From contig MPNN01000004.1 of the NCBI GenBank assembly GCA_002239045.1, forward strand, positions 186,001 through 250,000: a DNA stretch of 64,000 nucleotides, in the 5' to 3' direction. Every line of letters starts with the position of its first letter. Position 1 is the first letter of the stretch. The notes beneath the pieces were generated by a model. It had not been told where the DNA came from and did no database searches. It worked only from the letters and a program-made list of their open reading frames with translations. Shown here piece after piece: positions 1 through 64,000 of the stretch. The position numbers and the translations under genes are program-made. This DNA is from SAR202 cluster bacterium bin127 (GTDB taxonomy: Bacteria; Chloroflexota; Dehalococcoidia; Lucifugimonadales; Lucifugimonadaceae).

Positions 1-1700
1 TCGGAGAAGCAATTCAACAACGCGCCCATGAAGCCTTGGAACTGTAGCGCTTCCTCGGGACTGGCGTCTGGTCGACCGCCGAGGTATATCTGGGCGAAGT
101 CGGTCGCCTCGAACAGATCTGCAATGCACTGTTCGCTCTCGTTCAAGACACCTGAACTGCCGACTTGGTCGGCGAGAGAACATGCCATCATTCCGGCGAA
201 ATACTCACCTGCTACGGCGATGGTTTCAGGGGCCGCGTCTGGACGTTCTCCAGCGATCACGGCCTTGACGTCGGATTCGGCGATTAGATCTTTGATGCAG
301 GTTACGCCAGCATCGGACAGTTGATCGCCGAGTGCGCCCAAAGTGGTCGATTCGAACATCGCCCTCACTGTATCGGCTTCGAGACAACCGAAGAGCGAGT
401 CTTCCCATTCACTCGGTTCGCCTGCCGCGGCGACGCGCTGTCCGAGGACGAACGCCATTTGCTCTTCGCCAAGTTCGTTTCGGATACATTGTTGCTCCGT
501 TTCGTTGAACTTGTCGAAGACCGTCCGCCAAAGCGTTGCCCCGGTGATCTGGAATTGAGGTCCAGTTGCAGCTTCGGACATCGGTAGCTCCGGTGTCGCC
601 GTTGGCGATACCGCGGTCGGTGCGGACGATGATTCAACGCCTTCTGCGTCGAAAATCGAAACCAGAACCGGCTCCAACTCGTCTTGAGGCACGAAGTTTT
701 CGAATCGGCCGATGACTTTCCCATCGCCGCCCATTACGAATGTCCATTCTTGCGAGACGAGTCCCCATTCGGACAGGAGCGGTGTCGGCATGGCACGAGA
801 GAGATCGCCCTGGATCTCCTGCGGGTTGGTGAAGAGATCGATATGGACGTAGTTGGCTTGCCCGGGGTACGATCGGCTCAGGTTGCTCAACACTTCAACT
901 TGTGGTCCGCATACTGCGTTTGTGCAGAATGCCGGGCTGGCGAACACGATGACCGTCGGCTTGCCATTTTGGAGTGCGTCCGCCACGGAGATCTGGTAGA
1001 GACTTTCATCGCGACTCGATCCGGTGGTCAATTCGGAGACGTGATACACGTCGTCGAGGGTTCGCGAAACGCTCAGTGGCGGGACTTCGCCGACGTCCAC
1101 CGACATGGTTCGTTCGTGGACCTCGGTGATGATTTCAACGGTTGCGACGCTGCCGTCCGGACGGGGTACGCTGGCCTCGACTCCCCAAGTCCCGATTTCG
1201 TCGAAGGTCAACTCAGTCACGTGGATACCTCGCGTGCCGTATGGGAACGGGAAGTAACGAGCGCGGGAGGTTTCGATTGGGCCTTCGCGGTTGTCCAGTG
1301 AATCTTCACCGTCGGGATAGCGGTAGGACGAGACCTGCACTACCGGGAAAGCGACGATGCCAGATTTGTCGGTCAGCACCATCGCGAATCGGCGCGTTCC
1401 GGGGCCCAAGTCGGGCGTTGCCAAGATTGCGTCGACCTCTTCATCGTCGGTACGGACAATCCACTCTTGCTCCGGTTCCTGCAACCCGCCGGTCGGTTCG
1501 GCCTGGGTGACCGGGGTTGATGACGGAACGCTTGCGACGGTCGGTGGCGCTGTGGGTACGGCGGTCGGCTCGGTGGTGACAGTTGGGTCGGCGCTCGAAC
1601 ACGCAGAAACGAGCGCAATCAATGCGAGCGCGAAGGCCGGCCACAGTAATTTGTGGCCGACCAGGTACCGGTTTGATTGGACGATGGAGGACCGATGCAT
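1..1700 (-). CDS. Secreted lipoprotein with thioredoxin-like domain and cysteine-paired repeats (partial)
   Basis: This frame is absent from the ORF track because its stop lies beyond the left edge, but I translated it from the ATG at 1700 to base 2 without a stop. The N-terminus has a hydrophobic stretch ending in LIALVSAC, a lipobox, followed by a Thr/Pro-rich linker, so the protein is probably an exported lipoprotein. Around residues 235-340 lies a thioredoxin-like fold with FASPAFCTNAVCG, where two cysteines are four residues apart (C259 and C264) instead of the usual CxxC. The C-terminal part holds three similar units with cysteines at about 405/439, 468/507 and 525/564. Its ATG overlaps the TGA of the upstream thioredoxin gene by one base, so translation is coupled. 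A redox or copper-handling role is an inference; the C-terminal repeats are not recognised. Confidence 0.85.
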   Translation of the reverse strand, partial: MHRSSIVQSNRYLVGHKLLWPAFALALIALVSACSSADPTVTTEPTAVPTAPPTVASVPSSTPVTQAEPTGGLQEPEQEWIVRTDDEEVDAILATPDLGPGTRRFAMVLTDKSGIVAFPVVQVSSYRYPDGEDSLDNREGPIETSRARYFPFPYGTRGIHVTELTFDEIGTWGVEASVPRPDGSVATVEIITEVHERTMSVDVGEVPPLSVSRTLDDVYHVSELTTGSSRDESLYQISVADALQNGKPTVIVFASPAFCTNAVCGPQVEVLSNLSRSYPGQANYVHIDLFTNPQEIQGDLSRAMPTPLLSEWGLVSQEWTFVMGGDGKVIGRFENFVPQDELEPVLVSIFDAEGVESSSAPTAVSPTATPELPMSEAATGPQFQITGATLWRTVFDKFNETEQQCIRNELGEEQMAFVLGQRVAAAGEPSEWEDSLFGCLEADTVRAMFESTTLGALGDQLSDAGVTCIKDLIAESDVKAVIAGERPDAAPETIAVAGEYFAGMMACSLADQVGSSGVLNESEQCIADLFEATDFAQIYLGGRPDASPEEALQFQGFMGALLNCFS

Positions 1701-2965
1701 CAGAATCCGCCCTCATAGATGCCGAAGGTGAAGGCAAAGATGGCGAAGTTCGATGAATCGCTGCTCAGCTTCAGGATGTGGGAGCCGTACTCCGGTGTCT
1801 CCACGATCTTGTACATTCGCCCTCCCGACACATCGAAGTAAGACCGTCCCTCTTCATCGAACTGGATGTCGACGCCAGCTTGAACCTCGGAGAGCGGTTG
1901 ATCATCGATCTCAACGTAGACCTTGAAATCACCGGGTTCGGGCGGGTCGATAACAACGTTTGCGCTACGCCCTTCGAATCGGAATGCAAGGTAGTCACTT
2001 AGGTCGTCGGTTTCGCGGGCGTGGACGATCGCCTCGCGTTCGTTACGCCACAGGCCACTCACGACCCATTTCTGCGACGGGTAGTTGCTGTTCTCGGCGT
2101 ACCGGTCCACGTATTCGATCTCGACATCGGGTTTGACGTAGTATTCGTCTTGGGCGGCGTACAGGCCGTAGACGCTGTAGTTTCGTTCGTAACCGCCGTA
2201 GAGCTCGCGGGTCACCGTTCGTGCGGTTGAGTCTCGTTGAGTGTTCTCGACGTCGCCGATCGGGATCGCGCTCACATCGTAACCGGCGGCCTCCAAGACC
2301 TTGCGAATCTCAAGTTCGGTTTCTCGGTAGGCGCCCTCGCCGAAATGCTCGTAGTGGATCTCGCCGTCGATGCCGACGAGGTATTTGGCAGGCCAATAGC
2401 GATTGTTAAATGACCGCCACGTCTTCATATCGTTGTCGAGAGCGACGGGCCACTCGATACCTTCTTCGTCGACCGATCGCTGCACGTTCTCAAGCTCTTT
2501 TTCGAAGTCGAATTCTGGAGCGTGCACGCCCAAGATAACGAGACCGTTGTCCGAGTATTTCTCCTGCCATTCGCGCAGGAACGGCAAGGTCCGGAGGCAG
2601 TTGACGCACGTGTAGGTCCAGAAATCGACCAATACAACTTTGCCCTGCCCGGTCAACTCGGCGATCGTCGTTGGTTCGCTGTTGATCCATGCATCGATGC
2701 CGCGGACGTCTTTGTCGAATAGCGGAGGGGGTTCCGTTCTGGCAACGGGCGCCGCGGTGGGCTCTTCTGTCGGTTCCGGTGGCGTTTCGGTGGGCGGAAC
2801 CGGGGTCGGTTCGACTACCGGCACACTTGTTGGCGTATCGGCGATCTCCGGTTCATCGCTGCCGCATGCGCCCCAAACCAACACCGTGGCGAGGGATAGG
2901 ACGACAATTCCAATCAAGATGGGACGAAACTCCAGTCCCAAGATCCTCTTCCCCATAAAACTCAT
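1700..2965 (-). CDS. DipZ/TlpA-like thioredoxin-fold lipoprotein
   Basis: The protein has a hydrophobic N-terminus ending in VLVWGACGS, a likely lipoprotein signal with an atypical tryptophan at -3, then a Pro/Thr-rich linker. The thioredoxin domain carries the redox motif in WTYTCVNCLR and the family-typical GVHAPEFDFE and NRYWPAKYLV segments, as in the extracytoplasmic thioredoxin part of DipZ proteins. The last 150 residues form a beta-rich domain matching the DipZ C-terminal module, ending in HILKLSSDS...FAFTFG. No CcdA-like membrane domain is present. I chose the ATG at 2965 because it gives a normal short basic n-region; the track start is 2995. It is the first gene of a coupled pair with the lipoprotein downstream. 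A thiol oxidoreductase role outside the membrane is likely. Confidence 0.85.
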   Translation of the reverse strand: MSFMGKRILGLEFRPILIGIVVLSLATVLVWGACGSDEPEIADTPTSVPVVEPTPVPPTETPPEPTEEPTAAPVARTEPPPLFDKDVRGIDAWINSEPTTIAELTGQGKVVLVDFWTYTCVNCLRTLPFLREWQEKYSDNGLVILGVHAPEFDFEKELENVQRSVDEEGIEWPVALDNDMKTWRSFNNRYWPAKYLVGIDGEIHYEHFGEGAYRETELEIRKVLEAAGYDVSAIPIGDVENTQRDSTARTVTRELYGGYERNYSVYGLYAAQDEYYVKPDVEIEYVDRYAENSNYPSQKWVVSGLWRNEREAIVHARETDDLSDYLAFRFEGRSANVVIDPPEPGDFKVYVEIDDQPLSEVQAGVDIQFDEEGRSYFDVSGGRMYKIVETPEYGSHILKLSSDSSNFAIFAFTFGIYEGGF

Positions 2966-3096
2966 CTTTTCAATCCACCCTTTCGTGCTCCGCATCTTTC
3001 ACCAGAGCTTCAGTCCAGTCCGCGCGCTTATAGCCGGACCATCGTTGTTGACATATAGCAATACGACGCAGCCAGTCTCTCGGTGCTATTTCGGAG

Positions 3097-3963
3097 CTAA
3101 GTCTCGTCCTCAATCGGTACGTTGTCGTTATTGCCCCACTCCCGCCACGAAGCATCGTAGTTGCGAACGTTTGCCGCACCCACAAGCTTCAGCACCCAAT
3201 ACGCCTGCGCGGCTCTGATCCCGCCCTGGCAATAGGTGATGACGTTGTTTTCGGTCGATACGCCGCGATCGGTCAACAGAGCGCGGATTTCATCCGCAGT
3301 CTTCAGAGTTGGAACGTCCCCGCCGGTGTGGAAATTGACCCACTCAAGGTGCACTGCCCCGGGCATATGCCCGCCGCGCTTGCCGCCGCGCTTGTTCGTG
3401 CCTTCCCACTCAGCGTCGGTCCTGACGTCGAGCAAAGTCGAGTTTTCGGCTCCAATGGCATCGAGAACATCGTCGATCCCGGCATACATTGAGGGATCCG
3501 GTTCACGCGCCGTGAAACTCGCGGATACGTTCGCATCCGCGGCGACTCCGTCGACGCTCGTTGCTCGTCCTTCGGATTCCCATTTCTGAAATCCACCGTC
3601 GAGCATCTTGACGTTGGTGTGTCGGTAGTAATGCAGCGCCCACATCAGGCGCAGCGCGTAAAGCCCGCCGGTCCGGTCGTAGGCAACCACGAGCGAATCG
3701 TCGCCGATGCCGAGTGATTCCATCGTTTTTGCGAACTGCTCGGGTCCTTGGATGTGCGTGCGATCATCGAGAGAGGTCTTGTAGTAGTTGTCGGGGGGAT
3801 TGGACGCACCCGATATGTGCCCCGCAGCGAATTCGATGGGATCGTCGGTGTCGACCACAACGACGTTCGAATCGTTGATGTGTTCGGCAAGCCAATCGGT
3901 GGTTACCAATATGCTCGCGTCTACATATCCGCGTTTATGGGGGGGAAGAATCTCGTCAGCCAT
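3097..3963 (-). CDS. Thiosulfate/3-mercaptopyruvate sulfurtransferase (two rhodanese domains)
   Basis: About 288 residues arranged as two rhodanese domains, the standard size for this enzyme class. The N-terminal domain has an aspartate where the catalytic cysteine would be (AYDRTGG), so it is the inactive structural half. The C-terminal domain has the active loop VITYCQGGIRAAQ, with Cys as persulfide acceptor and Arg closing the six-residue loop. The loop CQGGIR differs from both textbook types (CRKGVT and CGSGVT), so donor preference cannot be read from sequence. Start chosen at the ATG at 3963, two codons inside the track ORF, with a purine-rich GGCGGAA upstream. It diverges from hemA across about 130 bases. 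Confidence 0.92.
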   Translation of the reverse strand: MADEILPPHKRGYVDASILVTTDWLAEHINDSNVVVVDTDDPIEFAAGHISGASNPPDNYYKTSLDDRTHIQGPEQFAKTMESLGIGDDSLVVAYDRTGGLYALRLMWALHYYRHTNVKMLDGGFQKWESEGRATSVDGVAADANVSASFTAREPDPSMYAGIDDVLDAIGAENSTLLDVRTDAEWEGTNKRGGKRGGHMPGAVHLEWVNFHTGGDVPTLKTADEIRALLTDRGVSTENNVITYCQGGIRAAQAYWVLKLVGAANVRNYDASWREWGNNDNVPIEDET

Positions 3964-4099
3964 GATCAATTTCCGCCAGTGATTAACGTTCGCTTTGATT
4001 GTACCGCCAAGGTTGCGCAGCTTGTGCCATTGGCGTGGATGTGTCGGCTAATGGATAATGAAAAGTTAGTCGTATTGATCGATCTGAGATTCACCCGCG

Positions 4100-5326
4100 T
4101 TGAACTTCGTACTTACAGGCGTTAGCCATAAAAACGCGCCGTTGCGCATCCTGGAACGGGTTGCGATTTCCGAAGACGAACTGCCGTCACGCATAGAAGA
4201 ACTCTCCTCTCGGTTGAATCGAGAGGATTCGGCGACGATTCTCTCGACCTGCAATCGGACCGAGATATACGCGGTCACCAACAACGCGGGTTCCACGATC
4301 GAGGAGATGGTCACTTACCTCTCCCTGCTCGGTTCGCGCAACCGATCAGCCACATCCTCCCCAGACAATTCGGATGTGTCACCGTTTGTATACGCCAAAA
4401 CCGGTTACAACGCCGTTCATCATTTGTTTCGCGTCGTCACTGGTCTCGATTCTCTGGTGCAAGGGGACCACCAAGTCGCCGGACAAGTGTCGCGTTCCTT
4501 TCAAGCATTGTCCGGGGTGAGCAAACCCGCCGATCCCGCTCTGTCGAGAATGTTTCACGTTGGGTTCCGGACCGGGCGCCAAGCCCGCAAGGAATCGGGT
4601 ATCGGTTGGTCTCAAGTCTCGGTACCGTCGTTTGGCGTCAAGCTTCTCGAAAGCGAGATCGGCGATCTGGCAGGCAAATCGGCGCTGTTGGTAGGTGCTG
4701 GCGAGACCGGCCGCATCACCGCTATGTCGTTGACGCGGGCGGGCATCACAAATATGCGCATCGCAAGCCGTTCGCGCGCTCGTTCGGAAGGTCTGGCCCA
4801 TGACATGGGCGCGGTCTCTGTCGAACTCGAGAATGTGCCTCAAGAGATTTCAGAAGTCGATATCGTCATCACCTGCACCGGAGCCAGCCAGAACGTAATC
4901 CTCAAATCCGACGTAGAGGACGGCATACGCGCCCGTTCGACCAATCTCCACATCTTGGATCTGGGCCTTCCTCGGGACGTTGACCCGGCTGTTGCGGAAC
5001 TGCCCGGAGTTCGGCTCTACACACTCTCGGACTTGGAAAAGCTGCAAACGGAACACCAGAAGTCGATCGCGACCGCGAGTGAAAAAGCGGAAGTCATCGT
5101 TGCCGATGCCGCCGCCGAGTTCATCGACGACATCGAACTCCAACCGCTCCTTCGCAATCTCGGCGAAAGCGCCGAGAGGATTCGCGCCAGCGAGTTGCAG
5201 AGAACGTTGTCCAAGATCGAGTCGGTAGACGATGCCACCCGCGACGCCCTCGATGCGATGACCCGCTCGATGGTCAAACGCATCCTCGCCGATCCGATAG
5301 CGATGATCAAGCGGCGGAAGCGCTGA
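4100..5326 (+). CDS. hemA: Glutamyl-tRNA reductase
   Basis: HemA reduces glutamyl-tRNA to glutamate-1-semialdehyde with NADPH, the first committed step of the C5 route to tetrapyrroles. The start is TTG, giving the family-typical opening VLTGVSHKNAPL. The catalytic cysteine sits in STCNRTEIY, an NADPH-binding Rossmann motif is seen in LLVGAGETG, and the C-terminal helical dimerisation domain is present with the usual length (408 residues). hemL follows on the same strand about 135 bases downstream, so consecutive enzymes of the pathway are encoded together; hemB, hemC and hemD are not in the window. A haem-feedback motif is not evident. Confidence 0.95.
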   Translation: MNFVLTGVSHKNAPLRILERVAISEDELPSRIEELSSRLNREDSATILSTCNRTEIYAVTNNAGSTIEEMVTYLSLLGSRNRSATSSPDNSDVSPFVYAKTGYNAVHHLFRVVTGLDSLVQGDHQVAGQVSRSFQALSGVSKPADPALSRMFHVGFRTGRQARKESGIGWSQVSVPSFGVKLLESEIGDLAGKSALLVGAGETGRITAMSLTRAGITNMRIASRSRARSEGLAHDMGAVSVELENVPQEISEVDIVITCTGASQNVILKSDVEDGIRARSTNLHILDLGLPRDVDPAVAELPGVRLYTLSDLEKLQTEHQKSIATASEKAEVIVADAAAEFIDDIELQPLLRNLGESAERIRASELQRTLSKIESVDDATRDALDAMTRSMVKRILADPIAMIKRRKR

Positions 5327-5460
5327 TTCGCTCTTCACCCCAATCGATTCGAACCCCGTCCCCGGAGTAACTTAGTCCGGACAAAGCCCGGTCGCGGGTA
5401 ACGCGTCAAGAACGTAGCGACGGTTTGCAAATCCCGCATGCGCTACTATGGATTGTTGGC

Positions 5461-6735
5461 ATGCAAACTACCAATTCCCAACGTCTCTACGAAGCCGCCT
5501 CCGAGATAATCCCCGGCGGTGTAAACAGCCCGGCTAGGGCGTGGGGCTCCGTCGGAGGTGATCCGCTATTCTTCACCTCCGGCACTGGCTCCAAAATCAC
5601 CGACGTCGATGGCAATACCTATATCGACTATGTCTGCTCGTGGGGTCCGTTGATACTCGGACATTCCCACCCGGCGGTGGTGGAGGCAGCACAGGCGGCT
5701 ACGCGATCGGGGGCCTCATTTGGCGCGCCGACGGAGTATGAGGTTGAAGCGGCAGGGTTGGTCGTCGGCGCGGTGCCGTCGATCGAGATGGTGCGATTCG
5801 TCAACTCTGGCACCGAAGCTTCGATGTCTGCCATGCGGTTGGCGAGGGCCGCAACCGACCGCGACATGATCCTCAAGTTCGACGGTGGGTACCACGGGCA
5901 CGACGATGCGTTGCTGGTCCGCGCCGGATCCGGCTTGGCTTCCCAAGGAATCGCCGACTCAGCCGGGGTTAATTCGAAACTCGCGGCCGATACCTTGGTC
6001 GCTCCGTACAACGACCTCGCCGCGGTCGAGAAAATCTTCGCCGCTTATCGGGAACGCCTCGCTTGCGTAATCATCGAACCAATCGGCGGCAACATGGGCG
6101 TCGTTCCCGCCGACCGCGACTTTCTACAAGGACTGCGACGGATCACCCGCGATGATGGTTGTCTGTTGATTTTCGATGAAGTGATTTCTGGCTTCCGAGC
6201 CGCGTACGGCGGCGCGCAGGAAGTCTACGGTATCGAACCAGACATCACCTGCCTCGGCAAGACGATTGGTGGTGGTTTTCCGGTGGGGGCGTATGGCGGC
6301 AGCAAGGAGCTGATGTCGCACGTTGCGCCGCTCGGGGCGATGTACCAGGCCGGCACTCTGTCCGGCAATCCCGTCGCAATGGCCGCGGGTGCGGCGACGA
6401 TGCGGGAGTTGGCCAAGCCGGGTGTCTACGAAGAGTTGGCTCGTAAGACCGAACGATTGGCTGATGGTCTGCGCGGTGTCTTCGCAGAGTTGGAGGTGCC
6501 GTTCACTATCAACCAAGTTTGCGGGATGTTGACTGTTTTCTTCGGCGTTGAGGAGGTAACCGACATGGACAGCGCATCCAAGAACGATCGCGAGATGTTC
6601 AGTCGCTTCTTCCACTCGATGTTGGAGAACGGTGTCTATCTGCCGCCGTCACCATTCGAGGCCTGGTTCGTGTCGCTGGCGCACGGCGACGAGGATATTG
6701 ACGCTACGGTCGAAGCGGCACGGCGGAGTTTATAG
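5461..6735 (+). CDS. hemL: Glutamate-1-semialdehyde 2,1-aminomutase
   Basis: HemL converts glutamate-1-semialdehyde to 5-aminolevulinate using pyridoxal phosphate and completes the C5 pathway begun by HemA next door. The PLP lysine lies in CLGKTIGGGFPVGAYGG, the cofactor-binding aspartate in IFDEVISGFR, and the family hallmarks VNSGTEASMSAMRLAR and GTLSGNPVAMAAG are intact. The track ORF starts at a TTG at 5425, but homologues begin near the ATG at 5461 (MQTTNSQRLY...), which I use. TTGCAA at 5425 and TATGGA sixteen bases later could be promoter boxes, which would make the message nearly leaderless; that is speculative. The gene ends eight bases before the convergent M20 peptidase gene. Confidence 0.95.
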   Translation: MQTTNSQRLYEAASEIIPGGVNSPARAWGSVGGDPLFFTSGTGSKITDVDGNTYIDYVCSWGPLILGHSHPAVVEAAQAATRSGASFGAPTEYEVEAAGLVVGAVPSIEMVRFVNSGTEASMSAMRLARAATDRDMILKFDGGYHGHDDALLVRAGSGLASQGIADSAGVNSKLAADTLVAPYNDLAAVEKIFAAYRERLACVIIEPIGGNMGVVPADRDFLQGLRRITRDDGCLLIFDEVISGFRAAYGGAQEVYGIEPDITCLGKTIGGGFPVGAYGGSKELMSHVAPLGAMYQAGTLSGNPVAMAAGAATMRELAKPGVYEELARKTERLADGLRGVFAELEVPFTINQVCGMLTVFFGVEEVTDMDSASKNDREMFSRFFHSMLENGVYLPPSPFEAWFVSLAHGDEDIDATVEAARRSL

Positions 6736-6743
6736 GTTCGCGG

Positions 6744-8093
6744 CTATCCCCGGTACCCGTTGATCGCTTCGTACATCGTCGCGGCGCCGAAGTTTAGCGC
6801 GTCGATGGGAATGCGCTCGTCTGGGCCGTGGAACATCGCCATGAAATCGAGATCGGACGGCAAGCGCATAGGCGTGAAGCCGTAGGTCTCGATGCCGAGT
6901 TCGTGGAACCACTTTGCGTCGGTGCCGCCGGCAACCATGTACGGTATCGCCTTGGAGCCTGGGTCGGCGGATTCCAGCAGGTTGGCGAGGTACGGCAGCA
7001 ACGTCATGTCTACGGTCGGCGGGCCGTCTTCGTAACGCTCGACCTGTATCTCGGCATTCTCTCCGACGATGGACATCACCTGACGCACAATGTCGGACTG
7101 TGTCGATCCCGGCAAAAGCCGGCAATCGAGAAGCATCTGGACTTCAGAGGGCACGGCATTTTCTTGTCGACCACCTTCGATGATGGTCGGGTTGATCGTG
7201 TCTCTGAACATGGGCTCGAGCATCCTCCCGATCTCCTCGCCCATCATGGCGAGGGCCATGCCAGTAGTGTTTGGCCTCATCGCCATCCGCAACGCCAGAC
7301 CGTCAGTCATTGACAACTCTTCGCCCATCGCAACGAGCATGGCGCGGGTGGCTTCGACGATTCGGAACGGCGGGTGACGATTCTCCATGCGACGGAGCGC
7401 GCGCGCGGCGCGGCTCATGGCGGTGTCACGATGGATTTGTGACCCGTGTCCACCTTGACCGAGGAAGGTTACGCGGATACGGCAGATGTGCTTCTCGGCG
7501 ACCATGATCGGGTAGAAGCGATGCCCGCGCACGTGCACCGTGAATCCACCCAGTTCACCAAAGGCGTGTTTCACACCATCGAATAGGTGTGGATGTTCTC
7601 GCACCAGAAATGCGGCGCCCTGTTGTCCGCCCAGCTCCTCGTCGGCTAACGCCGCGAAAATGATGTCGCCCGGCGGCGGGTTCTCTGAATATCGGGCTCG
7701 CAGGAGGGCGTGAAGCATCATCGTCAATCCGCCCTTCATGTCGACCGCGCCCCGGCCCCAGATACAACCCCCAGCGATCTCAGCGGCGAAGGGATCGTGG
7801 CTCCACCGCTGACCGTGCACACCGACGACGTCGATGTGTCCTTGCAGCAGGAGCGGCGGCGCTTCGCCACGACCGGGAACGCGGGCGACTACATTGGCCC
7901 GCTCCGGCAACCCTGGCGGGTGCAGCATCTGATTTTCGATCTGATGCTCGTCGAGGAGCGCCTTTAACCAGAGAGCGCACTCAAGCTCTTGACCGGGAGG
8001 ATTTGAGGTGTTGAACCGGATTAGGCGTTGCGCCAGTTCAACCGCCGTTGGCACCGAGTGCGTATCGTTTTCGGACATCCCTGTTTCGTACAT
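6744..8093 (-). CDS. M20-family metallopeptidase (ArgE/DapE/ACY1-like)
   Basis: A zinc-dependent amidohydrolase of the M20 family with all usual metal-site segments: GHIDVV, WGRGAVDMKGG, the catalytic glutamate in ALADEELGG, and a late histidine in MFHGPDERIP. A dimerisation domain interrupts the catalytic domain at about residues 195-325. The length of about 450 residues fits ArgE/DapE/ACY1-like enzymes. The substrate is not determined; arginine or lysine biosynthesis genes are absent nearby. It lies about 60 bases downstream of the Ldh2-type dehydrogenase on the same strand, suggesting joint use in breakdown of an N-acylated or ureido compound, which is inference. The codon for MSEND at 8078 is an alternative start. 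Confidence 0.9.
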   Translation of the reverse strand: MYETGMSENDTHSVPTAVELAQRLIRFNTSNPPGQELECALWLKALLDEHQIENQMLHPPGLPERANVVARVPGRGEAPPLLLQGHIDVVGVHGQRWSHDPFAAEIAGGCIWGRGAVDMKGGLTMMLHALLRARYSENPPPGDIIFAALADEELGGQQGAAFLVREHPHLFDGVKHAFGELGGFTVHVRGHRFYPIMVAEKHICRIRVTFLGQGGHGSQIHRDTAMSRAARALRRMENRHPPFRIVEATRAMLVAMGEELSMTDGLALRMAMRPNTTGMALAMMGEEIGRMLEPMFRDTINPTIIEGGRQENAVPSEVQMLLDCRLLPGSTQSDIVRQVMSIVGENAEIQVERYEDGPPTVDMTLLPYLANLLESADPGSKAIPYMVAGGTDAKWFHELGIETYGFTPMRLPSDLDFMAMFHGPDERIPIDALNFGAATMYEAINGYRG

Positions 8094-8155
8094 TCAGATT
8101 TAGGACGAAGCTAACTCGGGCCACTCTGTTGTGGAAAGCCCAAATTGGAACCGTC

Positions 8156-9256
8156 CTACGGCAGCTGCAGGTTCAGCTCCAACTCGGCATTGATCGAGTC
8201 GAACCATTCCAGCACCTCTGGGTGATATGGGATGCCGTTCGTGGTGCGGTCGGCGCGTTCTTCGCTCTCGATCTGTCCCGGGTAGATGACGCGGTCGTGT
8301 CCCGGTGCCGGAGGCGTCGCAGCCAATCCGCCTAAGAAAGCGTCCATGTCGTCGAGGAATTTGTCGAGGTCGGTGAAGGCGTCGATGCGGTACGCGGAGA
8401 AGAAGTGTCCACCACTCTCAGTGATGAATCCGGGACCATTCCCGGACAGGGTGCTCGTCATGATGTCGACGATGCATGAAAGCGCGTAGCCTTTGTGCGA
8501 GCCGTTTTCGCGGGTGCCGCCGAATGGCAACATGTACCAGTGCCGTCGCTCGCCTCGGATGTCCTCCTCTGGCACCGGCTCTTCCTCCATGATCGGGGAA
8601 CCGTCCTCGCGTGCCAACCAACCGGGCAGAATCGGTGCGTCCATCCGCTGCAGAAGCCTTATCTTATTGCCGGCGACCTGCGTGGTTGCGGCGTCGAAGA
8701 TGAAATACGGCTCATTGCGCGCCGGCACCGCCCAAGCAAGCGGGTTGGTGCCGAACCGCGGTTCCGCGCCAAAGGTGGGGAGCATCGCGAACCCACCACC
8801 GCCAGTCATACAGACGCCGATCATGTCGTGGTCGATCGCTCTGACGGCGTGATAACCGGCTGCGCCGAGGTGACCGGAGTTCATCAGCGTCGCCGCGGCC
8901 ATCCCATGCTCTTTCGCCTTTTCGACGACGATGTCCATGACTCGAGGCGCTTGGTGCAGGCCGAGGCCGCCATCACCGTCGAACGAGGCGGTGACGCTGC
9001 TCTCCCGCAGGATCCTCATCTCGGGATTGGGGTTGATGTTGCCGGCTTGGTAGCCCTGAACGTACATGCGGAGCATGTTGGATACGCCGTGGGTGTCGAC
9101 ACCGTTCAGGTCCGCGTACATGAGGACATCTGTCGACAGCTCCGCATCCGATGCGGACAATCCCATCTTTAGGAATACCGCATTCGTCGCTTCCCGCATC
9201 CGGTCGGGCATGACCCGGACCGCTTCATCTTCAGGCACATGAAAACGTTCAAGCAT
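8156..9256 (-). CDS. Ldh2-family NAD(P)-dependent malate/L-lactate/ureidoglycolate-type dehydrogenase
   Basis: A 366-residue member of the PF02615 family, which is unrelated to classical lactate dehydrogenases and includes ureidoglycolate dehydrogenase, YlbC, sulfolactate dehydrogenase and piperideine-2-carboxylate reductase. Seen in the sequence are DLNGVDTHGVSN near the N-terminus, with the conserved catalytic histidine, MNSGHLGAAGYH, the nucleotide-binding FGTNPLAWAVPA, and ENGSHKGYALS. The exact 2-hydroxyacid substrate cannot be assigned. It is transcribed ahead of the M20 peptidase gene and has a long (510-base) leader region upstream containing two hairpins. Confidence 0.9.
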   Translation of the reverse strand: MLERFHVPEDEAVRVMPDRMREATNAVFLKMGLSASDAELSTDVLMYADLNGVDTHGVSNMLRMYVQGYQAGNINPNPEMRILRESSVTASFDGDGGLGLHQAPRVMDIVVEKAKEHGMAAATLMNSGHLGAAGYHAVRAIDHDMIGVCMTGGGGFAMLPTFGAEPRFGTNPLAWAVPARNEPYFIFDAATTQVAGNKIRLLQRMDAPILPGWLAREDGSPIMEEEPVPEEDIRGERRHWYMLPFGGTRENGSHKGYALSCIVDIMTSTLSGNGPGFITESGGHFFSAYRIDAFTDLDKFLDDMDAFLGGLAATPPAPGHDRVIYPGQIESEERADRTTNGIPYHPEVLEWFDSINAELELNLQLP

Positions 9257-9766
9257 GGTTCTGCATCACCTAGGCATTTGCATTCGTCGCATTGTTCGCT
9301 GACGTAGTTCAGTCGTGCATTTGTCAGCGATTGAAGCAATGCTATACCATCCGCCAAAAGTTCCCGTTGAGTTGCCGCGTGATGTCGGATTGTGCTGAAT
9401 GGGCCTCGCTAGAATGAATGCCAGTGCATCGCAAGGCGGGATGAGAATCGGGTTCCCATGACCAAGTTCGGGGTGCTTAAGGAGGCTAAGAAAGCACCCC
9501 GACCTTGTGCTCGAATTGTGTTCGGTTAAAACAGAACACGTTTCGGCGGTTTCGACGGCATTTTGTTGGGCGCGCCGTGCCGAATGGGCACCCGGCCGTC
9601 GACATATTGTGGGATTCGTCTGATTTGACCGACTTTTTGGAATGGTCAACTGTGTTTATGATTATATTCTCACACGCTTTTCACGTTCTCGCCCGACGTA
9701 TTGGCTCGATCCCTTCGAGGATCAGACAATTGCCCGACCGTTGAGATTTGAGCGGCCATCTTTGGG
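9257..9766. other. Long intergenic region with two hairpins
   Basis: No convincing gene is seen here; the track ORFs in it have low-complexity, Arg-rich translations and no family resemblance. The stretch lies upstream of the Ldh2 gene and downstream of the ParB-like gene, both on the minus strand. It holds an 11-bp hairpin at 9468-9502 and a 6-bp hairpin at 9518-9539, described separately. The middle (9640-9720) is AT-richer than the surrounding genes. Confidence 0.5.
9468..9502. terminator. 11-bp hairpin, possible terminator or leader element
   Basis: TCGGGGTGCTT pairs perfectly with AAGCACCCCGA across a 13-base loop. The stem is strong but no T-tract follows on either strand, so it is not a classical intrinsic terminator. 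A second, weaker hairpin (GTGTTC/GAACAC) lies 16 bases further right. Position suggests it ends ParB-like transcription or sits in the leader of the Ldh2 message. Confidence 0.45.
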
Positions 9767-10762
9767 TCAACGCGCTTTGGCGGTTTGAGCGAATTGTTTT
9801 CGACTGCCGTTGTGGTTTCGGACCACACCATTTGTCTTGTACCGATTTAGGTGATCCAACGCGTTGTTGAGTCGGCTCGACAGGATGCGCAACGTACTGA
9901 CGAGGCGCAAACGACGGTATTCAGGGATTTCCGAGCTTGCAAGCTTTTCGAGGCTCCCGGCCAGCATGAACGCATCTTCCTGCATCCCCTCAAAGTCGTT
10001 CTCGTAAGTCCCGTTCAGCCGTTCGGCATGTATCGCCGCGTGGCCGTTGCTCGCCATCTCCACTGGTGGTGTTTCCTCCACTTTCTTTAATGCTGGCGGT
10101 TCGTCGATCACGAACTTAGCTACCAAATCGGTGGAAGTTATGGATGGATCGGCTTTTGCTTTTGCGACCAGTTCCTCGACATGTACGCTGCTCAGCCGCG
10201 AATCAATAAATGGTTGAGCCAACTCCTCTTGGCGATCATGGCCGTCGAGATCAGCGATGCAGCGCGCCTCTTTGAACGTCAACTCGCCGCGGTCTACATG
10301 CTCCTGCAATTTCGGTGAAAGAGTTTTACGGAGGCTCTCATAGTGATGGACGGTTCCCGCAGTAATGCCCGTCCGCCGCGCGAGTTCCTGTTGGGTCACG
10401 TGGAACTGTTCGCGGTAGTTGATGAACGATTCGGCCATCTTGATCGGCGGCAACAGGGACGAGAAGTATTCGTCAGTGAGCCGCAGCTCACGGCGTTCCT
10501 CGTCGGTGACGCCCTGACGAACGATACATTCGACCAATTCTTCCCCGGCCCGTTGTGCGGCGTCGACGGTGTTGTGTCCGCAGAGGAGGTAAAACTTACC
10601 TTTCTCAGCGAGGACCACCGGCATACGACGTTGCCGCCGGCGACGTGCCCATGCGCGATGGGTCTTGTCATAGACCGGTCGCTGGGGATCGGGAAGGATG
10701 TTATCTATCGCAATTCGCATCTCAGAAGCCTGTCCGCTAAGCCCGAAAGCTACCTTTGGCAT
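9767..10762 (-). CDS. ParB/Srx-like nucleotide-binding domain protein with HTH
   Basis: The N-terminal 100 residues look like a ParB-like domain: IDNILPDPQRP, a basic patch, and LLCGHNTVDAAQRAGEELVECIV, resembling the GxxR/H-containing CTP-binding box, but with GHNT where canonical ParB has GERR or GxHR. A helix-turn-helix follows, VTQQELARRTGITAGTVHHYE, then a helical region and a C-terminal tail. Chromosomal ParB is normally next to parA; no ParA is here, so this is probably an orphan regulator or mobile-element protein. I prefer the ATG at 10762 over the TTG at 10798. It diverges from the DUF5343 gene with about 165 bases between. Confidence 0.75.
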   Translation of the reverse strand: MPKVAFGLSGQASEMRIAIDNILPDPQRPVYDKTHRAWARRRRQRRMPVVLAEKGKFYLLCGHNTVDAAQRAGEELVECIVRQGVTDEERRELRLTDEYFSSLLPPIKMAESFINYREQFHVTQQELARRTGITAGTVHHYESLRKTLSPKLQEHVDRGELTFKEARCIADLDGHDRQEELAQPFIDSRLSSVHVEELVAKAKADPSITSTDLVAKFVIDEPPALKKVEETPPVEMASNGHAAIHAERLNGTYENDFEGMQEDAFMLAGSLEKLASSEIPEYRRLRLVSTLRILSSRLNNALDHLNRYKTNGVVRNHNGSRKQFAQTAKAR

Positions 10763-10928
10763 CGTGAATACGTCAGATTCTGTATTCCAGGCGACCAATA
10801 GAAAAGAAACTGTCCTACGTGTGTCCGAAAGGGAAACATCATATTCCGAAATTCAGGTTGCATCTGGAAAACACCTGCCATATACTCTCGGTAACGAAGT
10901 GTTCAGGTGCTGATCTCAGTTTGGAATC

Positions 10929-11639
10929 ATGGTTACCGAACCTAATCTCAACCCACCCTACGTCGCGTATCGGACATTCCGAACTTTTCTGGAATCTCTC
11001 GCTATCAGCATGCCCGACAGAATCGATCGTTCCGTATTCGATTCCAGATTCTCCGGAACCGCGACATCTCAGATAAACAGCGCGCTTCGCTCCCTAAAAC
11101 TCATCGATGCTGAAGGTAACCCAAGCGAAGCGTTGAAGCTGCTTGCCAGAACCGAAGGTGAACAGCATCACAAAGTTCTGGAACAGATTCTGAGAAGCTA
11201 TTATCTTCCGGTGTTCAGATTGGATTTGGAACGCGCCACAAAGGCGCAGTTCCGCGAGGCGATGCGAGAGTTCGGCTGCACCGATTCGATGCTCGTAAAG
11301 TGCGAAACCTTCTTTATCCATGCCGCTCGGCACGCCGGAATTCCGCTATCACCGTATTTGAAGTCGAACCGCAAGGCCAACCCGAGGTCGCGTTCCAATG
11401 CACGATCTTCCAAGAGCGGAGCACGACAGCCGACAATGGAAGATAACGGTCAATCTTCCGCACCCGAGTCGAGCGGAGTCGACGCGGCAACTATCACGAT
11501 GCGAGAATTGGCTATTAGGGTGCTTGAAAAGTATCCGGATTTCGACCCTAAGTGGTCCGAAGAGACACAGACAAGCTGGTTGGAAGGCATGAACAAGCTT
11601 CAAGAGACGTTCAACGTCCACAACCAACCGGCAAGCTAA
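10929..11639 (+). CDS. DUF5343 domain protein
   Basis: The first 150 residues match the DUF5343 pattern as I recall it: a PPYVAYRTFRTFLESL opening, PDRIDRS, and SQINSALRSLKLIDAEG, which resembles a winged-helix-like fold. The rest is a basic, serine-rich linker and a short helical C-terminus with WSEETQTSWLEGMNKL. The function of the family is not established. It diverges from the ParB-like gene, and the intergenic region is AT-richer than the host average, so the two may share regulation or have arrived together. The ATG at 10929 is the only good start. Confidence 0.75.
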   Translation: MVTEPNLNPPYVAYRTFRTFLESLAISMPDRIDRSVFDSRFSGTATSQINSALRSLKLIDAEGNPSEALKLLARTEGEQHHKVLEQILRSYYLPVFRLDLERATKAQFREAMREFGCTDSMLVKCETFFIHAARHAGIPLSPYLKSNRKANPRSRSNARSSKSGARQPTMEDNGQSSAPESSGVDAATITMRELAIRVLEKYPDFDPKWSEETQTSWLEGMNKLQETFNVHNQPAS

Positions 11640-11658
11640 CAGCTACAAAGCCAAAACA

Positions 11659-13290
11659 TTGTCGATCGACGATATTCGCTCTGCCGACGAAGAAACAACC
11701 CGATCTGAAATTGGTGACGAACCGCCGAATGATGCCGTCGAGGATGCGCCGGAAGTTACAGCCTCACGGCGAACCGACGTTGCGTCACCGGTAGACGGCA
11801 TCTCGGATATTCGGGCAACGCTCGATCTTCTCGAACGCCAGATCGTTGAGTATCGGAAGATGCTCGTCGAGCACGAGGAAGCGGTCAGTGTTGATGCTGA
11901 ACGCGAAGACGAAACGGCACCGCCATTGGTCGAGTTGGACGAGGAGCAACTTGGCAACGTAGCCGAATCGATCGCTGACCAGGCCGCAGCTTTATTTGCC
12001 GGTCGGTCCGCAACTGAGGAAGCGCCGGAAGATGGGGCGAAGGTGGTGGTGGCCGAGGTCGCGGATGGAATCGAGGCGGAGGTGGTCGAGGTCGCCAAGG
12101 AACCTGTTCCGGCCGCGGTCGAGATGGATGTTGCGGCGGTTGTTGAGATCGAAGAAGTGCCGGTTGAGGATGAGCGGTTGGAAGCGCCGGATGTGGATCT
12201 GCCGGAGCTATTTGCGGAGCTTGAAGCGCAACTTGAGAAGGGTCTGCACAACGCGGCCTCGGTCGCCGTGTACGCGGATGGTGAGGTGTTGCTGGAGTAT
12301 TTGAGCGCGCAGTCGGGTAGTGGAGTTACGCCGACGCCGCAACCGTTGTTCCGCGCCTTTTCATCGGGCAAACCGATGGCGGCGGCGGCGGTTTGGCGGT
12401 TGTTGGATGCTGGTGTTTTGGAGATTGATGCGCCGGTCGCGAGTTATTGGCCCGAATTTGCTCAACGCGGCAAGGGCAAAGTGACTTTGCGGCACGTTCT
12501 GACTCACACCGCCGGGTTGCCACGCGATTTCGGTCGGGGCGACGTGGACTGGGGCGATTGGGGTCGGATGAGTGACATACTGGCTTCGATGGATTTGGAG
12601 TATGAGCCGGGGGAGGTGATCCACTACCACGCCATCACGTTCGGTATTTTGGTGGCGGAGATCGCTGCTCGTGCGAGCGGGATTCCGTTTGTCGAGTTGT
12701 TTGAGCGCGAGGTTAAGTCTCCGCTGGGGCTGGCTGACACGAGCTTTGTGATTGGTGAGGAAGACATTGAAGCGCGGCGGCGCGTGCAACCGTTGATCGC
12801 GCCGTCGGGGTACTACGATCGCGAAATGCCCGGGAAGATGGATTGGTTGCTGGACAACCAGATATTGTCACCGGGGGCGTCATGTGTGACGACTGCAAGT
12901 GATCTGGTTAGGTTGTACTCGGCGGTTTGCAGTGGAGGGTCAACGATCGAAGGTGAGAATTGGCTCAGCGAAGAGGCGGCGGCGAGTGTTTTCGCTACTC
13001 ATGCCTCGGCTTACAACATAGAAGACATGTCGAAGAACCGCGTTGGCCAGGGCGTTTGGATGTCTGACGAGCAGCCGAACCGATTCGCAGCGCCGATTGG
13101 ATCGATGGCCTTCGGGCATGGCGGAATGGCGACTTCGATCGCTTGGGGCGACCCGGAATTCGGCGTCTGCGTTGCCATCATTACGGACACTATGCAGGAC
13201 GAAGAGTTGAACGGGAAGAGGCTGAATAGGATTTCGGCGGCGGTTCGGTGGGATTTGGGGTTGCCGGTTGGGTCGGTGGCGGAGTTTTAG
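11659..13290 (+). CDS. Serine hydrolase of the beta-lactamase (class C/EstB) fold with acidic N-terminal extension
   Basis: Residues from about 180 onward form a PF00144-type hydrolase. The nucleophile motif SxxK is FSSGKPMAAAA, the second motif has tyrosine in HYHAITFGIL, and the late motif is FGHGGMATS. Such enzymes act as esterases or peptidases, seldom as true lactamases. The first 180 residues are very acidic and low in complexity, rich in Glu, Val and Ala, with no signal peptide, so the protein is probably cytoplasmic. The called start is TTG at 11659, 19 bases after the DUF5343 stop, without a clear ribosome site; an ATG at 11863 (MLVEHEE) is an alternative. The acidic leader is unusual for the family. 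Confidence 0.82.
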   Translation: MSIDDIRSADEETTRSEIGDEPPNDAVEDAPEVTASRRTDVASPVDGISDIRATLDLLERQIVEYRKMLVEHEEAVSVDAEREDETAPPLVELDEEQLGNVAESIADQAAALFAGRSATEEAPEDGAKVVVAEVADGIEAEVVEVAKEPVPAAVEMDVAAVVEIEEVPVEDERLEAPDVDLPELFAELEAQLEKGLHNAASVAVYADGEVLLEYLSAQSGSGVTPTPQPLFRAFSSGKPMAAAAVWRLLDAGVLEIDAPVASYWPEFAQRGKGKVTLRHVLTHTAGLPRDFGRGDVDWGDWGRMSDILASMDLEYEPGEVIHYHAITFGILVAEIAARASGIPFVELFEREVKSPLGLADTSFVIGEEDIEARRRVQPLIAPSGYYDREMPGKMDWLLDNQILSPGASCVTTASDLVRLYSAVCSGGSTIEGENWLSEEAAASVFATHASAYNIEDMSKNRVGQGVWMSDEQPNRFAAPIGSMAFGHGGMATSIAWGDPEFGVCVAIITDTMQDEELNGKRLNRISAAVRWDLGLPVGSVAEF

Positions 13291-13302
13291 GATTGGGATG
13301 TG

Positions 13303-13503
13303 ATGCTGACCAGAGATTTCAAGACGACCATCATGGCGCGTGCGCGGCGTGACCATGGATTCCGCGCGGGGATGTTGGAAGAGTGCGTTGAGTTGGTATT
13401 GAACGGCGAACCAGAGATTGGTCAGGCAATCCTTGGGGATTTGGTTGAGGCTACTATCGGGCTTGAAAATCGGGATCGGTCGGACCTGATCGGGCAGGGT
13501 TAA
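13303..13503 (+). CDS. N-terminal fragment of a HigA/HI1420-type antitoxin lacking its HTH
   Basis: MLTRDFKTTIMARARRDHGF followed by LNGEPEIGQAILGDLVEATIG closely matches the N-terminal half of addiction-module antidote proteins that regulate themselves through a C-terminal helix-turn-helix. Here the protein stops after 66 residues, where the HTH should begin, with a short unrelated tail (LENRDRSDLIGQG). I see no continuation in other frames. No toxin partner is adjacent. The 3' end overlaps the convergent reductase gene by four bases. It may be a decayed antitoxin or a short stand-alone form; ATG at 13303 preferred to GTG at 13300. Confidence 0.6.
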   Translation: MLTRDFKTTIMARARRDHGFRAGMLEECVELVLNGEPEIGQAILGDLVEATIGLENRDRSDLIGQG

Positions 13504-14045
13504 CTCAAAACGCGGTAGTGGGTTTGGGCTAGGCCTGAGGGGTATTGGGTTGTGCTGATTAGTTTGAGGTGGATGTCTTGGGTGGTGTTGCCGAATAGGG
13601 GGATGCCTTCGCCGATTAGGACTGGGAGGGTGGTGATGATTAGGTCATCGATCAGGCCTTCGTTGAGGAAGGATTGGATGGTGATGCCGCCATCGATGTA
13701 GGCGCGGTTCCAGCCTTTTTGGTTGAGGGTTGCGAGGAGATCTGAGGGAGTTTGGTCGGTGATCGTGACTTTGTCGGTAAGGTGCACGGGGATGTCGCAG
13801 TTGGTGAGGGTTTTCGAGAGAACGATCACGGGTTTCGGGTAGGGCCAGTCATCGTCGGAGATCAGGTTGAGGACGACTTCGTAGGTTTTGCGGCCGAATA
13901 TGATTCCGTCGACCGAGTCGATGAACTGGTTGTAGCCGTGCTCTTCGGTGGTTGGGCCTTGGTTTTCGAGCCAGTCGATGGCGTGGTCTTTTCGAGCGAT
14001 AAAGCCGTCGAGGGTGGTGGCGATGAAGACGTGGCCGGTCGTCAC
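13500..14045 (-). CDS. RibD C-terminal/dihydrofolate-reductase-like family protein
   Basis: A 181-residue protein of the RibD_C/YyaP type. Seen are VFIATTLDGFIARKDHAIDWL at the N-terminus, the nucleotide-binding IIFGRKTYEVV, and IDGGITIQSFL followed by TLPVLIGEGIPLF, all typical of this group. These proteins bind NADPH, but their substrates are mostly unknown; it is not a normal FolA. It starts with GTG, which overlaps the polA TGA in the sequence GTGA, so it is translationally coupled to DNA polymerase I. It converges on the antitoxin fragment. Confidence 0.9.
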   Translation of the reverse strand: MTTGHVFIATTLDGFIARKDHAIDWLENQGPTTEEHGYNQFIDSVDGIIFGRKTYEVVLNLISDDDWPYPKPVIVLSKTLTNCDIPVHLTDKVTITDQTPSDLLATLNQKGWNRAYIDGGITIQSFLNEGLIDDLIITTLPVLIGEGIPLFGNTTQDIHLKLISTTQYPSGLAQTHYRVLS

Positions 14046-16900
14046 TCGAGTTCGCCCCAGCGGATGCCGGTCTTGGTGTCTACCAGGAGGGGGACTTCCA
14101 GGGACATTGCGGCGGGCATCATGTCGTGCGCCAAGGAAGTGATCTCTTCGAGTTCACCGGGTGCCACTTCGAAGATGAGTTCGTCGTGGACTTGGGCGGT
14201 CATTCGGGATTCGAGACCGCGGCGGTGAAGTTCGTCGGCGATGTTGATCATTGCGATCTTGATGACGTCGGCGGCGGTTCCTTGGATGGGCATGTTCACG
14301 GCGACGCGTTCGGCTGCGGCCCGGTAGCCTTGGTTGGCGGAGCGGAGGTCGGGGAGGTAGCGACGTCTGCCCTTCAATGTCTCGGCGTAGCCGCGCATCT
14401 TTGCGACCTGCTTTTGGTGCTCGATGAAATCGCGGATGCCGGGATACCTGCCAAAGTAGAGGTCGATGAATTCACGACCTTGTTGCTGTGTGAGGTCAGT
14501 CTGGCGCGCGACGCCTTGGGGTCCGAGGCCGTAGATGACTCCGAAGTTGAGGATCTTGGCGATACGTCGCTGGTCGCCGGTAACGTCTTGGACGTCGTAC
14601 ATGGAGCGCGCAGTAGCGTCGTGGATGTCTTCGCCGTTGCGGAAGGATTCCAGGAGGCCGGGCTCGCGGGACATGTGAGCGAGGATGCGGAGCTCGATTT
14701 GGGAGTAGTCGGCGGAGAGGAGCTGCCAGCCCGATTCGTAGATGGTTGTAAAGGCGTCGCGGACTCGTCGACCGAGAGGTGTCCGGACGGGGATGTTCTG
14801 GACGTTTGGGTCGTTCGATGCGAGTCGTCCGGTGGCGGATCCAGCTTGGTTGAAGGTGCTGTGGACGCGTCCGGTGGCCGGGTTGACCATCTTGGGGAGC
14901 GCGTCGGCGTAGGTGGACTTCAACTTTGCGAGTTCGCGGTATTTGAGAACTGCGTCGATGAGCTGGTAGACGCGGTCGTCGAGACCAGAGGTGTTCCTCA
15001 TGCGGTCGAGGGCGTCGGCGTTCATCGACCAGCCGGTCTTGAGTTTGCGGGTCGGCGGCGCGTTCCACTCGTCGATGAGGATGGTACCGATCTGCCGGTT
15101 GGATGCGATGTTGAATTCGCGACCGCCTAAAAGGGCGTTGGCGGCCTGTTTGATTTGAGCGATCTCCTCGCCGAGGGCGGCGGAGAATTTCTTGAGGACA
15201 TCGGTCTCGACCACCATTCCGGTGCGCTGCATCTCGACGATGACTGGAAGGAGGGGCATCTCGATGTTTTCGAAGGCTCCGCGCGCGTTGTGTCCGTCGA
15301 GTTCGCCGTCGAAGTGTCGCCATAGTCGATATGTGAAATCGGCGTCGGCCGCGGCGTATGGACCGGCCAACTCGATGTCGACTTCGGACATAGTTATCTG
15401 CTTGCGCCCGGTGCCGATGAGGTCGGTTATCGGTGTCATCTCGGAGCTGAAGAGCTCCAGCGCTAGGTCTTTGAGTCCGTATCGATTGTGACCGCAAAGA
15501 GATGCGGCGATCATGGTGTCGAAGTTGGCGTTGTTGACATCGATGCCGGCCTGTTGCAGGACCATCATGTCGAAGTTTGCATTGTGGGCGGCTTTGGGAA
15601 CTTTGGCATCGGCGAAGAGCGGGGCGACGATCTCGAGCGCGCGGGTGCGGTCGATTTGTTCGCCGGAGCGGTGACCGACGGGTACGTAACAGGCTTCGCC
15701 CTCGGCGTTCGAGAAGGACATTCCGACCATCTCGTCCTGCATCGCGCGCGTGCCGTTGGTCTCGGTGTCATATGCGAAACCGTCGGCATTGCCGAGGCGG
15801 GTGACCAGGTCTTGCAGCTCGGCGTCGGTGGTGACGATGGCGTAGTTGCCGAGGGGACCGTCGGCACTTGCGGATTTGGCGTTCGATTTGGCGTCTACGG
15901 CGGTGTTGCTGTTGCTGAAGAGATCGCCTTGTGCTCGGCCCGTTGTTGGTAGAGGGAATACGCCACGTTCGGCGTCTTCGGCTGAGGGTATGCTGCGAAC
16001 GATGGTGTCGCCGAAGCCGAGGCCGGTGAGTGCTCCCACGACTTCGGTGCGGTCGTAGCCACCGATGCGGCATTCGTTGAAGTCGATGTCGATCGGGACA
16101 TCGGTGACGATGGTGGTGAGTTTGAGACCGTCGTAGGCGATCTTTTCGCCGTCGCGGAGGCGCGTCATGATGCCCTTGGAGCCGCGGAGTTCCTTGGATG
16201 GGATCTCACCGACGGCGTCGAGATTGGCGTAGAGCGCGTCGAAATGACCGAAGCGGTTGAGGACGGTTCGAGCGGCCTTGGGTCCGATCTTGGGAATGCC
16301 CGGAATGTTGTCGGACGGATCGCCTTCGAGCGCCTTGATCTCAGCGACGAACTCGGGGCCGAGGCCGTCGTAGCGGTCGCGCACACCCTCGATGTCGTAG
16401 ACCCGGGTGTCGCCGAAGCCGGAGTACATGAGGAGGTTGGTATCGTCGTTTACGAGTTGGAGCTGGTCGGCGTCGCCGGTGAGGATCAGGGATTGGATGC
16501 CGGCGTCTTCGGCTTTGCGGACGATGGTTCCGACGACATCGTCGGCTTCGAAGCCATCAATCGCGAAGACTGGGACCTTCATGGCGGCGAGAACGCTCTC
16601 GACCATGGGTATCTGCTCGTGGAGTTCCGGATCGATAGGTGGCCGTTGGGCCTTGTATTCGTCGAATAGTTCGTCGCGGAAGGTGGGCGCTCGGGTGTCG
16701 AAAGTTACGGCGATGTGGGTTGGGCTGTATTCTCGGATGGTTGCGATGAGGTTTCGGAGGAAGCCGTAAGCGCCATGCGTCTGCTGACCCGCGCTGTTGG
16801 TCAAGCCGCCGCCACGCGAGAGCGCGAACCAAGCTCGAAAGACCATCGAGTGGCCGTCGACGACGAGGATGAGGGGTTCGCGGGTGGTTGGGGTTGTCAT
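14042..16900 (-). CDS. polA: DNA polymerase I
   Basis: The enzyme carries out gap filling, Okazaki-fragment maturation and repair synthesis. All three domains are complete in 952 residues. The 5'-3' nuclease covers roughly residues 1-310 with VVDGHSMVFRAW, LTGDADQLQLV and GDPSDNIPGIPKIGPK. The 3'-5' proofreading domain is intact with FAYDTETNG, AAHNANFDMMVL and YAAADADFTYRLW. The polymerase has motif A SADYSQIELRILAH, motif B RIAKILNFGVIYG and motif C AQVHDELIFEV. The ATG at 16900 has no clear Shine-Dalgarno. The gene is followed by a coupled reductase. The region upstream is strongly G-rich on the plus strand. Confidence 0.97.
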   Translation of the reverse strand: MTTPTTREPLILVVDGHSMVFRAWFALSRGGGLTNSAGQQTHGAYGFLRNLIATIREYSPTHIAVTFDTRAPTFRDELFDEYKAQRPPIDPELHEQIPMVESVLAAMKVPVFAIDGFEADDVVGTIVRKAEDAGIQSLILTGDADQLQLVNDDTNLLMYSGFGDTRVYDIEGVRDRYDGLGPEFVAEIKALEGDPSDNIPGIPKIGPKAARTVLNRFGHFDALYANLDAVGEIPSKELRGSKGIMTRLRDGEKIAYDGLKLTTIVTDVPIDIDFNECRIGGYDRTEVVGALTGLGFGDTIVRSIPSAEDAERGVFPLPTTGRAQGDLFSNSNTAVDAKSNAKSASADGPLGNYAIVTTDAELQDLVTRLGNADGFAYDTETNGTRAMQDEMVGMSFSNAEGEACYVPVGHRSGEQIDRTRALEIVAPLFADAKVPKAAHNANFDMMVLQQAGIDVNNANFDTMIAASLCGHNRYGLKDLALELFSSEMTPITDLIGTGRKQITMSEVDIELAGPYAAADADFTYRLWRHFDGELDGHNARGAFENIEMPLLPVIVEMQRTGMVVETDVLKKFSAALGEEIAQIKQAANALLGGREFNIASNRQIGTILIDEWNAPPTRKLKTGWSMNADALDRMRNTSGLDDRVYQLIDAVLKYRELAKLKSTYADALPKMVNPATGRVHSTFNQAGSATGRLASNDPNVQNIPVRTPLGRRVRDAFTTIYESGWQLLSADYSQIELRILAHMSREPGLLESFRNGEDIHDATARSMYDVQDVTGDQRRIAKILNFGVIYGLGPQGVARQTDLTQQQGREFIDLYFGRYPGIRDFIEHQKQVAKMRGYAETLKGRRRYLPDLRSANQGYRAAAERVAVNMPIQGTAADVIKIAMINIADELHRRGLESRMTAQVHDELIFEVAPGELEEITSLAHDMMPAAMSLEVPLLVDTKTGIRWGELE

Positions 16901-17137
16901 GGGTGGAAGGGTGGGTTGAGAATGTTTCGGTAGTGGTTGCGATTATATGGGTGGGGGGGAATTTACATGGATGGACGGGATGGAGGGGATGTGGGGTTTG
17001 AACTATGATGGGAATGATTTTGAAGGATTGGAATGATCGGTGTCGTTGTTTTGGGGTGCTGCGGTGATGGCGGGGAGTTGCGGGATAATGGAGGGTGGGG
17101 TTGTGGTACTGGCGTTTCGTTGGCGATTTGGGGGATT

Positions 17138-17371
17138 ATGGCTATGTTGAAAATCGAGAAGATACGGAGTGATGAGGAGCACGATGCGGCTATGGCTCGC
17201 ATCGATGAGATTTTTGACGCGCCGGTTGGGTCGGCGGAAGGGGAGGAGCTTGAGGTGTTGGTGGGATTGGTGGAGGCTTGGGAGGTGGTGAGGTATCCGA
17301 TCCCGCCGCCGGAACCTGTCGATGCGATCGAGTTTCGCATCGATCAGGAGAGGGCGCGGTTTGGTGGTTGA
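17138..17371 (+). CDS. HigA-type antitoxin N-terminal fragment without HTH
   Basis: The track ORF starts at 17033, but family similarity starts at the ATG at 17138 (or 17144), which follows GGGGATT. KIEKIRSDEEHDAAMARIDE, GSAEGEELEVLVGLVEAWE and YPIPPPEPVDAIEFRIDQ match the conserved N-terminus of HigA antitoxins. The usual C-terminal DNA-binding helix-turn-helix is missing; translation stops after DQERARFGG. No RelE/HigB toxin lies beside it. Twenty-six bases downstream begins the restriction-methyltransferase, so it may now act as, or be a relic of, a leader gene for that enzyme. The other HTH-less antitoxin fragment lies at 13303. Confidence 0.65.
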   Translation: MAMLKIEKIRSDEEHDAAMARIDEIFDAPVGSAEGEELEVLVGLVEAWEVVRYPIPPPEPVDAIEFRIDQERARFGG

Positions 17372-17397
17372 TGGGTGGGGGTAGGATAATTGAGGTG

Positions 17398-20300
17398 ATG
17401 ACTTTACGGCCTGACGATCCCGAATGCGGCGCGGTGGCGTCGGAGCTTTTGCGGCGGCATGGGGAGTTGCAGGCGGAGGCGAATATCACGTCTGGGATTC
17501 GGGAGTTTCTGGTGCGGACGGGGTTGGTGGAGTCGAGTGATATTCGGGAGGAGATTTCGCCGGCGGAGGGCTCGGGCAACTCGGTGGATTTGGCGGCGCT
17601 GGACACGTTGATCGAGGTGAAGCGGAGGATCGGAAACGGGATTTTTCCGGACGTTGCCCATGTCGCGCAGCTGGATGGTTATCTGACGGCGGCGATGGAT
17701 GCGAGCAAGGGTGTGCGGATCGGGATTTTGACGGATGGGAAGCACTGGTTGTTGCGGTGGCCGGACGCGGTCATGATCCACACGACTCCGCCGTACGCAT
17801 TCATCTTGACGGATGCGGATAAGTGGTATTCGCTGTTCGAGTGGTTGAGGGACAATGCGCTCGTGGTTCGGCGCGATATTGAACCTAGCAGAGAGGAGTT
17901 AGAGAACCAGTTCAGCCCGACGAATCCGTTGTACGAGCGTGAGATCGACACGTTGCGGGGGAAGTACGAGGAGTATTCGGAGTATGAGACGGTGGCGGTG
18001 AAGCGTCGGTTGTGGGAGGATTTGCTTCGGACGGCGTTGGGGGAGGTTGTGCAGGGGGATGAATTCGATGATCTTTTCGTGCGGCACACATATCTGACGA
18101 TGGTGATCGGGATTGTAGTGCAGGCGACGTTTGGGTTAGATGTGAATCAGATCGCGGAGAACGATCCTGAGGACTTGTTGAAAGGTCGTCAGTTTTCGGA
18201 GGCGACTGGTTTGCATGGTGTGATTGAGACGGATTTCTTCGCTTGGCCGATCGAGGTAGGTGCGACGTCGTTGATCAAGACGATTGCGCGTCGGATTGCG
18301 AGATTCGACTGGTCATCGCCACCGACCGACGTTGCGGCGACGCTGTATCAGACAGTTATACCGGCGCAGGAGCGTCGTGACCTCGGGGAGTACTACACGC
18401 CGCGCTGGTTGACGAAGGCGATTGTGGAAGAGATCGTTACTGATCCAGTGCATCAACGGGTACTGGACCCGGCGTGTGGTTCTGGAGCGTTTATCGCTGA
18501 GTGTGTTGAGCATTTCATCGAAGCAGCTAAGAATCAGAAGGTACCCGAGACGAAGTTGTTCGAGTTGTTGCGGGAGTCGGTTACGGGCATCGATGTGCAT
18601 CCAGTAGCGACGCACTTGGCGCGCGCGGCGTGGGTTATAGCAGCGCGGCCGGCGATTGAGAAGAGCGCTAGCACGACGGTCACGGTGCCGATCTACCTCG
18701 GGGATTCGTTGCAGTTGCGGTACCAGAGCCGGGATCTTTTCGCGACGAACAACGTTCCTATTGACGTCGGAGACGATAAAAACACGCAGTTATTGTTTCC
18801 GGTTGCGCTGGTCAATCATGCAGAGAATTTCGACCAGATGATGGTTGATATAGCCGATTACATTGAGCGCGGTGAGGATCCTAAGGTCGCGATGGATACT
18901 GTGCCGCTGACGGACGATGAGACGCAAACGCTGTCGACGACGATTGACAAGCTTGTAGATCTCCATGCGCAGGGCCGGGACCACATCTGGGCTTACTACA
19001 TACGAAACTTGGTGCGACCGATCACGCTGGCACGGAACAAGGTCGATGTAATCGTGGGCAATCCGCCTTGGATCAACTACAACCAGACGACCGATGTTCT
19101 GCGCGACGAGCTGGTGAATCAGAGTCGGAACGAATATGGGATTTGGGCTGGAGGGCGATACGCGACACATCAGGATGTGGCGTCATTGTTTTACGCGCGG
19201 AGCGTCGATCTGTATCTGCGAGATGGTGGTTTGATTGGGATGGTGATGCCGCACAGTGCGTTACAAGCTGGCCAGCATACGAAGTGGCGGACGGGGGAGT
19301 GGAAGTCCCATGGTGGTGCCAGGACGTTGAGCGTGAATTTCCAAGTCCGGAAGGCTTGGGACCTTGAACGGTTGGAACCGAACGATTTCTTCCCGGTTCC
19401 TTCTTCGGTCGTATTCGCTGAACGTCGAGGCGAGGACGGGAAGGCGCGGGCATTGGTTGGCACGGTTCGGCAGTGGGTTGGTGCCACCGGATCAGGGAAT
19501 GTTAGGCGTGTGGATATGGAGATTACGGATACGAGTGCGGGGATAACTTCTCCGTACTCAAAGCATGCGCGACAAGGGGCTGTGTTAGTTCCTCGCGTGC
19601 TCTTTTTCGTGAACGAGATGGACAACCCGACTACAACCCATCTTCCCGGCACTGTTACGACAACGCCCCGTCGGGGAACACAAGACAAAGAACCTTGGAA
19701 GTCGTTGGAATTAACCCAACTACACTCTAGGACGGTCGAAGCTGATCACGTATTCAACGTGCATTTGGGAGAAACGGTCATTCCATACGCGACGTTGGAA
19801 CCGTTGAAGGTGGTTTTACCAATCGATGCCGCGTCCAATGATTTAAAACTCGAAGATACCGGGATTGGGGGCATTCGATCTGCGTCTTTGGGGCGTCGCA
19901 TGCAGAGGAGATGGCAAGACATCAATTCTGTCTGGGAAGACAACAAAAATCCTACAAACGAACTTCGCCTCGTTGATCAACTTGACTATTACGGCAAGCT
20001 TACTTCGCAATTGGCTTGGAGGCATGACAACTCTAGTCGGCCATTGCGAGTGCTATACACCGCTGCGGGTGTGCCTACGGCCGCCATGTTAGAAGACCAC
20101 GAAATCATCACAGATTACAAATTGTTTTGGATAACCTGTCTTGATCGGAACGAAGCAGATTATTTGCTTGCAATCATCAATAGTGAAACTCTCTACACTG
20201 CAGCGTCTCCGCTAATGTCCAAAGGGCAATGGGGAGCGCGAGACCTACAGAAGCACCTTTGGCGGTTGCCGATACCGGAGTTCGATTGTGGGGATTCGTT

Positions 20301-20487
20301 GCATGTGTCGATAGCGGATGCGGGTCGGCAGGCGGCGGTTGGTGTGGAGCGCGAGTTGGAGAATCTGCGGCAACGGTATCCGAGGTTGACGGTTACGATT
20401 GCTCGTCGGGAGATTCGGAAGTGGTTGCGGGAGTCGGCGGAGGGGCAGCGGGTGGAGGAGGTTGTGGGGGCGTTGTTGGGGGGATGA
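17398..20487 (+). CDS. Type IIG-like restriction-modification enzyme (nuclease + N6-adenine methyltransferase)
   Basis: One long chain of 1029 residues combines cleavage and methylation. Near residues 55-75 a PD-(D/E)xK-like nuclease site is suggested by VDLAALDTLIEVKRR. A helical linker leads to the methyltransferase, with SAM-binding motif I VLDPACGSGAFIAECV near residue 355 and the catalytic motif IV DVIVGNPPWINY near residue 550, the NPPW typical of adenine-N6 methylation. The remaining 400 residues should form the target recognition domain, ending in a KGQWGARDLQKHLWRLPIP segment seen in this class. The start is the ATG at 17398; the track start at 17278 overlaps the antitoxin fragment. 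The HNH endonuclease follows 98 bases later. It differs from BREX PglX in size and context. Confidence 0.85.
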   Translation: MTLRPDDPECGAVASELLRRHGELQAEANITSGIREFLVRTGLVESSDIREEISPAEGSGNSVDLAALDTLIEVKRRIGNGIFPDVAHVAQLDGYLTAAMDASKGVRIGILTDGKHWLLRWPDAVMIHTTPPYAFILTDADKWYSLFEWLRDNALVVRRDIEPSREELENQFSPTNPLYEREIDTLRGKYEEYSEYETVAVKRRLWEDLLRTALGEVVQGDEFDDLFVRHTYLTMVIGIVVQATFGLDVNQIAENDPEDLLKGRQFSEATGLHGVIETDFFAWPIEVGATSLIKTIARRIARFDWSSPPTDVAATLYQTVIPAQERRDLGEYYTPRWLTKAIVEEIVTDPVHQRVLDPACGSGAFIAECVEHFIEAAKNQKVPETKLFELLRESVTGIDVHPVATHLARAAWVIAARPAIEKSASTTVTVPIYLGDSLQLRYQSRDLFATNNVPIDVGDDKNTQLLFPVALVNHAENFDQMMVDIADYIERGEDPKVAMDTVPLTDDETQTLSTTIDKLVDLHAQGRDHIWAYYIRNLVRPITLARNKVDVIVGNPPWINYNQTTDVLRDELVNQSRNEYGIWAGGRYATHQDVASLFYARSVDLYLRDGGLIGMVMPHSALQAGQHTKWRTGEWKSHGGARTLSVNFQVRKAWDLERLEPNDFFPVPSSVVFAERRGEDGKARALVGTVRQWVGATGSGNVRRVDMEITDTSAGITSPYSKHARQGAVLVPRVLFFVNEMDNPTTTHLPGTVTTTPRRGTQDKEPWKSLELTQLHSRTVEADHVFNVHLGETVIPYATLEPLKVVLPIDAASNDLKLEDTGIGGIRSASLGRRMQRRWQDINSVWEDNKNPTNELRLVDQLDYYGKLTSQLAWRHDNSSRPLRVLYTAAGVPTAAMLEDHEIITDYKLFWITCLDRNEADYLLAIINSETLYTAASPLMSKGQWGARDLQKHLWRLPIPEFDCGDSLHVSIADAGRQAAVGVERELENLRQRYPRLTVTIARREIRKWLRESAEGQRVEEVVGALLGG

Positions 20488-20585
20488 TTGACCAAATCTA
20501 CCCGAGATACTCACAATAACTGGGAATTGAGGTTACACGTGAGTGTCAGAATCTCGTGCTAAGAATACCGTGAAGGAGCCGTAAG

Positions 20586-21575
20586 TTGGATTGGAGACAA
20601 GGGGCTAGAACCGCTCAATTTCATCCGTCTCTAAGACGGAATGTTCTTGGAAAGTACGGAACGTTATTTTCCGAGCCGATGACTCTTCGCGAGTGTTTTC
20701 AAAGCCAACATGACACGATAAGGGAAATCTGTCGGGCACAAGCTGACGAGATTTACCTTGGGAAGGAACCCAATGCGTTGATTCACGACGCTATCCGCGA
20801 TTTGGTAGAAGACGATTACATTCCGAATCTGATCCTTGGTGGTGAGCTTCCTGAGCAGCACACGAATATCCAGGGCTACGTCGGGATCCGATACCTCATT
20901 CACGTAGACAAAGATCCTCAAGGGTTGATTTGGAAACTGCCTGATCAATTCGAAGAGAACGGTCTCAGCGAATACGCGGAACTAGAGAAGACTGCTGGTC
21001 TGCCTGCTGATGCGACAAAATTGGATCAAACTCAGCATTTCTTGGAGTTGAAATACTTCTTCCCGCAGGAAGTCTGGAACACACAACGTCAACGGCAAGG
21101 ATGGTTGAAAGCGCTAGTCGATAAGGATGTCGGATGGCTGAAAGCAGTCGTCGAAGACTTCCATATGGCGTTCCAAGAAAATGCACGCACGGTGACTACA
21201 TTGATTCATATTGAACTACATGACAAGTGGCAATCCGCAATGGATGTTGCAGGTGAAGTTGGCACTGCCCCACTCCCCGTAGAGAACATTAACGAACACG
21301 GGGCTGTTCGAAAGACCGTTCATTATTCAGCCCACAAGAATTATTTGTTTGGTCGTCAAGAGGGTATCTGCAATGGTTGTCGCGGCAGGTTCTGTTTCGA
21401 ACAGATGACGGTTGACCATATTGTGCCTCAATCCAAAGATGGTGGTCATGAGGCGGCCAACCTTCAACTTCTCTGTCAACCGTGTAACAATCTGAAGGCT
21501 GATGACTCGCACGAAGACCTATTGGCGAGATTAGCTGCTCAGGGGCCGAAGAATGCCGCGTGTTGCGGATGTTGA
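20586..21575 (+). CDS. HNH endonuclease with unrecognised N-terminal domain
   Basis: The C-terminal 75 residues form a zinc-stabilised HNH domain: CNGCRGRFCF, then MTVDHIVPQSKDGGHEAANL, then LLCQPCNNLK, giving two CxxC pairs and the H-N-H residues. The N-terminal 240 residues are not recognised; they are mixed alpha/beta, rich in Asp, Glu and Gln, with no transmembrane segment. The start is TTG at 20586, after AAGGAGCCGTAAG, a good ribosome site. It follows the restriction-methyltransferase on the same strand, so the pair may form one defence module with two nucleases. The final CCGC is an odd cysteine-rich end. Confidence 0.8.
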   Translation: MDWRQGARTAQFHPSLRRNVLGKYGTLFSEPMTLRECFQSQHDTIREICRAQADEIYLGKEPNALIHDAIRDLVEDDYIPNLILGGELPEQHTNIQGYVGIRYLIHVDKDPQGLIWKLPDQFEENGLSEYAELEKTAGLPADATKLDQTQHFLELKYFFPQEVWNTQRQRQGWLKALVDKDVGWLKAVVEDFHMAFQENARTVTTLIHIELHDKWQSAMDVAGEVGTAPLPVENINEHGAVRKTVHYSAHKNYLFGRQEGICNGCRGRFCFEQMTVDHIVPQSKDGGHEAANLQLLCQPCNNLKADDSHEDLLARLAAQGPKNAACCGC

Positions 21576-21618
21576 TGGGATGCCACATCTAGTGGGGATG
21601 AAGACAGTGGCGTTGTTC

Positions 21619-21636
21619 GGGGTATCGATCCCCCGC
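21619..21636. terminator. Short GC-rich near-palindrome downstream of HNH gene
   Basis: CGGGG and CCCCG flank the self-complementary ATCGAT with one mismatch. It sits about 45 bases after the HNH stop, so it could end that transcript, but no T-run follows. Confidence 0.3.
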
Positions 21637-21744
21637 TCGCTTTGATGGCGTTTTGGGCGCCCCTTGCACGTTGCGAAGGGAGCAATTAGCTATCCGTCGT
21701 ACAATGTTCTGAGAGCGTGTGGTGGGTAAGATCGAGGATTAGCG

Positions 21745-22083
21745 ATGGTTCAATCGGTGAAAGCTACTTACAGGGACGGGGTTCTCGAACCTTCGGAGTC
21801 GCTTGATCTTGAGGATGGGGATGTGGTGACGTTGTCGATATCGGTTGAGGGTGGCGCGGAAGATGGGGAGGCCGTCGATTCGGCGTCGGTCGGGAATGGT
21901 GTGGGCGACTCAGCGTCCGTCGATTCGGAAAGCCAGAAGCCAACGGACATCCCGGCCCTACTCGAACGGATCAGACGGATAACCGCTTCGGTGCCGGATT
22001 CTGAGTGGGAGAAACTTCCGAAGGATGGTGCAAGGAATAAGAAGCACTATTTATATGGGCATCCGAAAGAGGATGAGGAATGA
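21745..22083 (+). CDS. AF2212/DUF104-type antitoxin
   Basis: The opening QSVKATYRDGVLEPSESLDL followed by EDGDVVTLSI is the beta-barrel DNA-binding module of DUF104 antitoxins. The C-terminus, WEKLPKDGARNKKHYLYGHP, is the toxin-binding tail often found in antitoxins paired with PIN toxins. Between them lies a serine/aspartate-rich insert of about 35 residues that is not usual. An AGGATTAGCG lies before the ATG. The stop overlaps the start of the PIN toxin gene (ATGA), the standard coupled arrangement. It should neutralise the toxin and repress the operon. Confidence 0.88.
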   Translation: MVQSVKATYRDGVLEPSESLDLEDGDVVTLSISVEGGAEDGEAVDSASVGNGVGDSASVDSESQKPTDIPALLERIRRITASVPDSEWEKLPKDGARNKKHYLYGHPKEDEE

Positions 22084-22496
22084 GGTTGGTCTTCGCCGAT
22101 TCGGGTTACTGGGTAGCGGTGATAAATCGTCTTGATGGGTTGCGAGAAAGGGCTGTGCGCATAGACGCAAGTTTAGGTAACCATCGAAAAGTTACGAGTG
22201 AAATGGTTTTAATCGAGGTGTTGAACCACTTTTCGCGTGGCGGTGAAAATAGTCGAAGAGCCGCGGTGGAGGTCATCGCAGAGCTTAATGCCGATCCTGA
22301 TGTTGATGTGATTCCGTTGACGAGCGAGCAGTTCGCAGATGCGGTTGATCGGTACGGTAGTCGTCTGGATCAGAGCTGGAGCTTGGTGGACTGCTCGAGC
22401 TTCGTGTTGATGGAGGAGCGGGGGATAAGGGATGCATTGGCTTATGATGTCGATTTCGTGCAAGCGGGTTTCAACGCGTTGTTGCGGACGGGGTGA
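22080..22496 (+). CDS. PIN-domain toxin (VapC-like ribonuclease)
   Basis: A 138-residue PIN nuclease that should cleave RNA when freed from its antitoxin. Acidic metal-binding residues are visible in VFADSGYW, SEMVLIEVLNHFS, WSLVDCSSFVLM and ALAYDVDFVQAGF. It is coupled to the antitoxin through a four-base ATGA overlap. The PIN protein at the right window edge has the same signatures (MVDC, DRDFVQEGF), so the two are paralogues. No reason to think it is inactive. Confidence 0.9.
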   Translation: MRLVFADSGYWVAVINRLDGLRERAVRIDASLGNHRKVTSEMVLIEVLNHFSRGGENSRRAAVEVIAELNADPDVDVIPLTSEQFADAVDRYGSRLDQSWSLVDCSSFVLMEERGIRDALAYDVDFVQAGFNALLRTG

Positions 22497-22570
22497 AGTA
22501 GTCGTCTGGTTCTGCCGATGATCAGAAATTGACGTTCGGTTGAGGTGACGTCGGTGGTTCGACCGCGTTG

Positions 22571-22610
22571 GCACCCCCTTTAATTCCCCCTCGGGGAGGG
22601 TGAGGGATAG
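22571..22610. repeat. REP-like GC-rich palindrome
   Basis: TCCCC and GGGGA form a short hairpin inside a stretch reading ccccctttaattccccctcgggga, followed by gggtgaggg. Similar C-rich/G-rich palindromes recur in intergenic spaces of this window. It lies between the convergent toxin and antiporter genes and may serve as a terminator for both. Confidence 0.5.
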
Positions 22611-22615
22611 GTTAG

Positions 22616-24259
22616 TTAGTGCCCCTGCGCCTCTTCAACCACCATCTCGAGGACTTCGTGTGAGGCTATGGAGCCGATGAATTGGTTGGTTTCGGGGTCG
22701 ATTACTGGGAGGATGGTGATGGAGTTTTCGGTCATTGTTTGGAGGGCGTCTTCGACGTAGTCTTCGGTGGTGGCGGTTGGGGTGTTGTGGCGGAGGGTTT
22801 GGGTGAGGGTTGTGGTGTCCCATTCGTGTCGGGGGAGGTAGCGGAGCATGCTGATGGATACGATGCCGGCGAGTTGGTGGTTGTTGGCGCGGTCGACGAC
22901 TACGTAGTCTTGCTGTTCGGGGAGGAGCCACTGTTCGGTGAATGCTCTGACGGTGAGGGATTGGTCGGGGTAGGTTCGGGCAGGGTCGATGATGTCGTTG
23001 ACTTTGATGCCTTCGAGGGCGAAGCGGTAGAGGGAGGGTGGGATCTCGTCAGATGTGGGGGCGTCTACAGCCGGTTTGATGCGCTTTATGGCGCGGCTGA
23101 TGGCGACGGGTGTGATGAGGATGTAGGCGAACATGACGAGGACGAGGAGGGAGAATAGGGATTTGTCGATGGCGCCGGTCTGGAATAGCAGGAGCAGGAG
23201 GGCGATTTCGGCTACGCCTTTGGCCATCAGTCCGGAGGCGGTGGCGAAGGGTGCGTCGAGTCGGGCGGCGTAGGCACCGATGACGGATGCGACGAACTTG
23301 CCGATGAGTGGCACGAAGGTTAGGACGATGATGGTGACGACGGGCAGGACGGTGAAGTCGAAGCTGAGGTGGAGTCCGGCGGATGCGAAGAATAGGGGGA
23401 CGAAGAAGCCCTCTGCGGCTCCGTTCATTCCGGGCATGATGTCGTGTCGTACCTGGAAGGGAAGGATGGAGAGTGCTGCACCGAAGAGCAGTGCGCCGAT
23501 GGAGCCGTGGAGTCCGACCTCTTCGGCTCCGTAGACTACGACTAGGAGGCCGCCGAGGAGGATTCCGAAGGATAGCTGGGGGACTTGTAGGAATCGGTGG
23601 AGCCACTCGATGAGCTTGGGCAGGATCTTGGTGGAGAAGAACCAGATCACGATCGCGAAGCCGATCATCTGTCCGATCAGCGTTGCGACGTCGAGCAGGT
23701 TGAGTGTCTCTCCGCGTCCGACGGCGTGTTCACTGATTGCGAATCCGAATACAAAGAGGGCCATGAGTTCGGCGATGATGACGGCGGTGAAGATCTGGAC
23801 GCCGTCTCGTTCCTTCAGCTTGCCCTCGTCGATGAGAACCTTTGCGACGAGTCCGAGGCTGGAGAGCGAGAGGACGCTGGCGAGTCCGAGAGCTTGGGTG
23901 AATGTGAGTCCGAGATCGAGATCGAAGAACAAGTCGGTTGTGACGGCGAGTGAGACGGCCATCGAGATGACGACTGACACGGTGGCGGCGAGGAATAGTC
24001 TGCCTTTGATGGCTGAGATGAAACCTTTGATGTCGAGTTCTTCGAGTCCGATGAGGAAGAAGAAGACAAATATGCCGAGTCCGAAGATGATTTCGGTCTC
24101 GGGTCCGGTTTCGACGATTCCGGTGAGAGGTCCGAGGATTACTCCGGCGGCGGCGTAGGCGATGATGGAGTTAAGTCCGAAGCGCTTGAATACGCCTTCA
24201 AGGAGCTTGGCGCCGATGATGAGCAGTCCAATGGAGAACAGGGTCTCGTGGATGTGCAA
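22616..24259 (-). CDS. CPA2-type cation:proton antiporter with two C-terminal CBS domains
   Basis: Residues 1-375 form about 12 membrane segments of the Na+/H+ exchanger (Kef/CPA2) type, with LGPLTGIVETG, FFFLIGLEELDIK, and SLGLVAKVLIDEG near the ion site. The last 120 residues are a pair of CBS repeats (VRAFTEQWLLPEQQDYVVVD and VEDALQTMTENSITILPVID) that probably sense adenine nucleotides. The track ORF starts at 24334, but a strong Shine-Dalgarno (AAAGGAGA) sits eight bases before the TTG at 24259, giving the start LHIHETLFSIG, which I use. It should move K+ or Na+ against protons in the cytoplasmic membrane; the ion cannot be told from sequence. Confidence 0.9.
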   Translation of the reverse strand: MHIHETLFSIGLLIIGAKLLEGVFKRFGLNSIIAYAAAGVILGPLTGIVETGPETEIIFGLGIFVFFFLIGLEELDIKGFISAIKGRLFLAATVSVVISMAVSLAVTTDLFFDLDLGLTFTQALGLASVLSLSSLGLVAKVLIDEGKLKERDGVQIFTAVIIAELMALFVFGFAISEHAVGRGETLNLLDVATLIGQMIGFAIVIWFFSTKILPKLIEWLHRFLQVPQLSFGILLGGLLVVVYGAEEVGLHGSIGALLFGAALSILPFQVRHDIMPGMNGAAEGFFVPLFFASAGLHLSFDFTVLPVVTIIVLTFVPLIGKFVASVIGAYAARLDAPFATASGLMAKGVAEIALLLLLFQTGAIDKSLFSLLVLVMFAYILITPVAISRAIKRIKPAVDAPTSDEIPPSLYRFALEGIKVNDIIDPARTYPDQSLTVRAFTEQWLLPEQQDYVVVDRANNHQLAGIVSISMLRYLPRHEWDTTTLTQTLRHNTPTATTEDYVEDALQTMTENSITILPVIDPETNQFIGSIASHEVLEMVVEEAQGH

Positions 24260-24430
24260 CCCGGCGTCTCCTTTCTTGCCGCGTCTTTGGTTAGTGAAAT
24301 GCGACGGTCGCCGATGTGACGGCGGTCGAACCAAAAAGAAGCGGCAAGTGTGGATTTTACGCGAGATATTGCGGGACGGGTTGCTGCTCCCCTATCCCGG
24401 GTTACCAGGAGCGTCCCGCTGCTTTGAGGT

Positions 24431-25255
24431 TCAGTGCTGGCAGTTTTGGCAGTAGTAGGCGGTTCGGCCGGAGATTCGGCGAGCGGTTGTCGGGTTGTTG
24501 CAGGTTGGGCACGCGGAATTTGGGGTTCGGGGGATGCGCATTCGGGCATCGTGGGCATCTACGACGTAGGGGCTGCCGTCGGGACTGGGGTGGGTTGTGA
24601 TGTGGTTTAGGGCGCGGTTCAGGGTGATGAGGATGTTGGCGTGGAGTTGATGGAGACGCGCGAGGCTGATGCGGTTGCAGCGGCGGAGGGGGGAGATGCG
24701 GGTGCGGTGGAGGGCTTCGTCGGCGTAGATGTTGCCGACGCCAGCGAGGATGGTCTGGTCGAGGAGGGTTGGTTTGATGCGGGAGCGTTTGGTGCGGATA
24801 CTTTGGGCGAATTGGTTGGGAGTAAGGTCCCACGGTTCGGGGCCAAGTTTGGGGTAGGCCGTTGTGGGGTCGTCGACGGCCCACAGTCGGGCCCATCTTC
24901 GGGAGTCGTTGAGTTCGATGCGCCGGTCGTCGTCGAGGTAGAAGGTGGCTCGACGGTATCGGAGCGGGTCGTCGTCGGTGTTTCGGATGTGGAGGGAGCC
25001 GGTCATTCCCATGTGGAGCACGAGGTGAGACCGGGATTGGTTGGCGTCGATGAGCGGTGAAACGAGATATTTGCCGCGGCGGTCGAGGTGGCCGATCTGG
25101 GTGTTGGAGACGGTGTTGGCGAAGGTCTCGATGTCGGCGGCCGGAGCGGCGATGCTGTCGGGCCAGCCGATTTCGACGCGTTGGATGATGGTGCCTTGGA
25201 CGTTGGAGGCGACGAGGTAGCGTCGGATGGATTCAACTTCGGGTAGTTCGGGCAT
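24431..25255 (-). CDS. mutM: Formamidopyrimidine-DNA glycosylase
   Basis: MutM removes 8-oxoguanine and formamidopyrimidines from DNA and nicks the abasic site. The catalytic Pro-Glu start MPELPEVESIRR is intact, the lysine in GKYLVSP and the helix-two-turn-helix in LLDQTILAGVGNIYADEAL are present, and the C-terminal zinc finger has CPTC and CQNC. The 274-residue length is normal. The coding strand is unusually rich in C, giving many His, Thr, Pro and Arg codons. It stands alone on the minus strand upstream of the antiporter with about 170 bases between. Confidence 0.96.
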   Translation of the reverse strand: MPELPEVESIRRYLVASNVQGTIIQRVEIGWPDSIAAPAADIETFANTVSNTQIGHLDRRGKYLVSPLIDANQSRSHLVLHMGMTGSLHIRNTDDDPLRYRRATFYLDDDRRIELNDSRRWARLWAVDDPTTAYPKLGPEPWDLTPNQFAQSIRTKRSRIKPTLLDQTILAGVGNIYADEALHRTRISPLRRCNRISLARLHQLHANILITLNRALNHITTHPSPDGSPYVVDAHDARMRIPRTPNSACPTCNNPTTARRISGRTAYYCQNCQH

Positions 25256-25324
25256 GGGCTGGATTATCGCGCCAGCCTGAGCGGTTGCAGATCGAGGCGG
25301 TTAAGGAAAGGACTACTGAGGGTT

Positions 25325-25594
25325 TTATTGATCGTTGGAAGTTTGAAAGTCGAAGCCGCGCCGATTGGTTTCAAGGAGATCCTGCATAGTCACCAAGACC
25401 GTTTGCAGGTCTTCTCCGAATTTGTCCATTCTTGTTTCGAGACGGTCCATTCGCGTTTCAAAACGATCCATCCTCGCATTGGCAGCCAAATTGGTCTGTG
25501 ATAGCTGCAACATTATGTCAGTCACGATAGTCCTGAAGTCCGCCATTTCATCTTTGGTGGAGAATTCTGTGTGAGTGTGTTCGACGGTGGTCAT
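25325..25594 (-). CDS. Small coiled-coil protein
   Basis: An 89-residue soluble protein whose centre repeats the heptad-like MDRFETRMDRLETRMDKF, a clear coiled coil. The N-terminus is acidic and His/Thr-rich. No family is recognised. It sits alone between the DUF5666 protein and mutM on the same strand. Two other small coiled-coil genes occur near 36.4-36.9 kb. Confidence 0.65.
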   Translation of the reverse strand: MTTVEHTHTEFSTKDEMADFRTIVTDIMLQLSQTNLAANARMDRFETRMDRLETRMDKFGEDLQTVLVTMQDLLETNRRGFDFQTSNDQ

Positions 25595-25654
25595 AAGTAA
25601 TTCGGATTTGGTGTTTTGTAGTTTAGATGTTACATGACAAGAGGACTTTTTGGC

Positions 25655-26731
25655 TTAGTTGTCTACAAGCAGACTTTCGGGCCCGACGACTAAGTTGCGT
25701 GGCTGGATGGGTGTGTTGTCTTGGCTTCCACCGAAGGCTATGGCGGCCATGCCTTCGGTAATGTCGGAGAGTGAGCCGGGTGACGTTGAGATGATGTTGG
25801 AGTCTTCGTTGGCGGTCAGGCGCAAGGTGCCTTGTGCGGTTCCTACGGAGATGGTTTGCTCGTTTATTTCGGCGATGGTGCCGTTGATGTTGGAGAGGTT
25901 CGTGGCGTCGTTGCCACCCGGGAAACTGGCGCCGAAGAGTCCGCGGAATCCGCCACTTTGTTGTTCGGGCACGACCGTCAGGTTTACGATGAAGATGCGC
26001 CCGCCTTCCCCTCGCTGCACGGTTCCGGCTACGTTTGTGCCTTCTGTCAGATCGGCGGGGGTTAGTTGACTGATGACGCTTATGTTGGTGTTGTCGGTAA
26101 TTTCGACATCTGTCGATAGGCCGCTGTCGTCGTTGTGATCGATGGTGATAGTTGATCCCGAGATTGCGGAGATGGTGCCTTGGGTCGGGGGCGTTCCGAA
26201 ACCACCGCCGCCCTGTCCGCCGCCTGGAATCTCGATTCCGGATTCCGCTAAGAGTTCTTGCATGAGTTCTCTCATGCGCGTCTGCTCTTCTTGGGTGATG
26301 CTGCCGGATTGGGCTTTTTGGAAGAGTTCGGCTAGTTCGGGGTTGCTAGCCATGGCTTCTTGGATCGCTTGGAAGTTTCCACCGCCGGGTCCGCCGCCAC
26401 CACCGAAGCCGCCCGGTCTGCCTTGGTCGGGGGCCTCGTCGACCACCACTTCAACTACAACGGGTTCGGTTTCGATGCTTTCGTCGTCAACGTCCAGGTC
26501 GGTAGATTCATCGGTTGCGGTCTCGCCGGTCTCGGACGGTGCGGTTTCGCTTTCGGGTCTTGTTCGCTCGGAAGCGGGACGGGTGCTCGGCGTGGGCAAT
26601 TCGCTTCGCGATGCGGCCGGTATAGTCTCTTCATCCTGGTCGGATGGGCCCAAGAGGAGGATTGCCGCGACACCGATGACGATGCCGACGATCGCGACGG
26701 CGGCTAAGAGGATTGCGAACGGGCTCTTCAT
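25655..26731 (-). CDS. Membrane-anchored DUF5666-like protein
   Basis: One N-terminal membrane segment (ILLAAVAIVGIVIGVAAILL) is followed by an acidic, Thr/Glu/Pro-rich linker, a glycine-rich stretch (GGFGGGGGPGGGN), and a helical piece with QEEQTRMRELMQELLAESG. The C-terminal half contains two beta-rich repeats, each with a GTIS/GTIAEI opening and a TI-V-T alternation (ISGSTITIDHND; EINEQTISVGTAQG), as in DUF5666 proteins. It is the last gene of the MacAB-like export operon, 46 bases after the permease. An external accessory role is an inference. Confidence 0.8.
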   Translation of the reverse strand: MKSPFAILLAAVAIVGIVIGVAAILLLGPSDQDEETIPAASRSELPTPSTRPASERTRPESETAPSETGETATDESTDLDVDDESIETEPVVVEVVVDEAPDQGRPGGFGGGGGPGGGNFQAIQEAMASNPELAELFQKAQSGSITQEEQTRMRELMQELLAESGIEIPGGGQGGGGFGTPPTQGTISAISGSTITIDHNDDSGLSTDVEITDNTNISVISQLTPADLTEGTNVAGTVQRGEGGRIFIVNLTVVPEQQSGGFRGLFGASFPGGNDATNLSNINGTIAEINEQTISVGTAQGTLRLTANEDSNIISTSPGSLSDITEGMAAIAFGGSQDNTPIQPRNLVVGPESLLVDN

Positions 26732-26777
26732 GTGGTGGTCACCATTTCATGTTCGATGTTGAGGTTAGGGTCGGTGG

Positions 26778-27977
26778 CTATTCGTACCGGAGTGCTTCGA
26801 TGGGATTGAGGCGTGCGGCGCGAACGGCGGGGTAGATGCCGAAAAAGAGGCCGACGGCGATGGATACGATGAGCGCGATGATGGGGATGTCGCTGGTGAC
26901 GCGTGTGGACCACTCGGTGCCGATGAGGAAGCGTCCGTCGATGGCGGTTGCGAGAGAGAGCCCGGCGATGACGCCGATGATTCCGCCGCCAAAGGTGAGG
27001 AATACGGCTTCGGTGACGAACTGGGCGACGATGTCGCGTCTTTTTGCGCCCATGGCCTGTCGGATGCCGATCTCGCGGGTGCGCTCGGTAACGGAGACGA
27101 GCATGATGTTCATGATCCCGATGCCGCCGACGAGAAGAGATATGCCGGCGACTGCTCCGAGGAATACGACGAGGGTCTGGTTGGCTTCGTCGAAGGTGTC
27201 GAGGATCTCTTGCTGGTTGAATACGGTGAAGTCGTCGGCTTCGGTGATGCGATGACTGAGACGGAGGACGGTTTCGATCTCTTCGATGGCTTGGTCTACG
27301 AGTTCGACGTCTCGGGCCTGGACGGAGATCTGGTCGACGCTGATGTCGCCGCCGGGGATTCGCTGTCCGGAGAGGCGGTAGTAGGCGGTGGTGATGGGGA
27401 TTAGGGCTTGGCTGTCGATAGACCCGAAGCCGCTTTGGGCAGCGAGGACGCCGACGACGCGGAACTGTCTGCCGTTAATCCGGACTTCTGCTCCTGTGGG
27501 GTCTTGATTCCCGAAGAGATCCTCGGAGACTTCTGCACCGAGAACTACGATTTCGGCTCGGGATTCGACGTGGGGAGCTCCGATGAAGGTGCCGGTTGCC
27601 ATGTCGAGGTTTCGTACGTTGAGGTACTCGGGCGTGACGCCCGTGATGGATGCTTGGGTTGTGTTGTTGTTTATGTGGATGGTGCCGAATGTGCCGATTT
27701 CGGGTGCTACGGCTTTGATGGACGGGGTGTAAAGGGGGTCGCGAAGTGCTTCTACGTCGGCAAGAGTCAGCGGTTCGCTGCTTGGGATGACGGTAAGGAG
27801 GTTGCTTCCTAGGCCTTGGATTAGTTCGGTGATGCGATCGGTGGAGCCGCGTCCGATGGACATCAGTGTGATGACGGAGCAGACACCGAGGACGATGCCG
27901 AGCAGGGCTAGCGCGGCGCGGAGACGATTCGCGGTGAGCGAGTAGATCGAGGTTCGGATTATGTCTTGGGGGGACAC
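26778..27977 (-). CDS. MacB-type ABC transporter permease
   Basis: A 399-residue permease with one N-terminal transmembrane helix (ALLGIVLGVCSVITLMSIG), a large periplasmic-type MacB_PCD domain, and three C-terminal helices of the FtsX family. The signature IRQAMGAKRRDIVAQFVTEAV lies on the cytoplasmic loop that contacts the ATPase, and the end PIEALRYE is typical. Ten bases separate it from the ATPase gene upstream. In other organisms such pumps export macrolides, peptides or lipoproteins by mechanotransmission; the substrate here is unknown. Confidence 0.93.
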   Translation of the reverse strand: MSPQDIIRTSIYSLTANRLRAALALLGIVLGVCSVITLMSIGRGSTDRITELIQGLGSNLLTVIPSSEPLTLADVEALRDPLYTPSIKAVAPEIGTFGTIHINNNTTQASITGVTPEYLNVRNLDMATGTFIGAPHVESRAEIVVLGAEVSEDLFGNQDPTGAEVRINGRQFRVVGVLAAQSGFGSIDSQALIPITTAYYRLSGQRIPGGDISVDQISVQARDVELVDQAIEEIETVLRLSHRITEADDFTVFNQQEILDTFDEANQTLVVFLGAVAGISLLVGGIGIMNIMLVSVTERTREIGIRQAMGAKRRDIVAQFVTEAVFLTFGGGIIGVIAGLSLATAIDGRFLIGTEWSTRVTSDIPIIALIVSIAVGLFFGIYPAVRAARLNPIEALRYE

Positions 27978-27987
27978 TGTGGGGCCC

Positions 27988-28806
27988 TCACCCTAACCCT
28001 CTCCCGCCGAACGGGAGAGGGGACGCGGTTCTGTGCGATATTGGGATTCGTCGGTGTGGCCGCCCTTTGTCCTTCGGATTTCCCCCGCGTGCGGGGGAAT
28101 CCCTGATTTCGTCGCTGATTACTTGGCCATCGCTGAGGGTTATTACGCGGTCGGCGCGGGCCGCCACGTCTCGTTCGTGTGTGACGACGATGACGGTGAT
28201 TCCGTTTTCGTGGTTGAGGTCGGAGATGATGTTGAGGATTTCGGCGGTGTTCGAGGTGTCGAGGTTTCCGGTGGGTTCGTCGGCGAGGAGGACGGAGGGT
28301 TCTTTGACGAGGGCGCGGGCGATGCCGACGCGTTGCTGTTGACCGCCGGAGAGTTCGGTTGGTCGATGGTGGGTGCGGTCGCCGAGGCCGACGAGGGTCA
28401 GGGCGTTTTCGGCGCGGTCGCGACGGTTGGGCCAGTGGCCGTACATCATGGGGAGTTCGACGTTTGCGAGTGCGGTGAGACGTGGGAGGAGGTTATGGGT
28501 TTGGAATACAAAGCCGACTTTTCGGCTACGGATGTCGGCGAGGCGGTCGTTGGACATTGCCTCTACTGCTTGGCCGTCGATGTGGTAGGTGCCTTCGCTG
28601 GGTACGTCGAGGCATCCGATGATGTTCATGAGTGTGGATTTGCCGGAGCCGGAGGCGCCCATGATGGCGACGTATTCGCCGTCGTGGATGTCGATTGAGA
28701 CGCCGTCGAGGGCTCGGACTTGGATTGTTCCGGCACCCATTTCGTAGATCTTGGTGACGTCGCGGATGCGGATTACGGGTTGGTCAGGGTTGGAGGTGCT
28801 TCGCAT
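27988..28806 (-). CDS. MacB/LolD-type ABC transporter ATP-binding protein
   Basis: Walker A is GASGSGKST, the signature LSGGQQQRVGIAR, Walker B VLLADEPTGNLD, and the H-loop is in VTHERD. The normal domain ends near GQVISDEI. About 37 further residues (RDSPARGGNPKD... to SPLPFGGRGLG) are encoded by two REP-like palindromes, so the original stop seems to have been lost and the frame now runs through the repeats. It is second in the export operon, 12 bases after the fusion-protein gene and 10 before the permease. Confidence 0.94.
   Translation of the reverse strand: MRSTSNPDQPVIRIRDVTKIYEMGAGTIQVRALDGVSIDIHDGEYVAIMGASGSGKSTLMNIIGCLDVPSEGTYHIDGQAVEAMSNDRLADIRSRKVGFVFQTHNLLPRLTALANVELPMMYGHWPNRRDRAENALTLVGLGDRTHHRPTELSGGQQQRVGIARALVKEPSVLLADEPTGNLDTSNTAEILNIISDLNHENGITVIVVTHERDVAARADRVITLSDGQVISDEIRDSPARGGNPKDKGRPHRRIPISHRTASPLPFGGRGLG
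27998..28020. repeat. REP-like palindrome (CCTCTCCCG/CGGGAGAGG)
   Basis: A perfect 9-bp stem with a five-base loop, preceded by ccctcaccctaa. It lies inside the 3' end of the ABC ATPase gene and contributes its last codons (SPLPFGGRGLG). Confidence 0.7.
28076..28102. repeat. REP-like palindrome (TCCCCCGC/GCGGGGGA)
   Basis: GGATTTCCCCCGC and GCGGGGGAATCC form a nearly perfect hairpin with a two-base loop and one bulge. It is also within the ABC ATPase reading frame, encoding SPARGGNP. Confidence 0.65.
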
Positions 28807-28818
28807 GTCGTTGAGCGT

Positions 28819-31800
28819 CTATCGCCGCGGAGGTCCACCGCCGGCGAATGCTCGGACGGCACCGAATCCGCCGAATTGGCTGGTGTCGGCACCCACGACG
28901 GTCATGAGGATGGTCTCGCCTTCTGAGACGCCGTCTTCGATGACGGTCCAGAAGTCGTCGGAGATGCCGAGGGTTACGTTTCGGGGTTCTAGCGTGTCGT
29001 CGTCGGTTGAGACGAGGAGGATGGGTTCGTTTACCGAGCCGAAGAGGGCTTGGATGGGGACGAGGAGTTTGTTGGTCTGCTCGCGTATGACGACTTCGGC
29101 GACGGCGCTGAGGCCTTCGGGGAGTTGCGTGGCGGATGGCTGTTCGGTTTGGATGGTCACGGGGTAGGTAACGACGCCTTGTTCGGATTCGCCGAAGGCC
29201 GCGATGTCGCTGATGCGGCCTGCCAAAGCCTCGTCGCCGAGAGCTTCAAGTTCGATGGATGCTGGGTCGCCGACTTGGAGGAATAAGACATCGACCTCGT
29301 CGACAGTGCCGGAGATTTCGACGATCGAAGGGTCGGCCATGACGACTGCGATGGCGTCTTTGTTGACGGATTGGCCTTCTTCGACCTGTAGATCTGCGAC
29401 GACGCCATCGAAGGGTGCGATAATCTGCGTTCCTTCGGTCGCGGCGCGCGCGGTATCGAGTTCTTCGCGTGCTGTTGCGACCTCGGCGCGTCGGAGGGCG
29501 ACGGTGGCCGGATCGGGGTTGACGAGGTCAGTGTGCTCTTGCAAGGCAACGGCGAGATCAGCTCTCGCAACCGCGAGTTCCTGGCGGGCGAATTCGATGT
29601 CGACTTCGTCTGGTGAGACCAGGTCTTGCAGCGCGGCGAGTTTGTCGTTCAGGTCTTCTTCGGCTGCGGTGACTTCGGTCTGGGCGAGAGCGATTGCGAC
29701 TTCATCGCCATCCAAAAGGGTTTGCAGGGCACGCGATTTGTCGACGAGGTCAGCGTTGGCGGCATAGGTTCGCTGATGCATGACGATGTTGTCTGGCGAC
29801 TCTAGGTTTCGGAGATTGTCCAACTCTCTGATCGCTTCAGCGAGGTCGGCTTCGGCTTTGGTTGCTTTGGAGTAGGCGACGGAGACGGTTACGTCGTCCG
29901 GCCCGGTTTGCAGGTCGGTCAGAGTTTCCTCGGCATCAATCAGTTTGCCGCGCGCGACCTTTGCCGATTCGATTGCGACTGCCAGTGATTGAGCCGCCTC
30001 TGCGACGCCGACTTTCGATTCCTGCTCGACGCGTTCCAACTCTTCGTAAAGGAGTTCCAGTCTGTTTGCTACGTCGACTTGCGTGTAATAGGCGACTTCC
30101 TGCTTGGCGAATAGGTCGTTGATGATTTCGTCATCGGTGGCGGTCATCTCGTCCTCGAGCTGTTCCTCGAGGTCTTCCAAAGCCTGTTCTGCAGACGCCA
30201 CCGCGTCTTCAGCGCTGTCGAGTTGTTGGGAATCTGCGAGCTTAGCGGTCTGGTACGCTTCGGATTTCAGCAGGAGGTCATCCCATGCGTCCTTAAATTC
30301 GAGATTGACGCATGTTGAATTGATGCCGTTCTCTGCCTCGGTGCAGTCGAATCGAAGTTCAGACAGAAAGAACTCGGTCCACGTAGCCACGATGGCTTCA
30401 TCCCACGGAGTTGCTGGATCGTCTTCGACCCAACCCGAAGATGCCATGGTTCGCTGTGCCAATCCTCCGGAGACGGTAGCGGGATCCATGATCTCGTCTA
30501 GCGCCTTACCGACATCGGCGAAGATCTGATCAGGGGAGTATTCCCATCGGTATTTGGAGATGTCCATGCCGAGCCATTTGGCGAAGACGTTTTTGTAAGT
30601 GACCTGAGCGTCGTAAAGCTCGGATTCCAGTTTTCGGACGTCGGCACCAGCCTCGATCGCGAGCCGGGCCAGTTGGTTTTCTGCTACAACAACATCGTCC
30701 TCTGCTTCGGCGATCTGCGCGTTAAGGTCGGCGACCACTTCCTCGTCGAACGGTTTTTGGGCGTCCGACAAGGCTTCTTGCGCTTCGGTAAGAGCCAGTG
30801 TCGCCGCAGCGAGTTCGGCTTCGACTTTGGAGATTTCCAACTTCTTGCGGGTGATGTCGTTTCCAACGTTCGCGTTTGCCACCAGCAATGCGTTCTCCGC
30901 ATCGACGACCGCGGCATCGGCCTCGATCACGGCCAATTTCTCATTTTCGAGATCTAGTTGTGCTTGATTGACCGCGTTTCCGTCGATATTCAGCGTGGCT
31001 TCGTACGCTTCGAGTGCGTCGTCGCGGACATTTGTGGCCTCGCCAACGGCGATTTCTGCCGCGCTAATCGCCGCGCTTTGTTGCGCCGTCAGGTCTTCCA
31101 ACTCGGTGGTGAGGTCTGCCAACGTCTTTTCGGCTTCTGCGACTCCGAGCTGCGCGTTACCCACGTCTAAGTCGGATGGCGAGAGGAGGTCGGCAAGTTT
31201 ATCTTGGGCGGCTTCGAGGTCGGCGATTGCCTCGGCGACGGCGAGTTCGGCTTCGGCGATTTCCGTTGCAGGAGGATCGATCAGTTTAGCCAAGGCATCT
31301 TCGGCAGTGGCGAAATCTTGCTGCGCCTTTGCAACTTTCAGCGTGGCGTCGCTGATCGTCTTTTGATCGGGATTGACCAAATCTTCGAGCGCTGTTTCGG
31401 CGTCTTGGAGGGCGACGCTTGCGTTCTGCAACTGTTGCTGAGCAGCGACAACGGCTTCATCGTTGAGGGACATCAGGATTTCGCCCTCGGTCAAGAAGTC
31501 GCCGATTTCGATGTCGATCGTATCGACGGTTCCGGCCATCGCGAATGACAGTCGCTCGCGGTTGGCGTATTCGAGGGTCCCGTTGACGGCGACCGAGTTG
31601 ACGAGATCGCCGCGTCGGATGGTCAGGAGTTGTGTTTCGGCATCTTCATCGACTCCGTATTCAGCGAGGACGCTGGCGATGGGCGATTCGCCTTCGATCA
31701 GGTCTTGGACATAAGGGTAGAGGTAGAAGGTGCCGAGATAAGCAACGACAGGGACGGCGATGAGGACGGCCGCGGCGATGATCCACTGTCGGACAGATAT

Positions 31801-31857
31801 CTGTCTCAACGGGTTGTCGTTCGCCTCGGTATCGTCATTGTCGGTGTTTGAAGGCAT
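28819..31857 (-). CDS. MacA/HlyD-type membrane fusion protein with very long repeated coiled coil
   Basis: The protein has a cytoplasmic tail, a membrane anchor (QWIIAAAVLIAVPVVAYLG), then a beta-barrel/lipoyl start (VNSVAVNGTLEYANRERLSF). Next comes a coiled-coil hairpin of more than 600 residues, then the second lipoyl half (TQIIAPFDGVVADLQVEEGQ) and a barrel domain. Around 38-residue repeats, marked by DLVNPD, LLSPSD, LVSPDE and LVNPDP, line both arms. Ordinary MacA has about 370 residues; this one has about 1010. I take the ATG at 31857; the track ORF extends to 32088 through a Ser/Asn/Arg-rich stretch of doubtful value. It is first in the operon with ATPase, permease and DUF5666 protein. 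Confidence 0.88.
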   Translation of the reverse strand: MPSNTDNDDTEANDNPLRQISVRQWIIAAAVLIAVPVVAYLGTFYLYPYVQDLIEGESPIASVLAEYGVDEDAETQLLTIRRGDLVNSVAVNGTLEYANRERLSFAMAGTVDTIDIEIGDFLTEGEILMSLNDEAVVAAQQQLQNASVALQDAETALEDLVNPDQKTISDATLKVAKAQQDFATAEDALAKLIDPPATEIAEAELAVAEAIADLEAAQDKLADLLSPSDLDVGNAQLGVAEAEKTLADLTTELEDLTAQQSAAISAAEIAVGEATNVRDDALEAYEATLNIDGNAVNQAQLDLENEKLAVIEADAAVVDAENALLVANANVGNDITRKKLEISKVEAELAAATLALTEAQEALSDAQKPFDEEVVADLNAQIAEAEDDVVVAENQLARLAIEAGADVRKLESELYDAQVTYKNVFAKWLGMDISKYRWEYSPDQIFADVGKALDEIMDPATVSGGLAQRTMASSGWVEDDPATPWDEAIVATWTEFFLSELRFDCTEAENGINSTCVNLEFKDAWDDLLLKSEAYQTAKLADSQQLDSAEDAVASAEQALEDLEEQLEDEMTATDDEIINDLFAKQEVAYYTQVDVANRLELLYEELERVEQESKVGVAEAAQSLAVAIESAKVARGKLIDAEETLTDLQTGPDDVTVSVAYSKATKAEADLAEAIRELDNLRNLESPDNIVMHQRTYAANADLVDKSRALQTLLDGDEVAIALAQTEVTAAEEDLNDKLAALQDLVSPDEVDIEFARQELAVARADLAVALQEHTDLVNPDPATVALRRAEVATAREELDTARAATEGTQIIAPFDGVVADLQVEEGQSVNKDAIAVVMADPSIVEISGTVDEVDVLFLQVGDPASIELEALGDEALAGRISDIAAFGESEQGVVTYPVTIQTEQPSATQLPEGLSAVAEVVIREQTNKLLVPIQALFGSVNEPILLVSTDDDTLEPRNVTLGISDDFWTVIEDGVSEGETILMTVVGADTSQFGGFGAVRAFAGGGPPRR

Positions 31858-32163
31858 ATATCGACCGGAATTTTCCTCGGTGGCGTTGCCACGATCTTGT
31901 TGAAATCGATTATGAAATTGAATCTCGCGTGAATTGTTAAGATCATTGCTCGCGACATTTTCGGTTACGCTCTCGATGCGCGATGCGGATGTTGATGTTC
32001 GTTGATTCCGTCTGCCAGTCATCAAGAAGAATCCGAGCATGCCTGCAATCGAGCAGTTGGTCCAGGGGCTTCGCTTTGGGTTGGGCATCGAAATCGAAAT
32101 CAGTGATGAAGTTTAGAGTAACCTTATTCACGCGCGACCGTATTTGGACCGTGAGGGATTGCG
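31858..32163. promoter_or_regulatory. Divergent intergenic region before the export operon
   Basis: This stretch separates the minus-strand export operon from the plus-strand dehydrogenase gene and must hold promoters for both. The minus-strand frame of the fusion protein stays open to 32088 but its translation lacks any recognisable feature. I see no distinct operator. Confidence 0.4.
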
Positions 32164-33204
32164 ATGGTTGAAGCTAAGCTAGCACGAGATTATGACATTC
32201 GATTTGGGCACGGATTGCTCAAATCCGACTCTGCGAAATGGGGGCGATATGTGGTGATCACAACGCCCTCAGCATGGGCGGCAACGAAGGACGAGTTGGA
32301 CCACGAGCCGGCGGGAATTGGCATCAACGAGTGGCTCGACCGGACGCACTTGATCGAAGTGTCGGACTCGCTGCCAGACGATATTGATCTGGTTGTCGGC
32401 CTCGGAGCTGGGCGGGCGTTGGACCACGCGAAGCTGGTCGCGCACCGCAAGGGCAAACCGCTTGTCCAAGTTCCGACTGTGGTCTCCACGGGTGCCATCA
32501 TTCATGGCTTCGTTGCGGACTGGGACGGACGGCAGATTGTTGGGCAGCTCGTGGTGGTGAACTGTGAGTACGTTTTGGTCGACTACGATGTCGTACTGCG
32601 GGCACCGGAGCGATTGAACACGGCGGGATTAGGCGATGTTCTGTGCGGATATGCGGGACTTTCGGAATGGCGGCACACCGCAGAACTTGGGAAGACTGAT
32701 CCGGTAGATGAATCGAAGACAGCGAGATCGATAGCGCTGTACGACCAGATCGTGACCGATTTTCCCGCATCTCTCGACGCAGATGGCGAACTGACACCGG
32801 CATCGGTGAAGGTAATTATGTCGGCGGTGCAGGCACGCGACGATGCTTTGGTGAAAGACGACCGCGCACCGGGCGCGGATCATGCGTTCTGCTTCGTTGT
32901 CGAAATTGCCAACGACAAGTACTGGATACACGGCGAGATGTGCGCGCTTGGCGCCGTGATAATCGCTTGGCGCACCCAACAGAGCCCGGAAACGTTGACC
33001 GGGTGGTTGGATAAATGCAAGGTTCGGTGGCGTCCTTCCGATGTTGAGATAACTCGTGAAGAGTTAGGCGCGGGAATCGCGGTGTGGCCGTCATGGATGG
33101 GCGACGGCACGAACGACAAACCGGCATCGCCCTCGGTCGTGGTGCAAGAGCCCATGACCGAAGAGGATATCGATGCATGTTGGGAGTGGCTGAACTCCAA
33201 TTGA
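32164..33204 (+). CDS. Glycerol-1-phosphate dehydrogenase-like enzyme (iron-containing alcohol dehydrogenase superfamily)
   Basis: The N-terminal NAD-binding half has VVGLGAGRALDHAKLVAHRKGKP and the VPTVVSTGAIIHGF phosphate loop, as in glycerol-1-phosphate dehydrogenases such as archaeal EgsA and Bacillus AraM. Probable metal ligands are the aspartate of TAGLGDVLCGYAGLSEW and histidines in GADHAFCF and WIHGEMCALG. G1PDH makes sn-glycerol-1-phosphate, rare in bacteria. The sequence is diverged enough that another polyol-phosphate or sugar substrate is possible. A nucleotidyltransferase gene starts 25 bases downstream on the same strand, so the product may be activated to a nucleotide derivative for surface polymers or lipids; this is inference. 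Confidence 0.8.
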   Translation: MVEAKLARDYDIRFGHGLLKSDSAKWGRYVVITTPSAWAATKDELDHEPAGIGINEWLDRTHLIEVSDSLPDDIDLVVGLGAGRALDHAKLVAHRKGKPLVQVPTVVSTGAIIHGFVADWDGRQIVGQLVVVNCEYVLVDYDVVLRAPERLNTAGLGDVLCGYAGLSEWRHTAELGKTDPVDESKTARSIALYDQIVTDFPASLDADGELTPASVKVIMSAVQARDDALVKDDRAPGADHAFCFVVEIANDKYWIHGEMCALGAVIIAWRTQQSPETLTGWLDKCKVRWRPSDVEITREELGAGIAVWPSWMGDGTNDKPASPSVVVQEPMTEEDIDACWEWLNSN

Positions 33205-33229
33205 AGGGACACGCCCGGGGATACGTCCA

Positions 33230-33937
33230 ATGTGGGCATTGACGATCGCAGGTGGTCGTGGCGAGCGGTTGAAGCCGCTAACGGACAACATCTGCAAGCC
33301 GATGGTGCCGGTCAACGGTGCTCCGTTGCTCCAGCATCAGGCGAGTTGGCTTTGCGCGAACGGTGTCACTGACATCGTTTTCCTGACCGGCTATCGGGCA
33401 GAGCAGGTGGAGGAACATTTCGGAGACGGTGCGCGATACGGATTCCGGGCGCACTACTCGCCCGAAGATCAACCCCTCGGCAGAGGCGGGGCCGTCAAAC
33501 AGGGATTGGGAGTCGTGCCGGAAGACGTCGAAGACGTTGTGGTTGTGAACGGCGATGTGTTGACAGATCAGCCGCTGGCACCGCTTATTGATACAAGGCG
33601 CGCAAATCGAGCGTTGGCCGCCATCACTTTGATACCGTATGTCAGTCAGTTCGGCGTGGTGTTGGTTTCCGACGATGACGTTGTTACCAGCTTTGCCGAG
33701 AAGACGGAACTACCTTTTTGGATCAACGGCGGCATCTACGTTCTCGAGCGCGGCATCGAGGGACTTTTTCCTGACGTTGGCGACCACGAAGACTCCACCT
33801 TTCCTCAGATAGTCGATGAAGCCCGCATGCGGGCGATACGTTCGAGCGCAAACTGGATATCGGTGGACAGTCACAAAGACCTGAGTCAGGCGGAAGAGAT
33901 GATGGCGCAGGGGATGTTGCCGCGATCGAAGGTTTGA
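33230..33937 (+). CDS. Sugar-phosphate nucleotidyltransferase (mannose-1-phosphate guanylyltransferase-like)
   Basis: The Rossmann-type nucleotide site is clear: LTIAGGRGERLKPLTDNICKPM, with lysine in KPM, followed by PLLQHQASWL, GRGGAVKQGL and the metal-binding VVVNGDVLTD. The 235-residue length fits minimal GMPP/RmlA-type transferases without a C-terminal hexapeptide domain. Nucleotide and sugar specificity are not readable. It forms an operon with the glycerol-1-phosphate-dehydrogenase-like gene. Confidence 0.88.
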   Translation: MWALTIAGGRGERLKPLTDNICKPMVPVNGAPLLQHQASWLCANGVTDIVFLTGYRAEQVEEHFGDGARYGFRAHYSPEDQPLGRGGAVKQGLGVVPEDVEDVVVVNGDVLTDQPLAPLIDTRRANRALAAITLIPYVSQFGVVLVSDDDVVTSFAEKTELPFWINGGIYVLERGIEGLFPDVGDHEDSTFPQIVDEARMRAIRSSANWISVDSHKDLSQAEEMMAQGMLPRSKV

Positions 33938-34062
33938 GTGGCCCTGCGTGGGTTAATTTCACGACCTTCTCACTTGTTGCCCGAGAGGGAATTAAAGGGG
34001 GTTAAGGATGGTTGCGGTGAATTTCGTGCATCCCCTGCGTGCGGCGCTTCGCTTGCACGCGT

Positions 34063-34083
34063 CCCCTTCGCTAGGCGAAGGGG
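34063..34083. terminator. Hairpin in REP-like stretch, likely bidirectional terminator
   Basis: CCCCTTCG pairs with CGAAGGGG around CTAGG. The hairpin lies in a repetitive stretch (33970-34090) between the convergent nucleotidyltransferase and CBS genes, where it could end both transcripts. Confidence 0.55.
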
Positions 34084-34117
34084 AGGTTTGGTTCCTCCGT
34101 TTTAAGCCTAGGGGGAG

Positions 34118-34606
34118 TTAGTCGGGGTTAAATTCGCTTGCGATGAACATTCGCAAGAGGTCGTGGCGAGCGATCATTCCTATCGGGATGCCGTCCGCTA
34201 CGACTGTGATGTGGTTCTCGCCGGTGGTTGCGATTAGCTCGATCACGACGTCGATGGTGGCGTCGGCACGCACGAATGGGGGATCGGATTTCATGACCTC
34301 TTCGACGCTCTTCGAGCGGACTCGTTCGATCGCGTCGTAATACCCGGTTGAATGGTCGCTGCCAACGGCCGCACCCATGAGACGGGTTGCGGTTCCGCGC
34401 ATGAAGGGGATCAGGTCTTCCGTGGGCATAAACATCTGTTCGGTCACCAACCCGCAGAATTTGCCTGCGTCGTCTACCACCACCACCGAACCGATATTGT
34501 GTTCGATCATCAGCTTCGCAACATCCGAAACCGTATCGTAGCGGTGCGCCGTGATCGCTGGCGCATGCATCAGACTTCGGACATCGCCACCTGGTACTTG
34601 ACTCAT
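34118..34606 (-). CDS. CBS-domain pair protein
   Basis: About 160 residues consisting of two CBS motifs: ITAHRYDTVSDVAKLMIEHN with IGSVVVVDDAGKFCGLVTE, and FVRADATIDVVIELIATTG with HITVVADGIPIGMIARHDLL. Such stand-alone pairs bind AMP, ATP or SAM and regulate partners. Translation may start at GTG 34612 or ATG 34606. No partner gene is obvious; the upstream neighbour is a cytidylate-kinase-like gene on the same strand. Confidence 0.88.
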   Translation of the reverse strand: MSQVPGGDVRSLMHAPAITAHRYDTVSDVAKLMIEHNIGSVVVVDDAGKFCGLVTEQMFMPTEDLIPFMRGTATRLMGAAVGSDHSTGYYDAIERVRSKSVEEVMKSDPPFVRADATIDVVIELIATTGENHITVVADGIPIGMIARHDLLRMFIASEFNPD

Positions 34607-34700
34607 TTCCACCTATCCACATTCGCTCCGAGGGCACTTCCTCGAAAGGTATTACAGAAGGATTGACGCGGGCCAATCCAACGGCCAGACACCGAGTATC

Positions 34701-35390
34701 TTAGACCTTTGCGCGCTCGCGTTCCGCCTTCAGATAACGCGACAGTTCTATGGTTACGATATCGATGTTTTTGTCGGACGTGTTGATGACGAAGTCGTAA
34801 ATCATCGGGTCTTCAGGGTCGGCTTGATGCAATTTGTCGAAGTATTCTCGCTGCGCGTTTTGGCGTTCCAAGATAATGCGTTCCGCCTCGGCGACATTGG
34901 TCAGTCCCTCCCGCCGCATCACGCGTGTCACGCGGTCGTCCCAGTTGGCGAAGATTCCGACACGCGCCACTTCGTCTTGATCTGCCAGTTCAACCGCGCC
35001 GGCGCGGTGGACGATGACCGCATTTCCGCCCTTGGCGAGATCGCTGAGGTCGTAGGAGTTGTCGATCGGGCTTTGCGCTGATGGACCGTTTCGGTCCCAC
35101 GTCAGCGGTATGTGGAGATCTGCCGCGCCTTGAAGCATCGGGTCGTCGCCGGCTGCTCCTACCGCGAAGTACGAGGCCGCCCTTTCGACCCACGTCCACA
35201 ACCGTTCGGAGAATTCGGTGTTCGGTGCCGCGCCCGTCACGTTTACCGCGTCCGCATCGGAATTGCTTTCGACCGTCCGCAATCGGACGCGATCAAAGTA
35301 CCTCCACCCGAACATCCGGGAGATCTTTCTGCCAACATCGAATGCGCCAGACCCGATGTGGCCGTCTATCGTGATCAATGTTTTGCGCAT
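34701..35390 (-). CDS. Cytidylate kinase-like family protein
   Basis: The ATG at 35390 gives MRKTLITIDGHIGSGAFDVG, whose GSGAFDVGRKIS phosphate loop is the form seen in the cytidylate_kin2 family, where the usual lysine is absent. FGWRYFDRVRLR follows as expected, and later the family-typical VIVHRAGAV and VINTSDKNIDIV. The real substrate of this family is not established. The track ORF adds 24 unlikely N-terminal residues. It is followed by the CBS gene. Confidence 0.85.
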   Translation of the reverse strand: MRKTLITIDGHIGSGAFDVGRKISRMFGWRYFDRVRLRTVESNSDADAVNVTGAAPNTEFSERLWTWVERAASYFAVGAAGDDPMLQGAADLHIPLTWDRNGPSAQSPIDNSYDLSDLAKGGNAVIVHRAGAVELADQDEVARVGIFANWDDRVTRVMRREGLTNVAEAERIILERQNAQREYFDKLHQADPEDPMIYDFVINTSDKNIDIVTIELSRYLKAERERAKV

Positions 35391-35501
35391 TGCAGCCAGA
35401 CACGTACTCGGCGGACGATGGGATACACAAAAAAGTCCGCGCGAGCGCAATACTACATGCAATCCGCCGTTCTAGCAATTCCGATTGCGAATCCCGCCGA
35501 T

Positions 35502-36245
35502 CTACGATCCGTCGATTGCGCTCAGTCCGCCGTCTAGGTTCAACGATGCGCCGTTGATGTAGTCATTGCCGATGATACTGATGACGGCTTGGCAGACCTC
35601 GTCGACAGTGCCCATCCGGCTGGCCGGCCCTAGCGTCCGGTCGGCGTGCCTTCTTGGTTCAACAGGTTCGTCGTCGGGCAATGGAAGTATGATGCCAAGC
35701 CGTAGTTCGTTGACTTGAATGCGCGGCGCGAGGCTTACGGCGAGGGTTTTGGTGAGGCCGGTAAGGGCGGAGTTGGTGATCGAGTAGGCGACCCGTGAAC
35801 GGTAGACCCCGCGGCGGTCGTTGATGTTGATTATTTTGCCGGTGGCGTATTCGGGTAGTTCGCGTGCCATGGCTTGGGCCAACAGCAACGGGGCGCGGAC
35901 ATTCACCGCCATGGCTTGGTCGAAATCGCCAGGAGTCATTTCCTCGATGCCGACCCGATCGAAATATGACGCGTTGTTGATCACGACACTGGGCACATCA
36001 TCAAGCAACTCCACGGTTCGAGACCACAGGCTCACGCATTCGTCAGCGCTAGACAGATCGGCACCAACGACCTCGCTCCTCACGCCAAGGGCACGGGCGA
36101 GGTCGCGGGTTTCCATCGCATCTTCTTCGGCGACGTGGTAATGGACTGCGACGTTGCAGCCCTTCTCCGCTAGCGCAAGCGCTATTCCGCGTCCGATGCG
36201 CTTGGATGCGCCGGTGACTAGTGCTGTTGAGCCAGAAATCTCCAT
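35502..36245 (-). CDS. SDR-family oxidoreductase, pteridine-reductase-like, lacking the catalytic lysine
   Basis: The start at the ATG at 36245 follows AGAGG at good spacing. LVTGASKRIGRGIALALAEKG is the NADP-binding motif and VINNASYFDRVG the structural NNAS. The overall pattern resembles FolM/pteridine reductases. The catalytic tyrosine is in VAYSITNSALTGLTKTL, but where nearly all SDRs have lysine (YxxxK) this one has asparagine, confirmed from the codon AAC. The active-site serine region reads ININDRRG, also unusual. It may be catalytically impaired or have an altered mechanism. folE occurs at 42.2 kb, too far for an operon. Confidence 0.87.
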   Translation of the reverse strand: MEISGSTALVTGASKRIGRGIALALAEKGCNVAVHYHVAEEDAMETRDLARALGVRSEVVGADLSSADECVSLWSRTVELLDDVPSVVINNASYFDRVGIEEMTPGDFDQAMAVNVRAPLLLAQAMARELPEYATGKIININDRRGVYRSRVAYSITNSALTGLTKTLAVSLAPRIQVNELRLGIILPLPDDEPVEPRRHADRTLGPASRMGTVDEVCQAVISIIGNDYINGASLNLDGGLSAIDGS

Positions 36246-36373
36246 TGCCAAGCCTCTTCTACAACAGTAGTGCATTCGAGGACGAATGGTGGGAATTTCC
36301 TCACGTGGAGCCGGGATATCTCGCAGTACGCGAGGCAAGCCATCGATTTAGTCTTCGGACGTGAGAACCGAAC

Positions 36374-36613
36374 TTACTCTAGCAATTTCGAAAGCTGGTT
36401 CTCCTGGTCATTCAGTTGTTCTTGAATCGTCGACTCTTGGTCCCGACGCATCTGTTGAATTTCGGCTTTTAACTCCGATAATTCTGCTTCGGTGTGACCC
36501 TGGCGCGTTGTCAACCTACCAATCCAGATCCCGACAGCCGCGGCAGCTCCAACCAATGTGGCGAGCGCCACGAACAATGTCAAACCATCTCGTAGAATGT
36601 CCGCCAAATCCAT
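36374..36613 (-). CDS. Small membrane protein with coiled coil
   Basis: Seventy-nine residues: an N-terminal membrane helix (LTLFVALATLVGAAAAVGIWIG), then an acidic coiled coil (HTEAELSELKAEIQQMRRDQ...). No family is recognised. It is 18 bases downstream of another small coiled-coil gene, so the two likely form one unit. Confidence 0.65.
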   Translation of the reverse strand: MDLADILRDGLTLFVALATLVGAAAAVGIWIGRLTTRQGHTEAELSELKAEIQQMRRDQESTIQEQLNDQENQLSKLLE

Positions 36614-36631
36614 GTAAAGAATAATGAGCGA

Positions 36632-36868
36632 TCATCCAAATTTGAAGATGAAGTAGTCAGATTTACGCAACAGTCGTTTCAATTCGATTTCTAGATCGGT
36701 CCTTCGAATTCGATCGTCAACGGATACCGGATCACTGAGTTGGATGCGAGTTCGCACTGTCGCAAGCTCCGACTTCAACTCCCGCATTCGATTCAACAGT
36801 TCGCGCATCTCCCGATATTCTTGGTCGGTTGGCGTTCTTGCGGTGGGTTCGCGAACTTCCGTACTCAT
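36632..36868 (-). CDS. Small charged coiled-coil protein
   Basis: Seventy-eight residues, highly charged, with a heptad-rich centre (EYREMRELLNRMRELKSELA) and a basic C-terminus. No membrane segment or known domain is seen. It precedes the small membrane coiled-coil gene by 18 bases on the same strand. Confidence 0.6.
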   Translation of the reverse strand: MSTEVREPTARTPTDQEYREMRELLNRMRELKSELATVRTRIQLSDPVSVDDRIRRTDLEIELKRLLRKSDYFIFKFG

Positions 36869-37233
36869 TTTTAACGTCCAAATTTCGAAATCAAGCCATC
36901 AACGTCGGACACGACACATCAAAACTACGTCTCTGAATAATATACGAACCGCCATCGTTTGTTGCCCCCCGATTCGGACGGCGTTTCCGAAACCATGCTG
37001 TCGGGTTCAGGGGTTCACGATAGAATCGCGGACTGAACTTGGGATTTAACCGCAGGGATCGCGGATCTTAGCGCCGATTTTCTTCGCGCGGTTTCACTCG
37101 CGATATTGCCTGTTGCCATTCAATTACGCGTGAATCCACGCAATCGCCGCTGCGCACGACGCGCACGCAAACTAACCTTGCTCCACTTCATGTTAGCCTT
37201 CGTGCTGTCACAGTCTAGACAACCAAGGAACCT
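36869..37233. other. Intergenic region upstream of NIPSNAP gene
   Basis: No supported gene. The track ORF at 37120-37908 on the minus strand is a shadow of the NIPSNAP gene. The stretch is divergent, so it should contain promoters for the small coiled-coil pair and for the NIPSNAP gene; AAGGAACC precedes the latter's ATG as a ribosome site. Confidence 0.4.
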
Positions 37234-37854
37234 ATGATGATCTACGAATTCAGGACCTATGACCTCAAGCCGAGGAACGTGCCGCTTTTCGAGGAACGAA
37301 CGGCGGAGAAGATAAAAGAAGGTCGGCAGAACTACTCGCAGCTCTTCGGGTTCTGGACGACCGAAGTTGGGCCGGTAAACGAGGTGGTCCACGTTTGGCC
37401 GTACGAAGACTTGGAGCATCGCAGGCGGATTCGTGCTCAAACCGCCGAGGACGGGGTTTGGCCGCCGAGCAACGCAGACATCATCAACACGATGCGATCT
37501 GAGATTTTTCTTCCTGCGCCCTTCATGGAAAATCGAGGCGGAGCCAAGCTTGGTCCGGTTTATGAGATGCGGATCTACACCTATGCACCGGGGGATATAC
37601 CGAAGGTGATCGAGATCTGGGGCGAGCACATCGAAGAGAGGGAGAAATACTCGCCGCTGGTCGGGGCTTGGTACTCCGAATTGGGTGCTCTGAATACTTG
37701 GATCCATATGTGGGCATACGAAAGCTACGATCAACGGGCCGACATCCGCGCCGAAACGCGAGCCAAAGGCGTATGGCCACCTCCCGGCGGCATCGGCCCG
37801 GTCACGCAGGCAAACAAGCTGCTGTTGCCGATGAGCTTCTCGCCGCTGCAGTAG
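37234..37854 (+). CDS. NIPSNAP family protein (two domains)
   Basis: Two ferredoxin-like NIPSNAP repeats in tandem: IYEFRTYDLKPRNVPLFEER and YEMRIYTYAPGDIPKVIEIW, each followed by a G-W/Y-E/LG-N-V/W-H-W pattern (VGPVNEVVHVWPYEDLEHR; LGALNTWIHMWAYESYDQR). The family is a small soluble dimer type whose role is poorly known, and it is often found in catabolic clusters of Chloroflexota and Actinobacteria. Start at ATG 37234 or 37237 after AAGGAACC. A strong hairpin follows the stop. Confidence 0.92.
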   Translation: MMIYEFRTYDLKPRNVPLFEERTAEKIKEGRQNYSQLFGFWTTEVGPVNEVVHVWPYEDLEHRRRIRAQTAEDGVWPPSNADIINTMRSEIFLPAPFMENRGGAKLGPVYEMRIYTYAPGDIPKVIEIWGEHIEEREKYSPLVGAWYSELGALNTWIHMWAYESYDQRADIRAETRAKGVWPPPGGIGPVTQANKLLLPMSFSPLQ

Positions 37855-37881
37855 GGACCTATGCAAAACCCTCATTGAAAT

Positions 37882-37919
37882 AAGAACGGCGTCTGTAAAG
37901 ATTTGCAAACGCCGTTCTT
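37882..37919. terminator. Hairpin terminator after NIPSNAP gene
   Basis: AAGAACGGCGT pairs with ACGCCGTTCTT over 11 bp, and the loop is itself partly complementary. It lies 28 bases after the NIPSNAP stop and faces the convergent LRR gene. The T-run is short, so bidirectional but moderate termination is likely. Confidence 0.7.
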
Positions 37920-38053
37920 GTCACCTTCACCCTGATCCCTCTTGACTCCCCTTATAGAGAGGGCGATGGCTCGCCGGAGGAGAACTCTGGGCGTTGACTT
38001 TCTACCTTCCCCTGCCGGTAAAAAGTCTCAAGGTTGCTAATGGTTGTTGGTCG

Positions 38054-41000
38054 CTAAGGGCTGGGCACCGCCCAGCGACGTCGCAGGCCTATGGCGATGA
38101 AGGTTCCAATCACTACGGCGGCGATACCGAATAGCAGGGACCAGAGCGCCATGCTCGATGCCGGGGCCGTGCCACCAGTGTCAGGTGCCACAGGCGTTGG
38201 CTCTGGCATCGCCGTCGGGATCGCTGCCGGAGCGCCGGAGCTGCCTACCGCCACTGAGGCTGGCAGGTTGCTCAAACCGCCGCATACCATCGTGCCGGCA
38301 GTGTTGTTCAACCGCACCTGCGCCGACAGGATCGTCAGCGAACCGTCGCCGTTGATCGCCACTACCGCCAAGTCCGAGATGTTCGATCGCAATGCATCCG
38401 GCAACGGCAGACAGACTGTGGCCGGGTCGTCGAGCGCGTAGCTGCTGACCGCGGCGCCGGAACCGTCTACGGCATAAACGCCGTACATGTTGCCGCCGAG
38501 GGTGTATCGCTGGTGCGTCATGCCGACGTTCGAAACCGCGCCTTCGTCCGACATCCGGACTCCGATGAACTCACCGTTCGGAACCGCACCGGAAGGCGCA
38601 ACGATCGAGTAGCCTTCGCCGCTGAACGTCCCGCCTTCGACCGGCGTGAAGACTTCGTACTGGTTGCCGTCGGAGTCTGCAAGGAGCTCGGGGATCGCGC
38701 CAGGCGGGTTCACCGGCGCTTCCACTTCCGGCTGAGCTACCGACGGACGGCGGACGCGGACTTCGAACGTAGTCTCGCATCTAACTTCATCTGTAGCCGG
38801 GGCACGGCATGCCGAGAACGGCGTGGAAACGCTTATCGTGTAGGTCCCCGACTGAGCCGGAGCGGTATACGTGACTTCGCGGCCGTTGCCTTCGAAATTC
38901 CCTCCTCCGCCATCATCGCTCCACAAGAATCTGATCCCGTCCGCGAGATCGTTGTCCTTGATATCCTGCGCTCCGTAGACGTCGACCCCTATGCGGATGA
39001 GGTCGCCTGAACTGACCGTCACGGACCGGATCGTCGGTTCGATCTTCGATATTAGCGCCCGGCCCGTGTCGAAGGTGAGACTGGTCGACGTAGTCAGGGC
39101 GTAGACCGTGGCATCAGTTCGTCTCGGCATAGTGGCCGCCAACTCATCGGTCACCGAATCCTTGATGGCCGATTTCGACGGGTAACGCAACATGCTGGCG
39201 CTCAGCGAGACACGATCGGGCGAACGGTCTGTTTCCTGAAGCGTGTACTCGAAGCAGAGCTCACCGTTCGGGGTTGTTTCAACGTAAACCGCATGACGAG
39301 TATCATCGCCCAGCATGAAGCTTAGTTGGGGCTTCCCGTCCACCACGACATCGCGGTCGAACAGAGCCTTGAACCGCAGCTTGTCGCCGGCCGTGAACAG
39401 CTGGCTCGGGTTGTCGAAACTCATGCTGACGATACTCGGCTTAGGATCGAGAACGAACTCGAAACCGGCGTAGCAGTCGGAGACTCCGAGACAGAATTCA
39501 TAGGTGCTGCTGGGCCGGTCGGGATGGAAGGCCGGCAACACGACCGATGCTCCCTCAGGGATGCTGAACGCATTGGTCGTCATCGTGGTCCCGCCAGTGA
39601 CTGGGACCACCGACTCGATCGCGCCATCCTTGACGACCTTAGGTACAAAGTCGTAGGGCGCGCCCTCGCGGATGTGCAACTGCTTCATCGTGGCGTCAGT
39701 GGTGTCATCCACAACCGAGACCCCGATCTGGAACGGAGCGCCAGGGTTGGATTGCAGTTGAATGGTCTTCAACGCACTCACTCCGTCGAACAATCCGCTA
39801 GGCAGACCCAAAAGCTCGTTGTTGGTGAGATGGACATCCCGCAGCGCGCTCGATCCCGAGAACAGATCGCCGGGGAGGGTTGCGATCTCGTTGTCGTCCA
39901 TCAACAGCGTTCGCAAGGCGCTCAGTCCGTTTAACGCGTCTTCATGCACCGTATCGACCTCGTTGTCCTCGACCGACAGGAAGATCAGGTTGGACAAACC
40001 CTGCAAAGCGTTCGCATCGAGCGATGTGATCCCGTTGGACTTGAGGTCCAATCCGACAAGATTGGTCAAGCTCCTCGCACTCGCCGGAATCTGGTTGAAT
40101 CCAGGGTTGTTCGTAATCTCCAACAGACGCATCGTGCTAACGGGAAGCCCGTCGACGATTCTCGACCCATCGCCACTCAAGCCGACGTTGTCAAGCCTCA
40201 AGATTTGTAGCCCGCCCAAACCTGCGTTCTCAACGTGGTCGATGGCTAGGATTGGGTCGCCGGTACGACGGAAGAAATACTGCCTGACTAAAGCGCTGGT
40301 TTTGGTGAAGCGAGCGAACGACGCGCCAGTGACGGAGGAGGCGAAGCTGGTGTCTTGGATCTTGAGCTCTTCAAGCGTGGTGGGCAACGCGTCGACAACG
40401 TCAGCATCGACCTCTAGCCCGTCCCAACCGAACGAGAGATAGTAGATAAACCGGTATCTGTTCGCGTCTGCGAAATTTTCTGCCAACAACTGCCATGCCG
40501 TCTTCGATTCGTCTATCACTTCGACACTCAAATCGATTCCGCCCAGTCCCAAAACCAACGCGAACGTTCTGAACGTGGCCGCTGCCGCTGTGATCGAGCA
40601 AGTTCTGTTGAAACGTGATCCGAAGGCGGTCAGATAATCGTTGAAACTGCCACCCGCGATCCACGAATCGGCGAAAGGATTGTTGTCAAGTGTCAGGTTG
40701 CGAAGACAGTATGTGAGCACACCGCTTGTCTTCTCTGAGTCTTCGACGAAACTCGTCACATAAACGTCCGGCAGTTGCGACAACTGATTGTTGTGAAGTG
40801 CAAAATCGAACAGCCAAGTCAGTTTCTCGAGTTCCAATCCGTCGAGTGACCGGATTCTATTGTTGTCCAAATGGAGGATTTGCATTCCGGCATTGTTACT
40901 AAACAAACCGCTCGGCAACGATGTGATCTGGTTGTTGGACAATCTCACCTCGTACAAACCAGGATTGTTGTCGAACAAACCGCTCGGCAAGGACTGCAGC

Positions 41001-41827
41001 GAGTTGTTGTGCAGTCGCACTTGCTGCAAACCTGCCAGATTGCTAAAGATGCCGGAGGGTAGAGAGCGCAGATTATTGTCGTTGACGTTTAAGCGTTGCA
41101 ACGATGAGTTGCTTCCTACCGTGACGTCCGCGGTCAAACGATCGAATAGCCCTGCAGGTAATGTCGGTAGTTCGTTGAAATGCAGAGAGACGCGCTGCAA
41201 ACTAGACAGCCCATCGAACAACCCCGCTGGCAACGATCGGATTTTGTTGTAGCTGAAATAGAACCTCTTCAGCCCGGCCATTTCGTCGAGGGCATCGGAA
41301 TCAATAGTAGTAATCTGGTTACCGACGAACTCTAGACGGATATCAGCACTGGTGGCTGTAGACGGGAACCCTTGGAAACCGTCGAACCAATCGGCTTTGA
41401 AGTGGGTCAGTCGGTTGCCACTCCCGACCAATATCTCTAAAGCGGGCAGACCGCTGAAAACGCCGGCCGGCAAGTCTTCGATGTCGTTGTTGGAAAACCT
41501 CAGATCCGTCACCGCGTCAAGACCGTCAAAGATGTCGGCCGGCAATTCGCTGATCTCGTTGTTCTGAATATCGAGCGTCGTCAACCCCGTCATCCCGGCG
41601 AAATCACCAGACTTCAGAGACGTGAAGCCAGGTTTTTCGACGCGGCGGAAAGTTGTCAAGCTAGCCAGATCGTCAGATGTAATGTCTGCGCAAGCCGCAA
41701 TCCTCGCATCAACGTTCTTACCATCACGATCCAACTCCGTTGCCCGAGCATCAGGCAACCGGTCCCAAATGCCCAGCTGAACTTCCTCCGTGCGATCGCA
41801 GATCACAGTTGAAGCTTGAGCGGACAC
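38054..41827 (-). CDS. Large LRR surface protein with SwmB-like, Ig-like and C-terminal anchor regions
   Basis: The track start is a GTG at 41827, but the frame is open further upstream and encodes a signal peptide (LYLSLLFLIASIAII... VGVVSAQA), so this start is not the real one. The upstream ATGs at 41960 and 41972 join this frame only if one base of a nine-base G-run is lost. The mature protein has two blocks of about 24-residue leucine-rich repeats (LxxLPxGLFDGLxxL), roughly residues 60-400 and 540-720. These are followed by an SwmB-like domain (FDRDVVVDGKPQLSFMLGDD), an Ig/PKD-like module (VTYTAPAQSGTYTISVST), a proline-rich stalk with APDTGG, and one transmembrane helix with RRR after it. 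Adhesion or contact at the cell surface is likely. Confidence 0.85.
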   Translation of the reverse strand: MSAQASTVICDRTEEVQLGIWDRLPDARATELDRDGKNVDARIAACADITSDDLASLTTFRRVEKPGFTSLKSGDFAGMTGLTTLDIQNNEISELPADIFDGLDAVTDLRFSNNDIEDLPAGVFSGLPALEILVGSGNRLTHFKADWFDGFQGFPSTATSADIRLEFVGNQITTIDSDALDEMAGLKRFYFSYNKIRSLPAGLFDGLSSLQRVSLHFNELPTLPAGLFDRLTADVTVGSNSSLQRLNVNDNNLRSLPSGIFSNLAGLQQVRLHNNSLQSLPSGLFDNNPGLYEVRLSNNQITSLPSGLFSNNAGMQILHLDNNRIRSLDGLELEKLTWLFDFALHNNQLSQLPDVYVTSFVEDSEKTSGVLTYCLRNLTLDNNPFADSWIAGGSFNDYLTAFGSRFNRTCSITAAAATFRTFALVLGLGGIDLSVEVIDESKTAWQLLAENFADANRYRFIYYLSFGWDGLEVDADVVDALPTTLEELKIQDTSFASSVTGASFARFTKTSALVRQYFFRRTGDPILAIDHVENAGLGGLQILRLDNVGLSGDGSRIVDGLPVSTMRLLEITNNPGFNQIPASARSLTNLVGLDLKSNGITSLDANALQGLSNLIFLSVEDNEVDTVHEDALNGLSALRTLLMDDNEIATLPGDLFSGSSALRDVHLTNNELLGLPSGLFDGVSALKTIQLQSNPGAPFQIGVSVVDDTTDATMKQLHIREGAPYDFVPKVVKDGAIESVVPVTGGTTMTTNAFSIPEGASVVLPAFHPDRPSSTYEFCLGVSDCYAGFEFVLDPKPSIVSMSFDNPSQLFTAGDKLRFKALFDRDVVVDGKPQLSFMLGDDTRHAVYVETTPNGELCFEYTLQETDRSPDRVSLSASMLRYPSKSAIKDSVTDELAATMPRRTDATVYALTTSTSLTFDTGRALISKIEPTIRSVTVSSGDLIRIGVDVYGAQDIKDNDLADGIRFLWSDDGGGGNFEGNGREVTYTAPAQSGTYTISVSTPFSACRAPATDEVRCETTFEVRVRRPSVAQPEVEAPVNPPGAIPELLADSDGNQYEVFTPVEGGTFSGEGYSIVAPSGAVPNGEFIGVRMSDEGAVSNVGMTHQRYTLGGNMYGVYAVDGSGAAVSSYALDDPATVCLPLPDALRSNISDLAVVAINGDGSLTILSAQVRLNNTAGTMVCGGLSNLPASVAVGSSGAPAAIPTAMPEPTPVAPDTGGTAPASSMALWSLLFGIAAVVIGTFIAIGLRRRWAVPSP

Positions 41828-41911
41828 GACGCCAACGCGTGGATCCCTCGGATCAAACTCAATAATCGCTATTGATGCAATTAGAAATAGAAGGCTTAGA
41901 TAAAGAGTTGG

Positions 41912-41929
41912 GTGCGCCCAAAAGGGCGC
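41912..41929. repeat. Perfect hairpin inside the predicted signal-peptide region
   Basis: TGCGCCC and GGGCGCA flank AAAA. On the coding strand it encodes part of the signal peptide n-region (IAPFWA) and begins 11 bases after the G-homopolymer. Confidence 0.6.
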
Positions 41930-41939
41930 AATACGTCTA

Positions 41940-41948
41940 CCCCCCCCC
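41940..41948. repeat. Nine-base C/G homopolymer at the 5' end of the LRR gene
   Basis: Nine C on the plus strand, i.e. nine G on the coding strand. With nine, the ATG frame from 41972 or 41960 reads M-Y-K-I-G-G-G then TAG. With eight (or eleven) it runs straight into the signal peptide and LRR protein. AAAGG lies nine bases before the ATG at 41972. A phase-variable switch or an assembly/sequencing error both fit. Confidence 0.75.
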
Positions 41949-42160
41949 TATTTTATACATATGTCTCAACATTGTGTCGGGCCTTTCGAATCAAACTGTT
42001 ACCAGCTCGCAGTTTGATTCGAAAACCATAACACATGCTTCTAAACAACGCATACTAGGATTCGGCATCCAACCTGCTGGCATGTTGCTCGTTGAATCTC
42101 GCAACACGATTCTTCAAACAACTGTAGAAAGGTTCCAATGATCAAAGGAACGAAATGAAC

Positions 42161-42826
42161 TCATATCGACGCGTTGCGAAGGTGTTCCATGAACTCGTCG
42201 CGGGTGGCGGGATTGTCGAGCAGAGAACCCATCATTGCGCTGGTGATCATTCGTGGATCCTGCTTGCGAACGCCGCGCATCACTGTGCACATGTGAGTGC
42301 CTTCTACCACCACTCCAACGCCTCTAGGTTCGATCAAGGTATCGAGAAAGCTCGCGATCTCCTGAGTCATTCGTTCCTGCACCTGCAGCCGACGGGCGAA
42401 CATGTCCACGATGCGAGGAATTTTGGAGAGGCCGACTACCTTTTTGTCGGGAAGATATCCGACATGCGCGTAGCCGTAGAACGGGAGCAAGTGATGCTCG
42501 CATAGGCTGTAGTACTCAATCGATTTGACGACGACCATCTGGTCGTATTCGACATCGAACAGGGCTCCGTTCAGAAGCTGATCTGGGTCGATCGAGTAGC
42601 CGTTGAGCAACTCGTCGAACATCTCGGCGACACGCAGGGGGGTACGCTCGGTACCTTGCGGATCGAGGTTTTCAGAGCCGATCGCTTTGAGAATCTCGTT
42701 GACACCGTCGGCGATCCGAGCCTTGGTGGCGCGGTTAAGCGTTACCCCGGGATCGAACATTGCAGGTTCGAAACCGTTGGTTGTAACCAGATCGGTGTAT
42801 TCGGAAGTGGAAGGATCGGCGACCAT
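42161..42826 (-). CDS. folE: GTP cyclohydrolase I
   Basis: FolE opens the purine ring of GTP to form dihydroneopterin triphosphate, the first step to folate (and to other pterins). Zinc and catalytic residues are intact: SLCEHHLLPFYGYAHVGYLP with Cys and the two His, and GTHMCTVMRGVRKQDPRMITS with the second cysteine. RTPLRVAEMFDELLNGY is the typical N-terminal helix. The length of 221 residues is normal. No other folate gene is adjacent; the divergent neighbour is an enolase-superfamily enzyme. Confidence 0.96.
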   Translation of the reverse strand: MVADPSTSEYTDLVTTNGFEPAMFDPGVTLNRATKARIADGVNEILKAIGSENLDPQGTERTPLRVAEMFDELLNGYSIDPDQLLNGALFDVEYDQMVVVKSIEYYSLCEHHLLPFYGYAHVGYLPDKKVVGLSKIPRIVDMFARRLQVQERMTQEIASFLDTLIEPRGVGVVVEGTHMCTVMRGVRKQDPRMITSAMMGSLLDNPATRDEFMEHLRNASI

Positions 42827-42989
42827 TTCGAAGTATTCGTCCGTTCGATTAAGGGGTGTTGGAGTGCACTAACCCATCTACGCTTCATTATCGCCGATGG
42901 TTCGATTGCCACAACCCACAGCCTGCGATAGTCTACGACTCAGCGGAATTTAACGCGGTATGACAGGTTCGAAAATTGGGAGTTGACTC

Positions 42990-44180
42990 GTGAAGATTAC
43001 TGATATCGAGACGTTCGTGGTGGATGCTGGGTGGCGGCCTTGGCAGTTCTGCGCGGTGCGCACTGACGAAGGCATCACCGGATACGGTGAGATGTCGGAT
43101 GGCCGCAACCCATACGGAGTCGTCGGCACGGTGTCAGATTACGAGCCGATACTGCTGGGTCAAGACCCCTTGGCGGTCGAGGCGCGGTACTGGGACATGT
43201 ACCGCATGTCTCGTCAGGCACCCGGTGGCATCGCGGCGCGGGCGATCGCGGGTGTCGAACTCGCGTTGTGGGACATCAAGGGCAAGGCGATGGGCGTGCC
43301 CGTCCACAGTCTTTTCGGTGGGCCGACGCGGCAGCGTCAGCAGGTCTACTGGTCGCACTGCGGTTCCTCTCGCTCGCGTAATCATGAACTCATCGGTGTG
43401 CCGCCGATGGACTCGTTTCAAGCGGTAACAGACTTGGGTCACGAGGTCAAGGAGCGCGGCTTCAAGGCGCTCAAAACGAACATCATCTTTTTCGACGACA
43501 ACACGCATGGGTATGGGTACGGGTTTGGAACTGATTCTCCGGATCAGACGATCAAGCCGGGGTTGTTGAGGCATGTTGAGAAGTACATCGGGACGTTCAA
43601 GGAGGCTGTGGGGCCGGATGTTGAGATTGCGTTGGACCTTAATTTCAACGTCAAACCCCAGGCGGCGAAGCAGATTTGCGCCGTTTTGGAGCAATTCGAC
43701 ATGATGTGGGTGGAGATCGATATGTACGAGGTAGATGGATTGAAGGAGGTTAAGGACAGCACGAGTTGTCCGATCACGTCGGGTGAGAATCTGTTCACAA
43801 TCCGCGACTACCGGCCATACTTCGCGGCGCGGGCGATGGATATCGCGATGATCGATGTGCCATGGCAGGGGTTCGCACGCGGGAGGGATGTGGGGATGCT
43901 GGCGGAATCGCACGAGATCAACGTGGCACCCCACAACTATTACTCGCACTTGGCGACGATGCAAGGGATCAACCTCTGCGCCACCCTGCCCAACGTTAGG
44001 ATCTGCGAGATCGACATTGACGATGTTCCGTGGAAGGACGATTTAACGGGAGGGCCGTTGACGTTCCACGATGGCGGATTGCTGGATGTGCCGACTAAGC
44101 CAGGTTGGGGAGTCGAGTTGGATGAGGAGGTCGCTCGGGCGCATGCTTGGAAGCGGGGTCGGGGGCCGGGTTATCGTTGA
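42990..44180 (+). CDS. Mandelate racemase/muconate-lactonising enzyme family protein
   Basis: A full-length (396-residue) enolase-superfamily member with capping domain and TIM barrel. Metal ligands are seen as Asp in IALDLNFN, Glu in WVEIDMYE, and Glu in TSGENLFT. Lys in FKALKTNIIF is a candidate base, and His in NVAPHNYYSH the partner base, giving an acid-sugar dehydratase or racemase type site. The substrate is unknown; a sugar acid is likely. The start is GTG at 42990. The coupled NUDIX gene overlaps its stop (TTGA). Such enzymes are abundant in SAR202-type Chloroflexota. Confidence 0.92.
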   Translation: MKITDIETFVVDAGWRPWQFCAVRTDEGITGYGEMSDGRNPYGVVGTVSDYEPILLGQDPLAVEARYWDMYRMSRQAPGGIAARAIAGVELALWDIKGKAMGVPVHSLFGGPTRQRQQVYWSHCGSSRSRNHELIGVPPMDSFQAVTDLGHEVKERGFKALKTNIIFFDDNTHGYGYGFGTDSPDQTIKPGLLRHVEKYIGTFKEAVGPDVEIALDLNFNVKPQAAKQICAVLEQFDMMWVEIDMYEVDGLKEVKDSTSCPITSGENLFTIRDYRPYFAARAMDIAMIDVPWQGFARGRDVGMLAESHEINVAPHNYYSHLATMQGINLCATLPNVRICEIDIDDVPWKDDLTGGPLTFHDGGLLDVPTKPGWGVELDEEVARAHAWKRGRGPGYR

Positions 44181-44614
44181 GCATCGTCGTAGTCGCTTTG
44201 ATTCGTCGGTGCGATGAGATTCTTCTGGTCAAGCAACAAGGCGACGATGACGCCGCACCTAGTTGGTCGGTTCCCGGAGGCGTGGTTGAGGACGGTGAAC
44301 TGCTAACCGATGCGCTAAAACGCGAGGTGCAGGAAGAGACGGGCATTGAAGCGCTGCGTGTAGGCTCGCTTGAGTATGTCGTCAATTTTGTGCACGACGG
44401 CGGCGCTTCCATAGCTATTGCGTTCAACGTATTGCGTTGGAGGGGAACACCGAAACCTGACGATCCCGATGGTTTAGTTATCGATTGCCGCTTCGTTCCG
44501 CTACCTGAAGCTATCCAGTTGGTCGAGCGTCTGCCTTATCGAATGATGCGTGAGCCGCTGCTTGCGTATCTGACGGGAGATGCGGAACCGGGAAGGCTGT
44601 GGGAGTATACGTAG
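44177..44614 (+). CDS. NUDIX hydrolase
   Basis: The NUDIX box is exact: GGVVEDGELLTDALKREVQEETGI. Preceding it is ILLVKQQG and PSWSVPGG. The start is TTG at 44177, overlapping the TGA of the upstream enolase-superfamily gene, so translation is coupled; the track start at 44147 is a longer in-frame version. It hydrolyses a nucleoside-diphosphate-linked compound of unknown nature. The fixed coupling to a sugar-acid enzyme is probably operon economy and not proof of a common pathway. Confidence 0.9.
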   Translation: MSIVVVALIRRCDEILLVKQQGDDDAAPSWSVPGGVVEDGELLTDALKREVQEETGIEALRVGSLEYVVNFVHDGGASIAIAFNVLRWRGTPKPDDPDGLVIDCRFVPLPEAIQLVERLPYRMMREPLLAYLTGDAEPGRLWEYT

Positions 44615-44713
44615 GCAGCTCGCGTCGGTAAGCCTATAGTTCTTCTTGTCATGCTTGTAGAAGATTCAAGTCAGGCGCATCATGCCGTGCTTATAGGCGC
44701 GTAAGATTTTCAC

Positions 44714-45265
44714 ATGGACATCGTGATCTATCTCATCTATTTCGCCTGGCTGGTGGGTGTTCTCGGCATTGTTCTGGGGGCGGTAGGCATCGTTTGGGCT
44801 CCATTCGGAGCGTTGATCTGCGCTCGAATAGCGGATACGAATACGATGAACTGGCGCACCCGCGCGGTGGTAGGGGCTTTATACTCTGCATCGGGGTTCG
44901 TGCCTTGGCTCCTACTATTCACGCGAATGCAGGGCAAGGACGTCTATCCGCCAGTAATCATCTTGGGATACGGGGCGTTGTTTGCGGGGTGGCTATTAGG
45001 GCTCGCATTTCTGTTATTCGTGTTCATAGAAGATAGTACGCCGATATGGGTTTTGTGGGATCTGACCGGCATTGGGATGTGGTGCGTCTCATTGTGGAAG
45101 CTGGTGCGCAGTTACCGCTGGGACAAACGAACATGGACAGAGCCCAGCAATGACCGGACGCTGGGATTCGCGTATGCAATGCCATTCTTGTTTGCACTTG
45201 TCTGGCTTGTCCCACTCAATCCAGCGGTAAGTCGGACATTCGTACAACTATCGTCGTTCTTGTGA
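44714..45265 (+). CDS. Multi-pass membrane protein of unknown family
   Basis: The 183-residue protein has about five hydrophobic segments (VIYLIYFAWLVGVLGIVLGA, VVGALYSASGFVPWLLLF, VIILGYGALFAGWLLGLAFLLF, and others) with a basic cytoplasmic loop SYRWDKRTW. No motif identifies a function. It stands alone, about 100 bases from the NUDIX gene, convergent with the deoxyribosyltransferase-like gene. Confidence 0.75.
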   Translation: MDIVIYLIYFAWLVGVLGIVLGAVGIVWAPFGALICARIADTNTMNWRTRAVVGALYSASGFVPWLLLFTRMQGKDVYPPVIILGYGALFAGWLLGLAFLLFVFIEDSTPIWVLWDLTGIGMWCVSLWKLVRSYRWDKRTWTEPSNDRTLGFAYAMPFLFALVWLVPLNPAVSRTFVQLSSFL

Positions 45266-45373
45266 AAAGCAGTGACCCGATGGAGAATCTAAGCCCTGCT
45301 CTCACCTCGCCGAACTGCGGGGCCAAAAGTCGATTATCTGTTGAAGCTTCGTAAGTAGCTTTCGTATCCGGCG

Positions 45374-45805
45374 TTATCCGCCGGCGAAATCGATCAAGCT
45401 GTGTGAGATAAATCGGACATCGGGCCTGTGCATGAGGATTCTGAGGGTGTAATCTCTAAGCGATTTTCCGCGCCACTCGGCGAAGGAGATGACGACGATT
45501 TTCTCAAGTCTTCGGCCCATGGCGTATCCGAATTCGATGGCGGCATTGGTCGAGAGGTCGGGGTGGAGGACGTGGAGCTCCTCGCTGTCGTCGAGCATTT
45601 GCCAGCTGCGGTCTCGGATGGCGAGGAGGTCCGCTTCGGTCTGGGGAGGGCCGTTGGCCCAGTGTTGGTCGTATTCGATGGCCGGGCAGAAGACTTCTTT
45701 GTCGGGGAGATGGTTTTGGATGTACCAGTGGCACCAGCGGACGATGTTTTGGCGCCGCGCTTCGGGGACGCTGGTGATGGGGGTTGCTAGGTAGATGTGG
45801 GGCAT
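45374..45805 (-). CDS. Nucleoside 2-deoxyribosyltransferase-like protein
   Basis: MPHIYLATPITS, the DRSWQMLDDSEELHVLHPD segment, and the GYAMGRRLEKIVVIS segment fit the nucleoside 2-deoxyribosyltransferase/DUF4406-type fold, with a possible catalytic glutamate in TNAAIEFGYA. These enzymes exchange bases on deoxyribosides or act in nucleotide salvage; the exact role is open. It lies immediately downstream of the restriction-modification genes. Its first 42 bases are repeated at 48200-48241 on the other side of that cassette. Confidence 0.8.
   Translation of the reverse strand: MPHIYLATPITSVPEARRQNIVRWCHWYIQNHLPDKEVFCPAIEYDQHWANGPPQTEADLLAIRDRSWQMLDDSEELHVLHPDLSTNAAIEFGYAMGRRLEKIVVISFAEWRGKSLRDYTLRILMHRPDVRFISHSLIDFAGG
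45763..45804. repeat. 42-bp direct repeat, copy A
   Basis: CGGGGACGCTGGTGATGGGG... matches 48200-48241 at 41 of 42 positions in the same orientation. This copy is the 5' end of the intact deoxyribosyltransferase-like gene and borders the restriction-modification cassette on its left. Confidence 0.85.
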
Positions 45806-45823
45806 TTTCGGCTTGGGGTTACG

Positions 45824-46612
45824 TTAATCGTTGTCCGGAACGACTAGCTGGTAATGCTTCTCTTCAACGATGGCGATGTTTTCGATATCGCGTGCCTCAA
45901 GCTCGATCAAAACCAATATTGAATCGGAAATCGCCTGTATCGCCACGCATCGTATCGGCAACCCCTCCAATTTGGAACGGCAGACCCGTGCGTTTTGCCA
46001 GATCTGAACAATGTTCAAGGAATCGCTGCCGCTTTTGGCCTCCACCGGTATCGCGTAATGTTGCCCGTTTTTGTCTAACCCAACGTACAACTCGTCGGTT
46101 TCAACCTGTGTCGGTTCGTGCCGTTGGTTTATCGGGTTCCAAACCGGGATCGACGTTCGTAGGTGGTTCTGCAACGAGTAGCACGTCAAACCAGTGAAGA
46201 CGTCGATCAAACGGTTGTAGCGGACCGTGGCAAGTATCGCTTGTTCGTCGCTCAACGCGTAGAGCGAGATCGCACCCGGTGTCGAATCAGGTATTTCGGT
46301 GCGGATCATCCGGGGGTTCGGTTTGATTTCGCTGAACCGGACCTGTCGGAACTCGTAGACCGATCTTCCGGCGGGTAGGATTGCCCACTCGCGATCTGGT
46401 GCGGCAGTGCTGACAATCGAATCGGGCAACGCCATACGATATCTGATCGAATAGACGAGGTCGCCAAGATTCCTCGGGACATTGATGTTGAGACGACGCG
46501 CGGTCTCCTCGATTTCACGGCGTTCGAATGGGACAGAAGTGTCACCGCGGCGATATTTGGCTCTGAATATCTCCTCGATGATCTGCGAGTATGCGTTTCC
46601 GCTGGTTGTCAT
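45824..46612 (-). CDS. Type II restriction endonuclease (PD-(D/E)xK type, putative)
   Basis: The start at ATG 46612 overlaps the stop of the methyltransferase (ATGA), the usual arrangement of a type II pair; the track's longer start at 46714 lies inside the methyltransferase gene. The protein is about 262 residues. A nuclease core is suggested by QVETDELYVGL followed by HYAIPVEAKSGSDSLNIVQIW, giving an Asp and an ExK pair. The N-terminal part contains basic helices that may read DNA. It should cut the sequence its partner methylates. The specificity is not known. Confidence 0.8.
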   Translation of the reverse strand: MTTSGNAYSQIIEEIFRAKYRRGDTSVPFERREIEETARRLNINVPRNLGDLVYSIRYRMALPDSIVSTAAPDREWAILPAGRSVYEFRQVRFSEIKPNPRMIRTEIPDSTPGAISLYALSDEQAILATVRYNRLIDVFTGLTCYSLQNHLRTSIPVWNPINQRHEPTQVETDELYVGLDKNGQHYAIPVEAKSGSDSLNIVQIWQNARVCRSKLEGLPIRCVAIQAISDSILVLIELEARDIENIAIVEEKHYQLVVPDND

Positions 46613-47958
46613 CCGGGCCATCTCAACAGTAGGACTTCTTCTCTCAACTGCTCTCGAGTTGCGGTGGCGAGCCGCGTGCGGAATAGATCGATCCCCTCGA
46701 CGGAATAGCCGCATTCTTCTGCGATCTGTGCCAAGAGTCGGCCAGTTCGGATCATGATCCGGAAGAACGATGCTTGATCGCCGACGACGTAGGCGAGTTG
46801 TGCGCCGGGTTTCAAAACAGAGGTGAGCGATTTAAGGTGGCGGGCCATTCCTCCGAAATACAACCTTACGACGTTTGCGTATTGTTTTTCGAAGCCGGAG
46901 GTTTTACCAAGTTCGATTCGGCGGTTTTCAATGCGGTTAGCGAGTTCGAGAACCGGTGAATTCGCGGGCAACCAATCGTCGTCCGCGTCGTCCTTGTAGA
47001 CGGTCCTTGAGTTCGAGCGTAGGAGGTGCTTTTTTGTCGATCTGAGATCCATTCGGTCTTCGAAGAAACCGAGAATCACGGATTCGATGCGGACCGTTCG
47101 CGTATAGTCCTTTTCGTTCGGGTAAGGCGGCGAAGTAATGACGGCATCGACGGAGTTAGGAGGTAAAACCTCATTGATCTGCCTGGAATCGCCGCACTTG
47201 ACCTTGGCTGCCACTTCGGAGTCGGGCAATACGTTCATATCCGACGCAATCTTTGCGACGCGATCCAGCCAAGCAGACACCACCGCGGCGTCCTGTTTCA
47301 CCTTGCCTAGGCCTACCTCTGGGCCGAATTTGAGATTCGAGATATCGCCTACCAATGCCGATGCCAATGCCAACATCTGGTGATTCGAATACTCCTCGGA
47401 CCATTGACGCTCCAACTCATCGCGCAACACTAGCGTTTTGTGCAGCGGCAAAGGGCTGATGGCATCTTTGAACATTAGCTTCGCTGCGTCGGGCGGCAAT
47501 TGCCGTAATTCGAAGAGATCGACACCTTCGTTGGGGGGTTCATCCGCGATCCCTTCGGTCACAAGCTGTCGCTGAACCTCCGACGCAATGCGACTCGCAC
47601 TATCCATCAACGCGCCGCCGTCGATTGACCATTCCAGTTTGGTGTTGGAGACGAATGCCGAACTCGGCAACGCTTCTACACCGATGCTTGGGATTCCCAG
47701 TTTCTTGCACTCGACCAACGTTGTGCCAGTTCCACAGAACGGATCTAGAACCGTTTGATTTTCGGATACACCAAATCTCGACAGGTAATCCCGAACCAAG
47801 TGTGGCGGGAACGACAACACGAACCGATACCAATCGTGAGCCGCGGTGTCGCTGGGCAGCATCACATTCATCCGACCATTGGCTATCGACCTAGGGCTTT
47901 GGTCGTTACCCAACGGGAGCGACGTTTGCAATGAATCGGTTGTGGTCAGTGATCGCAT
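46609..47958 (-). CDS. Type II DNA methyltransferase (N4-cytosine or N6-adenine)
   Basis: Motif I (SAM binding) is VLDPFCGTGTTLVECKKLG at about residue 70, and the catalytic motif IV is AVITSPPYPNEKDYTR at about residue 270; SPPY points to N4-cytosine, but N6-adenine cannot be excluded. A long recognition-like insert lies between them. The order I-then-IV differs from common N4 enzymes where IV comes first, so it belongs to a separate group. It protects host DNA and is coupled to the endonuclease gene. The cassette is flanked by 42-bp direct repeats. Confidence 0.88.
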   Translation of the reverse strand: MRSLTTTDSLQTSLPLGNDQSPRSIANGRMNVMLPSDTAAHDWYRFVLSFPPHLVRDYLSRFGVSENQTVLDPFCGTGTTLVECKKLGIPSIGVEALPSSAFVSNTKLEWSIDGGALMDSASRIASEVQRQLVTEGIADEPPNEGVDLFELRQLPPDAAKLMFKDAISPLPLHKTLVLRDELERQWSEEYSNHQMLALASALVGDISNLKFGPEVGLGKVKQDAAVVSAWLDRVAKIASDMNVLPDSEVAAKVKCGDSRQINEVLPPNSVDAVITSPPYPNEKDYTRTVRIESVILGFFEDRMDLRSTKKHLLRSNSRTVYKDDADDDWLPANSPVLELANRIENRRIELGKTSGFEKQYANVVRLYFGGMARHLKSLTSVLKPGAQLAYVVGDQASFFRIMIRTGRLLAQIAEECGYSVEGIDLFRTRLATATREQLREEVLLLRWPG

Positions 47959-48100
47959 ATGCCGAGAATAGGAGATGTAGAAAAGGATAGCCTGAAAAGG
48001 CCGGTTGTCGAAAACCGTTGGCGAAAGTGCCCGAGGATGTACCAGTTGCCAACGGACGGAATCCCGAGAGATGAGGCAACTAACCTCGGCGCGTACTCAT

Positions 48101-48199
48101 TTACCCCACAACCGCCGCGATCTCCTCCTCGGTCATCCCCGCTTCCCGCATGATCTCGTAGTTGTGTTCGTCCAGGGCGGACGACGATTTGGCGCTCAG
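48101..48199 (-). pseudogene. C-terminal remnant of a CaiB/BaiF CoA-transferase
   Basis: Translating the minus strand up to the TAA at 48101 gives SALDEHNYEIMREAGMTEEE followed by IAAVVG and stop. This aligns with the end of the intact CoA-transferase at 49304 (ALGEHNHEVLREAGLSEDEI). DNA identity is only moderate, so it comes from a paralogue and not from a recent duplication. Nothing upstream of it remains; it joins directly to the 42-bp repeat. Confidence 0.75.
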
Positions 48200-48244
48200 A
48201 TCCGGGGACGCTGGTGATGGGGGTGGCTAGGTAGATGTGGGGCA
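48200..48244 (-). pseudogene. 42-bp direct repeat, copy B: 5' scrap of the deoxyribosyltransferase-like gene
   Basis: It encodes PHIYLATPITSVP after a TTG, the first residues of the gene at 45374-45805. It then breaks off into the CoA-transferase remnant. It marks the right border of the restriction-modification cassette. Confidence 0.8.
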
Positions 48245-48283
48245 ATTAGGGGAAGGATAAGTGACGTGTTGATTAGGTTCTTA

Positions 48284-48760
48284 CTAGGAAGCCGAGCGTG
48301 GGCGTCGCTCGGCTCGCTGACGAGCGCTTTCTTCCAGCAGTAGTTCCAAAGACTTGTCCGGCCTCACGAACCACTTCGACGCGTTGGCGAGTTCTTTTGC
48401 CTTCTCGATTTCCGCGTCCGGATCCCCCGAGACACGTGACGGCAGGATGATGTCCGCGTGGAATCGGTTTGCGCAGGTTGGCGTTCCCTCGACACAACAT
48501 TCCCCTTCGCGTGCTTGCCCCGCGGTCAGTGTGGCCCAACCATAGAAGTTGCGATCATTGGGGGTCTCGGCGACGGCGACGTTAAGGACTTCGAGTTCAA
48601 GTGGGCTGTGTATACGGTCAACTGAAATGTCGGTTACGGGGTGCGATTGGATGAATACCGTGGGCGGGATTTTATCGCGGTTTGCGCGTTTGGCATCTCC
48701 ACTTGATATGATGCGGCGCCCGATGACCTCTTCGTCTGCAACCGCCTTTGGGAGAGCCAT
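48284..48760 (-). CDS. Conserved hypothetical protein, second gene of an unknown two-gene unit
   Basis: The 158-residue protein starts MALPKAVADEEVIGRRI and contains SVDRI, RNFYGWATL, a cysteine-rich EGECCVEGTPTCANR, and FHADIILP. It has no membrane segment or signal peptide. I recall proteins of this layout beside the same kind of neighbour in other bacteria but no function is known. It follows its partner gene by five bases, so both are co-transcribed. Confidence 0.7.
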   Translation of the reverse strand: MALPKAVADEEVIGRRIISSGDAKRANRDKIPPTVFIQSHPVTDISVDRIHSPLELEVLNVAVAETPNDRNFYGWATLTAGQAREGECCVEGTPTCANRFHADIILPSRVSGDPDAEIEKAKELANASKWFVRPDKSLELLLEESARQRAERRPRSAS

Positions 48761-48765
48761 GCAGG

Positions 48766-49164
48766 TTAACCGTTGGAAACGTCTATCTTGAGCATTGATT
48801 CACGCAAGAATTCTTGCGGAATGTCGTCGGCTGAGCTGAAATTCATGCGTGAGCGTCCACAGGCGAAATTAGTCAAACATCTCACGGGGCCGTCGTTCGT
48901 GACAAGCACCATTAGGTAGTGTCCGCGTTCGTTAGTCGCGTCGACAGTGACCGCACCCTCGGGCATTGGATACACCTCAAAGCGTTGAGGCGCGATCTCG
49001 TACATGGTCTCCAACAGACGCGTGGTTTCGGAGAGCGCCGTTGCGGACGGGATTTTGTATCCCTTTTCCGCGGCTTCCTCAATCACTTCGCTGAGGTCGT
49101 CGAGCGCGCTCTGCAATTCCGATGGGTAGTCGGCCTTGAAGAGGTCTTGTATCTTGACCGCCAT
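48766..49164 (-). CDS. Conserved hypothetical protein, first gene of an unknown two-gene unit
   Basis: The 132-residue protein opens AVKIQDLFKADYPSELQSAL and has a helical N-terminal half, then a beta-rich part (RFEVYPMPEGAVTVDATNER and GHYLMVLVTNDGPVRCLTNF). It is followed five bases later by the 158-residue gene. The small size, tight spacing and place beside a restriction cassette invite comparison with toxin-antitoxin pairs, but I see no known toxin or DNA-binding motif. Confidence 0.7.
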   Translation of the reverse strand: MAVKIQDLFKADYPSELQSALDDLSEVIEEAAEKGYKIPSATALSETTRLLETMYEIAPQRFEVYPMPEGAVTVDATNERGHYLMVLVTNDGPVRCLTNFACGRSRMNFSSADDIPQEFLRESMLKIDVSNG

Positions 49165-49303
49165 TTTTATCGATCCAACCTGATTTGAGTTTCCTCCAAG
49201 CCAGAGTCAGGCATCTCCCTACCTTGATATGTAGTCTATATCTACGATGGTATGTTTCGGACCGATGCGTTTTGCAAGGGAGTGCGGTACCGAAGATCCG
49301 CGT

Positions 49304-50608
49304 TTATTCGACGGTGGCGGCGATCTCGTCCTCGCTAAGACCGGCTTCCCTTAGCACCTCGTGGTTGTGTTCGCCCAGGGCTGGCGATGCTTTCATTTCG
49401 GGCATGCCGTTGGTGAAGTTTAGGATGGGGCCGGAGGTGCGGTAACGGTGGCCGGTGTGGTGTTCGAGTTCGATGATGTAGTTGTTGGCGGTGGCTTGTT
49501 CGTCCCAGACGAGGTCTTCGTTGAAGCGGATGGGGCCGCAGGGGATGTCTTTGGCGTTTAACTCTTCGACCCATTCGGCGGTGGTCTTGGAATCGAAGAT
49601 GTCCTCGAAGGTTTTCACCATGTCTTCGGCGAGTTGTTCGGCCTCGGGGGTGTTGATGTCGTAGTCGGGGTCGGTGACTCGAGGGTCTTCGAGGTTGAGG
49701 TGATTCAGCAGCCGTGCCCGCGCGGCCCAGTCGAGGGTGCCGAGGCACATGCCGCCGTCCTTCGTGCGGTAGGCGCGGTAGTAGCAACGGTAGATCGCAG
49801 GGCGGACGACGTTTTGGTAGTCGTGCTGGATCTCTTGGTAGTTCTTGCCCTCGGCGACGAGTTTCGGGTATCGCTCTTGATACCAAGTCATGGACGGAGT
49901 TGGTGCGTCGAGCATGTGGATAAGCCTCATGCACTGCATCGCCAAGGCGTTCATCATAAGGCTGGTCTCGACCTTTTGGCCCTTTCCGCTATCGCCGCGC
50001 CCGATGATTCCGGCCATGACTCCGGCGGCTGCGCAGTAGGCGGTGGAAAGGTCTATGTAGGACGACGACCAGACGACCTCGGGCTGACCACCAGGGTTGA
50101 TCTTGCCCTCAGAGGTGACGGCTCCGGTGAATCCTTGCATCACGAGGTCGAAGCCTGGCGCTCCGCCGAGGGGGCCCTTCATGCCGTATGCGGTGATGTC
50201 GACGTAGATGATGGCGGGGTTGATCGCGGAGAGCGAGTCGTAGTCGATGCCAAGGGCTTTGGCGGTATCGGGCCGGTTGTTCGAGATGACGCCGTCGGAC
50301 ATTTTGACGATCTTGGCGAGGGCTTTTTGGCCTTTATCGTCCTTCAGGTTCAAGGTGACGCTTTTGACGCCTCTGTTGAGGGGGAGGAAAGTGCGGCTTT
50401 CGCCAGGAGCGAAGGGTTGAGTGGATCGCCACGGGTCGCCGTTCGGGGGTTCGATCTTGATGACTTCGGCGCCCATGTCGGCGAGGATCTGTCCGGCGAA
50501 GGGTCCGGCGACGAAATTGCCGAACTCGATGACTTTGATTCCTTCGAGCGGGCCTTTTTGGTAGGCGCCGCTTTCGTCGGCTCCGTTTTGGGATGCGTTC
50601 TCAGTCAT
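49304..50608 (-). CDS. CaiB/BaiF family (type III) CoA-transferase
   Basis: The enzyme moves CoA between carboxylic acids through an aspartyl thioester. Seen are GIKVIEFGNFVAGPFAGQIL with ADMGAEVIKIEPPNGD, and the catalytic aspartate in GGAPGFDLVMQGFTG, at about residue 150. The length of 434 residues from ATG 50608 is typical; the track's extra N-terminal 42 residues are read from an upstream REP-like repeat. The substrate is unknown. The next gene upstream, on the opposite strand, is a dienelactone hydrolase. Many paralogues are common in SAR202 genomes. Confidence 0.93.
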   Translation of the reverse strand: MTENASQNGADESGAYQKGPLEGIKVIEFGNFVAGPFAGQILADMGAEVIKIEPPNGDPWRSTQPFAPGESRTFLPLNRGVKSVTLNLKDDKGQKALAKIVKMSDGVISNNRPDTAKALGIDYDSLSAINPAIIYVDITAYGMKGPLGGAPGFDLVMQGFTGAVTSEGKINPGGQPEVVWSSSYIDLSTAYCAAAGVMAGIIGRGDSGKGQKVETSLMMNALAMQCMRLIHMLDAPTPSMTWYQERYPKLVAEGKNYQEIQHDYQNVVRPAIYRCYYRAYRTKDGGMCLGTLDWAARARLLNHLNLEDPRVTDPDYDINTPEAEQLAEDMVKTFEDIFDSKTTAEWVEELNAKDIPCGPIRFNEDLVWDEQATANNYIIELEHHTGHRYRTSGPILNFTNGMPEMKASPALGEHNHEVLREAGLSEDEIAATVE

Positions 50609-50698
50609 GATGATGCGAATATAACACTGAATGGTGCAGAGGGATGTGGTTTTGGAGAGGGGGCGGGAGCGTGAAGTGCCGAGTTGACCTCCCCCTAA

Positions 50699-50718
50699 CC
50701 CCCTCCTGAAGGAGGGGG
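50699..50718. repeat. REP-like palindrome (CCCCCTCC/GGAGGGGG)
   Basis: A perfect 8-bp stem with TGAA loop between the divergent CoA-transferase and hydrolase genes. It encodes part of the unlikely N-terminal extension of the CoA-transferase track ORF. Confidence 0.65.
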
Positions 50719-50895
50719 AATGTTTCGAGCCCATCTGAAGGAAGGGGGTGTTTTGGGATCTACCTGAACGGCGGGGATGTTCTGGGGTGCTGCCTTCCCG
50801 CCCTGCCCATCTGGATTCTGGCTTTCGCCGGAGGCCCGGTGGTTTGGCGTAATATCGAAGGCGTTGCGTTGGAGTTGAATGAATGGAGGTTCGTT

Positions 50896-51651
50896 GTGTA
50901 TACGACGGATATGTATGAGGGAATGATTGCGGAGACGGTCACCGTTCGGACTGATGACGGTGCCGCTATCAATGCGTATTTCGCGCGTCCGCTGGGGCCC
51001 GGGCCGCATCCGGGGATGGTTTTGGCGCATCATATGCCGGGTTGGGACGAGTGGTATCGGGAGTGTGCGCGGAAATTTGCGCATCATGGGTATGCGACGA
51101 TTTCGCCGGACTTGTATCACCGGATCGGTCACGCATCGCCGGAGGATGTGGCTGCACATGCGCGTTCCGAGGGCGGTATTCCTGACGACCAAGCGGTTGG
51201 TGACCTTGCGGCTTCGATGCGCTTTTTGAGGTCGTTGCCGAATTCGAATGGAAAGGTTGGTGCGTTCGGGACCTGCTCTGGGGGACGACACGTGGTGTTG
51301 GCCGCATCCAGGGTCTCCGGGTTCGACGCGGTGGTTGATTGCTGGGGCGGGCGCGTAGTCATGGATGATTCTGAGTTAACGGCAAACAACCCGGTGGCAC
51401 CGATCGATTACACCTCGGGGCTTTCGTGTCCGGTGCTCGGTTTGTTCGGTGAAGAGGACGGTAGTCCGTCGCCGGAGCAGGTGGCGATCCATGAGGCGGC
51501 GTTGAAACAGCATGGTAAGGCGTACGAGTTTCACATGTATGCGGATGCGGGTCACGGTTTCTTCTACTACGACCGGGCGCCCTACCGCCAAGAGCAGGCG
51601 GTAGACGGTTGGCAGAAGATTTTCGCGTTTCTGCCTAAACATCTCGGATGA
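50896..51651 (+). CDS. Dienelactone hydrolase family protein
   Basis: An alpha/beta hydrolase with GxCxG nucleophile FGTCSGGRH, acid in FGEEDGSPSP and histidine in ADAGHGFFYY. The N-terminal part AYFARPLGPGPHPGMVLAHH is typical of the family. GGAGG lies six bases before a GTG at 50896, which I take as start; ATG 50911 (MYEGMIAE) is the alternative and fits homologues. The substrate is unlikely to be dienelactone itself. The DUF6295 gene follows after 33 bases on the same strand. Confidence 0.9.
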   Translation: MYTTDMYEGMIAETVTVRTDDGAAINAYFARPLGPGPHPGMVLAHHMPGWDEWYRECARKFAHHGYATISPDLYHRIGHASPEDVAAHARSEGGIPDDQAVGDLAASMRFLRSLPNSNGKVGAFGTCSGGRHVVLAASRVSGFDAVVDCWGGRVVMDDSELTANNPVAPIDYTSGLSCPVLGLFGEEDGSPSPEQVAIHEAALKQHGKAYEFHMYADAGHGFFYYDRAPYRQEQAVDGWQKIFAFLPKHLG

Positions 51652-51684
51652 GGCACGATCCTACATCCCCAAGGAGAACAGAAT

Positions 51685-51957
51685 ATGTGCACGATGATTG
51701 CTGAGAAAACGGCGGTGACTGGCTACGGCAAAGGTACGCCGGGTTGGATGGAGGTCAATCAAGTGACGGTGTCGTATGACCATCCGTCGGAGATGACGCT
51801 GGAGCATGCGCTGAACATAGATTTTGTGGACTCGTCGCAGAAGCCCGGTCCGCGGATTGCGGTGGAGCTGACGCCGGAGTCGGCGAAACAGCTTGTGGAG
51901 TTGATCAACACTGCGCTCGGCAAGGGCGCGGTGGTGGACCCGGCGGCGTTTGAGTAG
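51685..51957 (+). CDS. DUF6295 family protein
   Basis: A 90-residue protein beginning MCTMIAEKTAVTGYGKG, followed by SYDHPSEMTLEHALNIDFVD and RIAVELTPESAKQLVELI. This matches the small DUF6295 family as I remember it. The function is unknown. An AAGGAG sits eight bases before the ATG. It is probably co-transcribed with the dienelactone hydrolase. Confidence 0.85.
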   Translation: MCTMIAEKTAVTGYGKGTPGWMEVNQVTVSYDHPSEMTLEHALNIDFVDSSQKPGPRIAVELTPESAKQLVELINTALGKGAVVDPAAFE

Positions 51958-52138
51958 TCGGTCAGAATCGCTAACCTTCTAAAGCAGCAGCGTCCTAAAA
52001 TCGCAGCGTTGACCGCCCGATTGGGTTTCTGTGTGGGAGGAAATGACTGTGTGCGCGGGCCTGACATTGGTTCCAGGTGGGAGTTCGTGATTCCGTGCGA
52101 AGTTTCATTGAAGTTGCTTACCGAATTGGCGTGGAGTT

Positions 52139-54208
52139 TTGGAATTGCTGAATTTCCTCAAACCGCAAGGTAATCTTACTGACGCTGACCGAGAGCGAGG
52201 TCTTTCGGTCATGGGTAAGCAGATATTCGCCGCAGCGGGCGCGGACGGATTCGTTTCTGCGGGATTCCTCACGGCATTCGCGTTGCTGATTGGTGCATCT
52301 AACCTGCACATCGGCATCCTGACTGCCATCCCGTTCGCATCTCAAGCAGTGCAGATCGTTGCCGTCGTCACGATTGAGCGGATTCAGATGCGCAAGGCGG
52401 TCGTGATCGTTGCCTATCTCGTCGCCTTTTCGACTTGGATACCGGTTGCGTTGATCCCTTTCATTTTGGATGTTCCACACGCTGGAGCTGTGACATTGCT
52501 TCTGCTGTTCGTGGTGATACGTGGTGTCGCCACATCGTTTGTTACTACAGGTTGGAACAGTTGGTTACGAGACTTCGTTCCACCCGGTACGGCCGGTAAT
52601 TTCTTCGGAAGTCGGTTGAGAATGGCAACGATTGCGGCGATCATCACCGGATTGGGTGCGGCGGTATTCGTCGATTGGTGGAAAGGATTTGCCACCACGA
52701 ATGATGAAGTGCTCGGTTATTCGATTGCGTTTCTATTCGGGTCGATAATTCTCGGTTACAGCGCGGTGGGCTTTATATCACGGATTCCCGAGCCGCGGAT
52801 GGAGAGTAGTTCGAGTAGAAGCCTAGGAAGCACATTCAAGAGCGTTATCGCCCCGTTTGCGGACACCGATTTTCGTAAATTCATCAACTTCCTGTTTATC
52901 TTCTACTTTGTGATCAACCTCGCGGTTCCGTTTTTCGCCGTCTACATGCTGAAACGGTTAGACATGCCGCTCTCGTTGGTTGTGGGGCTTGGAGTGTTGA
53001 GCCAGATCAGCAGTGTGATCTTTTACCGAGTCTGGGGCAACTGGGCGGATCAGTTCGGCAGCAAGGTGATATTGTCGATTTCCGCATCTCTGTATTTCTT
53101 CGTGATCATTGGGTGGACGTTCACGACATTGCCCGAACGGCATGGCGGTACGATACCGATCTTAATTTTCATGCACCTTTTGTTGGGCGTGGCACTTGCT
53201 GGTGTGAATATCGGCGTAACGTCGTTGCGTATGAAGATGGCACCTGCTAACCAGGCAACGTCGTACATGGCGGCAGCGTCGTTGGCTCAGAATGTCGGTG
53301 CCGGTATTGCGCCTCTGATTGGTGGCGCATTCGCGGACTTTTTCGATACTCGCAGTTTCAGAATCGCCGTTCAGTGGATCGATCTTTCAGATGTTATTGA
53401 GCTTCCGGCGTTCTCGTTGACGGGGTATGATTTCTTGTTCGCGATCGCGTTCTTGCTCGGATTCTTGGTGATACCGACGCTGTCGAAGATCCGCGAAGCG
53501 GGTGAAACCGAAACGGAGATCGTTCTCGACGAGCTCAATCGTCAAACCCGGGAGAATCTGCGAATGCTCGGCGCGATACCGGGAGGCGGGTTCGTTTCGC
53601 ATTTGCCGATGACTGCCCGATACGTGCCTAGGGTGTCGGGGTTGGACATCGCGTTTGGTGTTACGGCGTATCAGATATCTGCTGCGACGAAGTCGTTGAT
53701 CGATGCCACGACCGCGGGTGGCGAGACGTTGAGGAATGTGCGGCGCCATGTGAGGGTGTCGGTCAGATCGGCATCGAGGAGCGTGCGAGGAGCACGATCA
53801 CAGGGCGCGCAGATTGCATTTGGGGTGACGCACGGGGCGGTCAAGGCGATAGCTGACGCGGGCACGGGGACGACGAGGCAGGTTCACGCGGCGATTAGGA
53901 CGGCGATAACAGCGACGAGTGAGGTTGCGGGTGATCCCCTGGAGGTTCTGTCAGGTGCGGCAAGAGGTGCGGTGGCTGGGACGATCGAAGCGGGCTACAC
54001 CGATGTAGATATTCCCCAGGCGGTTATCGGCCAGGCGCGTGCGGCAGCTCCGGACTTAGGAGTCACCGAAGAAGAAGCCGTGCAGGTGGCAGCACAGGCG
54101 GTCGTGGAGGCGATGAGTGACTTGCCGGTGTACGAGCAGGCAGAGGCATGGGACGCCATCTTGCGTGAGTTGGTCGCAGAGGACGACGAACGCCGTCCGG
54201 CGTCATAG
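52139..54208 (+). CDS. Major facilitator superfamily transporter with long C-terminal cytoplasmic tail
   Basis: Residues 30-460 hold about 12 membrane helices; the loop WNSWLRDFVPPGTAGNFFGSR and KMAPANQATSYMAAASLAQN resemble MFS proteins of the YhjX/UhpC-like kind in unrefined searches from memory. After residue 460 comes an extra 230-residue soluble part: GETETEIVLDELNRQTREN, then Arg/Ser-rich and Ala-rich helical segments (FGVTAYQISAATKSLIDATT; FGVTHGAVKAIADAGTGTTR), then an acidic end. The start is TTG at 52139 or 52145 after GGAG. The substrate is unknown. Confidence 0.85.
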   Translation: MELLNFLKPQGNLTDADRERGLSVMGKQIFAAAGADGFVSAGFLTAFALLIGASNLHIGILTAIPFASQAVQIVAVVTIERIQMRKAVVIVAYLVAFSTWIPVALIPFILDVPHAGAVTLLLLFVVIRGVATSFVTTGWNSWLRDFVPPGTAGNFFGSRLRMATIAAIITGLGAAVFVDWWKGFATTNDEVLGYSIAFLFGSIILGYSAVGFISRIPEPRMESSSSRSLGSTFKSVIAPFADTDFRKFINFLFIFYFVINLAVPFFAVYMLKRLDMPLSLVVGLGVLSQISSVIFYRVWGNWADQFGSKVILSISASLYFFVIIGWTFTTLPERHGGTIPILIFMHLLLGVALAGVNIGVTSLRMKMAPANQATSYMAAASLAQNVGAGIAPLIGGAFADFFDTRSFRIAVQWIDLSDVIELPAFSLTGYDFLFAIAFLLGFLVIPTLSKIREAGETETEIVLDELNRQTRENLRMLGAIPGGGFVSHLPMTARYVPRVSGLDIAFGVTAYQISAATKSLIDATTAGGETLRNVRRHVRVSVRSASRSVRGARSQGAQIAFGVTHGAVKAIADAGTGTTRQVHAAIRTAITATSEVAGDPLEVLSGAARGAVAGTIEAGYTDVDIPQAVIGQARAAAPDLGVTEEEAVQVAAQAVVEAMSDLPVYEQAEAWDAILRELVAEDDERRPAS

Positions 54209-57075
<2,867 letters not shown>

Positions 57076-57375
57076 TTGTACAGAAGATGTACTTCTAGAT
57101 TGAAGGTTTAGATAACAATCACAACAAGCACGTTGAAAATGTCAAGATGTTGTTTCGGACGCCGGTCGCTGAACGGGGATCGGTTCTGATTTCGGGTTGT
57201 AGGGATGTTGACAAGGTATCGAGATGTTGTTGAAATCTTGACGGACCAACTGATGCTGGTGGTAGTTGAGGATTCGCAATTCGGGATTTCGCGGTTAGTT
57301 GACAGTTTCTCGCGTGGAAGTCGCGAGGATATTGACAATGTGGTTTCGGGAATTCGCGTTGCTTCTAATTGGTTT
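57076..57375. other. Convergent intergenic region after gyrB
   Basis: There is no supported gene. A small hairpin (GTACA/TGTAC, 57078-57092) lies next to the gyrB stop and may help termination. TTGACA-like words occur four times on the plus strand, but no matching -10 box or gene follows. Confidence 0.4.
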
Positions 57376-59346
57376 CTATTTCCTTTTTTGAGACGTGACC
57401 CTGTTCAGCACTTCGGATTGTGCTTCTTCGACAACGCCGATCACCCGGTGTTCCACGCTCGCTGCGACGCGTTTAACAGGTGCGGCACGTTCGTAAATCT
57501 GGTTAATCCGATCTGCCCGCACGAACGTTGATCCTCGACCACTTAGTTCATTGGCATCCCTCCAATCTTCTAATTGCTGCCTCCAGATCTCATGGGACGC
57601 GAAGCTTTGGATTTTGCTCCCTATCACATCTCGCACGGCATCTAGAACCTTGTCTTTGTCAACCTTGCTCGCATTGGGTGAATGCCAATCCGCAGCGACC
57701 TCTAACCAATTTGAGATCTGATTCTGGAGAGACCCGGACAATTCTGCGACGGGGCGCAGTGTGTCGTATTCATCGGTGCCCAACTCGGCCAATCGACGGT
57801 TCAACGCTTTGATCCGGGTCCAATGCTCTTTCTGCCCACGAGTCGTCGGATCAATCCCCAGACGAATGTCCCAATACCTGCGGAATCCTCTGATACCGGT
57901 TTCGATTGCAGGCCCGATGTTGCCAGTGTCGAGGTGAAACGTCAGCGCAAGATTCTCATCGGAAGTGGCAGCATCCTGCAAATCAGACAGGAAATCCCTC
58001 AAATGGCGGATGATACCCCGGGGCAGTTTCGCGGTGTCCCGGTCCAGACCGCCGAAAAAGTAGGTATTCTCACCCAACCTCGCATTCAATCGCATCCAGA
58101 CAGATTCTGAGATTGAGCCTCTGAGGTTGGAAAGAGCGTTGGTGATTGAACCACGAACGTGGTCTACGCGTTGCTGTTGGGTGTTGATGTTGTCACCGCG
58201 CACCAAGTCGAAATGCGTGAAAGTTAAAGCCAATTTGGCGATTTGACCTCGGTCAGCCACTGTCCGCAACAAGGTCAACGGAGGTCCGACGATCGGCTGT
58301 TGAGCGTTGTCAACCAAAACTATCCGGTCAACGAGAGCAAATAAATCCGTGACATGGGTTGAAACACTCTCAGCCGAACTCACTCGGTGTCCCAAGCCTT
58401 CTCCGTCGATCAGCACTAGTCTGGGAGCTATTCCCAACTCGGGTTGCCGCGGAACGAATTTGCCTTGAACTCTGACACCGTCCACCAGTGGTGTCAGCAA
58501 TCGACCGTACTGAAGATGATGATTACTAGAAAACCAACGGATTTGCCTCAAAAATTCGGTACGGTCAGGCGATTCGTAGGTCCAAACTATCGGCCAATTT
58601 TTCGAATCCGTTTCGAGCGAACCCGCCTCCAACAAATCGAATCGGTCTTGGATCCTATCAAGGATTTGACTTCGTAGGCGTAGGACGTTAGGACTACCAG
58701 CGATGATCCGATCGAATACTGCCCACCAATCTTCATCGGACTGGCTGGCGTTACTACCTGAAAGTGAAAATCCAACTTGTGCCGATGTGCTTGCTTCTTC
58801 GGCTGTCGCAATCTGCACGACACGATCCACCAATACCCTGAGCTGGTCAGCATGTTGGCGACGCTCATTCGGCGGGACAGATTCGTTCAAAGGCAACTCT
58901 GGTTCCGGGCTCTCAAAACCGAAATCCAATTCATCATCGTCTTCTGTCTGGTCCTCAAGGGTACCTAGAACATACGACAACCTGAAGCGCTGTTCGGGAT
59001 GATTTAGCAAGGCATGCGCCACCTCTTTCGTCGAATTGCCCTCGATAACGCCTCTACATGCTGCTTGAATGCATTCTTCAACGTGGCCTATAACCGTTTC
59101 AAACGGTATGAATGTGATCGCTGCCGTGAACGGACCACTGTCCGTGGTGACTATCTCGATATCTGAGGTCGTCGTCCGCGCAGTTGAGATTGATGGGAAC
59201 CGATCGTTTGTGTGGTCCGAACCTATGAGGTGCCGCAAAAGCGTCGTCTTCCCGGCACCTGTCGTCCCAACGAACATGATGCGTGCGTATCCATCATCAC
59301 GTCCCGGCAACGGTATCTTGCTATCTCGAATCTGGCGCGCGTCCAT
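57376..59346 (-). CDS. Large P-loop GTPase of unknown family
   Basis: A 656-residue soluble protein with Walker A RIMFVGTTGAGKTTLLRHL near residues 22-40, a threonine-rich switch I candidate (STARTTTSDIEIV), a DxxG-like LIDGEGLGH, and a base-recognition-like LTFTHFDLV. The rest is helical with a long acidic insert (EDQTEDDDELDF) and a basic C-terminus. It is comparable in scale to dynamin-like or AIG1/Toc-type GTPases but no such family can be claimed. No membrane segment is seen. It is followed upstream by a membrane-protein gene on the same strand, 89 bases away. A defence or stress role is only an inference. Confidence 0.8.
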   Translation of the reverse strand: MDARQIRDSKIPLPGRDDGYARIMFVGTTGAGKTTLLRHLIGSDHTNDRFPSISTARTTTSDIEIVTTDSGPFTAAITFIPFETVIGHVEECIQAACRGVIEGNSTKEVAHALLNHPEQRFRLSYVLGTLEDQTEDDDELDFGFESPEPELPLNESVPPNERRQHADQLRVLVDRVVQIATAEEASTSAQVGFSLSGSNASQSDEDWWAVFDRIIAGSPNVLRLRSQILDRIQDRFDLLEAGSLETDSKNWPIVWTYESPDRTEFLRQIRWFSSNHHLQYGRLLTPLVDGVRVQGKFVPRQPELGIAPRLVLIDGEGLGHRVSSAESVSTHVTDLFALVDRIVLVDNAQQPIVGPPLTLLRTVADRGQIAKLALTFTHFDLVRGDNINTQQQRVDHVRGSITNALSNLRGSISESVWMRLNARLGENTYFFGGLDRDTAKLPRGIIRHLRDFLSDLQDAATSDENLALTFHLDTGNIGPAIETGIRGFRRYWDIRLGIDPTTRGQKEHWTRIKALNRRLAELGTDEYDTLRPVAELSGSLQNQISNWLEVAADWHSPNASKVDKDKVLDAVRDVIGSKIQSFASHEIWRQQLEDWRDANELSGRGSTFVRADRINQIYERAAPVKRVAASVEHRVIGVVEEAQSEVLNRVTSQKRK

Positions 59347-59435
59347 AATTCAGTCCTTGGTTTGTGCCTTTAGTGAATATCGATCGGCGTTAACAATATA
59401 CCGCAGATATGGAAAGAGTCGAAGTCGAGAAATTC

Positions 59436-60197
59436 TCAAGCTTGAACTCTTGCGGGTTGGTCGGTATTCGCGATGTCTCGGGATTTTCTGGGCAATCCAT
59501 TCCTGCCAATGATCAAACCAATTGAAGTCCCGAGTATCCATGACAGGAACAGCAGGCCTGAAATCTGGTGGATACTGGACGAATCCCACCAGATAATGAC
59601 CATCCCCAAACCTGTAAGGGGTGCTAACCAACCAGTCAACTTCATTATTCCCCCTTGGCTCCATTGGACCGGCGCCATCAAGATTATCGCGAGGCCGATA
59701 ATCGTGTTGCTAATGCTGCCGGCCAGCGCGCGATTACCGTCAAGTTGTTCAACGTCGTAGATTTCGGTCCAGTCGAACGATCCTACGAAGATGACGATGA
59801 CGCCGGACACGACCATTACGATCCCTCCAAGGATCAGCAAGGCAACAGCGACTTTCAAGTGCCATCCTTGAGCAGATGCCATTGCTGGCCCGATCAGGCT
59901 AGCCGCGGCGATGAGCAATGCGCCGAAGAATGTTCGTGCCGCGCCGTGCCATGTGTACCAAAGCGTGTTCTGATCGATCGCGGCTAGCGTCTCTTCGAAG
60001 GTTGGTTGGTCGATGTCTGCCTGAAGGCGCGCCCACACCATGGCAGTCGCGGCGATGGCGGAGAGTATGAGCAGAGTCCCGGCGGTGATGGCTTCGATTG
60101 ATCGGGCTCGTTGAGGCCCGGGATCGGCCTCCGCCTTCAAGGACCAACTATTCAAATCAGTTCGCCAACGATTGTTTATCGACGACGACATGGCCAT
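59436..60197 (-). CDS. Multi-pass membrane protein of unknown function
   Basis: About six hydrophobic segments in 253 residues (AITAGTLLILSAIAATAMVW, FFGALLIAAASLIGPAMA, VAVALLILGGIVMVVSGVIV, and others). A soluble stretch (ADIDQPTFEETLAAIDQNTL) lies after the first. No catalytic motif is visible. It is transcribed ahead of the GTPase gene, and the two may function together, which is inference. Confidence 0.75.
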   Translation of the reverse strand: MAMSSSINNRWRTDLNSWSLKAEADPGPQRARSIEAITAGTLLILSAIAATAMVWARLQADIDQPTFEETLAAIDQNTLWYTWHGAARTFFGALLIAAASLIGPAMASAQGWHLKVAVALLILGGIVMVVSGVIVIFVGSFDWTEIYDVEQLDGNRALAGSISNTIIGLAIILMAPVQWSQGGIMKLTGWLAPLTGLGMVIIWWDSSSIHQISGLLFLSWILGTSIGLIIGRNGLPRKSRDIANTDQPARVQA

Positions 60198-60289
60198 CTC
60201 GGTTGGTTCGCGATTTTAGGGTCAACAGAATCCTAGTCACGTGTTAAGCGAAAATGTGACCACGGTTGCTCAATGTCCCAAATTCGACC

Positions 60290-61027
60290 CTATGTGGTTA
60301 CGAGCAATTCTTCTTTCTCTTCATGGTGGGACGGAATACTAAAGCCGAAGGGTTCAACATTGACCGGTGTGCCAGCTACTGTCTGGGTCGCGGTTGTAGA
60401 GAACCACTTACGTATCTTTTCTTCGTCGACAGTGATTTCGTCCTCATGTCTGACGAGGATGTTGAAAAGCGGAATGTTTTTTTCCTCGAGGGCTGCGCTT
60501 CCACCCTGTTGGCGATCTAATATGCACATCGCGACCCTGAAAGTAGCTTGTCTGTCTTCAAGGGTTTTGATCGCCTCAAGCAGGGACTGACCCGTTGAAA
60601 TAGTATCGTCGTATACCGCTACGGTTGCCCCATCGTTGAATTGGCCTTCAATCTGTTGGTACATACCGTGTTGCTTGGATTCTCGGCGCACGAAAAAGCC
60701 TGCGAAATCTTTGCGTTGCTGATAAGCGAGCAATGCCAGTCCGCCGAGAATTGGGACTGCCCCAACTGCCGGACCACCGAAATATCGCAACTTATTGCTG
60801 TACAGAACGTTCAAGAAAAGTCGCGAAATGATCTCGACGCATTCAGGGTCGACAGACAACAGTCGTCCGTCAAAGTAGACACGCGACATTTGACCAGATG
60901 AAAGTGTGAACTCGCCGGATTGCACTGCGCCCAAACTCTTGGCCCGGGCCAAGAGGGCCTTTGCACTATTCAAAGCGTCGTCGACACACATCGTCGTACT
61001 CATATGTTGATCCGTTTCCGTGCTCAT
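60290..61027 (-). CDS. pyrE: Orotate phosphoribosyltransferase-like protein
   Basis: OPRT joins orotate and PRPP to give OMP in pyrimidine synthesis. GEFTLSSGQMSRVYFDGRLL is the typical N-terminal motif, and VAVYDDTISTGQSLLEAI is the PRPP-binding loop with the acidic pair. The start is either ATG 61027 or 61003; the track start at 61174 is doubtful. A C-terminal extension of about 60 residues (from DRQQGGSAALEE) is present, and other pyr genes are absent, so a different phosphoribosyltransferase specificity is possible. Confidence 0.8.
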   Translation of the reverse strand: MSTETDQHMSTTMCVDDALNSAKALLARAKSLGAVQSGEFTLSSGQMSRVYFDGRLLSVDPECVEIISRLFLNVLYSNKLRYFGGPAVGAVPILGGLALLAYQQRKDFAGFFVRRESKQHGMYQQIEGQFNDGATVAVYDDTISTGQSLLEAIKTLEDRQATFRVAMCILDRQQGGSAALEEKNIPLFNILVRHEDEITVDEEKIRKWFSTTATQTVAGTPVNVEPFGFSIPSHHEEKEELLVTT

Positions 61028-61675
61028 TGGCTTACTCGTTTTGAGATACTTACGATCATTCACTTGGTTGTGGTACAGATTACGGTGGTTCTCGAGCGAT
61101 TGGATTGCGACCGGCTCGCGTTCGCCGATGCGTTCGGAGATATTCCAGGATGGACCGCGTTGAGGTGACCCCAAGGGCGGTTGACGTTGAGGTCAACAGA
61201 TCGCATCGCAACGGTGTGTGTGCTAATCATCGCTTCATCGCAGATGCTTCGCAGTGCGCCACTGAAAACGCAAAAGTGATCGGCGTTTTCGCCCGTTTGA
61301 CGCTCAGAAGATGTCTTGAGTGTGCGTCTGCTGGGCGGTGGCTGCGTTATCGGTTCCTCCTGAATCCGTTGACGCATTGGAAAGAAAGCTATCAAGGCGT
61401 TAACGGTTGGTGCTATAGGTTACCATGCAATTGCGAACGTGAATTTGTCGAGCGAATCGTAGTTCTTTGGTTGAGATGCTATGGCACCTCAAGGATTGTT
61501 CACGAGTCAAAGTGCGCTTCAAGCTGATCTGGGAATTCGATTGAGTTTCCCATCAAGATCCTTGTATCAAGTTGGCCACACCCAACGAAACGCGTTCTTT
61601 GAATCGGACGATTCTAGTCACGGCGGGCAACAAATATTTATTGGTATGTTCCACAGATACGGATCAGAGGTCTTC
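61028..61675. other. 650-base stretch without a supported gene
   Basis: The ORFs on both strands here (61105-61527 plus, 61060-61395 minus, 61481-61720 plus) have no family resemblance and overlap each other. I recognise no tRNA, RNase P RNA, tmRNA or riboswitch. The region lies upstream of the pyrE-like gene and downstream of nadD. It might hold an RNA gene or decayed DNA. Confidence 0.4.
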
Positions 61676-62284
61676 TCAACCCGACGTCGGCATGGCAGGT
61701 TGGCGGTGGTACAACCTTGATTCGATGATAAATTCATGTACGCCTGTCGGTACTTGTCGACTAGCAACGGTAGCTTTTCCCCGAGCGTATAGTGCCCGGA
61801 TTTCCGAGGCGCTGATATCGACCATAGGCCCAGGAATCGTGATCGTGTCGGCCGGTAACGGCAACTCGGTATCGAGAGTCGCTCCGGGTCGTTGGATGAC
61901 CGCGAAGGTGCAAGATTGAGCAAGTTCGTCGTAGCGGTGCCAGCGATGCAGCGTCGCCGCGGCGTCGGACCCAACAGCGAGAATGTAGTCGAATTCGTCA
62001 CCGTGGGCTTGCCGTAGGTCGCGGATTGTGTCGAGAGAGAAGGTCGTGCCCTCGCGGATGGCGTCGACATCGGACACCTCGATCCTAGTCTCGCTTGCGG
62101 TGGCCAATTCAACCATCCGCAAGCGTTCTGTGGGCGATGCTACCGGTGGGCGGTCTCGGAGCCATGGCTTTCCGGCAGGAACCATCAAGACTTGGGCGGG
62201 GCCGAGTTCGTCGCGCAGGCAGCGTGCGATGGCGATGTGGCCGTTGTGAACTGGGTCGAACGTGCCACCAAATATGACAATCAA
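61676..62284 (-). CDS. nadD: Nicotinate-nucleotide adenylyltransferase
   Basis: NadD makes nicotinic acid adenine dinucleotide from NaMN and ATP in NAD synthesis. The nucleotidyltransferase motif FGGTFDPVHNGHIAIA and the late ISASEIRALYARGK are present. The track start (ATG 62362) adds 26 residues read through a REP-like palindrome (RHSREGGNLG), so I prefer TTG 62284 directly before the conserved strand; the long form cannot be excluded. It follows obg on the same strand, a common arrangement. Confidence 0.9.
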   Translation of the reverse strand: MIVIFGGTFDPVHNGHIAIARCLRDELGPAQVLMVPAGKPWLRDRPPVASPTERLRMVELATASETRIEVSDVDAIREGTTFSLDTIRDLRQAHGDEFDYILAVGSDAAATLHRWHRYDELAQSCTFAVIQRPGATLDTELPLPADTITIPGPMVDISASEIRALYARGKATVASRQVPTGVHEFIIESRLYHRQPAMPTSG

Positions 62285-62309
62285 GCGGCTGTTTTTGCTT
62301 TTCCCGAGG

Positions 62310-62327
62310 TTCCCGCCTTCGCGGGAA
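62310..62327. repeat. REP-like palindrome (TTCCCGC/GCGGGAA)
   Basis: A 7-bp stem with a CTTC loop in the classic form gtcattcccgcgaaggcgggaa on the minus strand. It sits between obg and nadD. Confidence 0.75.
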
Positions 62328-62340
62328 TGACGGTCTCCGT

Positions 62341-63672
62341 TCAATGCCACTCGAACTCCCATTCGCCGACCAAGATCACATCCCCCTCCTTCGCCCCGGC
62401 GCGTCGCAGGGCGTTGGTTACGTTCATGCGCTCGAGACGCTGGTGATACTGGACGAGCGCGTCCCAGTTGTCGAGATTTGAGCCGAGGGCGAGTCTCACG
62501 GCGCGGTCGTGAACGATTCGGAATTTGTTGGCTCCGGCGCGTACGACCATCTTCGGATTGCCGCCGCGGGTTTGGAAGACCGGGAGATTGTCGTTTTCTA
62601 GAGGGTCGTCGCCTTCTAGATGGTTTGGACTCAAGGCCGCCTCGGAAGATCTGATTTGCGCTTTGCGGATGTCGGCCAAGCGGTAGGAAACTGCCGCGAC
62701 GAGTTCATCGATACCTAGCCGCGTCGCGGCTGAGATGAAGTAGATCGGTGTATCTGCGCCTACTGCGGCACGTACTTCGACTTCGATTTCATCGCGCAAC
62801 AATTCGACTTCCTCAAGGTCAAGTTTGTTCACTACGATGATCTGCGGAGTTCGAGCCAAGCGCGCGTCGAAGGCGTCCAACTCGTGGTTGATAGTGCGAA
62901 TTCGCTCGCCGGGCTCGCCTTCGCTGCCGTCGACGATGTGGACCAGAAGCCGTGTGCGTTGCATGTGCTTTAGGAACTCGTGGCCGAGACCGATACCTTC
63001 AGAAGCGCCCTCGATCAACCCGGGGATGTCGACCGCTGCGAATGCGTCGATACCATGTTCCACGATTCCGAGAACTGGTTCGAGAGTGGTGAAGGGGTAG
63101 TCTGCGATCTTGGGGCGTGCGGCGCTGATGGCGGTTAGGAGGCTGGACTTTCCGGCGTTTGGCATGCCAACGAGACCGACGTCGGCGAGGATCTTTAAAT
63201 TCAATCGGAGTTTAACGGTCTCGCCGTCTTCACCAGCTTCGGCGAGCAGCGGCTCACGATTAACCGATGTGACGAATGCTGCGTTCCCCTGCCCGCCTCG
63301 GCCGCCGATCGCTACCTCGAGTCGTTGTCCAGGTCGAACCAGATCACCCAGAAATGTCTCGGGTTCGCCCGAACGTTCGCCGATTTGCCATACTTCGGTG
63401 CCGACGGGCACGGTGACATCGACATGATTGCCGTTGGCGCCGTGCCGTTTGTTGCGTGCGCCGTGTCCGCCGTTACCGGCGATGAAATGTCGTCGCCAGC
63501 GGAACTTGAGCAGCGTGTTGAGCGAGGGATCTGCGACTAGGGCGACCGATCCGCCGTTACCACCGTTGCCGCCAGCTGGTCCACCCAACGGCCGCAAAGC
63601 CTCCCGCAGAAACATCGCCATGCCTCTGCCACCGTTGCCAGCCCGAGCTTCGATGTTGGCTTCATCAATCAT
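62341..63672 (-). CDS. obg: GTPase Obg/CgtA
   Basis: Obg binds the large ribosomal subunit and helps its assembly and stress response. The Obg fold with glycine-rich helices (GGRGMAMF; GGPAGGNGGNGGSVALV), the G domain (LVGMPNAGKSSLL, DYPFTTLEPVLGIV, DIPGLIEGA, VVNKLD) and the C-terminal OCT domain (PVFQTRGGNPKMVVRAG) are all present, as in Gram-positive type Obg. Length is 443 residues. nadD follows on the same strand. Confidence 0.97.
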   Translation of the reverse strand: MIDEANIEARAGNGGRGMAMFLREALRPLGGPAGGNGGNGGSVALVADPSLNTLLKFRWRRHFIAGNGGHGARNKRHGANGNHVDVTVPVGTEVWQIGERSGEPETFLGDLVRPGQRLEVAIGGRGGQGNAAFVTSVNREPLLAEAGEDGETVKLRLNLKILADVGLVGMPNAGKSSLLTAISAARPKIADYPFTTLEPVLGIVEHGIDAFAAVDIPGLIEGASEGIGLGHEFLKHMQRTRLLVHIVDGSEGEPGERIRTINHELDAFDARLARTPQIIVVNKLDLEEVELLRDEIEVEVRAAVGADTPIYFISAATRLGIDELVAAVSYRLADIRKAQIRSSEAALSPNHLEGDDPLENDNLPVFQTRGGNPKMVVRAGANKFRIVHDRAVRLALGSNLDNWDALVQYHQRLERMNVTNALRRAGAKEGDVILVGEWEFEWH

Positions 63673-63709
63673 GCCGCGATTCTAATGTGCGAGCAATGAT
63701 GGGCGTGAC

Positions 63710-64000
63710 TTAGGCGGTTCTACCCATCAAATTGAGGAAGCCTTCCTGGACGAAATCGCGATCGGTGGTGACGACTTCACTGATGCCTTCGCGGCGCATG
63801 ATGGTCATTCCGATGCAATCGACCATGCTGTATCGCTTGTCGAGACGTTGCTCGTACAGGTCTAGGGCGGTCGTGTAAACCGAAAGATCAACGTTTTCGA
63901 CGATATATTTGCCGTCGCGAAGCGTGGTTCGGATAAACCTCGCGACCAACTTTCTGGTTTCGGATCCGCGCCGGCTGAAGTGGGCGAGGAATTCGTTGAT
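63710..64000 (-). CDS. PIN-domain toxin (VapC-like), partial at right edge
   Basis: The frame is open to the window end; the track starts at an internal TTG (63949), but the 17 codons before it (INEFLAHFSRRGSETRK) belong to the PIN fold. Acidic residues are visible in INEFLAHFS, YSMVDCIGMTIM and VTTDRDFVQEGF. The N-terminal first strand with its aspartate lies outside. It is a paralogue of the PIN toxin at 22080-22496. An antitoxin gene would be expected just to the right. Confidence 0.88.
   Translation of the reverse strand: MNEFLAHFSRRGSETRKLVARFIRTTLRDGKYIVENVDLSVYTTALDLYEQRLDKRYSMVDCIGMTIMRREGISEVVTTDRDFVQEGFLNLMGRTA

Follow-up and report, generated by a model that had tools for sequence, protein, structure and literature searches.

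The question raised by this locus is whether a run of nine G, lying just ahead of the frame of an LRR surface protein, determines if that protein is made. The run occupies 41940-41948 on the minus strand (C9 on the plus strand), exactly as the sequence-only reading had it, and is the sole G/C run longer than 7 in the window, by which we mean the whole 64 kb stretch of DNA analysed. On one side of it are two leader ATGs and on the other an intact frame that encodes a signal peptide and the LRR protein; it is the proposed site of slippage. The leader (41949-41972, minus strand) reads ATG TTG AGA CAT ATG TAT AAA ATA (MLRHMYKI), with ATG starts in one frame at 41972 and 41960 and a TTG in the same frame at 41969, and continues through GGG GGG GGG straight into TAG (41937-41939, minus strand). 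It had been claimed that the two ATGs meet a stop with nine G and enter the signal peptide with eight or eleven, and the frame arithmetic agrees: in silico, both run into this TAG at n = 9 and into the LRR frame at n = 2 mod 3 (8, 11). Two properties of a homopolymer contingency locus are present here, a slippable tract in the start region and a downstream frame that, on paper, unit changes in tract length open or close.

Upstream of the leader, the ribosome site that had been noted does exist but is only weak: a Shine-Dalgarno-like GAAAGG, read from the sequence at 41982-41987 (minus strand), 9 nt 5' of the ATG at 41972. The interval from the end of folE to the leader contains a perfect 14-bp inverted repeat, TTCGAATCAAACTG...CAGTTTGATTCGAA (41985-42023, minus strand), with a strong RNA fold (region z = -5.6), and its 3' arm overlaps GAAAGG; the hairpin could be a folE terminator or serve in control of the leader, both being possible, and its role remains open. 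No sigma-70 promoter was found 5' of the leader.

The argument depends on the reality of the frame that follows the tract. This frame (38054-41947, minus strand) comprises 1,297 codons and a stop, encodes LRR_8/LRR_4 repeats and finishes with a hydrophobic stretch followed by RRR; it is free of stops from 41947, the preceding in-frame TAG being at 41950-41948, down to its own stop at 38054, and the chance of an open frame of such length is about 1e-21. Its signal peptide is encoded by RRIAPFWAHPTLYLSLLFLIASIAIIEFDPRDPRVGVVSAQA (41813-41938, minus strand). The LRR frame contains no ATG, GTG or TTG between the G9 tract and the signal peptide's hydrophobic core; the first start listed by the ORF finder, GTG 41827, falls late in the signal peptide. 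Homologous LRR proteins of the same genus have signal peptides, and a ..AQ-T-x-ICDRTEEV.. junction beyond them, that align with the window frame; the frame upstream of 41827 is thus real coding sequence, and the earlier view that the gene lacks a proper start and has its signal peptide encoded in frame upstream is upheld. Where LRR homologues lack a tract they start at an ordinary ATG, from which it follows that tracts come and go. Homologues whose starting ATG follows the run would have spoken against a switch; the case does not arise, since the run-less homologues use an ATG of their own and no ATG follows the run in the window gene. One could suppose instead that the 5' frameshift is fixed and the gene a young pseudogene, which accords with its being off in the assembly; it is scarcely credible for a frame of this length without a stop, in an arrangement that recurs at many loci.

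That recurrence is seen first in the source genome, which has 23 separate G/C-run loci of at least 9, and a single A-run of 9; the sequence taken from it was that surrounding tracts and homologues. An automatic test places nine of the 23 (11 with two members added by eye) immediately ahead of a signal peptide, as against 1.4-1.9% of random positions (1.4% of positions in the window, 1.9% in other stretches of the genome); for 9 of 23 the binomial P is about 2e-10. The test is a hydrophobicity rule, no trained predictor having been used, and several of the 9-11 loci are paralogues and so not fully independent. The products of the tract-preceded genes are LRR, RCC1, cadherin-like and DUF5122 beta-propeller proteins. 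Between leader start and signal peptide the coding strand carries G tracts in the window (G9) and at L045 (G14), L050 (G15), L055 (G13) and L059 (G9), the last of these (L059:12766) preceded by a leader, LRNMYYI, similar to that of the window, and C tracts (C10-C12) at L042, L043, L047, L048, L054 and L056. The genome also has 12 runs of exactly 8, none of which, by inspection, occupies this position. Phase states in the assembly are mixed: the window, L059 and L050 are OFF, and L045, L055 and L054 are ON.

In eight of the 11 signal-peptide tracts (L055, L045, L050 and the C-tract loci except L054) there is an in-frame ATG after the run, and translational control by the tract is therefore not forced at these loci. 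They lend some weight to the idea that the window gene, too, starts after its tract, at a non-standard codon such as ATT 41932, or that the tract belongs to an untranslated 5' region, where it tunes transcription or the structure of the mRNA; so does a G10 located about 50 nt before the ATG of an N6_N4_Mtase + HNH methyltransferase gene elsewhere in the source genome (L060:4336-4345; G000:C20:271835). We regard this as very unlikely for the window gene: there is no ATG, GTG or TTG after the run at the window locus, L059 and L054, where control of translation by the tract is forced, nor at seven loci in other genera, making ten such loci in five genomes.

Many other G-runs of the genome were considered as members of the switch set and set aside, being within an unrelated TTCCGGCTTTCGCCGGAATGACG(n) intergenic repeat. 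Another dispersed intergenic repeat, GGATTCCGGCTTTCGCCGGAATGAC (L046, L049, L051, L052, L053, L057 and L059:2436), often adjoins a G-run and is likewise unrelated to the set. Probable assembly artefacts were also seen, in the form of G/C-rich, corrupted-looking duplications at L050:13098-13132 (G000:C8:21597-21631), L043:1924-2030 and L047:4134-4241, one of which sits inside a coding region; in view of this low-complexity sequence at L043, L047 and L050:13098, tract counts are uncertain by one or two.

Could the window tract itself be such an error, the true length being fixed at 8 (or 11) G and the gene simply ON behind a Gly-rich leader? Homopolymers invite errors, corrupted-looking repeats do surround some tracts of this assembly, and there are no reads to consult. 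A count wrong by one would, all the same, leave the switch hypothesis standing, and an error leaves unexplained the enrichment of long tracts ahead of signal peptides, the conserved motif described below and the existence of paralogue pairs that differ by several G and have identical flanks; we think it unlikely, without dismissing it. The source genome has one pair of paralogues in opposite states, L045 with G14 (ON) and L050 with G15 (OFF), and the related genomes have more: in G046, L268 (G9) is ON and L261 (G11) is OFF behind the same leader, and in G050, two paralogues with identical 50-nt flanks have C17 in a continuous frame of 681 codons (L232) and C21 in a frame that is broken (L251). 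Adjacent Mod-like N6_N4_Mtase paralogues in G046 have G12 (L302:1495-1506) and G11 (L305:1496-1506), both out of frame with the upstream part. Tract length thus differs between paralogues in all four pairs (G14/G15, G9/G11, C17/C21, G11/G12). For the window locus no second allele was found: an alignment scan of the genome contigs detected no conserved stretch, and a scan with the single protein returned only homologues of the C-terminal domain and no allele of the tract. Viral contigs had no relative of the LRR N-terminus and no site with the motif followed by G7.

These length differences bear also on the possibility that the run is a recoding site, on which RNA polymerase (or the ribosome) slips, keeping part of the product in frame at all times with no need for heritable switching. 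Homopolymers promote transcriptional slippage, and several tracts are out of frame with downstream ORFs that are intact. A recoding site is expected to keep its length or a stimulatory context, however, and we do not observe a conserved length or phase with a fixed context: paralogues have 9-15 G in all phases, some being in frame in the DNA, and tracts of C on the coding strand occur too. Recoding is on these grounds improbable.

In other genera of the order, G-runs stand before lipoproteins, membrane proteins and DNA methyltransferases, and are also found inside long membrane-protein frames, as at L181, where a G13 interrupts one. At L293 the tract precedes a gene of the PMT family, a PMT-type glycosyltransferase and membrane protein. 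A C16 is located near the 5' end of a Mod-like N6_N4_Mtase gene in G007 (L119:1494-1509); this gene and those of L302 and L305 are candidate phasevarions of the order. Concentration of tracts at surface, glycosylation and restriction-modification genes, which we took as a further criterion of contingency loci, is met by the 9-11 of 23 at signal peptides together with the PMT, N6_N4_Mtase and lipoprotein genes of the relatives. A similar leader, ..LNSLWRALAARYQNISTG(n), is present upstream of the tract at L284-L309, in several genera and before unrelated genes (lipoproteins, membrane proteins), as if a 5' leader module were shuffled between genes.

A second feature common to many of these G-runs is a 12-base motif, GAACATnnGTnC, just 5' of the run on the G-carrying strand. 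Of 250 genomes of the order, 9, from 9 genera, contain exact GAACATnnGTnC followed by G6, at 26 sites in all; the reversed control occurs once. A weight matrix built from the other genomes ranks the signal-peptide tracts of the source genome above all its other tracts, and apart from one duplicated tract the distance to the run is constant at 17-20 bases. At the window tract there is a degenerate copy, GAGACATATGTAT (of AGAACATAAGTAC; 41955-41967, minus strand, offset -19); it and the copy at L059 are weak and next-ranked (p = 0.07 each), but their offset matches that of the strong copies (-17 to -20) at the other signal-peptide tracts. L055 is the exception, with no copy at its tract. Across loci the motif is read in three frames (RTIV, EHKY, NIS/NIG), and it also adjoins C-runs of the coding strand; it is therefore conserved as DNA, and conservation as a peptide is rejected. 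We also rejected a LexA/SOS-box operator (GAAC-N4-GTTC regulon): the genome has just two exact copies of GAACANNTGTTC, of which one adjoins a G-tract. We know of no conserved motif 5' of the G-tract at any described contingency locus, and a limited literature search likewise gave none; the motif is the new element of the finding. A tentative reading, to which we give rather less than even odds, is that motif and G-run form a dedicated DNA cassette of the order, in which the motif seeds, maintains or targets the tract; the outcome would be a motif-marked phasome with members among eukaryotic-like surface proteins, membrane glycosyltransferases, lipoproteins and Mod-like methyltransferases. The motif might, for example, recruit a protein that raises slippage, or motif and tract might spread together into new genes.

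We conclude, with about three chances in four of being right, that the window G9 is a poly-G phase-variation tract, a translational contingency tract that is OFF in the assembly. The sequence-only reading had called the setting typical of slipped-strand phase variation, and in anatomy, gene class and the presence of tracts at the same position elsewhere in the genome and order it is; the switching itself is our inference. From a leader ATG, ribosomes would translate through the G tract and, only where n = 2 mod 3, on into the signal peptide. Slipped-strand mispairing in replication would add or remove G, and single cells would then alternate between ON, with an LRR protein secreted to the cell surface, and OFF, with a peptide of about 11 residues; the sequenced form, with 9 G, is OFF. 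Variation of tract length in living cells is likewise inferred, in the absence of reads or a second strain, and display of the LRR protein at the surface is an inference too. A mutator background through loss of mismatch repair was considered and rejected: MutS is present in the source genome and nearly all its relatives. With mismatch repair retained, slippage rates at G9 may be modest. The window locus is one of a large set, apparently not described before, of surface and modification genes under G/C-tract control in this genome and its order.

If this is true, some of these uncultured Dehalococcoidia diversify their surface by chance switching, and the proposal is directly testable, as G-tract lengths can be read in existing metagenome reads. 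The motif beside the tracts prompts one to ask whether a sequence-specific mechanism controls how mutable the tracts are. The clade is presumably sponge-associated, an assumption that rests on what we know of some relatives. In sponge symbionts, eukaryotic-like proteins of the kind targeted here have been proposed as mediators of contact between host and microbe (PMC6306507).

Most known cases of poly-G phase variation come from proteobacterial pathogens, and we found nothing in the open-licence literature on phase variation in Chloroflexota, Chloroflexi, Dehalococcoidia or sponge symbionts. Beyond the pathogens, replication slippage at homopolymers controls a surface structure, the sortase-dependent pilus, in the host-associated non-pathogen Bifidobacterium breve (PMC9187656). 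The B. breve switch concerns two pilus clusters in an actinobacterium, as opposed to a genome-wide set, and its abstract reports no motif. Slipped-strand phase variation at poly-C and poly-G in type III methyltransferase genes is documented (PMC3711429); the N6_N4_Mtase frames broken at G12 and G11 (L302/L305) and the C16 near a 5' end (L119) resemble such phasevarions, a likeness that holds for set members in related genera and not for the window gene, which is no methyltransferase. The closest parallel is with the poly-G/poly-C contingency loci of Neisseria and Campylobacter. Of polyG/polyC loci of 7 or more, 29 are reported for C. jejuni NCTC11168 (PMC4965091), and HmbR/HpuAB switch by poly-G within the frame (PMC3786947). 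The loci described here share with them a homopolymer of at least 7 in the 5' part of the reading frame, ON and OFF states set by frame, and surface protein, glycosylation and methyltransferase targets. They differ in phylum, in targets that include eukaryotic-like LRR, RCC1 and cadherin-like proteins, and in the conserved DNA motif that lies 5' of many of the Chloroflexota G-tracts.
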